Positions 1 to 41,647 of a stretch of 41,647 bases of DNA are shown here, piece after piece. The stretch is from a virus, in the IMG/VR virus record IMGVR_UViG_3300036791_000888, positions 1 through 41,647 of that record; one strand, given 5' to 3'. Numbering within the stretch: position 1 is the first letter of the stretch; every line of letters begins with the position of its first letter. Made by a program: the position numbers and the translations under genes. Under the pieces are notes generated by a model, which worked only from the letters and a program-made list of their open reading frames with translations, made no database searches and was not told the origin of the DNA.

Positions 1-126
1 TGCGCTCACGGGAATCGTCGGCCCGTCCGGCGGAATGGGCGGGATGGGCTCGGTGTCGAGCGCGAGCTGCCGCGCCTGCACGAGCAACACCATCGCTTCA
101 TCGATCTTGTCGGTGATCGCGTTGCC
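1..126. repeat. Terminal direct repeat, left copy
   Basis: Bases 1-126 are identical to 41521-41646; base 127 (c) then differs from 41647 (a). A gene stays in frame across the joined ends (612 to 1, then 41520 to 40348, exactly 595 codons), so the repeat reads as the overlap of a circular or circularly permuted molecule. A length close to 127 is typical of a k-mer assembly overlap. I therefore infer an assembly signature rather than a biological short terminal repeat. Confidence 0.9.
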
Positions 127-612
127 CGGCTTCCGGCGCGGCGAGAGGGTGCGCGTCAGTGATGTCATGTCCAGCTCCCAGAGATACGCAAACGCCCGCT
201 CGCCTTCAAAGAGCCACCCGGCATAGCGGTCGAACCAACACACAATGGCGTCGTCACGCGCCTGCAGTCCATGCACCACCCGTTCACCCGGCAGCTGCAG
301 GGTCGTGAGGTTGATCACCGCGTGCGCCTCGTCGCCGACGCGCTGTTCCCACACCGTGTGCGCGTAGGCCACGTAGAAGGTGCGGGCCCAGCTCGCACTC
401 CACACCGGCGCGCAATCCGAACGCACCGGCACGCCATCGACGGTCCACGCGCCCGGCGCACCGGCGAGCGTGTGCTGGCGTGACGCGTCTACAGATCTCC
501 CGTCCGAATCAACATCTGCTTGCGTTCGGTCGAGAGCGGCAGTCCACACCGGCGGCGGCGGCGGTGCAGCCACCACCCCACGCAGACGCTGCAACAGACG
601 CCCACGATCCAT
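1..612 (-). CDS. Beta-helix tailspike/tail fibre, N-terminal part (continues at 41520)
   Basis: From ATG at 612, one base after the stop of the upstream gene, the frame stays open to base 1. Its sequence at 1-93 is the same frame that opens the gene at 40348-41613. Joined through the circular ends, the protein is 594 residues. The first ~150 residues are Trp/Tyr/Val-rich (FYVAYAHTVWEQR, IVCWFDRYAGWLFEGERAFAYLW) and look like a folded virion-attachment domain; a Pro run (PPPPP) lies near residue 18. An internal ATG at 168 (MTSLTRT) has a GGGAG ribosome-binding site and could give a shorter, C-terminal-only product. The role as adsorption protein is inferred from the C-terminal beta-helix half and the late-operon position. 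Confidence 0.75.
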   Translation of the reverse strand, partial: MDRGRLLQRLRGVVAAPPPPPVWTAALDRTQADVDSDGRSVDASRQHTLAGAPGAWTVDGVPVRSDCAPVWSASWARTFYVAYAHTVWEQRVGDEAHAVINLTTLQLPGERVVHGLQARDDAIVCWFDRYAGWLFEGERAFAYLWELDMTSLTRTLSPRRKPGNAITDKIDEAMVLLVQARQLALDTEPIPPIPPDGPTIPVSA

Positions 613-613
613 C

Positions 614-2002
614 TCACAACCTCGATCCGTCCGGCAGTCGTGCGCCGTTGCCGTAGCCCCAAATTTTCGCGTCGGTGTGCTTCACGTCGTCCTTGCTGCA
701 GCACCCGACATAGCCGCGCAGGTTCGCATCTTCCGGCGTGACGCTGACGGTGGTCAGCACGGGCTGGCCGTTCGCGTCCACCGCATCGTCCACCTGACAC
801 GCGACGGTGTCGCTGTTCCACATCCAGAAGGCGAGGTCTTCTTCCATCCGCATGAGGAAGTCGTTCCCGCGTTCGCCGAACTGCCAGAGCGTGTCCACCA
901 TGCGGGCCTGCAACATCTGCGGCGACCACTGCGGCCCCATCGTCTGATAATTCAGCCCGTCCACCCCGCCGCCTGCGAGGTCGTCATACCAGCCGAAGCG
1001 TCCACGCGGGTCGCCGTCGGCAAACCACGACGTGTAGTGCGGTGAGAAGTGCTGCCACGACGACAGGCCCGCCGCGTGCGCCTTGCCGCCGCAGTGCCGC
1101 AGGGCGTCGATGAGCGGCTTCCCCGGCGTGTTCCACAAATTCATTTCCCACGCGAGACTAAACTCGTCCACCACCTTGGCGGCGATGAGCGCGTCCATGA
1201 TCGGGTCCGCGTAGTCGGCCCACTGCTGCGCCGTCATGTTGGGCGGCTGAAAATCTTTGGAGCCCAAACGGACGTGGCAATACTTCACGTAGCGCTTCAC
1301 GAGCGCGCACGTTTCGAGAAACTGGTCGAGCGTGTGGCCCGCGCCTGGCGTCTTGCCGGGGTTCTCCGGCGGCCCGAGACTGTCGCCGACCGAGAGGAGG
1401 AAATGCGTGTATTGGAAGCCCGCATACTTCGTCAGATACTCCTTTTGAAAATCGAGCGGATAGCGGTCGAGGAACCACGAGAAGATGCGGTCATACTTCT
1501 GCCCGACGCCCGGCACCCACGGCGCGTCCGGCATCTCGACGCCCCAAAAATCCCCGCGCAAAAAGTTGCGGTCCTCCGCTGGCGGGGTCCACGGCAGCGC
1601 CGTGTAGTAGTTGACGGGCTCGGGAAACGGCAGGAGTGGCCCCCGCACGATCACGGGGATGTCGGGGGCCGACTTAAAAGACGGGAGCAACGTCGCGGTG
1701 AGGTTGACCGTCTGATCGCTGAACGTCACCTGCGGATTCGCGCCGGTGGTCCAGGGCGCATACCCGTCGGCGCTGATCTCGACGTCGCCGATCCACGCGG
1801 GGTTCTTCGGCGGCCCGTGATAAAAGTTGGCCGGGTTCGTGGCGCGCACGGTGCCGCTTAGACCCGCATCGATGCGGATCACCAGCGGTCTCGTGATCAA
1901 CGCGCCGGTGCTATCGACGGCCGTGACGTTGAAGTCAATCGGCGCGGGCTCGCCGCGCTTCGGTGCGTCGTCGTCGTCGTCGTGGTGGTGATGCTTCGAC
2001 AT
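614..2002 (-). CDS. Putative tail-associated protein with glycoside-hydrolase-like region
   Basis: 462 residues in the tail-fibre part of the late operon. The N-terminus is unusual: MSKHHHHDDDDDAPK. Residues ~20-110 look like a beta-sandwich (PLVIRIDAGLSGTV, VEISADGYAPW, TVNLTATLL). The rest is aromatic-rich and resembles a TIM-barrel glycosidase in texture (DEFSLAWEMNLWNTPG, GLSSWQHFSPHYTSWFADGD, GLNYQTMGPQW), but I cannot assign a family or name catalytic residues with certainty. It starts 44 bases after the preceding fibre gene and ends one base before the next ATG. A virion protein acting on host-surface polysaccharide is plausible; this is inference. Confidence 0.7.
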   Translation of the reverse strand: MSKHHHHDDDDDAPKRGEPAPIDFNVTAVDSTGALITRPLVIRIDAGLSGTVRATNPANFYHGPPKNPAWIGDVEISADGYAPWTTGANPQVTFSDQTVNLTATLLPSFKSAPDIPVIVRGPLLPFPEPVNYYTALPWTPPAEDRNFLRGDFWGVEMPDAPWVPGVGQKYDRIFSWFLDRYPLDFQKEYLTKYAGFQYTHFLLSVGDSLGPPENPGKTPGAGHTLDQFLETCALVKRYVKYCHVRLGSKDFQPPNMTAQQWADYADPIMDALIAAKVVDEFSLAWEMNLWNTPGKPLIDALRHCGGKAHAAGLSSWQHFSPHYTSWFADGDPRGRFGWYDDLAGGGVDGLNYQTMGPQWSPQMLQARMVDTLWQFGERGNDFLMRMEEDLAFWMWNSDTVACQVDDAVDANGQPVLTTVSVTPEDANLRGYVGCCSKDDVKHTDAKIWGYGNGARLPDGSRL

Positions 2003-2046
2003 AGCGTGTTCTCGTCATGGGTGTGGCTCCTGTGCGAGAGAACGAG

Positions 2047-3102
2047 TTAGACAATGGGAATCTGGAGGGTGGCGTAGACGTTGAACCCGCCGACCGGCCA
2101 GGACGCGCCCCCCGAGCGTTGAAGCGCGATGCGGTCCAGCCCGAACCCGCTGGTGCAATACGCGCCGCCCGTCTCCCAGATGGAACCGGGAATGATGAAC
2201 GCGGTATACCCGCCCGCCATCGGACTGGCAGGCGTGAAGAACGCCCAGGCCCCCGCGAAAATCTGCAGCGACGTCGCGACGGCCACGGCGACCGACGAGC
2301 CCTCGATGGCGGCCATCACGGTGAGCGTCCTCCCGCGCACCTCATAGGTGACGCCCGTCACATTGCCCGCCGCAATCGTCCAGGTGGCACCACCGACCGC
2401 CCCATAGTTCGCGGCATTAAATGGCGCGCTGAGCGGGGCCCCTTGACAATGGCTGATCAGGATCCAGCCCGATCCGTTGTGGGCATACGAGGCCCACCCG
2501 CCAGGACCCAACGGGGTGGGAGCCGAGGTCACCGCGTTAAAGAACTGATTGACCGGGAGTGAGGACCCGCTGGCCTGCGCCAGGGTGAGTTTTCGGTTGG
2601 CGGTCCCGGAGGCGTTCCGAATGGTGAGCACATGGCCTATCGCGCCGCCTGAAATGCCCGTCAACGCTAAATCCGCCGCGCCAACCCACTGCCAGACCGT
2701 CGATTTGGTGCGGCCGACGAGCACGTAGTCATTCACGGCCCCCGTCGCGGTGCTGTCAACGATGTAGGTGACGCCGCCCGTATCGACGGTCGGCAGCTGG
2801 GTCAGCGGCGACACGATGTTGTCGCACGTCTTCAGCGTGGCACCGTGCGTGGGTGGCACGGCGGGGGTCTCGAAGACGAGCTTGAAGCCGGTCCCGAAGG
2901 CGGCGTAGGCCAGCCAGCGCCCCGACCCGTCGGCGATGATCGGGTTGGTGTTGGGGGTGCCGAGATTCGGATCGGTGTAGGTCGCTTGCGGCGTCGTCGT
3001 GCCCGCTGCATAGGTCCAGATCAACCCACCCGGAACCGTGACGCCGTTCGCGTCTTCGAGCGTCTCGTAGCCCGAGGGGAGCAGTCCACCCAGAATCGCC
3101 AT
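2047..3102 (-). CDS. Tail fibre-like protein
   Basis: 351 residues. The start is the ATG in a TAATG overlap with the stop of the upstream gene; an upstream extension to 3171 would lie inside that gene and reads like shadow sequence. The N-terminus has a layout common in phage fibre/tailspike attachment regions: GGLIWTYAAGTTTPQATYTD, then NTNPIIADGSGRW and TLKTCDNI. The rest is beta-rich, low in charge and Gly/Ala/Thr-rich, with no enzyme motif seen, and ends in a hydrophobic beta region. Together with its neighbours it probably forms the host-recognition part of the tail. Confidence 0.75.
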   Translation of the reverse strand: MAILGGLLPSGYETLEDANGVTVPGGLIWTYAAGTTTPQATYTDPNLGTPNTNPIIADGSGRWLAYAAFGTGFKLVFETPAVPPTHGATLKTCDNIVSPLTQLPTVDTGGVTYIVDSTATGAVNDYVLVGRTKSTVWQWVGAADLALTGISGGAIGHVLTIRNASGTANRKLTLAQASGSSLPVNQFFNAVTSAPTPLGPGGWASYAHNGSGWILISHCQGAPLSAPFNAANYGAVGGATWTIAAGNVTGVTYEVRGRTLTVMAAIEGSSVAVAVATSLQIFAGAWAFFTPASPMAGGYTAFIIPGSIWETGGAYCTSGFGLDRIALQRSGGASWPVGGFNVYATLQIPIV

Positions 3103-4394
3103 TACTGCGTCTCCCGTCGTTGCGCGAGCGCCCCGAGGCCCGCGCCGCCGCCGAGCAATGGCAAGAGCCACGCCGCGCGCGGGTCCGCGAGCATCGCCTT
3201 GAAGCGCGCATCAAGGCCAGCCATCTCCCCCGCGAGCGGACGTCGCGACGGACCCGGAGCCAGTTCTAGGAGCTTCTGCTGCGCCTCGGGTGACGACGTG
3301 CCGAACAGATCACTGGCGGCTTTTTCTTTCCCGACCATCGCACGAGCCGTCTGCGCTTGCGCACGCAGCTGCTGCGACTCGCGCGCGTAGTCCAGCGTGC
3401 GCATCGACTCCGCGTGGGAATCGCCCACCTGTCGCAGGCGCAGGTAGAGCTGCCGTTCTTCAAGCGGCAACTGTGCGACGGCTTGAAACTGATCCGTCGT
3501 CATGCCGCGAATGACGGGCACAGCGGCACGGGCCTGCGGCGTCGGCAGCGATGGCGGCGGTTCCACGTTGGTCGCCGACGCTGCGGGTGCGGTCACCGGC
3601 GGCACGGTCACGACCGGCGGCGGCGCAGCAGGTGGTGCCACGGGCGTCGGCCCTGGCGCGGGTGTCATCGGTGGCGTTGGTGGCGCGGGTGCCGCGCCCG
3701 CTGCCGGACCTGCACCCGCTTGCGCCGCTTGTGCGGCGGCTCGCTCCGCGCGCCACTCGGCCACGCCTGGGATCTTGTTGACGACGGCACTGGCAATCTT
3801 TTTCGTCAGTTCTTTCGACGCCTGTCCAACTGGTGACCGCATCACACCTTCCGCGCCGACATACGCGCCCGCTGCCCGTCCCACGTTGCGCGGGTCGCTG
3901 GCGAATTGCGCGAACGTGTCCCAAATCTTGTTGCTCGTCTCGACGGGGTCCTGCCCAGCGGCATACGCCAGGGCCGCGCCCATCCCGAGCGCGTTCTTCG
4001 CCTTCTCGACGGTTTCACGGGGGTTCAGGATCGCACCGGCCGCGTAGAGCGGAGCCGCCACCGCGCCCGCAACGAGCCCGGCTGCGCCACCCACCACACC
4101 TTCCCCGTAGCCCTTCGCCCCCTCGACGCCTCGCTCAGCCATCTTGCCGAGCGTGAACTGGTCCGCGATGTGGCCGAGCATCGATTTGTTCTGCTCGGCA
4201 TTCAGCGCCGCGTTGGCGTCATACCCGCGATTCGCAGCCGCGAGCTGCGCGCGCGACGCGGCGGCATCGAATGGCGCGCTCGGCTTTCCACTGGCCGCCG
4301 CGAAAATCTGATCCCATTCCGCCTCGGAAGGTGGCGTGGGCCCGGTCGCGGAGAGCTTGGTGCCGTCTGGTGCGGTCGCGGTGTAGGTCGGCAT
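3102..4394 (-). CDS. Putative internal virion (DNA ejection) protein
   Basis: 430 residues. Residues ~95-130 are a Gly/Ala-rich hydrophobic segment (GAAGLVAGAVAAPLYAAGAIL) able to enter membranes. Residues ~225-285 are a Pro/Ala linker (APAPPTPPMTPAPGPTPVAPP). A helical Gln/Arg-rich part follows (~300-370), and the C-terminus is hydrophobic (WLLPLLGGGAGLGALA). It begins one base after the 562-residue gene's stop and overlaps the fibre gene by one base. In P22-like phages this place is held by the ejection proteins. The assignment rests on position and composition, not on a recognised domain. Confidence 0.65.
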   Translation of the reverse strand: MPTYTATAPDGTKLSATGPTPPSEAEWDQIFAAASGKPSAPFDAAASRAQLAAANRGYDANAALNAEQNKSMLGHIADQFTLGKMAERGVEGAKGYGEGVVGGAAGLVAGAVAAPLYAAGAILNPRETVEKAKNALGMGAALAYAAGQDPVETSNKIWDTFAQFASDPRNVGRAAGAYVGAEGVMRSPVGQASKELTKKIASAVVNKIPGVAEWRAERAAAQAAQAGAGPAAGAAPAPPTPPMTPAPGPTPVAPPAAPPPVVTVPPVTAPAASATNVEPPPSLPTPQARAAVPVIRGMTTDQFQAVAQLPLEERQLYLRLRQVGDSHAESMRTLDYARESQQLRAQAQTARAMVGKEKAASDLFGTSSPEAQQKLLELAPGPSRRPLAGEMAGLDARFKAMLADPRAAWLLPLLGGGAGLGALAQRRETQ

Positions 4395-6083
4395 TTACGG
4401 ATTCCGCGTGACGTTGTATTTGCCCACTTGCATCCCGCCGCCGCCAGGGGCTTGCGCGGCGGGCACCGCATTGGGGCCCTGCCCGTAGACCCCCATCGTG
4501 CCCAACAACGTCTGCTTGCGTGCGCCGAGCACCCCACTCAACTGCTGCATCGTGTCGAGAAAATCCTTCGGCCCGAGCGTGGGATTCACAAGGTCGAGTC
4601 CGAGCTTGGTCTTTAGATCAGAGCCCGTGCCAACGCCGAGCGCGTTGCCGACTTCCTCCCCGAGCAACGTCTGGAGCTGGCGCAGACTCGCGACATGTTT
4701 CCCCCCGACTTGGAAGTTCCCTTCTTGGAGCAAGCGGTTAAACGCCGGAATATCGTTATTCCCCACGCTCGCCGCGAGCGTCGTGATCCGGTCCACCACG
4801 GGCATGAGCGCGTTGATCGCGACGAGCCGATTGGTGACCTGTGGGTTGGTCGCCATCTTGTAACCCGCTTCAAACTGCGCGGGCGAAAACGCCGGGTTCA
4901 GCTCGCGCGCGGCGTCATACATCGCCGCCTTCGCCTCTGCCCCGGCCCCCGAGCGGTTGGGGAACAGCCGGTTAAATTCGCTGAAGGTCAGCGTGCCCGT
5001 CGCCAGATCTTTGGCGACGCCCTGCTGGTGCGCGTTCAGCACGACCGGTGGCGGCGGGGGTTTGGGATGTGTGTTTTCGTAATCCACTCTCGCCGCCGTT
5101 TCGGCCTTCGAGAGCTGCAGCTTGCGTGCGTCGTCAGCGACCTGCTTCGCGTTGCGCGCCGTCTGAATGTCGCCATACGTCAGCGACGACCGGTCGGCCT
5201 TGTCGCCGTAGAGCGACTTCGCGAGCGCGTCCAGCTCAGGATCCGCAAGTGGTTTCTCCGGCGCGGTGAACGTCACCTTCCCGTCCTGCAGCACTGTCGA
5301 GCCCGCAGGCACGACCGTCTGCTTCGGCTGCGCGCTGAGCACCGTGCCGCTGATGCCCCGCTTGATCGTCTCGCCTTCTTTCGTGATGAGCGGCGGCGCG
5401 ACCTCGTCGCCCGCGTCGATGAGGCGTTGACGAGCGGTGTCCCAGTCACTCCCGTCCCCGAGGTCGCGCTGCAGTTGGGCGATACGCTGCGGCGTCAGCC
5501 CCTGCGTGACGCGCGCGGTGCCGATCCGCGCGACAAAATCCGGAAGGTCCGTCGCCTTGTTCGCCGCGTTGGCAATGGCAATCGTCTGCGCGTTGTCGTG
5601 GGCGCGCTTCGTCGTCGCCAGCTTCTCCAGGTCGGCCTGCCCGTCGGCGTGCAGCGCGAGCCACTTCTCCCCGACGCCGGGATACTGCGCGCTGACGAGG
5701 CTCGCGACTTTCGGCGCGTCAATCTCGCCCGTGTCGGGGTTCGTGTTCTGCTGGATCGTGGACGCGAGATACCGCTCGCCCTGTTGCTGCGCCTGCTGCG
5801 CGGCGAGCTGCTGCTGCGCGCCCTGGATCTGCGTGTTCCGCAGCGCGATTTCACTCTGGGCCAGCTGGTTCTGCCGGGTCTGCTCCATCATCTGCGTGGG
5901 CATCGCACCCAGGGTCTGAATCGTCCGACCCCAGAGCGCGGCACGCTGGGCCGCGCTCTGCGCGTTGGCATCGGCAACCGTCATCGCCTCACGCGCCCGA
6001 ATATCCCCGCCGCGCAGGATGATGTCGGCGATGCTGCCCGCGAGCGGCGAGGGCGACGGGGTGTCGTATTGAAACGGGGCCAT
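4395..6083 (-). CDS. Putative internal virion (DNA ejection) protein, Gln/Ala-rich
   Basis: 562 residues, predicted largely helical. Residues ~30-110 are rich in Gln/Ala and probably coiled coil (TQIQGAQQQLAAQQAQQQGE). A Pro run (HPKPPPPPVVLN) lies near residue 345. A mixed C-terminal domain follows, ending in a Gly-rich tail (APGGGGMQVGKYNV). It lies between the 247- and 430-residue virion genes with 1-3 base spacings, so all are probably translated from one late message. No lytic transglycosylase motif is visible. Ejection or channel-forming function is inferred from context. Confidence 0.65.
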   Translation of the reverse strand: MAPFQYDTPSPSPLAGSIADIILRGGDIRAREAMTVADANAQSAAQRAALWGRTIQTLGAMPTQMMEQTRQNQLAQSEIALRNTQIQGAQQQLAAQQAQQQGERYLASTIQQNTNPDTGEIDAPKVASLVSAQYPGVGEKWLALHADGQADLEKLATTKRAHDNAQTIAIANAANKATDLPDFVARIGTARVTQGLTPQRIAQLQRDLGDGSDWDTARQRLIDAGDEVAPPLITKEGETIKRGISGTVLSAQPKQTVVPAGSTVLQDGKVTFTAPEKPLADPELDALAKSLYGDKADRSSLTYGDIQTARNAKQVADDARKLQLSKAETAARVDYENTHPKPPPPPVVLNAHQQGVAKDLATGTLTFSEFNRLFPNRSGAGAEAKAAMYDAARELNPAFSPAQFEAGYKMATNPQVTNRLVAINALMPVVDRITTLAASVGNNDIPAFNRLLQEGNFQVGGKHVASLRQLQTLLGEEVGNALGVGTGSDLKTKLGLDLVNPTLGPKDFLDTMQQLSGVLGARKQTLLGTMGVYGQGPNAVPAAQAPGGGGMQVGKYNVTRNP

Positions 6084-6086
6084 GGG

Positions 6087-6830
6087 CTACAGCGTCGTGA
6101 TGCTCTTGCTCTCGTTGATCCGATCCAGCCACGCTTGGTAGTTCGTCTGGTAGGCTTGCAGCCCGCTCTGATACGCGTTTTTGTAGGGATCGAGATACTG
6201 CGTCGTGTAGTTCGTGTTGTAGTTACTCAGGGCGCGGTCGTAGACGTTCCCGTATTGGGTCGTCGCGAGCGCTTGGTTCCACTTCGCAATGTCCTTGAGC
6301 GTCCCACCCGTGTTGAGCACGCCACGCGCGGCCGCGCTGCGCTCCAGCCCTTGTTGTCCTTCGGCCTGCGCAAACTGGAAGCCCGGATCGTTGGCCGCCT
6401 CGTCAAAAGACGGGGCCGCAAACGCGGGCGGCGGCGTAAAGCCCGGCGGCACGAACGGCCCCCCCGGATACGCCGCGATGAGCCCGCCCCCGCCCCCGCC
6501 ACCAGTTGGCGGGGGAGTCGGCGGCGGAGTCGGCGGTGGCGTGACCGGATTGACGCCGGGGCCACTCGCCTCTGGGTAAGTATTCGTGTTGGGCGGGGGT
6601 TCCACGACCGGCCCGCCGATCTTGTCGTTGGTGGACGTGCCTTGTTGCTGCTGAAACGCCAGCGCGCCGTCGTCGTGCCCATAGACCACGCCGTTGATCA
6701 TGATGTTGCCGGTCCCGTTGTCGTTGGCGGGATACGGCAACCACTGTCCCGTCGCGGGGTCTTGGATCTGCGGCCCCGGATCGTTGGGGCTGACGTCGCT
6801 ACCGGGTAGGATGACGGCGTTTGGGTTCAT
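6087..6830 (-). CDS. Podovirus-type virion protein
   Basis: 247 residues. A Pro/Gly linker with a PPPTPPPTPPP run followed by GGGGGGG occupies residues ~95-125. The C-terminal third carries a pattern I recognise from many podovirus structural proteins: DPGFQFAQAEGQQGLERSAA, ARGVLNTGGTLKDIAKWNQ, then Tyr/Asn-rich YGNVYDRALSNYNTNY. Members of that family are small virion proteins next to the ejection proteins; their exact role is not settled. It follows the 518-residue gene by four bases. Confidence 0.7.
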   Translation of the reverse strand: MNPNAVILPGSDVSPNDPGPQIQDPATGQWLPYPANDNGTGNIMINGVVYGHDDGALAFQQQQGTSTNDKIGGPVVEPPPNTNTYPEASGPGVNPVTPPPTPPPTPPPTGGGGGGGLIAAYPGGPFVPPGFTPPPAFAAPSFDEAANDPGFQFAQAEGQQGLERSAAARGVLNTGGTLKDIAKWNQALATTQYGNVYDRALSNYNTNYTTQYLDPYKNAYQSGLQAYQTNYQAWLDRINESKSITTL

Positions 6831-6834
6831 TACC

Positions 6835-8391
6835 TCAGCTCCACCAAAATTGATTGGTCAGGTTCGAGAGGCTCCCGAGCGAGCCCGGCGGCGGCGCGGC
6901 GGCCTGCGGCGTCTGCACGTTCGCGACGGGCTCCGGCGGCACCCCGCCCGCCAACTCCTTCGCGATGCGGCCGTTCGGGCCGAACCAATACGCGGTGTTG
7001 TCGGGCGTCAGGCCGCCGGTTTGATTGATGCGCTGCGCAAAATACTGAATATCCGTCGGCCCGCTGCCAGGACCTGATGGCGTGTGCCCGAGCGCCGCGT
7101 AGTTTTTCGCGAGCGCACTGAGCACCGGGTCACTGGCGTATTGCGGATCGACCGCCGCCGAGGCGTTCGGCGTATACGGGTTCCCGCCGCCGGGGGTGGC
7201 GTGCTGGACGTTGGTGATCCAGTCGTTGCCTGCGGAGGCTTGCGCGCTATAGAACGCGGCTTCTGCCGCCGTCGGCGCGCGGCCGACGATGGTGCCAAAC
7301 ACCGAGGGATCCCACGCGGCGCTGGGGGTGCCTGTCGGCGTGCTCGTGGGCGGCGGCGTCGTCGTGTTCGTCGTCGGGTTGTAATCGGTGTAGCGCGGAT
7401 CGACGCCGGGCGCGTAGCTCGGGATGTCGCGCGCCGAGAGCCCGAGCGCTTGCCCGAGGCTGCTCACCCGCCCTTCGCGCGCGGCCCACTGGTCGTAGTT
7501 CGCGCGCCGCGTCACCTCGGAATTTTGAAAGGTGTTTTCGGCCTGCTGCCGCGCATATTCTTCCGCGCGCTTGTTCGCCGCGTCCTGCAGGTCGGCGGCA
7601 TACTTCGCGGCGGCCGCGATGGACGCTTGGTTGCTTGTGGATGCATCGGTCTGCAGCTTGGTGCTGAGCAAGTTGCCAAACAGATTCGTGCCGAGGCCGA
7701 CGAGGCCCGTGCCACCGCCCCCGCCCAGGAGTGTGGTCGCGAGGCTTGTGCCTCCTGACCCGCCGCCGATGATCGCGCCAGTGCCCGTATCGATGCCGTT
7801 GACGACATTGCCCGCGACCATCCCGCCAAGGTCGGGTGCCGCCGCCGCCCCGCCAGCCGCCGCGCCACCGGCCGCCCCAGCAGCACCGAGGGCAGCAGCG
7901 GTGCCGCTGATGTCTGCGCCCACCCCGCCCGCGATGGGTCCAATAAACCCCGCGCCGATAGGTGTGGACGCGAGCAGGCCGCCTTCAGTCGCCGCTGCGC
8001 CACCAGCGGCCGCGCCACTGCCTGCACCGAACGCGCCCGCCAGCGGCCCGATGCCCGCCGCGCCGAAACCGGTCAGCGCGAGCGCGCCAATGCCCGCCCC
8101 GATTAGGATGTTGCGCGCGAGGTGCCCACCTTGTTCGGCGACTTGTCCGTTCGGATTGACCTCGAAGCGGTCAGAGATGCCAATGCCATGCTGTCGGGCG
8201 AGATCCCGCAGTTCCTGCTGCTGCGCGCCGGTCAGCGTGACGTCGCCGTAAGCGTCCCCGCGCGGCGCGAGCTGATTTTGCGCGAGCCAGTGCTGATACC
8301 ACGGCTGGTTCCGGATGAACCATGTGGCTTGCTGCGCGGTGACGCGATCACCGATTCCAGCGGGCAGGGTGGCGTTCGGATCACCGGGCAT
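6835..8391 (-). CDS. Putative internal virion protein, Gly/Ala-rich
   Basis: 518 residues. N-terminal ~90 residues are soluble (QQATWFIRNQPWYQHWLAQN). A long Gly/Ala-rich, weakly hydrophobic stretch follows (~95-260), then a helical segment (YAADLQDAANKRAEEYARQQ). The C-terminal half contains a Thr/Pro linker (NTTTPPPTSTPTGTP) and small polar domains. Such membrane-prone Gly/Ala stretches are common in proteins ejected with the genome. Lies between the 168- and 247-residue virion genes. I see no enzyme motif. Confidence 0.65.
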   Translation of the reverse strand: MPGDPNATLPAGIGDRVTAQQATWFIRNQPWYQHWLAQNQLAPRGDAYGDVTLTGAQQQELRDLARQHGIGISDRFEVNPNGQVAEQGGHLARNILIGAGIGALALTGFGAAGIGPLAGAFGAGSGAAAGGAAATEGGLLASTPIGAGFIGPIAGGVGADISGTAAALGAAGAAGGAAAGGAAAAPDLGGMVAGNVVNGIDTGTGAIIGGGSGGTSLATTLLGGGGGTGLVGLGTNLFGNLLSTKLQTDASTSNQASIAAAAKYAADLQDAANKRAEEYARQQAENTFQNSEVTRRANYDQWAAREGRVSSLGQALGLSARDIPSYAPGVDPRYTDYNPTTNTTTPPPTSTPTGTPSAAWDPSVFGTIVGRAPTAAEAAFYSAQASAGNDWITNVQHATPGGGNPYTPNASAAVDPQYASDPVLSALAKNYAALGHTPSGPGSGPTDIQYFAQRINQTGGLTPDNTAYWFGPNGRIAKELAGGVPPEPVANVQTPQAAAPPPGSLGSLSNLTNQFWWS

Positions 8392-8400
8392 CGCAGGTCC

Positions 8401-8907
8401 TCATGGCAGCGCCAGCACTTGTTCGAGCGTGACGTCGAGGCTGTAGATCAGTTTGGGCGCGGCCCCGGTGCTGCTATACGCCACGGCATAGGTGATCGGC
8501 GTCGCGCGGTCGATGCGCAGCACATACGTGCTGCTCTGCGCCGCGTTGATGCTGTTGGCCGTCACGGCCGCGCCTGCCAACGTGCGTGAGGTGCTGCGAT
8601 CCGTCCAGTTAATCGAGACCTGGACGCTGCTGCCGACGTTGTCGGGCTGCAGCTCCACGAGGTAGACGGAGACGCGATAGAGCCCCGCGCCGAGAATCTG
8701 ATTCGAGATCGGCGTAACGCCAATCGCCGCGCTGCCGCTCTCGATGTGGACGGTTTGCAGGACCGCGAACGACTGCGACAGCTGCGCGTCGAGCCCGTTG
8801 AAGTAATCCGACCACGGCGTGGGGATGTAGCCCGTGAACCGGTTGTTTTTATCGACCTCGCTGATCGGCGTCGAGAGCGGCGCGGGCGTGCGCTGCAGAA
8901 GCGCCAT
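8401..8907 (-). CDS. Putative tail/head-completion protein, unknown family
   Basis: 168 residues, directly after the gp10-like gene (one base gap). The N-terminus includes NNRFTGYIPTPWSDYFNGLD; the rest alternates hydrophobic and polar residues, suggesting a beta-sandwich (LYRVSVYLVELQPDNVGSSV, STYVLRIDRATPITYAVAYS). In P22 the tail needle gp26 occupies the equivalent place, but this protein lacks a needle-like coiled coil. A tail accessory or small receptor-binding protein is possible; function is unassigned. Confidence 0.65.
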   Translation of the reverse strand: MALLQRTPAPLSTPISEVDKNNRFTGYIPTPWSDYFNGLDAQLSQSFAVLQTVHIESGSAAIGVTPISNQILGAGLYRVSVYLVELQPDNVGSSVQVSINWTDRSTSRTLAGAAVTANSINAAQSSTYVLRIDRATPITYAVAYSSTGAAPKLIYSLDVTLEQVLALP

Positions 8908-8908
8908 C

Positions 8909-10378
8909 TCATGCCGCCGCCTGTCCGCCGCCGCGCTGGGTCTGGCTCAGATCGGTCCAGCCGGAGCCGTCAACAAAACAGTCGATCACGTTCCAGGTCA
9001 CCGGGTCGGTGCAGGTGATACGCGCCTGCACGCTCGTGCCCGATCCGTTGCGCGTCCAGACGAGCCGCCGCCCGTATTGCCCGACGCGTCCTGCGCCGAC
9101 GAACCGCTCGTTGCTCCAGGTCTTGCCCGCGTTGTAGCTGATCGCGAGTGAGACCTGCGGGTCTTCGTCGTAGACGCCGGGCTGCGGTCCCAGCCCCGGT
9201 TCGAGATACAGCTCCAGCCGATCCACGAACACCCGCTCGCCTTCCCCATGCAGCACCGGCGCGTAACGCTGCCGCTGGATCACGTGCCCGTCGCGCTCGG
9301 TGAAGAAGCGCTGATCCATCCACGAGATCACATCGCTCCCCGTCTCGCCGACCAGATGCTTGCCGAACGACTGGACGTGCATCCGGGGTCGCCACGCCGA
9401 ATACACGCGCGTGACGGGATCCCAATACGCCCGCTCGTGCCACAGCTGCGTGATGTCGTCATAGACGCGCGTCTGCTGGCCGGTGGGAAAGCGCAACACG
9501 GTGTAGGTGTGCCCTGCGTCTTGGTAGGTCAGCGTTTCGCAGTCGTCAATCCGCGTGCTGCCTTTGATTTGCGCGATGGCGTATTCGGTCGCGTGGTCGC
9601 TGATGCGCTCGGGCCGATACCCGCGTGCGCTGACCACAATGCCGTCCCCGTCGCGCGATTGACTCAACCAGCGCACGGTGTCGCCGACCGCGACGAGCGA
9701 CCAGGGCGCGGCGATGCCAAATGAAAAGACCGAGCTTTGAATCGGCGCGAACACGCTGCTACCGCCCTCGTCCCACCACACCTCGCCCGTGTGTTCGCCG
9801 ATCAGCCAGATGCGGCCCTGGTTCACACACATCGCCTGCCAGTTGTCAGCCGCGACGCCGCGCTGGAAATAGTCGAGCGTGTTCCAGGTGGTGCCATTGT
9901 TCAGCGAGGAAAATCGCACGTGCCCGTTGGTGCGATTGAAGGCGAGAAAATACCCGTCGAGCATCGCGACCATGTGCGCCTCGCCCGAGAGCACGCGCGT
10001 AAACGCGTTGGTGCTGAGCGTGTAGCAATAGGCATCGCCGCCACTCGCGACCAGCAGCTGCCCGCCGACCGCGCCATTGCTGACGATTTGCGCGGGCTGG
10101 GTCAGATCCCCCGACGCGAGCGTCCCGCGAAAGATCGTGGTGGCCGTGCCGACCAGCTCCAGGAACGACTGGCCCATCACCGTAAACGTCTGGTTGTTCT
10201 CCGAGAAGAGCGCGCGGCAATTCGGCGTGCCGGTGGCGAGATACGGCGAAAAGCCCGGCGTGGGATAGAGCACCAGCCGGTCCCCCGCGTTCTCGGGATA
10301 CCAGTTGATCGTCCGCTCGTTGTTCGCCAGCGGGCTGCGCGTCGCGCCCGTGCCGCCAATAAAGCCGGGGTAGCGCAT
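8909..10378 (-). CDS. P22 gp10-like packaged DNA stabilisation / tail hub protein
   Basis: 489 residues, close to the usual gp10 length (~470). The N-terminus (GGTGATRSPLANNERTINWY followed by YPTPGFSPYL) matches the gp10 family opening. Repeated beta-propeller-like strands follow, with phrases such as ANNGTTWNTLDYF-type blades, IWLIGEHTGEVWWDEGG and RIDDCETLTYQDAGHTYTVL. In P22, gp10 forms a hexameric ring below the gp4 adaptor that closes the portal after packaging. The gene lies immediately downstream of the gp4-like gene, the P22 order. Function is assigned from family resemblance plus order. Confidence 0.85.
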   Translation of the reverse strand: MRYPGFIGGTGATRSPLANNERTINWYPENAGDRLVLYPTPGFSPYLATGTPNCRALFSENNQTFTVMGQSFLELVGTATTIFRGTLASGDLTQPAQIVSNGAVGGQLLVASGGDAYCYTLSTNAFTRVLSGEAHMVAMLDGYFLAFNRTNGHVRFSSLNNGTTWNTLDYFQRGVAADNWQAMCVNQGRIWLIGEHTGEVWWDEGGSSVFAPIQSSVFSFGIAAPWSLVAVGDTVRWLSQSRDGDGIVVSARGYRPERISDHATEYAIAQIKGSTRIDDCETLTYQDAGHTYTVLRFPTGQQTRVYDDITQLWHERAYWDPVTRVYSAWRPRMHVQSFGKHLVGETGSDVISWMDQRFFTERDGHVIQRQRYAPVLHGEGERVFVDRLELYLEPGLGPQPGVYDEDPQVSLAISYNAGKTWSNERFVGAGRVGQYGRRLVWTRNGSGTSVQARITCTDPVTWNVIDCFVDGSGWTDLSQTQRGGGQAAA

Positions 10379-10381
10379 CGG

Positions 10382-11143
10382 TCACGACCCCGTGTAGATG
10401 TTCCCGCCGCCTGCGAACCCAAAATGCTCAGGCGTCGCGAGGTCATACAGGCGGCGCTGCTTGCGCTTGATGTTGGCTTTCGACTCGTCGGAGCTTTTCT
10501 GCAGCGGCCCGAGCACCGCCGGATCAGTCACGTGAAATTCCGGGGCCAGCTCCAGCGCGAGCCCGTCGCGCAGAAACCGCCGCCAGCTGGGCGGCAGATT
10601 CGCCGCCGTCTCCAGTGTCGTCGCGAGCGTCATGCTGCTGACCGGCTGCGCGTAGTAAACGATGCCGCTCAGGCCCGCGACGTTCGGAATGGGCCAGGGA
10701 TAGAGGAAGGCGGTGTAGCCTGCCTTCACCACGCCCGGCCCGCCGCGCATGTAGAAGTAGCTGGGCTGACGCGCCGCCTGCGTCTTGTTCGGAATGATCG
10801 CCCACGCGTCATCCGTCAGGGGCGGCCCCAGCAGCACCTGATTGCCGGTCGCGTCGATGTAACCGATGTTGTGGATGTCTGTCGCGTTGACGAACGCCTG
10901 CAACGGGCCTTCGTTGAGAGGCACCGTCATCTCGCCTGGAAACTCATAGCGCGCCTTGCCCGGCACGAGCGGCCACGTCGTGTTTGTCTCCCAGAGGTCC
11001 AGAAAATCCTGGTTGCGGAGGTCGTCCAACCAGTCCTGAAACCGCAGCAGGGCGTCTTGCAGATCGTCGCCGCTCGGCGGGTCCGCGCCGGAGATCACGC
11101 GCAACCGTCGCAGCGCGGCGACGATCAGATCGTTGACCGTCAT
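10382..11143 (-). CDS. P22 gp4-like head-tail adaptor
   Basis: 253 residues. The start is typical of the gp4-like adaptor family: MTVNDLIVAALRRLRVIS, then DDLQDALLRFQDWLDDL. A conserved LPPSWRRFLRDGLALELAPEF-like helix and a basic C-terminal stretch (KANIKRKQRRLYDL) follow. In P22, gp4 binds the portal ring after packaging and carries the rest of the tail. ATG at 11143 directly abuts the previous stop; the gp10-like gene follows after three bases. Longer than P22 gp4, as in many relatives. Confidence 0.8.
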   Translation of the reverse strand: MTVNDLIVAALRRLRVISGADPPSGDDLQDALLRFQDWLDDLRNQDFLDLWETNTTWPLVPGKARYEFPGEMTVPLNEGPLQAFVNATDIHNIGYIDATGNQVLLGPPLTDDAWAIIPNKTQAARQPSYFYMRGGPGVVKAGYTAFLYPWPIPNVAGLSGIVYYAQPVSSMTLATTLETAANLPPSWRRFLRDGLALELAPEFHVTDPAVLGPLQKSSDESKANIKRKQRRLYDLATPEHFGFAGGGNIYTGS

Positions 11144-11500
11144 TTACTTCTCGGGGCTGACGGGCTCCACTTTGGGCGTGGGCGGTCCATCGAGCGTGAA
11201 CCCGTCGCCTTCTGCCGTGTCCTCGTCTAGTTCGTTCTCGACGGTTTTGGTCCGCCCGTCCTCGTGGTATTTCATCTTCGGGTATTCCTGCGGGCGGTAG
11301 CCGGGCGGCAGCGCCGACTCACTCGGGCGCTGCACGGTCGGCGGGATGTAGTCGGGATGCTGTTGTTCGGGCTGGTCGTCGTTCATGGGAGGCTCCTTCG
11401 GCGAATGCTCATGGCGCTCATCGTGCGCCTCGTGCCGCACGTGGCGCGGCGGCGGATGCGACGTCGTCTTTTTCTTCGTGGGCGGATGACGGTCGGCCAT
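11144..11500 (-). CDS. Small acidic/His-rich head-region protein, two possible starts
   Basis: 118 residues from ATG 11500, two bases after the previous stop. The first 38 residues are basic and His-rich (TKKKTTSHPPPRHVRHEAHD). A second ATG at 11386 (MNDDQPEQQHPDYIPP) has a strong AAGGAG ribosome-binding site six bases upstream and would give an 80-residue acidic, Pro-rich protein. The inner start may be the main one. The protein looks disordered (Pro, Glu, Asp, Lys) and lies between a head protein and the gp4-like adaptor. No family recognised. Confidence 0.6.
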   Translation of the reverse strand: MADRHPPTKKKTTSHPPPRHVRHEAHDERHEHSPKEPPMNDDQPEQQHPDYIPPTVQRPSESALPPGYRPQEYPKMKYHEDGRTKTVENELDEDTAEGDGFTLDGPPTPKVEPVSPEK

Positions 11501-11502
11501 CC

Positions 11503-12150
11503 CTACGGCACCGTCTCGGCCGCTGCGTCAATCACGTCGGTGACGGTCTTGCGGTGGTGGCTCTTCGGCGGCGTGGGCTTGCGATGTGAGCGCGGGTCGC
11601 GTTTCACCGGCGTGCGCGCCACCTCCACCAGATGCCCGTCGCTCGCGGCGTCGGCCGCCTCCCGCTCGGCGGTCGCGGCGGGGCTCATCAGCCGGTCATC
11701 GTAGGCACTGACCGCTGCGGCTTCCGCAATCGCCCGGTCGTGTTGCTCTTGCGCTTCAATCGCCAGCGTCGGCGAGTCACACCAGAGCGACCCGAGCAGC
11801 CGCTCTTCTTCCGCGCCCTGCACGAGCTTCATGCAGGCCTCGCGCGCGAGCGCCGCGTCCTGCACGATCTGCTCAACCTGATCCGGGTCCATGCCGCGTC
11901 GCACGCGCAGCCGCAGCGCGTTGCGATACTGCTCGTCGGCCCGGATCCACCCGGCCGTGTAGAGCCACTTCGGATAGGGCTGGAACACATACGCGGGAAA
12001 CCGCTGCGACGTATACATGCCGTTGACCCACGGCGCGTTTTTTTCCGCGTGCAGCGTTGCGCCATCGGGCGTGGTCTCGCCGCCACCCTCGGCGTATTGA
12101 ATGAGCCGCGCGAGCTGCTGCGGCGTCAGCTGTTTGATCAGATCGTCCAT
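11503..12150 (-). CDS. Conserved-looking virion-region protein, unknown function
   Basis: 215 residues. N-terminal MDDLIKQLTPQQLARLIQYA is helical; a Trp/Tyr/Pro-rich stretch follows (FPAYVFQPYPKWLYTAGWIR), then helices, then a basic His/Pro/Lys-rich tail (PRSHRKPTPPKSHHRKT). The aromatic middle resembles small proteins found between coat and adaptor genes in other phages, but I cannot name a family. About 48 bases separate it from the upstream 217-residue gene; it abuts the next gene. Confidence 0.65.
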   Translation of the reverse strand: MDDLIKQLTPQQLARLIQYAEGGGETTPDGATLHAEKNAPWVNGMYTSQRFPAYVFQPYPKWLYTAGWIRADEQYRNALRLRVRRGMDPDQVEQIVQDAALAREACMKLVQGAEEERLLGSLWCDSPTLAIEAQEQHDRAIAEAAAVSAYDDRLMSPAATAEREAADAASDGHLVEVARTPVKRDPRSHRKPTPPKSHHRKTVTDVIDAAAETVP

Positions 12151-12198
12151 GGGACCCTCAGAAGACGGACGCGCCGCTGTGCGACGCGCCCGTGTGGA

Positions 12199-12852
12199 TT
12201 ACGCGAGACCCGCACCCGCGACCGTCGCCGCCCCTGCGACGACGCCTTCGAGCACCCAGAAGCCCCCGCACGCGATCAGTTCGACGGCTTGCGCCTGCGT
12301 GGCCCGCAGCGTGAGCACCGTCCCGCCCGCGCCGTTACCGCCGAACCCGGCGGCGTAGGTCACGGTGTGCGCGGCCTTGCCGTTGCTGAGGATGGTGAGC
12401 CGCGACCCGTCCTGCCCGGACGACGGATTCGCGAGGGTCATCGCCAGCGCGACGACCCCGTTCAGCATCGCGACCATATCGCCGCCGATGCGCGGCAGCG
12501 TGATCGCGCCGTTCGCGCTATAGCTCGCGATTTCGCGCGAGAACGCCCCAGGCATCGGGGAGAGGCTGGGCGCGCCCGGTGCGGCCTGCGTCCAGTCGCC
12601 CTGCGTCAGATTGGTCGGCGTCGCGCCGACCTTGGCCTGCGCGCCGCTCGCGTGCGGCGCGTTATACGTGCCTTCGACCCCGCGCAGCACCGGCACGGGA
12701 GCCGTCGCGAGGGCTGGCACCGCCAGGACCTTCACGATCTCCTTGTCGATGCCGATCAGATTGCCGACGGCCACGTTGGTGAGGGCCGAGAGATAAATGG
12801 ACTGGTCGTTGACGCCGACCGCGCCCGTGAGTGTGGGAGTGGTGAATGCCAT
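12199..12852 (-). CDS. Putative head decoration/auxiliary capsid protein
   Basis: 217 residues, the first gene after the coat gene (nine-base gap). It is rich in Ala, Gly, Val and Thr with few charges. The N-terminal ~75 residues look like a compact beta domain (GNLIGIDKEIVKVLAVPA, VPVLRGVEGTYNAPHASGAQ); the C-terminal half resembles a second beta domain (SRLTILSNGKAAHTVTYA, GGTVLTLRATQAQAVELIA). Position and composition suggest a capsid surface or cementing protein; this is inference. Confidence 0.65.
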   Translation of the reverse strand: MAFTTPTLTGAVGVNDQSIYLSALTNVAVGNLIGIDKEIVKVLAVPALATAPVPVLRGVEGTYNAPHASGAQAKVGATPTNLTQGDWTQAAPGAPSLSPMPGAFSREIASYSANGAITLPRIGGDMVAMLNGVVALAMTLANPSSGQDGSRLTILSNGKAAHTVTYAAGFGGNGAGGTVLTLRATQAQAVELIACGGFWVLEGVVAGAATVAGAGLA

Positions 12853-12861
12853 CTCGTCTCC

Positions 12862-14082
12862 TTAGCTCGCGAACCGCACCGCAAACTCGGGGCGGAAAGT
12901 TTTGAAGCCGTAGATGACGTCGAGCCGCGACGGGTGCTGATCCGACATGATGTCGGACGCCTGCCAGTAGCGCATCGAGAGGCCCATCGACGGAAGTCGC
13001 ACGCGCTTAGCTTCGCCGACACGTGGCAGCACCAGATCCGCCGACGCACAGACGAACGCGTCTGGATGGAACCCGAGCCCCTGCGGCGTGACGGTGTTCG
13101 CCGGACCCACCACGGTGAGTGCTGCGCCCGACGCCGGGGCGACATCCACCGTCGCATACGCGCTGCCGGTCGCCGCCGGAATAATCGGCGGATAGATGCT
13201 GATGGTCGCGTTGCCCGCGCCATCCGAGCTGACCGGCGCGGTGACGACAAACTGCATCAACTGCGTCGTGCTCTGATAGCTCTGGGGGTTCAGCGCGTTG
13301 ACGCCCGCGATGGTGAACACGTCGCCCTTGTTGAGACGCGAGGCCGCGACGGCCGTCCAGCCGTTGGTCACGAGCTGATTGCCGGTCTGGCCCGCGCCGA
13401 AGGTGAGCGGCACGCCCCCGAGCGGCCCAACCGTGTGCGGGAAGATGTTGACGTCCTCATACCACTCGTCCCACGAGAGGGCCGTGCCCGCGAACATCGC
13501 GTCTTTCCACAGTTCGCTGATGTCCTTGGCGGGGTTGAAGAGATTGAGGTTCGCGTTGACGATGGTCGCGCGCATGATCGAATTGATGAACGCGCGGCGC
13601 GGCCGATCCGGCACGGCGAAGTTCGTCAAGCGCGCCGCCGCCATCAGATACGTGAGGTTGGTCGCCGGGACGACGCCAGGAGTCCCCTCGATGTTGTTGA
13701 CGTCCTGGTAGACGCGCGCCAGTCCGTCCTTGTCCATCGTGTTCGCGAGCTGATAGCCCGCCGGGTTCACGTAGCGGTCATACATGTCCTGCAGTTCGAG
13801 CGTCTCGGAGAAGCTCGACCAGCCGTAGCCGATGTTCGCTTGGTCGGTGATCGTCACCGGCACGACGACGTCGGTGATCGCTTGGGGCTGGAGCGCTTGA
13901 CCCTTCGTGGTGATAAAGCGCTGCGGCAGCCGGAGGCCGACGGACGCGCCGACCTTGGTGCCGGAGACCATAAAGTCGTCCGACAATTTGCGGGTGATTG
14001 CGCCGACAAACTTGGTCGCGTTGACCGCGACGCGTGCCACTTCGCGCGCGTTCCACGTCGGCGTGATGATGCTGTTCGCCAT
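12862..14082 (-). CDS. Major coat protein, P22 gp5-like
   Basis: 406 residues (P22 gp5 is ~430). The opening NSIITPTWNAREVARVAVNA and the early block GASVGLRLPQRF...DVVVPVTITDQ match the P22 coat family; later blocks include GFHPDAFVCASADLVLP and LSMRYWQASDIMSDQHPSRL followed by DVIYGFKTFRPEFAVRF, the typical end of P22-type coats. It lies right after the scaffold gene (three-base gap), the order required for procapsid assembly. In the particle it would form the icosahedral shell with the HK97-type fold. Confidence 0.9.
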   Translation of the reverse strand: MANSIITPTWNAREVARVAVNATKFVGAITRKLSDDFMVSGTKVGASVGLRLPQRFITTKGQALQPQAITDVVVPVTITDQANIGYGWSSFSETLELQDMYDRYVNPAGYQLANTMDKDGLARVYQDVNNIEGTPGVVPATNLTYLMAAARLTNFAVPDRPRRAFINSIMRATIVNANLNLFNPAKDISELWKDAMFAGTALSWDEWYEDVNIFPHTVGPLGGVPLTFGAGQTGNQLVTNGWTAVAASRLNKGDVFTIAGVNALNPQSYQSTTQLMQFVVTAPVSSDGAGNATISIYPPIIPAATGSAYATVDVAPASGAALTVVGPANTVTPQGLGFHPDAFVCASADLVLPRVGEAKRVRLPSMGLSMRYWQASDIMSDQHPSRLDVIYGFKTFRPEFAVRFAS

Positions 14083-14085
14083 CGG

Positions 14086-15168
14086 TTACCCTCGACCGAA
14101 GCGACGCGCCACATCTTTCCGGTTGTAATACGCGGCGTGTTCTTCATCGCTCGCGTCATCACCGGGCGGCGCATCGCTCATTTGGGGCACGCTCTCCACC
14201 CGCTGGACTGGAGGTCGTGCGCGAGAGGTTTCACGTGGCGCGGGGCGGGCCGGGGGTGAGGCCGCTGCCAGTGACGCTTCGAGTCTGCCCATGGCCCGAA
14301 ACACCGCAATCGGGTGCAGCGAGAGCAGGCGCTGAAATTCTTGCGGGTGATCTTTCAGATGCCGCATCAACGGCACCGGCTCGTCGGCGTCGCTGATGCA
14401 ATCGGCGATGACATTCGCGGCGCTGAGCGGCGTCGGCGGCATCGCGCCGCGTGCGACCAGCATCGCTTGCACCGCCGAGGGCCGCAGATTGACGAGCGCG
14501 GGCGGCAGCTCTTCCAGGAACGCCTGCAGGCCGCCCTCGGCCGGGAACGCGGCCTGCATTTTCTGCGCGTAGGTCTGCAGCCCGCTCTCGACCGTGCGCA
14601 GATGCTGCTCGCCCGCCTGGGCCTGCTGCTCGGCGGCCCGCAGCTTCTGAAATTCCTGGCGCGCTTCGTAGCGCCCGACGTCCCGCAAGTAGCGCGCGTC
14701 GTATTCCCCAGCGGGATACTTCGCGAGGTCGTGCGGATCCGGTTCCGGGTCGGCTGGCGGGGCTTGGGCTTGGGGACGCGGCGGCGGCGGGGCGGCGGCG
14801 GCGGGCACCGGTGGGCGCGTCGCGGCGGCGAGGTCGGCCTTGAGCTTCGCGTTCTCGGCCTGCACCGTATCGCGCTCGCGTTTGGCGGCCGCCTCTTTCG
14901 CGGTCGCGTCTTCCATGCGCGCCACCGCGCTGTGGCGGCGACTCTTGAACCGGCCCGTCGCTTCGCGCGGCAGCTCGGGCGGCGCAGTCGCCGCCTCCTG
15001 CTTGTCAATCTCCGCGTCGAGCGCGTCGAGCCCGCTCTTCAGCTCCTGCGCCGTGCCGGTGTTGCTCTCGACCGTGATCCCGTCGCGCGTGTCTGTGACC
15101 GAGCCCGGTTGATTGGGCGTCTGGGTCAGCGGCGGATCGACGGGCAGCGGTTGCTGCGTTTCAGCCAT
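14086..15168 (-). CDS. Scaffolding protein
   Basis: 360 residues, highly charged and mostly helical. A coiled-coil segment rich in Ala/Glu/Arg/Lys occupies ~75-125 (AKEAAAKRERDTVQAENAKL), a Pro linker ~125-150 (PPPPRPQAQAPPADPEPDP), then more helices. The C-terminus is basic (YYNRKDVARRFGRG), as expected for a coat-binding tail. Located immediately upstream of the coat gene as in P22. Scaffolds are poorly conserved, so identification rests on position, composition and length. Confidence 0.75.
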   Translation of the reverse strand: MAETQQPLPVDPPLTQTPNQPGSVTDTRDGITVESNTGTAQELKSGLDALDAEIDKQEAATAPPELPREATGRFKSRRHSAVARMEDATAKEAAAKRERDTVQAENAKLKADLAAATRPPVPAAAAPPPPRPQAQAPPADPEPDPHDLAKYPAGEYDARYLRDVGRYEARQEFQKLRAAEQQAQAGEQHLRTVESGLQTYAQKMQAAFPAEGGLQAFLEELPPALVNLRPSAVQAMLVARGAMPPTPLSAANVIADCISDADEPVPLMRHLKDHPQEFQRLLSLHPIAVFRAMGRLEASLAAASPPARPAPRETSRARPPVQRVESVPQMSDAPPGDDASDEEHAAYYNRKDVARRFGRG

Positions 15169-15187
15169 AACTTTTCGTGGCCCACAA

Positions 15188-15256
15188 AAGAAAAAGCGCC
15201 CTGCATCGCCCCCGGCCTGATTAGCGGGGGAAATACAGAGCGCCTTTTCTCTGCGT
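15188..15256. terminator. Possible hairpin terminator between DUF3008-type gene and scaffold gene
   Basis: Within the ~210-base gap 15169-15380, an A-rich run plus GCGCCCTG pairs imperfectly with CAGAGCGC plus a T-rich run. An inner GC stem (GCCCCCG against GCGGGGG) sits between them. A-tract on one side and T-tract on the other could act in both directions. It may attenuate rather than stop late transcription. Folding is judged by eye only. Confidence 0.4.
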
Positions 15257-15274
15257 GCCTTTGTCGAACCGCGC

Positions 15275-15289
15275 GACCTAGGCTAGGTC
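15275..15289. other. 15-base palindrome GACCTAG-G-CTAGGTC
   Basis: A perfect 7-base inverted repeat with one central base, in the gene-poor stretch 15169-15380. It could be a protein-binding site. It differs from the GGTTAGG motif seen at the promoters. The remainder of the stretch shows no coding signal on either strand. Confidence 0.5.
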
Positions 15290-15380
15290 TTCGTCGGGCG
15301 GGAGCCACCCACGCCCCGAGCGCGTTCGCAAACCGTGTGCTCTACACTCTCGTCGCGGCCCTATCTCGAACGCAAACGCA

Positions 15381-15587
15381 CTACCGCCCCTTGCGCGGGT
15401 GCAGATAGCTCCCCAGGTTTTTGTGCGGGTGCCCGACGTGCGTGGGCTTCCCTTTCATCGACCCGGAGGCAAAATCATGGAGCTGCTGGTGTGTCAGACT
15501 CTGGCGCAGGGCCTTCGCCATCGGGAACGATGCGCCGTGTTCCGCCGCGCCGAACAGTCGCTGCTGGGCTTTCGACTTGCTGGGCAT
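15381..15587 (-). CDS. DUF3008-type small protein
   Basis: 68 residues. The opening MPSKSKAQQRLFGAAEHG closely matches the DUF3008 family (consensus opening M-P-x-K-S-K-A-Q-Q-R-F-x-G). The middle carries LTHQQLHDFASGSMKGKP, also usual for that family, and the end is basic (HPHKNLGSYLHPRKGR). The family is widespread in phages, often near structural genes, with no settled function. It diverges from the plus-strand gene at 15637 across a 49-base gap that holds promoter-like sequence. Confidence 0.8.
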   Translation of the reverse strand: MPSKSKAQQRLFGAAEHGASFPMAKALRQSLTHQQLHDFASGSMKGKPTHVGHPHKNLGSYLHPRKGR

Positions 15588-15607
15588 AAGACCATCTCGG
15601 AGTATTT

Positions 15608-15629
15608 AGTGGTTAGGTTGTGGTAACAT
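15608..15629 (+). promoter_or_regulatory. Promoter with GGTTAGG operator-like motif
   Basis: AGTGGTTAGGT at 15608-15618 is followed by an extended -10 element, TGg-TAACAT (15621-15629), eight bases before the ATG at 15637. No good -35 is present. The 11-base motif is identical to part of the 25.4-kb promoter (25429-25439) and related to motifs at 33.1 and 36.5 kb. It would drive the 88-residue plus-strand gene, possibly under the phage regulator. Confidence 0.5.
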
Positions 15630-15636
15630 AGACGCC

Positions 15637-15903
15637 ATGTCTGATCATCCCGTCTACTACGGCTCTCTGACTCGCCGTGACCCGTCCTGGCCCAAGCCCA
15701 TCGGCGCGGGCTGGTCGGTCGCGCCCGACTACGCCACGTTGCACGTCGTCGTGGACGGCCGCACCGTCTGCGGCGCACCGCGCCGCGCGTTCGATCCGAC
15801 GCCGGACCAAGCACGAGCCCTGCTCACGAAGCCGCCCCGCATGTCGTGCGGCGAGCCGTTGCCGGAACCCGCGCGCTGCCCGATCTGCTTCGCCTCCCTC
15901 TAA
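15637..15903 (+). CDS. Plus-strand moron in the late operon; small cysteine-containing protein
   Basis: 88 residues, transcribed against the surrounding late genes. Cysteines are spaced as if binding a metal: VDGRTVCGAP, then MSCGEPLP and ARCPICFASL at the end. Its stop overlaps the convergent stop of the 857-residue gene by four bases. Its own promoter-like sequence and opposite strand fit a moron, a gene expressed separately from the virion programme, for example in the prophage. Family and function not recognised. Confidence 0.65.
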   Translation: MSDHPVYYGSLTRRDPSWPKPIGAGWSVAPDYATLHVVVDGRTVCGAPRRAFDPTPDQARALLTKPPRMSCGEPLPEPARCPICFASL

Positions 15904-18473
15904 CTCTTGTCCTGGCGCGGCGGGGTAAAATCCGCTGCGCTCGCCAGTCCCATCAGCACCAACGCCGGAAGGAGATCCTTCGAGCTGTCGTAGAGCTTCC
16001 GCAGCGCGCTGACGCCCCCGTCCGCAATCGTCTGCAACATCCGCCGATGGTCTTCCGGGATCGTGAGCTTCAATCGCTTCGCCGCCGCGTCGTAGGCCGC
16101 GAGCTTGCGAGCCGCCAGCTGTTTCACCTCCGGCGAATCGAGCCCCTTCTGCGCCGTCGGCAGATCGTCGTAGTGCTCCAACGCCCACTTCGTGACGCGG
16201 CCCGCGCCCCGCTCGGGCGTCTCCCCATAGAACCCGGCGACGTTCTGCGCAGACGTGATCGTCTTCGGCGTCACCTTCTCGCCTTGGCCGCTCAGATACG
16301 TGCGGACCTTCGCCGCGTCCGCGTCCGTCATGGGCTTTTGGTCAAGTCGGAGAATGTCGAGCGTGGCACCCGCCTTGCCTTGGGTGCTGCCGCCCTGGTT
16401 GACGATGGCGTAGTCGCTCGGCGGAAAGAGCTGACTCAATCCTTCGAGCGCGTCGCCGCCGACGACATTCGGCGTGAGCACGTGCAGCGCGTCGTTCAGT
16501 TCGGCCGGGCCGCCGAACCGCAGCCCGTGCGCTGCGCCAGCGGCTTGCCCACTGAGCGCCGCTTTGAGCCGCACGGCCAGCTCCACCGCTTTCCACTTCG
16601 GGGATGCGGTGTCCACGGTCGCGCCGGGTGTCACGGGCACCTGCGTGCCAGCGGCCAGGAGTCGATTAAATTCGGTGGGGCCACCCTCAGGCGTGAACAC
16701 GCCCGTGCCACGCGTGCTCTCGGTCGAGGGCGCGCCGGTCGTCGCACGCAGCAACACGTCCTGGCCGCGTGGGTTCGTCTCAGGCGCGAGCACCGCTGAC
16801 CCGAAATTTTGCCGCTGGCCTTCCGTGATCCGTGGGTCGAAAATCTCCGGCGCAATGCCGGTGGATTTACCGGGCACCCCTTCGAGCGGCACCGTCACCA
16901 TGGCGCTGGTGGGGCTCGGGTTCGTCCCGACGCGCAGATTCGACTCCATCCGGCGCGTCGCGAGCAGTTCATCGAGTTTTTTCGCAGCGGCCACGAGTAA
17001 CCGCTGATCGCCGGGCTGCGCCGGAAGGCTTTTGTCGAAGCTCGCCGGTGTGAGCGTCTGCAGCCGCTTCGCGTGCGCCGGTGAAATGCTGCTGATGACA
17101 TCCGCGAACTGCGGATCATGCAACAGGGTGCTGAAGTCGGGCGTCCCCGCAATCGCTTTCGGATCGAGGAGCCCGCGCTTCACGATCTCCTGCGCCGTCA
17201 TGCCGGTGTTCTGCGCTTGCTCCATCAGCGCCTTGCCCCACGACCACATCGACTCTTGCATCTGCTCCGGCGTGAGGTTGGTGCCGGTCGCCGCCTGTCG
17301 CAATTTGGCCGACGTCGCGAGGTAGCCGGGCGAGTAGCCGGGGTTGCCCGCTGCCAGCTGCAGCGGCGTGGCGCTCCCCGCGAAGTTGGTCTGCTGCAGG
17401 CCGAGCAGATGCGACATCCACGCGTCGAGCGTCACGCGGTCGGTCGCGCCGGGCCGATTGCGGAGATTCGCCCAGAAACTATCGACCTTCGGCCCGCTCA
17501 GCGTGTCGCCGCCCTGGAGCACGCCGACGGTGTTATTGATCCAGCTATCGAGCACACTCTTGACGCCCTTGGTGCCCTGGACGTTCTCGCCCATGATTTT
17601 CAGGATCGTCGGCTCGTCGGTCGGCCGACCCGCTTGCACCCAGCCGCGATAAATCTTCGTCGCGTTCAGCAGGTTCGTCTCGACCGGATTCTGCGGCGAC
17701 GTCGCCGCGAGCAGGCCCGCGAAGAGCCCCGCATCCTCGCCATAGACGTGTTCGAGCGCGTCGCGGCTGAACTGATACCAGCCGATTTTTCCTGACCCGC
17801 CGCGCGCGAGCGCGCCGAAGTAAGACGCGGGGGGCAACCAATCCGAGACGCGTGCAAAGTGGCCCAGCTGCGCCGGGTCGAAGTTGGCGACGATCTTCGC
17901 CTCTGCGGGTGTGAGATACGTCAGCGCCGTGCGCAGGGACGGGTTCTCGCTCACCGCTGCGCCGAGCTTCAGCGCCTCTTTCCCGCCGACCTGCTTGAGC
18001 AGGTCACCCAGGCGCGGCGCGGCAAACGGCACCGGCTCCACGCTGCCCATCATCAGCCCCGGCGGCGGTCCCCCGGCCTGCCATGCCTCGATGCCGGTCG
18101 GATCCGCCGCCGCGACGGAGGTCGGCCGACCCGCCCCCACGAGCGGTTCCGCGAGACGGCGAAACGCCGATAACGCGGGATTCGCGCTCGACAGAATCTC
18201 GCCGAGCGTCTGCGGCAGATACCGTTCACCCGGACGCGAGGCCCCAATCGTCGCGGCCTTCTGTAGCGCGAGCATCGGATCCGCCGCCGCCGGTGGGGGC
18301 GGGGCCGTCGGCGGCGCGAGCTGCTGCTGCGCCTCTGCGAGCGTTTGCTGCTCAGGGTCGTAGTCGCTCGACACCGGCATCGGCAGGTTCAGGTGAAACG
18401 GGTCGGGGTGGCCGCCCGGTTCCCCGAGCAGAAACTGCGCCATCCGCACGAGGTTGTCACTGCCCGCTGGCAT
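15900..18473 (-). CDS. Large virion-region protein between portal and scaffold; unknown function
   Basis: 857 residues from ATG 18473 (MPAGSDNLVRMAQF), overlapping the portal stop by 17 bases; the longer frame to 18548 is shadow of the portal C-terminus. Residues ~1-110 are Pro/Gln-rich. At ~215-330 lies a pattern I have seen in phage polyvalent-type proteins: EDAGLFAGLLAATSPQNPVE, TNLLNATKIYRGWVQAGRP, then SGPKVDSFWANLRN and VTLDAWMSHLLGL. It resembles the domain catalogued as DUF7178, but I could not verify this. P22 has nothing of this size here. It could be an internal head protein or delivered cargo. Confidence 0.7.
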   Translation of the reverse strand: MPAGSDNLVRMAQFLLGEPGGHPDPFHLNLPMPVSSDYDPEQQTLAEAQQQLAPPTAPPPPAAADPMLALQKAATIGASRPGERYLPQTLGEILSSANPALSAFRRLAEPLVGAGRPTSVAAADPTGIEAWQAGGPPPGLMMGSVEPVPFAAPRLGDLLKQVGGKEALKLGAAVSENPSLRTALTYLTPAEAKIVANFDPAQLGHFARVSDWLPPASYFGALARGGSGKIGWYQFSRDALEHVYGEDAGLFAGLLAATSPQNPVETNLLNATKIYRGWVQAGRPTDEPTILKIMGENVQGTKGVKSVLDSWINNTVGVLQGGDTLSGPKVDSFWANLRNRPGATDRVTLDAWMSHLLGLQQTNFAGSATPLQLAAGNPGYSPGYLATSAKLRQAATGTNLTPEQMQESMWSWGKALMEQAQNTGMTAQEIVKRGLLDPKAIAGTPDFSTLLHDPQFADVISSISPAHAKRLQTLTPASFDKSLPAQPGDQRLLVAAAKKLDELLATRRMESNLRVGTNPSPTSAMVTVPLEGVPGKSTGIAPEIFDPRITEGQRQNFGSAVLAPETNPRGQDVLLRATTGAPSTESTRGTGVFTPEGGPTEFNRLLAAGTQVPVTPGATVDTASPKWKAVELAVRLKAALSGQAAGAAHGLRFGGPAELNDALHVLTPNVVGGDALEGLSQLFPPSDYAIVNQGGSTQGKAGATLDILRLDQKPMTDADAAKVRTYLSGQGEKVTPKTITSAQNVAGFYGETPERGAGRVTKWALEHYDDLPTAQKGLDSPEVKQLAARKLAAYDAAAKRLKLTIPEDHRRMLQTIADGGVSALRKLYDSSKDLLPALVLMGLASAADFTPPRQDKS

Positions 18474-20757
18474 CACCGGGCTCCGGGGCTTGCGGCGGTT
18501 GCGCCGCCTGCTGCGCGGCGGCGGCCTGCTGCTGCTGCGCCATCGCAAACTCGTGCGCCCGGCCGACCATCCCCTCTTGCTGCGTCTGGGCCGCGTCTGC
18601 GCCCGCCATGCCGACCTCGTGCGCCCGGTCGGCGGCCTGCGTCATCTGGTCACCGGCCAGATCGGCGGTCGCGAGCCCCGCTTCGTGCGCCCGGTCGAGC
18701 CCGGCCTGCTGCGCGTCAAACTCTTGCTGCTGCCCGAGCGCGAGCGCTTCGTTCTGCGCTTCCAGTTGCACAATCGCGCCGCGCGCGGTCGCCTGAATTT
18801 TCGCGACGGCAATCTGCGTCGCGTCCTTCATCATTTGCAGCTGCAGGTCCTTGTCCTTCTGGATCTGCGCCTTCTGGATGTCGCCCTGCACCTTGACCTG
18901 ATCCGTCTGGATCGCCTGGGTCGCTTGCTGGAGCTGCTGCTGCAGCTGCTGAATCGTCTGCTTCATCTGCCCGAGCTGCGCCTGGACCTGCTGCGGCGAT
19001 TGCTGCGGCTGATCCTGCAGCTGCGGCGGGACCATCTTTTCGGCGCGTTCAATCGCCTCGGGTGGAAAATTATTTGCGCGCAGGAAGAACGGCAGGAACG
19101 CAGGCATCACCGACGGGTCGGCCTGGAACAGCTGCGTATACTGCGCGCTCTGCGCCTCGTTCGCCGTGTCGAACCCCTGCCCGACCGTCGCGACCACGCC
19201 ATACACACCGCGTGACAGATCGTGATAGAGCGCGTGCGGCGGAACCGGCGTGCCATCGGGCACCGGCTGCGGCCGTCCCGTCACCGGGTGCGGCACATAC
19301 GGGTGATTGATCATCACGGGCCGCGTGTTGCTGTCGGCGCTCCGCACCCGAATCACCCGCCCTGGCCGGTCGTAGACTTTCGGGATGAGATCCAGCACCA
19401 CGAGCGCTTCATAGGGCAGCGACACGTCCACGAAGTTGTAGAGAAAATCGGATCGGCCCGCTTCGCCAGCTGAGGCGATGCTGCCGATGGTCTGATGCGC
19501 GACGCGTTGCTTCGCCAGCTGCTCGATGCGCGACTGGTCCACCGTCGTCGTGGCGTCCTGAATGAAGCCTCCGGCCAGCTGCAGCAGCTGCAGGTCGCCG
19601 CTGATGTTCACCCCACTCGTGTTTTTCTGCGGCGGCGGGACCAGCTGCCCCTGGATCATCGTCGGCTTATACGTCAGCATCGGAAAATTCCGCACGGCCG
19701 ACATCTGCCATTCCAGTTCGTGCCCTTCGTCCTGCCCCTCGGCCGCAATCCACGGCGCTTTCGTGTCGAGCCCGACTTTTTCGACCACGTTGCTCGCCGC
19801 GACATCGAACAACCGCTGCCCGTCTTTCGCCGGGCCAATCACGCCCGTCCAGCGGCGCGACCCGTCATACGGAATCAGCTCACGGCCAATCACCGGGATG
19901 AGCGGAATATATTTGCCGTCCCACTCGGTTTCTTCTTCGAGCGTCTCAATCGCGTTGATGACGGTGTAAGTCACGCGGCGGATCTGGCCGCTCTCGGTTT
20001 TGTCGAGATGCACGCACCAGTAGCCGCACACCAGATACGCGCTACTCTCGGGGTCCGCGCCGCTGATCCAATCGGGCCGTTGATGCGCGAGGCTTTCCAG
20101 TTCGCCACCGCTCATCGCCGAGAGCCGACTGTCGGGATATTTGTCGTCGTAGAGGGTTTTCGGGAGCCACGCACTCTCGAACGCGAAGCGCATGTCGGAA
20201 AAATCCGGCTCGGTCGCGAACGGATCAAAATACGCGCAGCTCTGGTCGAGCAACCGCCGGATCACAATCTTCTGATCACTCGGCTCGGGCGAATCGAGGT
20301 CGTAGACCTTATCGACCTTGTAGGCCCCGCGTCCGCACTTGTAGGCCCGCTGATACGCCCAGTTGCGGGCGAGATTCGCGCGGGAGGACGTTTCGATGTG
20401 CCGATATAAATCCTGAATCACGCGCGCGGTCGCTTCATCCGCATCGTCGGTCTCGGCGTGAATCTGGATCCCGAGCGAGGCGCTGCGCATCTGGTTGTCG
20501 AGCATCTGAAACGTCTGGTCGAGTTTCGGGATGCTGAGCATCGGACGCGGCGGGACCGGGACGTTGTTGATGATTTGGCCCTTGCGCGCGTCCTGCCAGT
20601 CCTGCGGCCAGTGATTTTCCGGGATCTGAAACGCGAGGTCCTCGCGCTCCCGGTCGTTCTGCGCTTTGAACGCGTCGGCACACAGCTGAAACCGCGCGAG
20701 GGCCTGCGCGTGCACGTCGGTCTGTTTGCCGGTGCCCGATGTGCCGTAATCAGCCAC
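18457..20757 (-). CDS. Portal protein, P22-type
   Basis: 766 residues (P22 gp1 is 725). The N-terminal half matches P22-type portals: REDLAFQIPENHWPQDW, NNVPVPPRPMLSIPKLDQTF, then CAYFDPFATEPDFSDMRFAF with the usual metal/aromatic cluster, and LIPVIGRELIPYDGSRRW. Residues ~590-766 form a very Gln/Ala-rich coiled coil (MKQTIQQLQQQLQQATQAI), likely the long helical barrel inside the capsid. A dodecameric ring at one vertex would thread DNA and bind terminase and the gp4-like adaptor. It lies 42 bases after the large terminase gene. Confidence 0.9.
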   Translation of the reverse strand: MADYGTSGTGKQTDVHAQALARFQLCADAFKAQNDREREDLAFQIPENHWPQDWQDARKGQIINNVPVPPRPMLSIPKLDQTFQMLDNQMRSASLGIQIHAETDDADEATARVIQDLYRHIETSSRANLARNWAYQRAYKCGRGAYKVDKVYDLDSPEPSDQKIVIRRLLDQSCAYFDPFATEPDFSDMRFAFESAWLPKTLYDDKYPDSRLSAMSGGELESLAHQRPDWISGADPESSAYLVCGYWCVHLDKTESGQIRRVTYTVINAIETLEEETEWDGKYIPLIPVIGRELIPYDGSRRWTGVIGPAKDGQRLFDVAASNVVEKVGLDTKAPWIAAEGQDEGHELEWQMSAVRNFPMLTYKPTMIQGQLVPPPQKNTSGVNISGDLQLLQLAGGFIQDATTTVDQSRIEQLAKQRVAHQTIGSIASAGEAGRSDFLYNFVDVSLPYEALVVLDLIPKVYDRPGRVIRVRSADSNTRPVMINHPYVPHPVTGRPQPVPDGTPVPPHALYHDLSRGVYGVVATVGQGFDTANEAQSAQYTQLFQADPSVMPAFLPFFLRANNFPPEAIERAEKMVPPQLQDQPQQSPQQVQAQLGQMKQTIQQLQQQLQQATQAIQTDQVKVQGDIQKAQIQKDKDLQLQMMKDATQIAVAKIQATARGAIVQLEAQNEALALGQQQEFDAQQAGLDRAHEAGLATADLAGDQMTQAADRAHEVGMAGADAAQTQQEGMVGRAHEFAMAQQQQAAAAQQAAQPPQAPEPGDASGQ

Positions 20758-20799
20758 GAGTGCTCGCAGTCTGCGCGCCGAGGGACGTGCGGCTCAACC

Positions 20800-22293
20800 T
20801 CACACGCCCGCCCACGTCTGCGTCACCGCAAACTGCGGCGCGCGCTTCTTGTGAAACACGCCCACGGGCTGCGCGAACGTCAACGACAACGCGTCGGCAT
20901 CATCGGGTGAGGCGAGCCCGCGCTTCTGAATCGAATCCTTGCTCTCGATCACCAGCTGATCCTTGGTGTTCAAATGAAAGCCGGGCCCGGTGAGATCCGC
21001 TTCGAGCCGCGCGTCTTTCGGAATCGCCCCGCGCAGCAACCAGTCCTTCATCCGCGCCCACTGATACGCCCGCTGGTTCCCCTGGTGGCTGTCCGCACTC
21101 GGGCCGCCAAAGTTGATCTCGTGCACGTTGCGATACCCGAGGTTATGTAGCCGCTCGACCACCGGCGAGCCAAACGCCGAATCGACAAACATCGCCGTGA
21201 CTTTCCGGCTCGGCTCTTCGTCCCGCAGCACTTCGGCCAGCAGCGTGATCAGCTTGCTCCGGTCGCGCGTTTCTTGCCCGCTCATCCGCAGCGGCACGCG
21301 GCTGCGCCCGTCCTGCCCGCGCCGAAACCAACACACCGTCCACGCCGCGCCGCCGCCACTCACATCGACGCCCGCAATCAGCGGCTCATCGGGCAACGGA
21401 TCGACGTGACGCTTCTGCGCCGCATACACGCGCGTCGCATCGATGAACTGCGCGTCGCTCGCACTGGGCGGCAACCCGCGCACGCGCACGCGCACGAAGT
21501 CGCTGTCCGCGCCGTATTCCTGGATCCATTCCTCGATGAGCTGTTTGTTCGTGAAGCGCACATCGCGGGCGTCCACGATCCGCACGAGATATTTGTCGCG
21601 CGCCCGGCCGAAGCACGCCTCGTAAAAACTCCCGGTGTTGCGTGTCGGGTTCCCAAACAAAAACTGGAACGGCTCACCGTCGGTCAGTCCGCCTTCCTCC
21701 ACCTCGTGGATGACATCCGGCACCGCGCTGTCTTCATCATTAATGTAGAAGCTGGAGCTACTGGCCGCGTGCTGCCCGGCGAACGCCTCGGAGTTTTCTT
21801 CCTTGCACGTCTGGGCCGTCACAAACCACGACTCTTTGAAGCTCGGGTGATAGAGCCGCTCCGAATTGATCACGAACCAGTGGCCGGTCAGACACCGCTT
21901 GGTCCACACCTGCAAGCTCGCCCAGGTTTTGGTCTGCAGCTGCGTCGAGGTGTTGGCGGTGATCGTCCCCTGCGCATGCGGCCGGGTGGACATGATCCAA
22001 TTGACCAGCCACGCCTGGAGCGTGCTCTTGCCAATCCCGTGGCCCGACGACACCGCACACCGCACCGGCCGCACCGCATCGTGCCCATTGAAGAGGTTGG
22101 CCCGCACCGCCTCGCCAATGCTCTGCAGTAACTCCCGCTGCCACACGTCCGGCCCCGGATGGTCCTTGAGCGGCCCTGGCTCGCCCCACGGGTAGCACAA
22201 CAAGACGAACCGCAGCGGGTCGTGGTAACAGCTCGCGACGAGGTCGGCCAGCTCCAGGTCCGCCTTGCTCAGCTTGCTGGGAACCGGCGGCAT
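20800..22293 (-). CDS. Terminase large subunit (packaging ATPase-nuclease)
   Basis: 497 residues. Walker A is clear at ~82-91 (SSGHGIGKST, Lys89). Walker B lies at ~182-187 (FYINDE, Asp186-Glu187), and a coupling motif at ~213-218 (FGNPTR). The C-terminal nuclease shows LIAGVDVSGGG (Asp310) and AMFVDSAFG (Asp371), the acidic metal ligands of the RNase H-like fold; a further acidic residue lies in ASPDDADALSLTFA. The enzyme docks on the portal and drives DNA into the procapsid, then cuts it. Its ATG abuts the stop of the small upstream gene. Confidence 0.95.
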   Translation of the reverse strand: MPPVPSKLSKADLELADLVASCYHDPLRFVLLCYPWGEPGPLKDHPGPDVWQRELLQSIGEAVRANLFNGHDAVRPVRCAVSSGHGIGKSTLQAWLVNWIMSTRPHAQGTITANTSTQLQTKTWASLQVWTKRCLTGHWFVINSERLYHPSFKESWFVTAQTCKEENSEAFAGQHAASSSSFYINDEDSAVPDVIHEVEEGGLTDGEPFQFLFGNPTRNTGSFYEACFGRARDKYLVRIVDARDVRFTNKQLIEEWIQEYGADSDFVRVRVRGLPPSASDAQFIDATRVYAAQKRHVDPLPDEPLIAGVDVSGGGAAWTVCWFRRGQDGRSRVPLRMSGQETRDRSKLITLLAEVLRDEEPSRKVTAMFVDSAFGSPVVERLHNLGYRNVHEINFGGPSADSHQGNQRAYQWARMKDWLLRGAIPKDARLEADLTGPGFHLNTKDQLVIESKDSIQKRGLASPDDADALSLTFAQPVGVFHKKRAPQFAVTQTWAGV

Positions 22294-22500
22294 CTACGAC
22301 GGCTTCCAGCCGTTAAGCACCCGGATAATCGCGTCGATGTCCTGGGGGCGTTTCACGATCAGGCGTTGCGGTTCGTCGTCGAGCGCGGGAAACAAAAAGG
22401 CCGTCTCGGGTCCGTCATCAAAGAAGTTGGGCGTGACCACCACCCGTGTCGTCTGGCCCCGGACCCGCGCCACTGAAAATTTTGTCCCACGTGAGCCCAT
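22294..22500 (-). CDS. Small protein between the terminase genes
   Basis: 68 residues from ATG 22500, in a TGATG overlap with the small terminase stop; a GTG one codon upstream is also possible. The sequence is a compact mix of beta and helix (VARVRGQTTRVVVTPNFF, PQRLIVKRPQDIDAIIRVLN). It ends exactly one base before the large terminase start, so the three genes are probably co-translated. No family recognised; a packaging accessory role is suggested only by position. Confidence 0.7.
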   Translation of the reverse strand: MGSRGTKFSVARVRGQTTRVVVTPNFFDDGPETAFLFPALDDEPQRLIVKRPQDIDAIIRVLNGWKPS

Positions 22501-23036
22501 CACGACCCCTCCCCGCTCCCGCCGTCTGCGATCTGCGGTTTGATGCGGTCCAGCGGAATGTCGAGAATGCGGTTGCGGGCCGCCGTCAGCCTCGCCGATA
22601 ATTCGATCTCGCCGCTCACGTGTATCTCCTGGGCCTGCTCCTTCGGCTTGTCCAGCGCCCGGTCCAACAGCTCTTTGAACGCCACCGCCGACGGGTCTTT
22701 GGCGAAGATAAAAAAGTGCTCGCCTTCCGTCCCCGTGGTGAGCAGCCGGTCAATCTCGTCCAGGCTCTCCACCCGCGTGAACTTCCCGTGCTTGTCCCGC
22801 GTGTAGCAGTGCCCGATCCCGGTGGCATGGGCCAGCTGAGCCCGCAGCATCGGCGCAAGCCCGGCAATGATCGTCTGGCGCGTAAACTCACGGGCCGCGT
22901 CCTTCGTCAGCCCGTGGGCCTGCCCATTGATCAGCTGCCGCGCGAGCCGCGCAAACCCTCGCGGCCGCCCCGCCCCCTCGCGCTTCCCGCCCTTCGGATG
23001 CGCCTTCTCCCGAACCTCAGCCATTTCACCAGACAT
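22500..23036 (-). CDS. Terminase small subunit (putative)
   Basis: 178 residues. The basic N-terminus KGGKREGAGRPRGFARLARQ resembles the DNA-binding start of many phage small terminases. Helices follow, and a C-terminal helix plus acidic tail (LSARLTAARNRILDIP) could contact the large subunit. A second ATG at 23024 (MAEVREK) is an alternative start; neither has a strong ribosome-binding site. It is the first late gene, two genes ahead of the large subunit. In headful phages this protein recognises pac. Confidence 0.75.
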   Translation of the reverse strand: MSGEMAEVREKAHPKGGKREGAGRPRGFARLARQLINGQAHGLTKDAAREFTRQTIIAGLAPMLRAQLAHATGIGHCYTRDKHGKFTRVESLDEIDRLLTTGTEGEHFFIFAKDPSAVAFKELLDRALDKPKEQAQEIHVSGEIELSARLTAARNRILDIPLDRIKPQIADGGSGEGS

Positions 23037-23654
23037 TGATTAACTAGTTGAATTTGTCCACTAATCAAAAAGAATCAAAACGCAGGCCCACCTCGACCGG
23101 CCACCCGGTTGGAAAAATCTGCCCAAAATTCCCGCAACCTCTACTCAAAACGGTTCTTAGGGCGTTCGGCCACGCGCAGAGGATGGGGCCCCGCGACGGG
23201 GGGGCCCTTCGGCGTGGCAAATGGATCTCGGGGAGGCCCCTGGCCGGGGTCAACCGGGGGCCTTTCGCCTGCACTAGGAATGACTTAGCGTCCGACCGAT
23301 GGCTGTAAGTGATGCAAGTGCGAGGGCGAAAGGTCGGTGAATTGCTAAGGATTCGGTGGGTTCGCTGTATCTTTGTGTCTGATAATGGTGATTATGGTAA
23401 CCCGAGCGGTATCGTGCCAACCCCTGCCGGGGCCACCGTGCAAGTGCCGCCGACTGAAGGACTTGCGGTCAAGTCGCGCGGCCGGGCCATCCCTGTTGCC
23501 AAGCCTGTCCCCGTGTTCTGTCAACTGGACGGAGTGGGACGGTTTGGGAGTCTGGCTCATCAACACGGCGCACCAGCGCCGACCGTCCGGTGTCTCGACT
23601 GTTTAGGTCTGTGGTCTGCGGCAGGTGTAGACGAGTGTTGACAACGCGCGACAG
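23037..23654. other. Gene-free structured region upstream of terminase; candidate packaging/regulatory region
   Basis: About 600 bases with no convincing gene: the frames across it give low-complexity Arg/Pro proteins with no start signals. AT-rich sequence (TTGATTCTTTTTGATTA on the minus strand, about 23055-23080) lies just before the late genes and is the likely late promoter zone. Further on, GCCACGC (23169-23175) pairs with GCGTGGC (23212-23218) around GGGGCCCC and GGGGGGGCCC. A pac or cos element is possible by position; nothing proves it. Confidence 0.45.
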
Positions 23655-23672
23655 ATGGCGACAATGGGCGGC

Positions 23673-23891
23673 ATGGCGATGGTGCGGCTGACGGCTGAGC
23701 TGTATACGGTCGTGAAGGCGCGAGCGGCAGCGGAACAGCGGACGGTCCAGGCGGTGGTGGAGCGGGCGGTAATGGCCGGGCTGGGGGTGGAGGCTGGGGC
23801 GGCGACGGCTGAGTCGGCGCGGGTCCACGCTGAGCCGCGTCCATCGGGCCGGGCGTTTCATCCGATGCCGAAGGCGAAGAGTCTGCGGTAG
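23673..23891 (+). CDS. Ribbon-helix-helix-like small protein
   Basis: 72 residues from ATG 23673; ATGs at 23655, 23664 and 23679 are equally possible because ribosome-binding signals are weak. MVRLTAELYTVVKARAAAEQ followed by RTVQAVVERAVMAGLG has the strand-helix-helix pattern of Arc/CopG-type DNA-binding proteins. The C-terminal half is low complexity (Ala/Arg/Pro). A TTGACA at 23638 may belong to its promoter. It would be a dimeric repressor if the fold is right. Confidence 0.55.
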   Translation: MAMVRLTAELYTVVKARAAAEQRTVQAVVERAVMAGLGVEAGAATAESARVHAEPRPSGRAFHPMPKAKSLR

Positions 23892-23924
23892 ACCTGCGCT
23901 AGTGGACCTGGGTGGAGCGGGCTG

Positions 23925-24173
23925 ATGGATGAGCTAATTCTCGGGTGGCCTGCGACGGCGGCGGTGCGCGAGGTCTTGCAGGCGCTGGAGCCGCCGATTG
24001 AGCTGGAGAGTTTGGTCCTGGCGACGTGTAGTCGCTGTCGGGGCGTGGTGTGGATTGGGCCGCGTCAGGCGGCGCTGCGGGTGGCGACCTTGGCGGTGCG
24101 GGTGCTGTGTGTCGGGTGCGTGATCACGCTCGCGCCGACGTGGGTGCCGCCGACGCCCGAGCCGACGGCCTAA
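23925..24173 (+). CDS. Small protein with two Cys pairs
   Basis: 82 residues. ATCSRCRGVVWIGP and VRVLCVGCVITLAP form a CxxC...CxxC arrangement typical of a zinc ribbon. The N-terminal ~30 residues are helical (AVREVLQALEPPIELESL). It lies between the ribbon-helix-helix-like gene and the 167-residue gene on the same strand, spaced ~33 bases from each. Function unknown. Confidence 0.6.
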   Translation: MDELILGWPATAAVREVLQALEPPIELESLVLATCSRCRGVVWIGPRQAALRVATLAVRVLCVGCVITLAPTWVPPTPEPTA

Positions 24174-24206
24174 TCCTGGCGCGCGGTCCGGCCGAGAGTC
24201 TTCGTC

Positions 24207-24710
24207 ATGAAACGCCCGCGCCCCATGCCGCTCGCGGAGGACGAGCCCGCCGATATCGCGGTCGGGATTCAGTCGGTGTTCAAAAAAGTCCGCAAGCTTT
24301 ATAAGACCATCGCGCCGGTGTATGTGAAATTTGGCTTCACGCCGCCGTCGGCAGGCGTCGCCGCGCGCGACCTCTCCGAGAAAATCGAAGACGCGATCAT
24401 CCAGCACTGCGAGTCGTTTGAGAAAGGGGTCGGGCACTGCGACCTCTCGCGCTTCGACCAGGACTGGGAAGTGAAAATCTGCAAGGGCTCCGGGTTGACG
24501 ATTAATCAGTCCAAGGTCGTGAACGGCGAACACTACATCGTCGTGAACTACGCGACGCCGCCGCACGTCACGGCCATCTGGATTGTGTGGGACGCGCAGG
24601 ACCGATTCTTTTCGCCGCGCGTGCCCAACTCGAACGCGCGCCGCCTGAATCGCCACGCGGCCATCGCGATGGGCGCGCAGATCGAGGTGCTGTTCACGTC
24701 AGCGAAGTAG
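24207..24710 (+). CDS. Conserved-looking protein with possible PD-(D/E)XK-like core
   Basis: 167 residues. The first ~60 are basic and helical (SVFKKVRKLYKTIAPVYVKF). The block SRFDQDWEVKICKGSGLTIN contains Asp...Glu88-Val-Lys90, which fits an (D/E)-X-K nuclease signature. Strand-rich sequence follows (GEHYIVVNYATPPHVTAIWI, WDAQDRFFSPRVPNSNARR). I have the impression of similar bacterial proteins but cannot name the family. Its end overlaps the convergent nuclease gene by 12 bases. Confidence 0.65.
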   Translation: MKRPRPMPLAEDEPADIAVGIQSVFKKVRKLYKTIAPVYVKFGFTPPSAGVAARDLSEKIEDAIIQHCESFEKGVGHCDLSRFDQDWEVKICKGSGLTINQSKVVNGEHYIVVNYATPPHVTAIWIVWDAQDRFFSPRVPNSNARRLNRHAAIAMGAQIEVLFTSAK

Positions 24711-25016
24711 CGCGCGGAGATCGTCGAGCGCGTCGCCACTATCGAGCTGCTGCGGGGTGTAGCGCAAGTAGCGATAGCCCAGGAGCTGCGCGGCGTTGCT
24801 TTTTTCCATGTCGCGCAAGATGTGCACGGGTGCGGCGTGCGCTTTTCGGGCGTTGACGTCGCGCGAAAAGAGTCCACCTTCCCGCTCGACAATGACACGC
24901 TGATCGCGCCAGCAGTAGTCAGCCCGCCACAGACGCGGCGGCGCGAATCGCACTTCGGTCTCCGGCAGCGGCAAGCCGTGCGCCCGCAGCAACAACAGAA
25001 ACGGATCGAGCGTCAC
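24699..25016 (-). CDS. PD-(D/E)XK-like endonuclease (VRR-NUC/DUF559-like)
   Basis: 105 residues from GTG 25016, in a GTGA overlap with the upstream gene's stop. The pattern PETEVRFAPPRLWRADYCWR, QRVIVEREGGLF, then VHILRDMEKSNAAQLLGYRY and LRYTPQQL matches a common family of small phage nucleases: E, then RxDY, then the acidic E-x-GG block, then DMEK-NAA-LGW-RFT. Such proteins are thought to cut structured DNA or act in repair; the substrate here is unknown. Longer versions of the frame run into the previous gene. Confidence 0.75.
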   Translation of the reverse strand: MTLDPFLLLLRAHGLPLPETEVRFAPPRLWRADYCWRDQRVIVEREGGLFSRDVNARKAHAAPVHILRDMEKSNAAQLLGYRYLRYTPQQLDSGDALDDLRALLR

Positions 25017-25333
25017 GGCTCGTGCACAGATCGAAACAAGCTCGCGACGCGGGCGTAAGTGCGGAGCGTGATCGTTGGGCGTTTGCGAAAATGCAGGTGG
25101 CCGTTGCGGAGCCGCAGCGCGTGGGCGACAGCGGTCGCGGTGCCGTATTCCGCGATGAGCGCGAGCAAGCGCCGCGACGTTTCCCCGACGGCGACGTGTT
25201 GGCCCCAACGCGGACGGCCTGCGGCGACCCGTCGGCGATACGCGGCTTTGGCGGCGGCTTCGGCCGCGCGACACCCCTGGCAGCGACACCCGAGGGTGTA
25301 GGCCCGGCGAGACGGCTCGGCACAGCGCAGCAT
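25013..25333 (-). CDS. Small Cys/Arg-rich DNA-binding-like protein
   Basis: 106 residues from ATG 25333. The N-terminus RAYTLGCRCQGCRAAEAAAK followed by AYRRR resembles small phage/actinobacterial proteins in which a CxCxxC knuckle precedes a basic helix. The rest is a helix-turn-helix-like region (SRRLLALIAEYGTATAVAHA, TITLRTYARVASLFR). It is translationally coupled to the nuclease gene downstream and diverges from the operon at 25487. Regulator or nuclease partner is a guess. Confidence 0.65.
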   Translation of the reverse strand: MLRCAEPSRRAYTLGCRCQGCRAAEAAAKAAYRRRVAAGRPRWGQHVAVGETSRRLLALIAEYGTATAVAHALRLRNGHLHFRKRPTITLRTYARVASLFRSVHEP

Positions 25334-25415
25334 GGGCCCGTCAATGGTGCCGAACGATTTGTCTTGACACCACCGCAGAACCCTGAAGGAGGTGAGAGGG
25401 GTTGGGACCCTATAG

Positions 25416-25444
25416 TTGACAGTACCTAAGTGGTTAGGTATTAT
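25416..25444 (+). promoter_or_regulatory. Sigma70-type promoter with palindromic operator
   Basis: TTGACA (25416-25421), exactly 17 bases, then TATTAT (25439-25444): the best promoter in the window. The spacer holds the inverted repeat ACCTAA-gtgg-TTAGGT (25424-25439), which would let a dimeric repressor block RNA polymerase. AGTGGTTAGGT within it recurs at 15608-15618. It drives the accessory operon beginning at 25487. Confidence 0.75.
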
Positions 25445-25486
25445 TGACTCTCGGTCGGCGGTAACACGGTTTAAGGGAGTCAGCAC

Positions 25487-25786
25487 ATGAGATACGAAGT
25501 CACGATGGAACGCGGCGACGGTTGGGACAGCACCGGCAAACTGCGCCGCACGACACTGGTCCGCGTGCCTAATGTGGGCACCCTTGCCGAAGCCGAATAT
25601 TTCTACCGGTTGTTCTACCTGCGGTTCACTGGCGACTGCCGCTCGCAGGCGACGTCTGGGAACTGGCCCCTGGAAGATGGCCGACGCATCGAACGCAGTT
25701 TTACGGCCGACGTGCAGCCGGTCGATGGCTGGCCGAACGCTACGTCGCGCACGTCGGTCACCGTTTCCATTATCGAGGGGCAATGA
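25487..25786 (+). CDS. Accessory protein, unknown function
   Basis: 99 residues, first gene of the operon controlled by the 25416 promoter. The sequence alternates charged strands (MRYEVTMERGDGWDSTGKLR, TTLVRVPNVGTLAEAEYFYR) and ends with a likely beta strand (TSRTSVTVSIIEG), suggesting a small alpha/beta domain. The ATG at 25487 follows GGGAGTCAGCAC, a usable ribosome-binding site. The stop overlaps the next ATG (ATGA). No family recognised. Confidence 0.7.
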   Translation: MRYEVTMERGDGWDSTGKLRRTTLVRVPNVGTLAEAEYFYRLFYLRFTGDCRSQATSGNWPLEDGRRIERSFTADVQPVDGWPNATSRTSVTVSIIEGQ

Positions 25787-25875
25787 ACACCCCGAACGTC
25801 ACCCGCATCGACGCCGACACCTTCGTCGTGTTCACCAAATCTGGGCCCGTCGTCATCCGACGCACCGCCCGCTAG
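25783..25875 (+). CDS. 30-residue micro-gene
   Basis: ATG overlaps the previous stop (ATGA at 25783-25786), and TAG at 25873-25875 is followed by GGAG and the next gene's ATG at 25885. The product, MNTPNVTRIDADTFVVFTKS plus GPVVIRRTAR, reads like a small beta hairpin ending basic. Third codon positions are almost all C or G, as in the neighbouring genes, which supports translation. Confidence 0.6.
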   Translation: MNTPNVTRIDADTFVVFTKSGPVVIRRTAR

Positions 25876-25884
25876 GAGCCACCC

Positions 25885-26439
25885 ATGTCTGCTTACCAAG
25901 TGCATTCCGACACCATCGACCTGCTGGTCGCCGCCGCCGACCGGTGGCGTCTCCAGTTCATCACCGAGGACGGCCAGCGCCTCCACGTCTGCAGCCACCG
26001 CACCGAAGCGGGCCAGCTGCTCACCGACGAAAACGCGCGCAGCGTGTCGGCGCGCTACAACACGACCGACCCGGTCGAGCGCTACACCTACACGTTTCTC
26101 GACCTGGACCGCGCCGCCGCCGGACTGCCGATCCCCGTGCTCGTGCTCGGCTCGGTGCGCTGCCTGCGGTATCAGTCCTGCGAGACCGAGGCGTATCCGA
26201 CGTCGCCTGCGGCGCAGCTGCTCGACGCGATTGAGGCTGAGGCCTGCCGCCAGCTGATCAACGTGCACGACGCGCCCTGGGGCTTCACGCGCAGCTGGAT
26301 GGACGACAAGCGCGCCACCGTGAAGGCCGCTGTCGCTGCACAGACCAGAGCGGCGCTGCTCGCGCGCAACGACGAGCTGACCACCCGCTGCCGTCCCTCC
26401 GACTGGCAGAAGGGCTTCAACAACCGTCACGAGGACTGA
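25885..26439 (+). CDS. Conserved-looking phage protein, unknown function
   Basis: 184 residues. The region LGSVRCLRYQSCETEAYPTS, followed by AAQLLDAIEAEACRQLIN and HDAPWGFTRSWM, resembles a widely distributed phage/bacterial hypothetical protein (typical words: YQSCE, and a later DAPWG near the C-terminus). The N-terminus (DTIDLLVAAADRW) also fits that group. Function is not known to me. Ribosome-binding site GGAG is seven bases before the ATG. Middle gene of the accessory operon. Confidence 0.7.
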   Translation: MSAYQVHSDTIDLLVAAADRWRLQFITEDGQRLHVCSHRTEAGQLLTDENARSVSARYNTTDPVERYTYTFLDLDRAAAGLPIPVLVLGSVRCLRYQSCETEAYPTSPAAQLLDAIEAEACRQLINVHDAPWGFTRSWMDDKRATVKAAVAAQTRAALLARNDELTTRCRPSDWQKGFNNRHED

Positions 26440-26449
26440 GAGGTTCGCC

Positions 26450-26644
26450 ATGTTTCAACTGCGCGACGACGGCACGCTCGACACGGTGGTCGCCTGCACC
26501 GACTGCGGCCACCAGGAACGCTTCACCTTTCAGCCAGACAGCTACGACGACGAAACCTACGACGACTTCGTCGCGTGGGCGCTGGACGAGGCGGCCGCGT
26601 GCCACGACTGTCTCAACCAGGAAGCGGCCCACGACCGCCTGTAG
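26450..26644 (+). CDS. Small acidic zinc-ribbon-like protein
   Basis: 64 residues. VVACTDCGHQERFTF and AAACHDCLNQEAA give two CxxC pairs separated by ~37 residues with an acidic middle (DSYDDETYDDFVAWALDEA). A metal-binding fold is likely. The last G of its TAG stop is also the first base of the ribozyme stem that follows, so this gene and the ribozyme share a boundary. Function unknown; possibly a regulator or inhibitor of a host protein. Confidence 0.7.
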   Translation: MFQLRDDGTLDTVVACTDCGHQERFTFQPDSYDDETYDDFVAWALDEAAACHDCLNQEAAHDRL

Positions 26645-26693
26645 GCCGAAACCCCGCGAGGGGTCCGCACGTGACGCGTGCGCTGATGAGGCC
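26644..26693 (+). ncRNA. Type II hammerhead ribozyme
   Basis: All core parts are present in type II order. Stem II 5' strand GGCC (26644-26647); GAAA (26648-26651). Stem III CCCC (26652-26655), loop GCGA, GGGG (26660-26663), closed by A26651-U26664. Cleavage-site base C26665. Stem I CGCACG (26666-26671), loop TGACG, CGTGCG (26677-26682). CUGAUGA (26683-26689). Stem II 3' strand GGCC (26690-26693). G26648 and G26688 match catalytic G12 and G8. Cleavage is expected between 26665 and 26666, leaving a 2',3'-cyclic phosphate on the upstream RNA and a 5'-OH on the downstream RNA. It would separate the 64-residue gene's message from that of the 55-residue protein. Activity is inferred from sequence. 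Confidence 0.9.
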
Positions 26694-26717
26694 AGTTCGC
26701 CTGTGGAGTGTGTCGCA

Positions 26718-26885
26718 ATGAAAAAGTTTCTCGTCGGTCTGACGTTCGCGTGGTTCGTGGTGAATTATTCGGGCCAGCGGCTCACCGGGCCGTTTCAGTT
26801 TGTGGGCGAGTGCAACGAGGCGGCCGCCGAGATGGCGCGGCACCGCAGCGATGTCCTCTCCGTCTGCCGCTGGTATCCGTCCTAA
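26718..26885 (+). CDS. Small membrane/secreted-like protein
   Basis: 55 residues from ATG 26718 (MKKFLVGLTFAWFVVNYSG); an upstream ATG at 26703 adds five residues that fit less well. The basic MKK start plus a hydrophobic stretch of ~15 residues looks like a signal peptide or membrane anchor. The remainder is soluble with two Cys (FVGECNEAAAEM, SVCRWYPS). It lies 52 bases after the predicted ribozyme cleavage site and is the last gene before the terminator. Function unknown; an envelope-located accessory role such as superinfection exclusion is conceivable. Confidence 0.65.
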   Translation: MKKFLVGLTFAWFVVNYSGQRLTGPFQFVGECNEAAAEMARHRSDVLSVCRWYPS

Positions 26886-26912
26886 CCCCACCCGTTCCCT
26901 TCAAGCCCTCCA

Positions 26913-26945
26913 GGCCCGGCCGATGCCGGGCCTGTCGTTTATTTG
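26913..26945 (+). terminator. Rho-independent terminator of the accessory operon
   Basis: Perfect 9-bp stem AGGCCCGGC / GCCGGGCCT (26913-26921 and 26926-26934) with loop CGAT, followed by GTCGTTTATTT. It closes the plus-strand operon 25487-26885. The T-rich tail lies on the plus-strand side only. Its end overlaps the last seven bases of the convergent early operon. Confidence 0.85.
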
Positions 26946-27136
26946 GGCCCTGGCGGCTCCTGGATGGCCCCAGGACGACGTGCGTCCGCCGGGACGGCTC
27001 GCAGGTCGAGCGCTTCTTCGACCGCCTGGAGCGCCTCCAGCCAGCCCAGCTGGAAGGCGAGCTGGACCGCTGTCTCATCCGGCAGCGGTTCGGCGTGGAG
27101 CCGGTTGAGCACGTAACGCACGACCGCCTCATCCAT
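26939..27136 (-). CDS. Small helical protein, last gene of early operon
   Basis: 65 residues from ATG 27136, overlapping the previous gene by eight bases. DEAVVRYVLNRLHAEPLPDE followed by TAVQLAFQLGWLEALQAVEE is strongly helical; the end is Pro-rich (GAIQEPPGPK). The longer frame to 27316 overlaps the upstream gene and is low complexity. Function unknown. Confidence 0.6.
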   Translation of the reverse strand: MDEAVVRYVLNRLHAEPLPDETAVQLAFQLGWLEALQAVEEALDLRAVPADARRPGAIQEPPGPK

Positions 27137-27326
27137 GAGCCTCTCCCCTGCGGTGGGCTTGGAACACCGGCGGCGGCCCATCGCTGCGCCAGGACAGCTG
27201 CAGTTCCCGGCCGCACGGGCAGCTGACCGCAAACGTGTAAGGGTCGAGCTGTGTGACCGGCGGCGACGCGCCGCACTCACACTGGTAGTGCGCCGCCTGC
27301 ACCCGGTCTGGTTCACGCCGCGTCAT
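27129..27326 (-). CDS. Zinc-ribbon-like small protein
   Basis: 65 residues from ATG 27326. Two CxC pairs (YQCECGASPP and FAVSCPCGRELQL) flank a beta-like segment (VTQLDPYTFAVS), a likely zinc-binding hairpin. It overlaps the upstream gene by 14 bases and the downstream gene by eight, consistent with coupled translation in the early operon. Function unknown. Confidence 0.6.
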   Translation of the reverse strand: MTRREPDRVQAAHYQCECGASPPVTQLDPYTFAVSCPCGRELQLSWRSDGPPPVFQAHRRGEAHG

Positions 27327-27489
27327 GGCGTCGTCTCCGGCGCGTGTTTTTCCGTGCTCGACACACAGCACAGCGTTGAAAGGTTGAGCAGGGCTTGCCG
27401 CAGTCCAGACAGACACCGGCGATGATGCGCCGGTCGCGCCAGCGTTCGAGCGCGTGTTGCACGAGATGGCCGCAGTGCGGGCATTTCAT
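27313..27489 (-). CDS. Zinc-ribbon-like small basic protein
   Basis: 58 residues from ATG 27489 (MKCPHCGHLVQHALERWRDR), in an ATGA overlap with the TGT-like gene. It has three CxxC pairs: CPHC, CLDCGKPC and CAVC, then a very basic tail (RARKNTRRRRRHDAA). The arrangement suggests nucleic-acid binding. Its coupling to the TGT/DpdA-like gene makes a partner role in DNA modification possible, but this is only position. Confidence 0.65.
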   Translation of the reverse strand: MKCPHCGHLVQHALERWRDRRIIAGVCLDCGKPCSTFQRCAVCRARKNTRRRRRHDAA

Positions 27490-28106
27490 AACGCCAGTTC
27501 TGGTTGCTGCTCCAGCCGCGTCAGCCACCCCGAAAAGCGCCGCACCATTTCATCCGGCCACCGCGACAGACCGCTTGTGTCCAGGCTGTCCGCGCCGACG
27601 CGCCGCACATGTTTCAGTCGGCGCAGCGTGCTCACGCGTCCCCAATGCACCTGGATGCCGCGCGCGTGCGCGTAAGCCGCGAGCGTCGCCGCGTCCGCGC
27701 TTTCCTTCCACGTGGTGGTGCCGCCAATAAACAGCGTCGTCATCTCATCCCACAGCACCTGCTGAACCGTGAGCCCGTCCTGAGCCACGAGCGCGGGCGG
27801 ATACCCGCAGCCGCGAATGAGGCCACTCCAGAACGGCCACTGCTGCAGCGTCGTCGCCGCGTCGCCGACGACGTCCGGCGCAGCCACGAAGCGACAGCCC
27901 GCCCGCCACGGGTAGAACACTTCCAGCATCCGCACAAACGGCGCGGGCTTGAAGCCGTGATATGCGCCGTTGTCCATCGCCCACGTGCCCGGCGTCAGCC
28001 TCAACGACGTCGGCCGATTGCGAGCCTCGGGCACCACCAGCACCCCAAACCGTGGGTCGGCAAGTTGTGCCATCGTCGTCGTGGCACCGGACACGAGCAC
28101 GATCAT
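27486..28106 (-). CDS. dpdA: TGT-fold protein, DpdA-like (putative DNA 7-deazaguanine transglycosylase)
   Basis: 206 residues. Motifs match tRNA-guanine transglycosylases in order: WAMDNGAYHGF (Asp45; compare DSGGFQ), APDVVGDAATT (Asp78), LVAQDG (109-111; compare VQGG), LFIGGTTTWK (128-133; compare GGLAVGE), QVHWGRVST (154-158; compare MGVG), GADSLDTSG (171-179; compare GVDMFDC, the nucleophile Asp). The cysteine zinc site of tRNA enzymes is absent. Phage proteins with FIGGTTEWK and HMGRVNS signatures are, as I recall, DpdA-related enzymes that exchange guanine in DNA for preQ0-type bases to resist restriction. No preQ0 synthesis genes occur here, so the base would come from the host. The symbol is given at family level. 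Confidence 0.7.
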   Translation of the reverse strand: MIVLVSGATTTMAQLADPRFGVLVVPEARNRPTSLRLTPGTWAMDNGAYHGFKPAPFVRMLEVFYPWRAGCRFVAAPDVVGDAATTLQQWPFWSGLIRGCGYPPALVAQDGLTVQQVLWDEMTTLFIGGTTTWKESADAATLAAYAHARGIQVHWGRVSTLRRLKHVRRVGADSLDTSGLSRWPDEMVRRFSGWLTRLEQQPELAL

Positions 28107-28112
28107 GAGCGA

Positions 28113-28322
28113 TCAGTGTCGCGGGGCATACACCGCCTCCACGTGGTCCATCACCGCCGCCATTCCAGCGCTGAACGCTTCAACCAGCGCCGCCGTAATG
28201 ACGCGTTCCACGTCCGCGCGATGGGCATTGGTCGTGAGAAACACGTCGAGCAATTTGTGCGCTTCCTGCTCATAGCGCTGCACCACGTCGCGGGTGTCAC
28301 TCGTCAGCAGCATGGGGCTCAC
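28113..28322 (-). CDS. Small helical early protein
   Basis: 69 residues from GTG 28322, or 66 from ATG 28313 (MLLTSDTRDVVQRYEQEAHK). It is almost entirely helical and acidic-to-neutral (ITAALVEAFSAGMAAVMDHV). It overlaps the upstream zinc-finger-like gene and ends six bases before the TGT-like gene. No family recognised. Confidence 0.6.
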   Translation of the reverse strand: MSPMLLTSDTRDVVQRYEQEAHKLLDVFLTTNAHRADVERVITAALVEAFSAGMAAVMDHVEAVYAPRH

Positions 28323-28548
28323 ACCCTTCTGCGTGGACCACGCCCTCTGGCGTGATGCGCGCGATCTGGCCGGGGTTAATCGGTTGCCGACAGTGGAAGC
28401 ACACCTTGACCGTCTGTTTCACGCCGCGCGGTTTGGCGGCGCGATACAGCACCCCCTCGTCCCGATGCGCGGTGCAAAAGTCTGAGCCCGACGTCGCGTA
28501 GCACACGCAGGGAATCCGACGGTCGATGAACGCGCAGAGTCTCACCAT
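28297..28548 (-). CDS. Zinc-finger-like early protein
   Basis: 83 residues from ATG 28548; a TTG at 28557 is an alternative. GGAGG lies just before the ATG, unusually close. Cysteine/histidine clusters (IPCVCYATSGSDFCTAHRDE and VKVCFHCRQPINPGQIARIT, then HAEGC) suggest two zinc sites. The second block resembles small domains that read a CxxC...HxxC knuckle. It follows the structured gap 28549-28795. Function unknown. Confidence 0.6.
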   Translation of the reverse strand: MVRLCAFIDRRIPCVCYATSGSDFCTAHRDEGVLYRAAKPRGVKQTVKVCFHCRQPINPGQIARITPEGVVHAEGCEPHAADE

Positions 28549-28576
28549 TCCCTCCAACCCACTCTGGTCTGCTCTA

Positions 28577-28690
28577 ATCTTCGCGGCCGCCGGGACATCT
28601 TTTTTCTTTCATCTGCTCTTGATGAACTGAAAGAAAAACATTGGCGATCATCTACACGACGATGAAAGGACGGGGCGCGAAGATGTCCCG
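28577..28690. repeat. Nested, overlapping inverted repeats
   Basis: In the gene-free stretch 28549-28795, four perfect inverted pairs interlock: ATCTTCGCG (28577-28585) with CGCGAAGAT (28676-28684); CGGGACATCTT (28591-28601) with AAGATGTCCCG (28680-28690); TTTTTCTTTCA (28601-28611) with TGAAAGAAAAA (28628-28638); CTTTCATC (28606-28613) with GATGAAAG (28661-28668). Alternative pairings share arms, as in an RNA switch or a replication origin. No coding frame across it is convincing. Confidence 0.7.
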
Positions 28691-28795
28691 ACAGCGCGCT
28701 TCCCCGTGCGTTTTCGGGTCAAGCCCGGACTCGTTTTTGGCACGAACGAGAAACCCACACGCTGATTACGACCGGCTCAGCGATGTCAGGCCGTC

Positions 28796-29089
28796 TTACC
28801 TCGTCGTCGTCGTTCGTCGTTCCGAAGCACAGGACGGATCTGTGAGGATGGTGCGAGGGAAAACTGCCCCACCGTTCGTCGTGATCCGTCGTCGTCGTTC
28901 GTCGTCGTCGTGATACCAACACGCCAAACACCACGTCGGCACGCCGCGCGAGCCGACGACCACACATGCCCACTGGCCGCACGATTGACAGGCGACCGGA
29001 TGGTCGGGGCGCACCGTGAGCGGCGACCGGTCGCGCTTCGCCAGCTCGATGCCGACTAGCTCCGGCCACGTCACGACGCGCGACTCCAC
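28796..29089 (-). CDS. Zinc-ribbon-like protein with repeat-encoded C-terminus
   Basis: 97 residues from GTG 29089, overlapping the upstream gene by 19 bases. ACQSCGQWACVVV and PTWCLACWYHDDDE make a CxxC...CxxC unit. The last ~35 residues (DDDERRRRI..., ending ERRTTTTR) are encoded by CGT-rich repeats, so this end may be evolving rapidly or may not be translated as shown. A competing frame, 28719-29093, has no recognisable features. Confidence 0.5.
   Translation of the reverse strand: MESRVVTWPELVGIELAKRDRSPLTVRPDHPVACQSCGQWACVVVGSRGVPTWCLACWYHDDDERRRRITTNGGAVFPRTILTDPSCASERRTTTTR
28802..28905. repeat. 19-base direct repeat within CGT triplet runs
   Basis: The sequence CGTCGTCGTCGTTCGTCGT occurs at 28802-28820 and again at 28887-28905, with further GTTCGTCGT at about 28873-28882. 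The copies lie beside the nested inverted repeats of 28577-28690 and code for the charged C-terminus of the 97-residue protein. Confidence 0.75.
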
Positions 29090-29442
29090 ACAATCGCCTT
29101 GTGCCCGCTGACGTTTTCCCGTCGCTCGCCCGTATCCGCGATCAGCCCTTTCGTGTGCAGCTCCGCGAAGCGTGCGCGGATGGTGTATTTATTCCGCTGC
29201 AAGCGCTGCGCGGTTTCATCGGCCGTCAGCGGGGCGTCCCCGAGCTGGACATAAATCAACGCGCGCATCGAGGCGGCCTTCGCGTGCATCGCCTGCGCGG
29301 CGTCATAGCTCGTGTCGGTGTCCTGGTAGCCCGGCGTGTCGGGGTAATGTGCGTCTTCGACGCGGCCCTGGCGGCCGTCGCAGTGCACCAGATGCAGCAG
29401 CTCCGGTTCGTCAATCTCGTGACCGCAGAAACGGCAGATCAT
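29071..29442 (-). CDS. Zinc-knuckle plus winged-helix DNA-binding protein
   Basis: 123 residues, ATGA-coupled to the upstream gene. It begins MICRFCGHEIDEPELLHLVH with a CxxC...HxxHC-like zinc site, then a linker. A winged helix-turn-helix follows at ~58-123 (ALIYVQLGDAPLTADETAQR, LQRNKYTIRARFAELHTKGL, then IADTGERRENVSGHKAIVW with the wing). Such domains occur in replication initiators and regulators. As the only clear DNA-binding protein of this operon after the recombination genes, it is a candidate initiator or late regulator. Confidence 0.7.
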   Translation of the reverse strand: MICRFCGHEIDEPELLHLVHCDGRQGRVEDAHYPDTPGYQDTDTSYDAAQAMHAKAASMRALIYVQLGDAPLTADETAQRLQRNKYTIRARFAELHTKGLIADTGERRENVSGHKAIVWSRAS

Positions 29443-29669
29443 CGCGCGCCTCGCGTCAGTCGCCGCCGCACCAGCCGCTCGGTCTGACAGACGGCGCAGA
29501 GGCAGCGGAACAGTCGCGCGTAGTCGTGATGGCTGAGCACGTGACAGCCGGTCGGGTCGCGCGCGTCACGCGCGCGCGCGCGATGCGCCGCGATGATCGC
29601 GGCGGCCCGCAGTAGCTGCTCGTCACCGTGCCACTGGGCCCCGCACCCGCAGTATTGGCTGTCGGTCAT
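29439..29669 (-). CDS. Small Cys/His-rich protein
   Basis: 76 residues from ATG 29669 (MTDSQYCGCGAQWHGDEQLL), in an ATGA overlap with the HNH gene. Cysteines occur as YCGC, TGCHVLSHH and FRCLCAVCQTE, suggesting zinc binding. The centre is helical and Ala/Arg-rich. Function unknown; it lies between the HNH gene and the winged-helix gene. Confidence 0.6.
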   Translation of the reverse strand: MTDSQYCGCGAQWHGDEQLLRAAAIIAAHRARARDARDPTGCHVLSHHDYARLFRCLCAVCQTERLVRRRLTRGAR

Positions 29670-29950
29670 CGTCCGGTCTCGTGACACGCGAGCGCGACAA
29701 AATCAAAATCGTTCCCGGTCACTTCGATCACGTGGTCCGCGTTCCCGGCAATTTCCAGATCCCCGGCGTGCACCAGCGCGTGATGCGCGGCGCAGAGCGA
29801 GATGAGGTTCGCGGGGTCCCACTGCAGCGCGACCGAGTGCGAGCGATAGACGAGGTGGTGGAGGTCGCGCGAGACGGCCGCGCAGCCCGGCACGCGGCAG
29901 CGTCCACGGTCACGCACCCGGCAATGCTCGCGCGCCTCGGGCTCGGTCAT
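29666..29950 (-). CDS. HNH endonuclease
   Basis: 94 residues from ATG 29950, ATGA-coupled to the upstream gene; the longer frame to 30154 is shadow. The HNH core is clear: CRVPGC (zinc pair), DLHHLVYRSH (catalytic His), PANLISLCAAHHALVH (Asn and final His). Such free-standing small HNH proteins can nick or cut DNA and in some phages assist packaging, but this one sits in the recombination operon. A DNA-processing role is likely; the substrate is unknown. Confidence 0.8.
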   Translation of the reverse strand: MTEPEAREHCRVRDRGRCRVPGCAAVSRDLHHLVYRSHSVALQWDPANLISLCAAHHALVHAGDLEIAGNADHVIEVTGNDFDFVALACHETGR

Positions 29951-30444
29951 ACGGTGACCTCGCGCTTTTTCTTTGGCGGGCCCATCAGCACCGCTTCCTC
30001 TGCGGTCATGCGCGTCATTCTGGCAACGAGCGTGGGATATGGCGTTCCAGTTAATTGTGCCCAGACGATCAGCGGCAACCGCTCGCCCTTGATGGTGGCG
30101 TGCAGTGCTTTGCGCCGTCCGCGCACCTGTTCTGTTGGAGTGGCCCATCGGCAATTGCCCGGTTCGTAGTTGCCGTTACTGTCGATTCTGTCGAGAGAAT
30201 GTGTTTGAGATGGGCGCGTTCCCATGTCGAGCAAGAACTGCGGGAAACTCTCGCGCCATTCGGCGCACACCGTGACCCCTCGCCCACCGTAGAGCGGATA
30301 GTCTGGACTGTTGCGGTTGTAGCAGCGAATGTTCATGTGTCGCCACGCGCGATATTCAGCCGTCCTTTTTCTACTTCCACATGCGCCATGTGTTCGATTG
30401 ATGGCCCGGTGCGCCTCAGTGCGTGGATAAACACCGACAGGCAT
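29947..30444 (-). CDS. HNH-like homing-type nuclease (putative)
   Basis: 165 residues. The centre matches a common phage family: YRAWRHMNIRCYNRNSPDYP, LYGGRGVTVCAEWRESFPQF, then HSLDRIDSNGNYEPGNCRWA. This HxLDRIDxxxxYxxxNCRWAT block is an HNH variant found in intron-type and free-standing endonucleases. The C-terminal ~45 residues look like a DNA-binding helix pair (LPLIVWAQLTGTPYPTLVAR). It directly abuts the NinB-like gene without disrupting the operon. Confidence 0.7.
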   Translation of the reverse strand: MPVGVYPRTEAHRAINRTHGACGSRKRTAEYRAWRHMNIRCYNRNSPDYPLYGGRGVTVCAEWRESFPQFLLDMGTRPSQTHSLDRIDSNGNYEPGNCRWATPTEQVRGRRKALHATIKGERLPLIVWAQLTGTPYPTLVARMTRMTAEEAVLMGPPKKKREVTV

Positions 30445-30855
30445 TCAACAACCTTCTCTAGCATCAGGTATGTAGAGGCCTAGTTCTGCGCCGAGCCGTT
30501 GCGCCGCTTCGATCAGTTCGCCAAACTCGGCGACCGTGAGCTTCGAGGTGTGCCCCGGCACTTTGTAGACTTCGCCGGTTTTGAGATCCGTGATCTCACG
30601 CGGGATCAGCGCCAGCCCCAACACGTCCTTCATTTCGTCGCGCGTATGACCGCAGTGTTCGGCGAACAGCGGAATGATGACGCCGTGGTATAGACGATTC
30701 TGCGCGCTGGTGCGTGGGCGCGGCCCAGCGCTGACACGCACCGTCACGGGTCCATCCGCGAAGCGCCGAATCGCCTGCTCGAACACGACGCGCCCTTCGA
30801 GCCGCAATCTGCCGCTCGTGATCAGGCCGCCGCACTCGAACAGCTCCTGGATCAT
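30445..30855 (-). CDS. NinB-like recombination-associated protein
   Basis: 136 residues, ATGA-coupled to the exonuclease gene. The block RPRTSAQNRLYHGVIIPLFA, then EHCGHTRDEMKDVLGLALIP and TSKLTVAEFGELIEAAQRL, matches a family of phage proteins found beside single-strand annealing genes (typical words: SxxQNRxYH, then GxTxDEMxxxLxxxF). It is close in character to lambda NinB (Orf), a mediator that helps recombinases load on SSB-coated DNA. Assignment by motif and neighbourhood. Confidence 0.7.
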   Translation of the reverse strand: MIQELFECGGLITSGRLRLEGRVVFEQAIRRFADGPVTVRVSAGPRPRTSAQNRLYHGVIIPLFAEHCGHTRDEMKDVLGLALIPREITDLKTGEVYKVPGHTSKLTVAEFGELIEAAQRLGAELGLYIPDAREGC

Positions 30856-31508
30856 GCGGCGGGCACCAGCCCTTCCATCGCTTCGACGTCGGCCTCGACC
30901 TCGCGCAGAAATTGCCGCGCGAGCAATTCGTAGCTGTCGATCTCGGCTTGGTCACGGGTATGCCGCACGTGGAACAACTGCAGGTGTGGCGGGAAGCGGT
31001 CATCGAAGCTGACAAACTCGACCCACTGCGCGCCGGTGATCCAGAGCTGATGCACGACTTGGTAGAGATACTCGGACGGCAGCGTCCATTCCGGCTCGCT
31101 GGTGCGGGCCCGCCAGTAACTGAAGTGCGTGGCACTCTTCGGACACTTGATCTCGATGAGCCCCTCGAAGTCGCCGATGATCCCGTCCGGCGAACACCCC
31201 GCGCGGAGGTCGTCGTGCTCGACAAACCCGACGGCATGGATGGCGCGCCCGAGCACCAGTTCGGCAGCGGCGAGCGCTTCGGGTTCTTTGTCGATGCCGC
31301 GCTGCATGTCGTCGTTGCTGTAGACCCGCTCGGCGCTCTGGTGCGTCAGCTGCTCGACCGCGAGCTGCACGCGGAGGTCGCGGCGACGGGCCGGTTCGCC
31401 TTTGCTCTTGAGCAGCGCCATCATGTCAGCGGCGCGCGAGGCGGTGAGCTTCCCGAGCCGCAGACGCGCCCACTCGTCGCTGCGCTGCGGGACGTCGTGA
31501 ATGATCAC
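30852..31508 (-). CDS. YqaJ-type viral exonuclease
   Basis: 218 residues from GTG 31508, in a GTGA overlap with the Erf stop; the longer frame to 31604 lies within erf. The opening VPQRSDEWARLRLGKLTASR is the family N-terminus. The core AGCSPDGIIGDFEGLIEIKC then PK carries the PD...E-x-K catalytic triad, preceded by GIDKEPEA. YqaJ proteins are lambda-exonuclease-like 5'-3' enzymes that make single-stranded tails for the annealing protein. Coupling to erf fits a two-component recombination system. Confidence 0.9.
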   Translation of the reverse strand: MIIHDVPQRSDEWARLRLGKLTASRAADMMALLKSKGEPARRRDLRVQLAVEQLTHQSAERVYSNDDMQRGIDKEPEALAAAELVLGRAIHAVGFVEHDDLRAGCSPDGIIGDFEGLIEIKCPKSATHFSYWRARTSEPEWTLPSEYLYQVVHQLWITGAQWVEFVSFDDRFPPHLQLFHVRHTRDQAEIDSYELLARQFLREVEADVEAMEGLVPAA

Positions 31509-32242
31509 CGGGCCACCTGGGCGGCGCGCGTTTTCATCGCTTCCCACGCCTTGCGGTTGGTCTTCACGAGGTGCGTCTTGTAGGCTCCCTTGCTCTCGTT
31601 CCACACCTTGTCGAGCGCGGGTCGGCCCAGATCCGCCGACGCGCCCAGGTCCGTCAGCCAGTCCTCGAAGCCCGCTGGCGCGGGCACGTCCTCGACGGGC
31701 GCGCCGGTGTGGCGGCCGTTGTCGTCTTCGCCGCGCGTGGCGATGTTCAGCAGATCCTTCGTCGTGTAGCGGCGGCCATAGCTCACCGCTGATCCGAGCG
31801 CCTGGATAGCGTTCTTACTGCCGCTTGTGTCCGCGTTCGCGATAAATTCACTGGTGATGGCGTGCCCGTCGCGGTGCGTCAGCAGCGCGGTGACCTTCAC
31901 GCGTCCCGAGTCGGGAAATTCTGATCGATGCGAGAGCGCGAACCCGAAGCGGTGCAGCACCGGTCGCACGGCCTCGATGATGTCTTCGAGCGTCGCGTAG
32001 GGCCCCGTGACGCTGCGCCCGCGTTCGGTCACCGTCGGCAGCGCGGCTTGCATCTGCGCGAATGCGCCGTTGAAACTCGCTTCGGCATCGTGCGCCGCGA
32101 TGCGCTCCTGTAGCGCGATGAGTTTTTCGAGTTTGTCCACCGGCACGTTCGGGTCAGCGGCGAGCCGCTCGAACATCGTCACCGCAGGCGGCGAGGTGGG
32201 CACGAGCACGGGCGGGTTCGTGGTGTCGAGCAGATCCGCCAT
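31505..32242 (-). CDS. erf: Erf-type single-strand annealing protein
   Basis: 245 residues from ATG 32242 in a TGATG overlap; the frame to 32338 would enter the previous gene. ERF-family blocks are present: ASFNGAFAQMQAALPTVTER, YATLEDIIEAVRPVLHRFGF, then SGSKNAIQALGSAVSYGRRY and TTKDLLNIATRGEDDNG. In P22, Erf forms rings that anneal complementary strands and circularises the incoming genome by recombination. The C-terminal ~65 residues are less typical (WLTDLGASADLG). Works with the downstream YqaJ-type nuclease. Confidence 0.9.
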   Translation of the reverse strand: MADLLDTTNPPVLVPTSPPAVTMFERLAADPNVPVDKLEKLIALQERIAAHDAEASFNGAFAQMQAALPTVTERGRSVTGPYATLEDIIEAVRPVLHRFGFALSHRSEFPDSGRVKVTALLTHRDGHAITSEFIANADTSGSKNAIQALGSAVSYGRRYTTKDLLNIATRGEDDNGRHTGAPVEDVPAPAGFEDWLTDLGASADLGRPALDKVWNESKGAYKTHLVKTNRKAWEAMKTRAAQVAR

Positions 32243-32448
32243 CAGGCCTCCCGCCGTTTCGCGCAATACCAGCAGCGTGTGTTCCCGTCGTTCCCCTTCA
32301 TCGAGTAGTCGTGGGGCCCGCCGAAGCGCGCGGGACATTGCTCGGCGAGCGGCACGCCGCGCGCGGGTTCCCCTGGGCGTTCGCGCTGTTGCTCCTGCCA
32401 GTCGGCTTCCATCTGGGCTTGTCGCTGCAGACGTTCGCGTCGGCTCAT
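32242..32448 (-). CDS. Small charged protein upstream of erf
   Basis: 68 residues. N-terminal half is a highly charged helix (SRRERLQRQAQMEADWQEQQ); the C-terminal half has CPARFGGPHDYSMKGNDGNT and RCWYCAKRREA, a likely small zinc site. It overlaps erf by one base and follows the excisionase-like gene by 24 bases. Function unknown. Confidence 0.6.
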   Translation of the reverse strand: MSRRERLQRQAQMEADWQEQQRERPGEPARGVPLAEQCPARFGGPHDYSMKGNDGNTRCWYCAKRREA

Positions 32449-32472
32449 GACAGACCTACGGGTGTGCTGCGG

Positions 32473-32787
32473 TTAACTGCGTTCGCGTCGTCGGCCGAAC
32501 GTCGGGGTGTAGACGGCGTCGCCGTCGAGCCACCGCGCGACGAGCGTGCCGGAATAGATGCGGGCCCCGCCGACGGCGACTTTCACTTTGAACGTGTCGT
32601 AACGGCCACGCGCCGCGTGGTAGTAAAACGTGGACGGGGCGATCTGCAGAATCGCGCGTAGCTCCTGGCTGTTGAGCGGGGCTCCACTGCGCGCGAGTGC
32701 AATCGCCGCTTCGCGCGCAGGCAGAGAGGTCACGTCCGGCGGCAACGGGTCCACCGCACCCTCGGGGCTCAGCTCGTGGGCCCTCAT
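32473..32787 (-). CDS. Excisionase/Cox-like winged-helix protein
   Basis: 104 residues from ATG 32787, ATGA-coupled to the Cro-like gene; the longer frame to 33153 is shadow. After a helical lead (NSQELRAILQIAPSTFYYHA) comes ARGRYDTFKVKVAVGGARIY and SGTLVARWLDGD. That is the helix-turn-helix plus wing plus aliphatic helix pattern of excisionase-type DNA benders. It could direct excision with the integrase or regulate early genes; lambda Xis and P2 Cox do such jobs. Confidence 0.6.
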   Translation of the reverse strand: MRAHELSPEGAVDPLPPDVTSLPAREAAIALARSGAPLNSQELRAILQIAPSTFYYHAARGRYDTFKVKVAVGGARIYSGTLVARWLDGDAVYTPTFGRRRERS

Positions 32788-33035
32788 CGCCACATGTCCG
32801 CGTTCAGCGGGACGACGGGGTCGGCTTCGATGGGAAACAGTTCGGCGACGGTGCGGCGTAAGACGTGGGCCAGCCGTCGCTGCTCGTCCGCGAAGGCCGC
32901 GCGGCGACCATAGATCACGTGCGAGAGGGCTTGGGGTCGGATGAGCGCCTCGCGCGCGACGTCCTGTTGGGTGCGCCCGGTCGCTAGAATCGCCACCTTG
33001 AGCGCCATGTTCCTGGGCTTTGTCATATTGCGCAT
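32784..33035 (-). CDS. Cro-like helix-turn-helix regulator
   Basis: 83 residues from ATG 33035 (GGAGG four bases upstream); ATG 33026 is an alternative. The XRE-type helix-turn-helix is clear: VAILATGRTQQDVAREALIR, PQALSHVIYGRRAAFADEQR, then LAHVLRRTVAELFP. It is the first gene of the leftward early operon and diverges from the CI-like gene at 33177, the arrangement of a lysis-lysogeny switch. Expected to bind operators in 33036-33176 and repress the opposing gene. Confidence 0.8.
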   Translation of the reverse strand: MRNMTKPRNMALKVAILATGRTQQDVAREALIRPQALSHVIYGRRAAFADEQRRLAHVLRRTVAELFPIEADPVVPLNADMWR

Positions 33036-33119
33036 CGGCCTCCAGGGAAGCAGCGAGGGACGGACGATAGCCGAATCGCGTAGCGCTGCGCAAGTCAGCA
33101 GTTCTCATAGCCGGGTAAG

Positions 33120-33149
33120 TTGGATGGGCTAGTAGACGGTTAGGATAAA
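33120..33149 (+). promoter_or_regulatory. Switch-region promoter with GGTTAGG motif
   Basis: Between the divergent regulators, TTGGAT (33120-33125), 18 bases, GATAAA (33144-33149) forms a moderate plus-strand promoter for the CI-like gene. The spacer ends in GACGGTTAGGATA, with GGTTAGG at 33138-33144, matching the other phage promoters. The 27 bases before the ATG lack a ribosome-binding site, so the message may be leaderless or weakly translated. Confidence 0.5.
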
Positions 33150-33176
33150 TCAAGAGAATTTAGTAGACTCCGCGCG

Positions 33177-33824
33177 ATGCAGGACCTGGATTATCACGGC
33201 CTCGTGCAACTGCGCGGCGCAGAGGAAAACGGGCAGCTCGCGCGGCGGGCCCTCGGTGTGGCCGCGTCGCCGAAGCAAGTCAAATCGCTCGCCAATTATT
33301 TCAGCCGGATCATCAACGGCCGCGTGCCGAAAGTCAGCGCGGAGATGTTGCAGCTGCTCGCGACCGGGCTCGGGTATACGTCTCTGACACAGTTTTATAG
33401 CGACTGGGAATGGGTCTCGACCGGCGAAGCGCTACCGTATCGCGGGTATGCGGCCAACTTGTTAGCCACCGCCTTCACACAAAACGCTCCGAGAGGCGAA
33501 AAAGATAATCCAAGCGATACAAACGGTGGTATAAGCGGCCGAGCGCGCGAACGCGCACGGCCAGACTCGGCTATTCGAGCCGACTCGAATCCATCCGATT
33601 CGGCGAAGGAGGTTCATGCCCCGACCTCGGTCAGCGGCGGCCAATTCGCGCGCGACCTCCGCGCGGTCGCCTCGGCGTGCGCCAAACTCGCGCACGTCGC
33701 TCAGCTCATTGGAACGTTCCCACTTGACGCTCCTGCATCGCATTCTCGACATCAACGCTCACTGGGCGGCCACCATCCGCGCCAACCTGCTCACCATTCT
33801 CGGCCGCGCGCGAAACGGCGATAA
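33177..33824 (+). CDS. CI-like repressor (putative), possibly frameshifted near its end
   Basis: 215 residues as read. The N-terminal ~80 carry an XRE-like DNA-binding domain: LARRALGVAASPKQVKSLAN, YFSRIINGRVPKVSAEMLQL, then LATGLGYTSLTQFYSDWEW. A disordered linker follows, rich in Arg/Ser/Asp. From about 33715 the frame loses its GC-rich third positions and reads SHSRHQRSLGGHHPRQPAHH, while the +1 frame (gene 33616-33885) turns into convincing helices. Either two genes overlap or one indel splits a longer repressor. No LexA-type protease domain is visible. Confidence 0.65.
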   Translation: MQDLDYHGLVQLRGAEENGQLARRALGVAASPKQVKSLANYFSRIINGRVPKVSAEMLQLLATGLGYTSLTQFYSDWEWVSTGEALPYRGYAANLLATAFTQNAPRGEKDNPSDTNGGISGRARERARPDSAIRADSNPSDSAKEVHAPTSVSGGQFARDLRAVASACAKLAHVAQLIGTFPLDAPASHSRHQRSLGGHHPRQPAHHSRPRAKRR

Positions 33825-33885
33825 ACCGCCCACGCCGCGCCGTCGGACACTGCCCGCTGCGGCTGGGCGTATCACAAAGGAGTAA
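33616..33885 (+). CDS. Overlapping +1-frame gene, or C-terminus of the repressor
   Basis: 89 residues from ATG 33616, preceded by AAGGAGG three bases upstream. The first ~35 residues are low complexity (Arg/Ser/Ala), but from ~33700 the frame gives ERSHLTLLHRILDINAHWAA and TIRANLLTILGRARNGDK, with GC-rich third positions. The stop is followed directly by the next gene (ATG 33888), whose AAGGAG overlaps this end. It is therefore either a real gene or the proper tail of the repressor after a frameshift. Confidence 0.55.
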   Translation: MPRPRSAAANSRATSARSPRRAPNSRTSLSSLERSHLTLLHRILDINAHWAATIRANLLTILGRARNGDKPPTPRRRTLPAAAGRITKE

Positions 33886-33887
33886 CG

Positions 33888-34325
33888 ATGGCCCGTTCCG
33901 ACCTGACTGACCCGGCTGACTTCGTGTCCATTCTCGGGCAGACGTTTGTGAAGCGCGAGCATACGCCCCTCTTGAAAATCGGCGCGCTCACCTGGGACCG
34001 GTGGGCGCTTGGCCGTCTCGGCTGTCCGCATCCGGTCGCGGCGCTGCGGCTCAATCGTGTCGTGCAAGAGTTAGGCATTCGCACGATCCCTGGGCTCGCG
34101 CGGGCGATTCACGAGGTCGGCAATTTCAAGGGCTGCGGCACGACCGTCTACTATACGGTGCTGGCAATTTTGCGCGAGCACGGCATCGACGCCGAAGCCG
34201 CACACGGCGAGCCCGTCACCTTTTCGACCTTGAAGACGCGCGCCACCAAGGCCGCGCGCAAGCGCCCGGCGAAGCGGCCGCGTCAGGCGGGTCCACCTTC
34301 TGAGGCTGCCGGAGCCACTCCATGA
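33888..34325 (+). CDS. Basic protein, possible nucleic-acid binder
   Basis: 145 residues with AAGGAG before the ATG. The N-terminal ~95 residues are mixed helix (SILGQTFVKREHTPLLKIGA, LTWDRWALGRLGCPHPVAAL, GIRTIPGLARAIHEVGNF); the tail is very basic (RATKAARKRPAKRPRQAG), suggesting DNA or RNA binding. ATGA-coupled to the next gene. Family not recognised. Confidence 0.65.
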   Translation: MARSDLTDPADFVSILGQTFVKREHTPLLKIGALTWDRWALGRLGCPHPVAALRLNRVVQELGIRTIPGLARAIHEVGNFKGCGTTVYYTVLAILREHGIDAEAAHGEPVTFSTLKTRATKAARKRPAKRPRQAGPPSEAAGATP

Positions 34326-34972
34326 AGAAGTCCGACTACCGCGACGCCGTCTACCGTCTCGGGCTGCCCACACGCGTGAAACAGATTGAAGAAGAATTAG
34401 CCGAGTATCACCGCGACGTCCCGGAAATTTTTCTCAGCGAGACCGCGCCGCAATTGCTGCGACCCGAGCTGCGCAACGGCCACGCATTGGGTGGCGTGCG
34501 TGAGAAGACGAAGGGCGACGGGCACCAAGGTGGCTACAGTGTCAGCGTGATCGCGCAGCGCGAGAAGAGCGCGGCATTGCTCGCCTTCATCGCGAAGAAG
34601 CCTCGGACCCGCGAGGAGATTCGATCCGAATACGACATGCGCGGCGTCGTGCAGTTGATGATGAACGGGTATCTGGTGCGACGCGGCGAGCGTTACGTGC
34701 GCACGAAGAAACCCTTCGAGGTGCGGAAGTGGCTCACCCGAGGCACGGGCCGACTGAAAGAGAAGACGCCACTGAAAGAGAAGACGCCGGTGTTTGGGAG
34801 CGCTGCGAAACACGCCCAGCGGCAGCGCAGCGCCGACTATCTCGCCCAATACGATCTGACCGAGCCGCGCCACATTCCTTCCAAAAGCCTGGGGAGCTAC
34901 GTGCGTCGGGGCTATCTGAAGGTGAAGGGCGAGGGCTACGTGCGGGGCAAAGACTTTCACGTGGATGGCTGA
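34322..34972 (+). CDS. Basic DNA-binding-like protein with short tandem duplication
   Basis: 216 residues. Region ~85-140 resembles a winged helix (SALLAFIAKKPRTREEIRSE-like helices, then VVQLMMNGYLVRRGERYVRT as the wing), and a similar unit recurs at the end (SKSLGSYVRRGYLKVKGEGY). KEKTPLKEKTP is a fresh DNA duplication (GAAAGAGAAGACGCC occurs twice around 34757-34790). Two related wing-like units suggest an internal duplication of a small DNA-binding fold. Function unknown. Confidence 0.65.
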   Translation: MKKSDYRDAVYRLGLPTRVKQIEEELAEYHRDVPEIFLSETAPQLLRPELRNGHALGGVREKTKGDGHQGGYSVSVIAQREKSAALLAFIAKKPRTREEIRSEYDMRGVVQLMMNGYLVRRGERYVRTKKPFEVRKWLTRGTGRLKEKTPLKEKTPVFGSAAKHAQRQRSADYLAQYDLTEPRHIPSKSLGSYVRRGYLKVKGEGYVRGKDFHVDG

Positions 34973-35193
34973 TGACCCCTGAGCACTGGAGCTGGGTTGC
35001 TATTGCGATCAACCTGACGTGCGCCTGCTACAACGTGTATTGGGCGCGGCGCGGGTTCCGGCTGCACCGCGAGGCGCGCGAGGTGATACGCCGGGCCGAG
35101 GCGGCACTGACGGACGCGGAGCACAACACGCAGCGGCTGCGCAGGCGGGTGTGGGGCGAGGACGACGACAACGACGACGAGGTGCTGAATTGA
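34972..35193 (+). CDS. Small membrane-anchored coiled-coil protein
   Basis: 73 residues from ATG 34972 in a TGATG overlap. An N-terminal membrane helix (HWSWVAIAINLTCACYNVYW) is followed by a charged helix (REAREVIRRAEAALTDAEHN) and an acidic end (GEDDDNDDEVLN). This layout resembles inner-membrane spanins, but it lies far from the lysis-like genes and in the lysogeny operon, so an accessory membrane protein is equally likely. Confidence 0.6.
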   Translation: MTPEHWSWVAIAINLTCACYNVYWARRGFRLHREAREVIRRAEAALTDAEHNTQRLRRRVWGEDDDNDDEVLN

Positions 35194-35510
35194 TCCGCAA
35201 CCCGGACCACCCAGCCGCTGTGGAGATTCTCAAAATATTGGCGCGCAGCGAGCGCTTGCCTGATCGCGTGGGCGGCGGCGCGACCGACCAGGAGCGCGCA
35301 GCGGAGGGGACGAGGGTCGCAGAAATTGCCGCGACGACACCCGACCAGATTCGCGCGGTGTGTGCCGTGTGTTACCGCGACGTGCCGCTGCGAATCGCCG
35401 CGCTATGTGAGTGCGGCGCGTTTGTCTGCGCCGAGTGTGCGGCGAAAGAAGAAGACGGCGTGTGTGACCACGTCCCGCTGATTGACCCGAGTGACGTCGA
35501 TGCCGATTGA
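35190..35510 (+). CDS. Zinc-finger-like protein with TTG start
   Basis: 106 residues from TTG 35190, overlapping the previous stop (TTGA). The C-terminal half has clustered cysteines: RAVCAVCYRDVPLRIA, ALCECGAFVCAECAAKEEDG, VCDHVPL, resembling a B-box or RING-like double zinc site. N-terminal ~50 residues are helical. The alternative start at 35019 would overlap the previous gene completely. Function unknown. Confidence 0.6.
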   Translation: MIRNPDHPAAVEILKILARSERLPDRVGGGATDQERAAEGTRVAEIAATTPDQIRAVCAVCYRDVPLRIAALCECGAFVCAECAAKEEDGVCDHVPLIDPSDVDAD

Positions 35511-35862
35511 CGAGACGGCGCTGGCCCCCCTGCGAGCCCTGCAAGATGCGTGTCGGCTCGCTGAGGACTACATCGTTCATGCATCTAACTGGCCGATGGG
35601 AACGCGAATCGCTAAGCGAAAAGCTGTTCTAAATGCGTTGCGATCAGACGCCGTGGTGGCCGCGCTGGCGGCACGCCCCCCAGACGTGGATGATGTTGAC
35701 ATCACTGTCGGCGGTGTGCCGTGGACCGATGAGCAATTGGCCGGTATGCGCGCAATCGCGCTCAGGGCCGACCTCCGCAATGCGGCAGAATTGCTCAGAA
35801 CGAACGGTTATTCAGTCGTTGAGGCGGCACGCCCCCACCCGGCAGACGTGGAGAAAAAGTGA
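35500..35862 (+). CDS. Hypothetical helical protein
   Basis: 120 residues from ATG 35500, overlapping the previous gene by 11 bases. Predicted helical throughout (LAPLRALQDACRLAEDYIVH, WTDEQLAGMRAIALRADLRN). Codon use looks somewhat less GC-biased than its neighbours, for example in 35620-35660, hinting at a more recent origin. No family recognised. Confidence 0.6.
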   Translation: MPIDETALAPLRALQDACRLAEDYIVHASNWPMGTRIAKRKAVLNALRSDAVVAALAARPPDVDDVDITVGGVPWTDEQLAGMRAIALRADLRNAAELLRTNGYSVVEAARPHPADVEKK

Positions 35863-36128
35863 GGCTGCAAGTTAGAGACATCAAGGACGGTGAGCCCATC
35901 GTGCTCGTGTGTGCGCTCGCGACCATGGCCCCGATATTTACCGACAACGTGCGCGGGCGCTGCTACAAGTGCGCGCGAGAAGTGCAGCACCGGCCGCACG
36001 TCCCGCCCAGCGCGCAGTGCATCTGCGTGGACTGTTACGTGGCTGCGCGAAAGCCTGACGACGTCGAGCTGGTGACGCCGACGACGGTGCTGGAAATTCT
36101 CGCGACCCGATCTGACGACGAAAGCTGA
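35859..36128 (+). CDS. Zinc-ribbon-like small protein
   Basis: 89 residues from GTG 35859 (GTGA overlap). GRCYKCAREVQHRP and AQCICVDCYVAARKP provide the CxxC pairs of a zinc ribbon, followed by an acidic helix (TPTTVLEILATRSDDES). Part of the run of small cysteine proteins in this operon. Function unknown. Confidence 0.6.
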   Translation: MRLQVRDIKDGEPIVLVCALATMAPIFTDNVRGRCYKCAREVQHRPHVPPSAQCICVDCYVAARKPDDVELVTPTTVLEILATRSDDES

Positions 36129-36131
36129 CGC

Positions 36132-36485
36132 GTGCGACCCGAGCACTTCATCCTCAACGACAAGGGCGAGCCGGAAGTCTGTGAGGATTTACTGACGTGG
36201 GCACGATGGATGGAGGACCGCTCGCGCCGCCGCATCGCGCAGGACAAAGATGAAGGCCCCGACGGTCTGGAGATTTGGGTGTCTACCGTCTTTCTCGGCC
36301 TCGACCACAATTGGGGCGAGACGGGCGCGCCGGTGCTCTTTGAGACGATGGTCTTTGGCGGCGTGCTCGACGGCGAACAAGAACGCTACACCACGCGCGA
36401 CGACGCGTTCAGGGGCCACCAGGAGATGTGCCGCCGGGTCAGCGCTACGCTTGTGCCCCGAGACCCCAAGGTTGACATAACCTAA
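36132..36485 (+). CDS. Widespread conserved phage/bacterial protein, unknown function
   Basis: 117 residues from GTG 36132. The pattern PEVCEDLLTWARWMEDRSRR, then WVSTVFLGLDHNWGETGAPV, LFETMVFGGVLDGEQERYTT and DDAFRGHQEMCRRV matches a very common hypothetical protein of bacteria and phages (signature VSTVFLGLDHxFxxG...LFETMVFGG). Its role is unknown to me. It is the last gene before the promoter at 36472, which overlaps its 3' end. Confidence 0.75.
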   Translation: MRPEHFILNDKGEPEVCEDLLTWARWMEDRSRRRIAQDKDEGPDGLEIWVSTVFLGLDHNWGETGAPVLFETMVFGGVLDGEQERYTTRDDAFRGHQEMCRRVSATLVPRDPKVDIT

Positions 36486-36499
36486 CCGTATGATGTATC
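36472..36499 (+). promoter_or_regulatory. Internal promoter with CCTAACC operator-like motif
   Basis: TTGACA (36472-36477), 16 bases, TGTATC (36494-36499); TATGAT (36489-36494) is another -10 candidate. The spacer holds AACCTAACC (36479-36487), the reverse complement of the GGTTAGG motif, embedded as ATAACCTAACCGTAT. It overlaps the end of the previous gene and would start transcription of the integrase operon from 36524. Confidence 0.6.
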
Positions 36500-36523
36500 C
36501 TCGTGTGAAGGAGTTAGAGAGAC

Positions 36524-36829
36524 ATGCCCTCATACGAAGACGACCTGATCAAACGGGCTCGCGAGCTACAGCGCCTCGCGACGCGTCGCCGCAAACTCAA
36601 GCGCCAGCTGAAACAGACCGACGCGGAGACCAAGACCGCGCGGAAGCACCTGAACGCCATCAAGCAGGCGAGCGAAGGCCGACGCGCCGACGCCGCCCCC
36701 AGCCGCCTGCACGCGGGTGTGACCGCTGTCGGCGTGCTCCACCCCGAGCTGCCGAAATTTCCCGCCGACTTCAACGCGGTGCCCGGCGGGCCTGCCGACA
36801 TGCCACAGAAGCTGAAGGTGGCGAAGTGA
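36524..36829 (+). CDS. Coiled-coil small protein
   Basis: 101 residues with AAGGAG ten bases before the ATG. The N-terminal 50 residues form a strongly basic coiled coil (IKRARELQRLATRRRKLKRQ, LKQTDAETKTARKHLNAIKQ). The C-terminal half is Pro/Gly-rich (HPELPKFPADFNAVPGGPAD). First gene after the internal promoter. Function unknown. Confidence 0.6.
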   Translation: MPSYEDDLIKRARELQRLATRRRKLKRQLKQTDAETKTARKHLNAIKQASEGRRADAAPSRLHAGVTAVGVLHPELPKFPADFNAVPGGPADMPQKLKVAK

Positions 36830-36999
36830 CCCCATGCCCGGTCTGCGGGGGCGTGCTGGAGACGATTCCAGACGCCCTCGTGGGCATCCTGATGCTGCCT
36901 GCCGTGTTCATCCTCGGCAAGAGCAGCACCTACACTCAACTGCAGCCGCGCCCAGTTGTGGCCTGCACCGCCTGCGAATTTATGGAGATGGTCCGATGA
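36826..36999 (+). CDS. Zinc-ribbon-like small protein, GTG start
   Basis: 57 residues from GTG 36826 in a GTGA overlap. TPCPVCGGVLETIP and VACTACEFMEMVR give CxxC pairs at each end, with a hydrophobic middle (ALVGILMLPAVFILG) that could be a membrane helix or a buried strand. Coupled by ATGA to the following gene. Function unknown. Confidence 0.6.
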   Translation: MTPCPVCGGVLETIPDALVGILMLPAVFILGKSSTYTQLQPRPVVACTACEFMEMVR

Positions 37000-37238
37000 C
37001 GGATTTTGACCACGCGCTCGGGCGGATGGGGCACAGCCTGCGTCAGGCTCACGTCGCGTTTGAGGCCGCCGACGAGGCGTTCATCGAGGCCTTCGAGGCG
37101 CTGAAGACGATCACCGTCGAGCGGGGCTCGCTGGACGAGCGAATGCGTGAACTGCAGGACACCGTCGCGCGGCTGGAGACGTTGGTCCTCACCCAGAGCG
37201 GCGAGATTCGCCAGCTGCGCCAGAGGCTGGAGCCATGA
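36996..37238 (+). CDS. Coiled-coil small protein
   Basis: 80 residues, ATGA-coupled on both sides. It is helical throughout; the C-terminal half is a heptad-type coiled coil (ERMRELQDTVARLETLVLTQ, SGEIRQLRQRLE). The 71-residue protein at 39253 has a similar layout, suggesting paralogues. Function unknown. Confidence 0.65.
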   Translation: MTDFDHALGRMGHSLRQAHVAFEAADEAFIEAFEALKTITVERGSLDERMRELQDTVARLETLVLTQSGEIRQLRQRLEP

Positions 37239-37495
37239 TCAAAAACCCCGAGAAGAAAAACCCGCACGCCGTCGCGCTCGGCCGTCTCGGCGGGCGCGTG
37301 AAGAGTCAGAAGAAGGCGGCGGCCGTGCGCGTGAACGGGGCGCTCGGTGGCGCACCCCGCACGTATCCGAAAGGCACCACCGCCCTGCAGCGCTACCACC
37401 TCCGCAACATCGCCGACCAGGGCCACGTGATCACCTCCGAACAACAGACGGCGCTCGATGCCGTCGCCCGGCTCAGGAAAAAGGAGAAGAGCTAA
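37235..37495 (+). CDS. Small basic Gly-rich protein preceding the integrase
   Basis: 86 residues. NPHAVALGRLGGRVKSQKKA followed by AAVRVNGALGGAPRT shows the repeated ALGxLGGxxxxxKxAAxRxNGxLGG pattern of a widespread small family found in bacteria and mobile elements, with unknown or DNA-related function. ATGA-coupled upstream, TAATG-coupled to the integrase. It could be a recombination directionality or architectural protein by position; this is not shown. Confidence 0.65.
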   Translation: MIKNPEKKNPHAVALGRLGGRVKSQKKAAAVRVNGALGGAPRTYPKGTTALQRYHLRNIADQGHVITSEQQTALDAVARLRKKEKS

Positions 37496-38703
37496 TGGCG
37501 CGAGGCAAAGAGATTCTGGTCGAAGAAGGTATCTACCGCAGCGTGAGCACCGGGCGGTATCGCATCAAAGTCAGCGTTGTCATCCAGGGCAAGCGCGTCT
37601 ACCCGACCGGGCAGACCACGTTCCACCGGGACACGCCGCTCGCGCGCGTGCGGGAACAGAAGTTTGCGCTGCTGGCGCAGCTGCAGAAGCTTGTCGTGAC
37701 TGGCGGCGGGGCCGCCGAGAAGGGCACGTTCAGCGGGCTGGTCGCAGAGTATTGGAAACGGCAGACGCTGTCGCCAGCGCGCAAGGAGCAGGTCGAGCGA
37801 CTCCTGCCGTTCTGGGTGGAGCACTTCGGGACGAAGACACCCGAGTGGCTCGTCACCCACGTCGCGGACCTGAAGGCCGCGCTCGCCACCATCGTCCGCA
37901 AGCCTGACGGCAAACCAATTGCCCTGGCCTACAAAGACCATTTTGTCGCCGCGCTGTCCAACGTCTACACGGTGATGCATGGCGAGGACGCGCCCAACCC
38001 CGGCAAAAAAATCGGCGTGTTCGCGGAGACGGACCCGCGCAAGCTCCCGCGCAAGGATGTGCCCTACTTCCTGATCGACTGCATCCTGGCGCAGCTGCAT
38101 GACACCTGGAAGGGAAAGGTGAGCCGGTCCAAGCTCTGGCTGCGGTGTGCCGCCTATGGGGGCGTCACGTTCGCGCAGTTGGAGAAAATGGCCCCTGACG
38201 ACTTCTTTCCGCGCTCGCGCGAGATCATCCCGGCGCGGCGTGAGAAGGGCGCGGGAGCGGTCACCAACCGGCGGGAGTTAATTGACGAAGGCGTCGAGGC
38301 GTTTCTGGATTTCGACCGGCACGCGCAGTGGGGCACGACGCAGCCCCGGCTGGACGAAACCTTCCCCGGAGCCCGCGACCGTGCCCTAGCGTATCTGCAG
38401 GCCCACCCGGAGGTCATTCCCGCTGACGTGCGGATCGATTTCAAACGGGCGTCCAAGATGACCTACTACTGGCTGCGGCACAGCTTCGGCTGCGAGGTGC
38501 TGCGGCAGACCCGCTCCGACCGGGTGGCGAGCCAGTATCTGGGGCACGCCAGCACCCGGCAGATCGGGCGCTACGTGCAGGGCGTGATCAGCGACCAGCT
38601 GGAAGCTGCTGGCGGGGTGCTGCGCGCGGGCTTCCGCGCGCGGCCGAAGCTGACGCTGGTGTCCCCGACCAAGCCCGAGCGGCGACGCCGCAGCGCTGCC
38701 TAA
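37495..38703 (+). CDS. int: Tyrosine integrase with altered active-site motifs
   Basis: 402 residues from ATG 37495 (AAGGAG at 37481-37486); a longer frame to 37147 is shadow of upstream genes. N-terminal ~60 residues resemble an arm-type DNA-binding domain (GRYRIKVSVVIQGKRVYPTG). The catalytic domain shows YYWLRHSFG (~324-332, Arg328, His329), QYLGHAST (Leu349-Gly-His351) and the nucleophile Tyr360 in IGRYVQG. Two usual residues differ: the first Arg (T-G-x-R) aligns with Thr225 in AAYGGVTFAQL, and the box II His is Tyr325. It would integrate the phage at attB via attP, possibly just downstream. Confidence 0.85.
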   Translation: MARGKEILVEEGIYRSVSTGRYRIKVSVVIQGKRVYPTGQTTFHRDTPLARVREQKFALLAQLQKLVVTGGGAAEKGTFSGLVAEYWKRQTLSPARKEQVERLLPFWVEHFGTKTPEWLVTHVADLKAALATIVRKPDGKPIALAYKDHFVAALSNVYTVMHGEDAPNPGKKIGVFAETDPRKLPRKDVPYFLIDCILAQLHDTWKGKVSRSKLWLRCAAYGGVTFAQLEKMAPDDFFPRSREIIPARREKGAGAVTNRRELIDEGVEAFLDFDRHAQWGTTQPRLDETFPGARDRALAYLQAHPEVIPADVRIDFKRASKMTYYWLRHSFGCEVLRQTRSDRVASQYLGHASTRQIGRYVQGVISDQLEAAGGVLRAGFRARPKLTLVSPTKPERRRRSAA

Positions 38704-38717
38704 CAGCCTCCCCAGAG

Positions 38718-38962
38718 GCGGCGGGGGCACCTTCGGGGGGCACCCGCCGCAACTACTTGACCCACCAGCCGTTATCGTCACCTGTAGAATCCAGTACTAA
38801 AATCCGCAGGCTCCCGCACTTTCCGCGTTTTCCTTAGGAAAATCGGCCAAAACAGCCATGTTGGATGAAAGGGTGCCCCCCGCATCAGTCCGACCGGCTA
38901 CGAGATTTTCCTAATGAATCCGAGCATCTCTAAATCATCGGGGGGCACCATCGGGGGGCACC
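38718..38962. repeat. Repeat-rich region after int; candidate attP with arm-type sites
   Basis: CGGGGGGCACC occurs at 38734-38744, inverted at 38872-38882, and in tandem at 38939-38949 and 38952-38962; a near copy (GGGGGCACC) is at 38723-38731. Between them TTTTCCT-T-AGGAAAA (38828-38842) is a perfect palindrome, and TAGGAAAAT (38835-38843) recurs inverted at 38905-38913. GCGGCGGG/CCCGCCGC (38718-38725 and 38743-38750) can form a hairpin directly after int. Flanking paired repeats around a distinct AT-rich core resemble attP arm and core sites. Confidence 0.6.
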
Positions 38963-38985
38963 TTTCGCGTTTAGAATCATGGCCG

Positions 38986-39222
38986 ATGGACCTGCACTGC
39001 CCGACCTGCCGCAAGCTGCTCGACGCGTGCGTCCTTGCGCAGGAGGCCCCGCAGGAGGTCTCTGCGCCCGTCCCTGGCGACATCACGGTGTGTGCCTACT
39101 GCGAGACCGTCTGCGTGTTTGCGCCCGCTGGGCTGGAGCTGGCACTCCCGGCCGACCTCGTCCACGTGCCGGAGCCGTTCCGGCCGAAGCTTCTGCGGCT
39201 GATCGCGAAGAGGGTCCAATGA
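38986..39222 (+). CDS. Zinc-ribbon-like small phage protein
   Basis: 78 residues from ATG 38986; an upstream ATG at 38914 would place the tandem repeats in the coding region and is less likely. DLHCPTCRKLLDACVLAQEA, then PGDITVCAYCETVCVFAPAG, matches a frequent phage pattern (CPxC...DA...PGDxxVCxxC...F). It ends in a basic helix (PKLLRLIAKRVQ). Function unknown. Confidence 0.65.
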   Translation: MDLHCPTCRKLLDACVLAQEAPQEVSAPVPGDITVCAYCETVCVFAPAGLELALPADLVHVPEPFRPKLLRLIAKRVQ

Positions 39223-39252
39223 TCCGCCATACTAGAGCTGAGGAGCCACCCC

Positions 39253-39468
39253 TTGGACGATTACTTTCGCACGCAGTTTGAAGAGCTGAAAAAGGCCGCG
39301 CAACACCTGATGCAGGCGAGCACGGAAGTCCACGCCGCCGGGCAGTCGGTCGTGAAGGTCACCGAAGCCGCACTCCACGCCATGGGCGAGCACGAAGATC
39401 TCCGCGAGACGATCCACCGGCTGGAGGCGCTGGTGGAGGATCTCCTTCGCAGGCAGAACGGATCATGA
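39253..39468 (+). CDS. Coiled-coil small protein, TTG start
   Basis: 71 residues from TTG 39253, with GAGGAG about nine bases upstream. It is helical throughout: RTQFEELKKAAQHLMQASTE, then EHEDLRETIHRLEALVEDLL. Its C-terminal heptads resemble those of the protein at 36996. ATGA-coupled to the next gene. Function unknown. Confidence 0.6.
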   Translation: MDDYFRTQFEELKKAAQHLMQASTEVHAAGQSVVKVTEAALHAMGEHEDLRETIHRLEALVEDLLRRQNGS

Positions 39469-39632
39469 CCGACGCCGAACGCGACGACGCCTACCGCCAG
39501 CTGCGCGAGCGGGTCATCCGCTTGGGCGAAGAACTGATCGCACAACGAAAGGAGATCGAGGCGTTGCAAGCCGCCGTGGAACAGCGCCGCGAGGTGATCG
39601 AGGCGATTGGTCAGCAGCTGCCGCGTCCATGA
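39465..39632 (+). CDS. 55-residue coiled-coil protein
   Basis: Short gene from ATG 39465, with ATGA overlaps at both ends. The product is one long charged helix: DDAYRQLRERVIRLGEELIA, then QRKEIEALQAAVEQRREVIE. The clean overlaps and GC-rich third positions support it despite its size. It may pair with the neighbouring coiled-coil protein. Confidence 0.65.
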   Translation: MTDAERDDAYRQLRERVIRLGEELIAQRKEIEALQAAVEQRREVIEAIGQQLPRP

Positions 39633-40069
39633 GCCACGACCTTGTCGCCCGCGCGCTGCTGAAACGCCTGCACTATTACATCCAACCGGACCAGAGCGGC
39701 GACCAGCCGACGCCTCACTACGAGGATGATGTGAAGCTCGTCGCGGAATGGCTGGAGCGTGAAGTGCTCGGGCGAGAGATGCACCCACTCCAGACTGAAC
39801 TGAGGGGACTCCGCGACGTCGTGGCCCGCCAGCGCGAGACCATCACCGCCCTGCGACACGTCAGCCCTGGGCTGAACGAATTTCACGCCGCGCTCTACGA
39901 GGTTGCCAAGCAGACCTGCCACCAGTTCGGGATGCCGTGGACCGACCCGCGCACGCACGTCACCTATCCGCCGCCAGATGTCAGCGCGGCAACACGTGCA
40001 GCAACTCGACAATCGCGAGCAAAGTCACCGCGACCCAGAGCGGCGCGCGGTTCACGGCCGAAGCGATAG
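39629..40069 (+). CDS. Hypothetical protein, last gene of plus-strand operon
   Basis: 146 residues. The N-terminal ~60 are helical (HDLVARALLKRLHYYIQPDQ, VKLVAEWLEREVLGREMHPL); the middle continues as a coiled coil (ELRGLRDVVARQRETITALR). The last ~30 residues are basic and low complexity (RAATRQSRAKSPRPRAARGS). That end overlaps the convergent small membrane-protein gene (39981-40115) by 89 bases. Function unknown. Confidence 0.65.
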   Translation: MSHDLVARALLKRLHYYIQPDQSGDQPTPHYEDDVKLVAEWLEREVLGREMHPLQTELRGLRDVVARQRETITALRHVSPGLNEFHAALYEVAKQTCHQFGMPWTDPRTHVTYPPPDVSAATRAATRQSRAKSPRPRAARGSRPKR

Positions 40070-40115
40070 CGAGCAGCAACGCGAGCACGGCCAGAATCAG
40101 CGTTACGGTCAGCAT
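39981..40115 (-). CDS. 44-residue two-helix membrane protein, possible holin
   Basis: From ATG 40115, seven bases inside the preceding lipoprotein gene. The product is two membrane helices with a short basic turn: TVTLILAVLALLLAIASAV, then NRAP, then LWVAVTLLAIVELLHVL and PR. Size, topology and place at the end of the late operon, after tailspike and lipoprotein, suit a small holin or other lysis protein. No endolysin is recognisable nearby. Identification is by hydrophobicity only. Confidence 0.6.
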   Translation of the reverse strand: MLTVTLILAVLALLLAIASAVNRAPLWVAVTLLAIVELLHVLPR

Positions 40116-40351
40116 AGGCCCCTCATCGCAGGCGGCAGGCCGCCCACGCGAATCGTGTCATGATCATCTCGCGCTGCAGGCCGCCATCGGCCCGGCGCGC
40201 ACGTATAGCCGCAGACCCCATCCGGGGGACACGCCTCGTCAAGCAGCAGCCGCACCGGCAACCCGTCCGCACATTTGACGCGCCGCACCGCGCGCGTCGC
40301 GCACGACGCCGGGACCAGCAGCAGCACGAGCACGCTCGCGGCGAGGGTCAT
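40109..40351 (-). CDS. Small lipoprotein, possibly lysis-related
   Basis: 80 residues from ATG 40351, ATGA-coupled to the tailspike gene. The N-terminus is a short signal peptide ending in a near-lipobox (TLAASVLVLLLVPASCATR; Cys at ~17). The mature part has spaced cysteines (VKCADGLPVRLLLDEACPPD, GVCGYTCAPGRW), a pattern seen in small phage lipoproteins of the late region. An outer-membrane spanin (Rz1-like) role would fit but typical Rz1 proteins are Pro-rich, which this is not. A lipoprotein on a late gene hints at a Gram-negative host. Confidence 0.65.
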   Translation of the reverse strand: MTLAASVLVLLLVPASCATRAVRRVKCADGLPVRLLLDEACPPDGVCGYTCAPGRWRPAARDDHDTIRVGGLPPAMRGLC

Positions 40352-41647
40352 GTGCCCGCGCCAGCCGCTGTTTCTGACACGTCGTTGATCACGGCCTCCG
40401 GCATCGCCGCTTGCCATGCCGCGACGCCCATGCCCCCGCCATCGAGCTTCATCCCATACTCGCTCGGGCAGAGCTTAATATTCTGCAGCGTAAGCACACG
40501 GGAGTAGGGCTGGTCCATGTAGAGCGAGGCTCCCATGTGCTGACCGGCGAGCGTCACGTTGTGAATGGTCACGCCGTCCGGGGCGGCGACGAAGCAGATG
40601 CCGCGCCCGTCGCCCTTGGTGATCCCCTGCGGGTCCAGGTCGGTGAACGCGACGTGATCGAATACGACATCATCGAGCGGGACGGACGCCTGCCCGTCGT
40701 CCCGCCCGGTGATCTTGAGGCCGCTCCCGCCATAGCGCGCGTGACAGCGTTCGATCCGCACGTGCTGCACCGTGGACCACGGCGCGGTGCCGTCCTGGTT
40801 GCGGACGCTCAACAGGATCACATAGCCGCCTTGCCCTTCGGAGATGCCGCCGTATTCGAGCACGCAATCGGACATCTCAAAGTGCGAGCACGCCTTCAGC
40901 TCCAGCGCGTTCTTGATCTGCACGCCTTTGGCGAACCAGCTCGGGTCTTTCGTCAGCGTCGAGTGTGTGATGCGGATGTTGGTCGGCATCCGCTCTTCGC
41001 TGGTCGAGTCCGCCCCGCCAAACATGACGGTCTCGCCGCCTGCGGCGAGGTAGCAGTCGTCAATCACCACGTCGCGCGTGCCGTCCCATCCGCTGATCGC
41101 CTGCGTGTCGCGGCCCACATCGAACACGTTGTCGATGTGACACTGCAGAATCTGCGCGCCCACGCCGTTCAGCATGAGGCCGCGATGCGCACCGACGGTG
41201 GGGTCCCCGCGCAGCGTGCAGCGGTCCAGGAGCAGATGGGTGCCGAGAAACCCGACGACTTGGCGACGCGCGTCGCAGGTTGTCGCCAGAATCCCGCGCA
41301 GGGTCACGTGGTCGCCGAGCACGGTGATCGTGTCCTCCTCAGCGGTGCCGTCGAGCACGACGCCGTAGCCCACGGCCGTCGCGCGGCCCGCCGGGATCGG
41401 CGTGGCGGGCTGGAGCGTGATCGCCTGCCGCAAGTAAATCGGCCCGGCATAGTGGCCCGCCGCAAGCGCCAGGATGCTCCCCTCGGGCGCGCTGTCAATC
41501 ACCGGTTGCAACGGCGTGCCTGCGCTCACGGGAATCGTCGGCCCGTCCGGCGGAATGGGCGGGATGGGCTCGGTGTCGAGCGCGAGCTGCCGCGCCTGCA
41601 CGAGCAACACCATCGCTTCATCGATCTTGTCGGTGATCGCGTTGCCA
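40348..41647 (-). CDS. Beta-helix tailspike/tail fibre, C-terminal part (begins at 612 on the joined circle)
   Basis: C-terminal 432 residues of the 594-residue protein that starts at 612 and crosses the junction. A linker (IPPIPPDGPTIPVSAGTPLQ) leads into a right-handed beta-helix: GSILALAAGHYAGPIYLRQA, ITLQPATPI, DTITVLGDHVTLRGILATTC, THLLLDRCTLRG, and many later VxIxxC turns such as HVRIERCHARYGGSGLKITG and VVFDHVAFTDLD. This is the pectate-lyase/tailspike fold, usual in phage proteins that bind or cut surface polysaccharide. The catalytic residues cannot be named by eye. The next gene (lipoprotein) overlaps its stop. Confidence 0.85.
   Translation of the reverse strand, partial: GNAITDKIDEAMVLLVQARQLALDTEPIPPIPPDGPTIPVSAGTPLQPVIDSAPEGSILALAAGHYAGPIYLRQAITLQPATPIPAGRATAVGYGVVLDGTAEEDTITVLGDHVTLRGILATTCDARRQVVGFLGTHLLLDRCTLRGDPTVGAHRGLMLNGVGAQILQCHIDNVFDVGRDTQAISGWDGTRDVVIDDCYLAAGGETVMFGGADSTSEERMPTNIRITHSTLTKDPSWFAKGVQIKNALELKACSHFEMSDCVLEYGGISEGQGGYVILLSVRNQDGTAPWSTVQHVRIERCHARYGGSGLKITGRDDGQASVPLDDVVFDHVAFTDLDPQGITKGDGRGICFVAAPDGVTIHNVTLAGQHMGASLYMDQPYSRVLTLQNIKLCPSEYGMKLDGGGMGVAAWQAAMPEAVINDVSETAAGAGT
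41521..41646. repeat. Terminal direct repeat, right copy
   Basis: Identical to bases 1-126. The final base of the window, 41647, is a where the left copy continues with c at 127; this may be an assembly-edge error or a real variant. The repeat lies inside the tailspike gene, not in a gene-free region. This argues for circular permutation or assembly overlap rather than a fixed genome end. Confidence 0.9.

Follow-up and report, generated by a model that had tools for sequence, protein, structure and literature searches.

A predicted type II hammerhead ribozyme between two genes of a phage operon

Type II hammerhead ribozymes, represented in Rfam by the family RF02276, are found in bacteria and phages, lie between genes and are often clustered around individual genes (PMC3088659). 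In 2011 Perreault et al. described hammerheads between phage genes and proposed that they process long phage RNAs; 14 of 18 consensus hammerheads cleaved in vitro and 4 of 18 candidates were inactive (PMC3088659). In prophages, clustered hammerheads such as the ardA triple of Agrobacterium tumefaciens and those of Azorhizobium and Clostridium scindens sit between small phage-operon genes, with cleavage seen in vitro and, for the A. tumefaciens triple, also upon transcription in E. coli (PMC3088659). The published type II consensus includes, as a majority feature, a pseudoknot between loop I and the 3' tail (PMC3088659). A crystal study showed that the final A of the stem II loop forms a conserved Hoogsteen pair with a U adjoining position 1.6 (PMC2553840), and an AU Hoogsteen contact in a hammerhead is described in PMC9217987 as well.

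The locus examined here, known from sequence, lies in a 41,647-base IMG/VR virus contig (IMGVR_UViG_3300036791_000888), analyzed over its full length and called the window below. The contig carries portal, terminase, head, Erf-like, exonuclease and integrase genes, and because of such genes, integrase included, the phage is probably temperate. An earlier note had placed an intercistronic type II hammerhead at positions 26644 to 26693, and direct reading of the + strand confirms an intact type II core with its stems. The invariant core CUGANGA...GAAA...UH is present in the correct order, surrounded by three helices of 4, 5 and 6 to 7 bp; stems I and III are closed by loops and stem II is open, as in type II. 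The note's coordinates for the cut and for the core base G26688 also proved correct. With RF02276 the ribozyme shares the core, the permutation, C17, the intergenic position and the bacterial or phage setting (PMC3088659), and since phage hammerheads between genes have been reported since 2011 it belongs to an already known kind. Read 5' to 3', its elements are as follows.

26643, + strand: A preceding stem II, the proposed U1.7 partner in an AU trans-Hoogsteen contact, and also the A of a UAG stop codon (conservation among relatives)
26644..26693, + strand: type II hammerhead ribozyme (descriptor, RF02276 and family model R1)
26644-26647 with 26690-26693, + strand: stem II, GGCC/GGCC, 4 bp, open
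26648-26650, + strand: G12-A13-A14, GAA
26651..26664, + strand: stem III hairpin ACCCC-GCGA-GGGGU, 5 bp, closed by A-U, with a GNRA loop (sequence, fold)
26665..26666, + strand: predicted cleavage site between C17 (26665, 2',3'-cyclic phosphate) and C1.1 (26666, 5'-OH) (homology to the hammerhead core)
26666..26682, + strand: stem I hairpin CGCACG-UGACG-CGUGCG, 6 bp, or 7 bp counting U-G, with G1.6 at 26671 and U1.7 at 26672 (conservation among relatives)
26683..26689, + strand: catalytic core strand CUGAUGA, with G8 at 26688 (conservation among relatives)

A descriptor combining the core and three stems matches this one site on either strand of the window. In Markov sequence with the window's dinucleotide make-up, only 2 lenient matches arose in 64.8 million strand-bases and none had stems as long, which bears out the claim that a chance origin is very unlikely. 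The site did not pass the Rfam type II search that had been suggested as a check: RF02276 is the best Rfam family (cmscan), at 22.7 bits (E 0.036 for 601 bases and 2.5 for the window), while the gathering score of Hammerhead_II is 37, so that a search of the whole window at the gathering cut-off returned nothing. Scored instead with a covariance model (R1) of 48 copies from other phage contigs, with the window excluded, the site reaches 68.6 bits (E 3.5e-19). Three copies from the 20 loci that hold the class represented by R1, whose stem II is of the GGCC type, attain the Rfam cut-off, and in ten of these loci most copies fall at 23 to 37 bits. The window's position below the cut-off is thus a limit of the RF02276 model for this class, most of whose copies also lie below it. 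The gathering score loses most GGCC-type copies at L004, L017, L047, L090, L216 and other loci. We file the window ribozyme as a type II hammerhead by its architecture and not as a gathering-level member of RF02276.

Because of the low Rfam score, relatives were sought with the DNA pattern GGCCGAAAC-N-GTC-N-CTGATGAGGCC, which does not require pairing in stems I and III. It matched at least 119 stretches in IMG/VR, but only 21 in bacterial and archaeal genomes totalling 257 billion bases. Stems III and I both pair in 104 of 111 distinct matches among the viral loci examined, against 103 of 5200 shuffled loops. The model alignment shows two-sided changes in 12 of 16 pairs, and 99.2% of its cells pair against 29.6-39.7% when slid; its rows had been selected for pairing, and the pattern-based comparison with shuffles is the fair test. 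Among 122 unique relatives, 114 have CUGAUGA as the core, 121 have C at H17 and 121 have A immediately before stem II. Stem I is 17 nt long in 109, of which 101 have G1.6 and 108 U1.7; stem II is usually GGCC/GGCC. The window has the same anatomy, namely A(-1), a 4-bp stem II, a 17-nt stem I with G1.6-U1.7, A15.1-U16.1 and C17. The type II hammerheads captured by R1 form a class that is widespread in phages.

Since A(-1) and U1.7 occupy the places of the known contact, we infer that the class uses an AU trans-Hoogsteen contact, formed in the window RNA by A26643 and U26672. This pair, and not a Watson-Crick pseudoknot as in the published type II consensus (PMC3088659), would hold stems I and II side by side. 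The window departs from that consensus in its 4-bp GGCC stem II and its A(-1)/U1.7 signature. By eye, no 4-bp match is seen between loop I (UGACG) and the bases directly after stem II. As in the sTRSV and Schistosoma hammerheads (PMC2553840), the stem II strand leading into GAA has an A at its 5' edge and a U adjoins position 1.6; those ribozymes are of types III and I, whereas here stem II is open, with the A outside it and belonging to a stop codon. In all 68 copies whose stop codon does not include this base it is nevertheless A, which argues that A(-1) is kept for the ribozyme. UGUCG at 26711-26715, past the ribosome-binding site and just ahead of the AUG of the downstream 55-aa ORF, could pair (with G-U) with the stem I loop UGACG; the match is of five bases and possibly due to chance.

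The ribozyme precedes the last of four ORFs framed by a promoter match and a terminator-like hairpin.

25416..25444, + strand: sigma-70-like promoter match TTGACA-17-TATTAT, which could start a short operon (consensus match only, 11 of 12 bases)
25487..25786, + strand: 99-aa ORF, possible first gene of the transcript (ORF list; no Pfam match)
25885..26439, + strand: 184-aa ORF, conserved in the nearest relative, L124 (73% DNA identity over 25874-26311)
26450..26644, + strand: 64-aa ORF with CxxC...CxxC, whose UAG stop shares A26643 and G26644 with the ribozyme (GC3 0.88)
26705..26708, + strand: Shine-Dalgarno-like GGAG, 9 nt before the AUG at 26718 (sequence)
26718..26885, + strand: 55-aa ORF with a short N-terminal hydrophobic stretch, the last gene before the terminator (GC3 0.82)
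26911..26944, + strand: intrinsic-terminator-like hairpin of 10 bp (26911-26934) with a U-rich tail (sequence match; a similar hairpin and T-run follow the replaced gene in L124)

The terminator call is weak alone, as 4 such sites were found in the window against 3.9 in shuffles. The GC3 values support the 64-aa and 55-aa ORFs as genes, and the ribozyme lies between them as the earlier note described, beginning on G26644, the last base of the UAG stop. The protein descriptions given there fared less well. The 64-aa product, called a zinc ribbon, has the CxxC...CxxC motif and only sub-threshold matches to zinc fingers, and for the 55-aa product, called a membrane protein, the short hydrophobic stretch is all that speaks for that description. 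Relatives of the 64-aa and 55-aa proteins were found in neither viral contigs nor phage records; the 184-aa protein has no match in PHROG or Pfam and no relatives in viral contigs, and no named phage gave a whole-phage DNA match. In L124, whose terminase is 91% identical, the 184-aa gene is kept, a different gene followed by a terminator-like hairpin stands in place of the 64-aa/55-aa pair, and its 42.9-kb contig has no hammerhead match. The pair and the ribozyme are thus an accessory insertion or replacement, in line with the note's accessory operon. The sampled DNA of 80 terminase-related loci held no hammerhead copy above noise, so this phage group does not need the element.

Placement relative to genes was examined in the 118 copies preceded by an open frame of 40 codons or more; the frame-picking rule is mechanical, so that single values may be wrong although the overall pattern is strong. 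The stop codon ends 0 to 10 nt before stem II in 94 of the 118, where about 15 would be expected for evenly spread stops. In 50 copies, the window among them, it supplies the contact A, and in 33 a UAG shares its A and G with the ribozyme. No upstream frame reading into the ribozyme was found in these copies, in a search to +7 nt past its first base. Downstream, a start codon with a ribosome-binding site occurs within 60 nt in 100 of 117 copies, usually at 10-40 nt. The window has the same arrangement, with the stop at 0 nt and the ATG 24 nt downstream.

The window ribozyme is a single copy, whereas related contigs of its class carry up to 11 copies in 5 kb (L004; IMGVR_UViG_3300038412_000035, 2572-7561) or arrays of 8 and 7. 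Most array genes lie between two hammerheads, several of them with 0 to 3 nt between a stop codon and the ribozyme after it and 11 to 19 nt between that ribozyme and the next ATG. Several of the small genes of L004 are each enclosed by two ribozymes, and the operon would therefore be diced into single-gene mRNAs. One array is common to the bacterial genome of Singulisphaera sp. GP187 (L220; at least six copies) and the viral record IMGVR_UViG_2695420965_000002 (L039/L070; seven); as two ribozymes and their flanks are letter-for-letter identical with the viral record, the bacterial array is apparently that of a prophage.

Some relatives carry a further element. Of 102 flank clusters, 20 have ATCAG, the reverse complement of the invariant core bases CUGAU, downstream of stem II, where shuffling predicts 0.9. 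ATCAG stands (often as CATCAG or CTTATCAG) 0-12 nt past stem II in L005, L008, L011, L016, L022, L026, L035, L041, L068, L096 and others. The hairpin that it forms, of 5-9 bp, excludes the ribozyme core, and with 24 nt of downstream flank the median modelled hammerhead share is 0.007 in copies with ATCAG against 0.28 in the others. The hairpin may act as an off-switch or in product release. Such a hairpin was rejected as a feature of all copies, those lacking ATCAG having a mean z of about 0 at 18 and 24 nt. It was likewise rejected for the window, which has no ATCAG and whose best local hairpin, AGGC/GCCU, does not stand out from shuffles (z 0.37).

Folded alone, a 61-nt RNA adopts the hammerhead at -25.1 kcal/mol, with a z of only -1.2 because GC-rich shuffles fold well too. 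When 200 nt of context is folded, a structure other than the hammerhead has the lowest energy, and the modelled hammerhead share drops to a few per cent or less once both flanks are included, in energy models of the RNA with its flanks. This counts against cleavage of the operon message, although a low share with flanks is typical of the class, in which the window stands at rank 0.43.

From the sequence, its structure, the conservation of the class and the placement between a stop and a start codon, we consider it likely that a cis-acting, single-turnover type II hammerhead cuts the nascent mRNA of the phage operon between two genes, and so splits the message. Co-transcriptional cleavage at 26665/26666 would part the mRNA of the 64-aa gene from that of the 55-aa gene. 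The upstream product would end in the GNRA-capped stem III hairpin and C26665 with its 2',3'-cyclic phosphate. The downstream product, about 280 nt long, would begin with a 5'-OH and the stem I hairpin; the 55-aa gene would follow behind a 52-nt leader that has a ribosome-binding site of its own. RNA with a 5' hydroxyl is poorly attacked by decay pathways that depend on a 5' monophosphate, and exonucleases are hindered by end hairpins and cyclic phosphates. The likely purpose would be to turn a polycistronic message into pieces that decay and are translated independently, each new end carrying a hairpin. We infer such an effect on mRNA fate in the cell, a separation with protected ends. The interpretation offered in the earlier note is thus supported, with cleavage itself set apart as a prediction.

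Cleavage could also be regulated. A ribosome halted at the UAG would cover A26643 and stem II as well as part of stem III; the ribozyme would then fold only once the ribosome had left, and cleavage would report translation of the upstream gene. The 33 of 118 copies in which UAG lends its A and G, and the want of upstream frames past the first base of the ribozyme, are in keeping with this idea, as is the ATCAG able to pair with the core in about one fifth of relatives, the window not being one of them. Tight packing of phage genes accounts for the same geometry, however, since a ribozyme must lie outside the gene if ribosomes reading through are not to unfold it, and no alternative hairpin in the window beats shuffles; we regard regulation of this kind as unlikely here.

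An active ribozyme that arrived with the 64-aa/55-aa cassette and is tolerated or selfish, with no useful role, would suit an isolated copy that is absent from the phage's relatives and travels with genes lacking detectable relatives. We think this improbable, as the class-wide placement between stop and start and the arrays in unrelated phages suggest selection on cleavage between genes. That the hairpins are hammerhead-like by chance, or inactive, might be argued from the score under the Rfam cut-off and from the four inactive candidates among the 18 published (PMC3088659); given the low chance rate, the independent family score and the conserved tertiary-contact bases, this seems very improbable. 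Cleavage that splits the operon message remains our preferred reading.

For the class as a whole, one may speculate, with considerable doubt, about a distinct phage group of type II hammerheads built on stop codons, UAG giving the tertiary-contact A and the first base of stem II. They would part phage mRNAs gene by gene, with the terminating ribosome gating their folding, and in about one fifth of them ATCAG further downstream would form a hairpin with the spent core that blocks or switches the ribozyme. The class offers a uniform, testable geometry of stop codon, ribozyme and start codon, here within a short operon of 1.5 kb for which a promoter and a terminator are predicted. On its own the locus confirms a known kind of ribozyme; of greater interest is the class that standard annotation misses, since routine annotation at the Rfam gathering cut-off overlooks most of its copies in the loci sampled.
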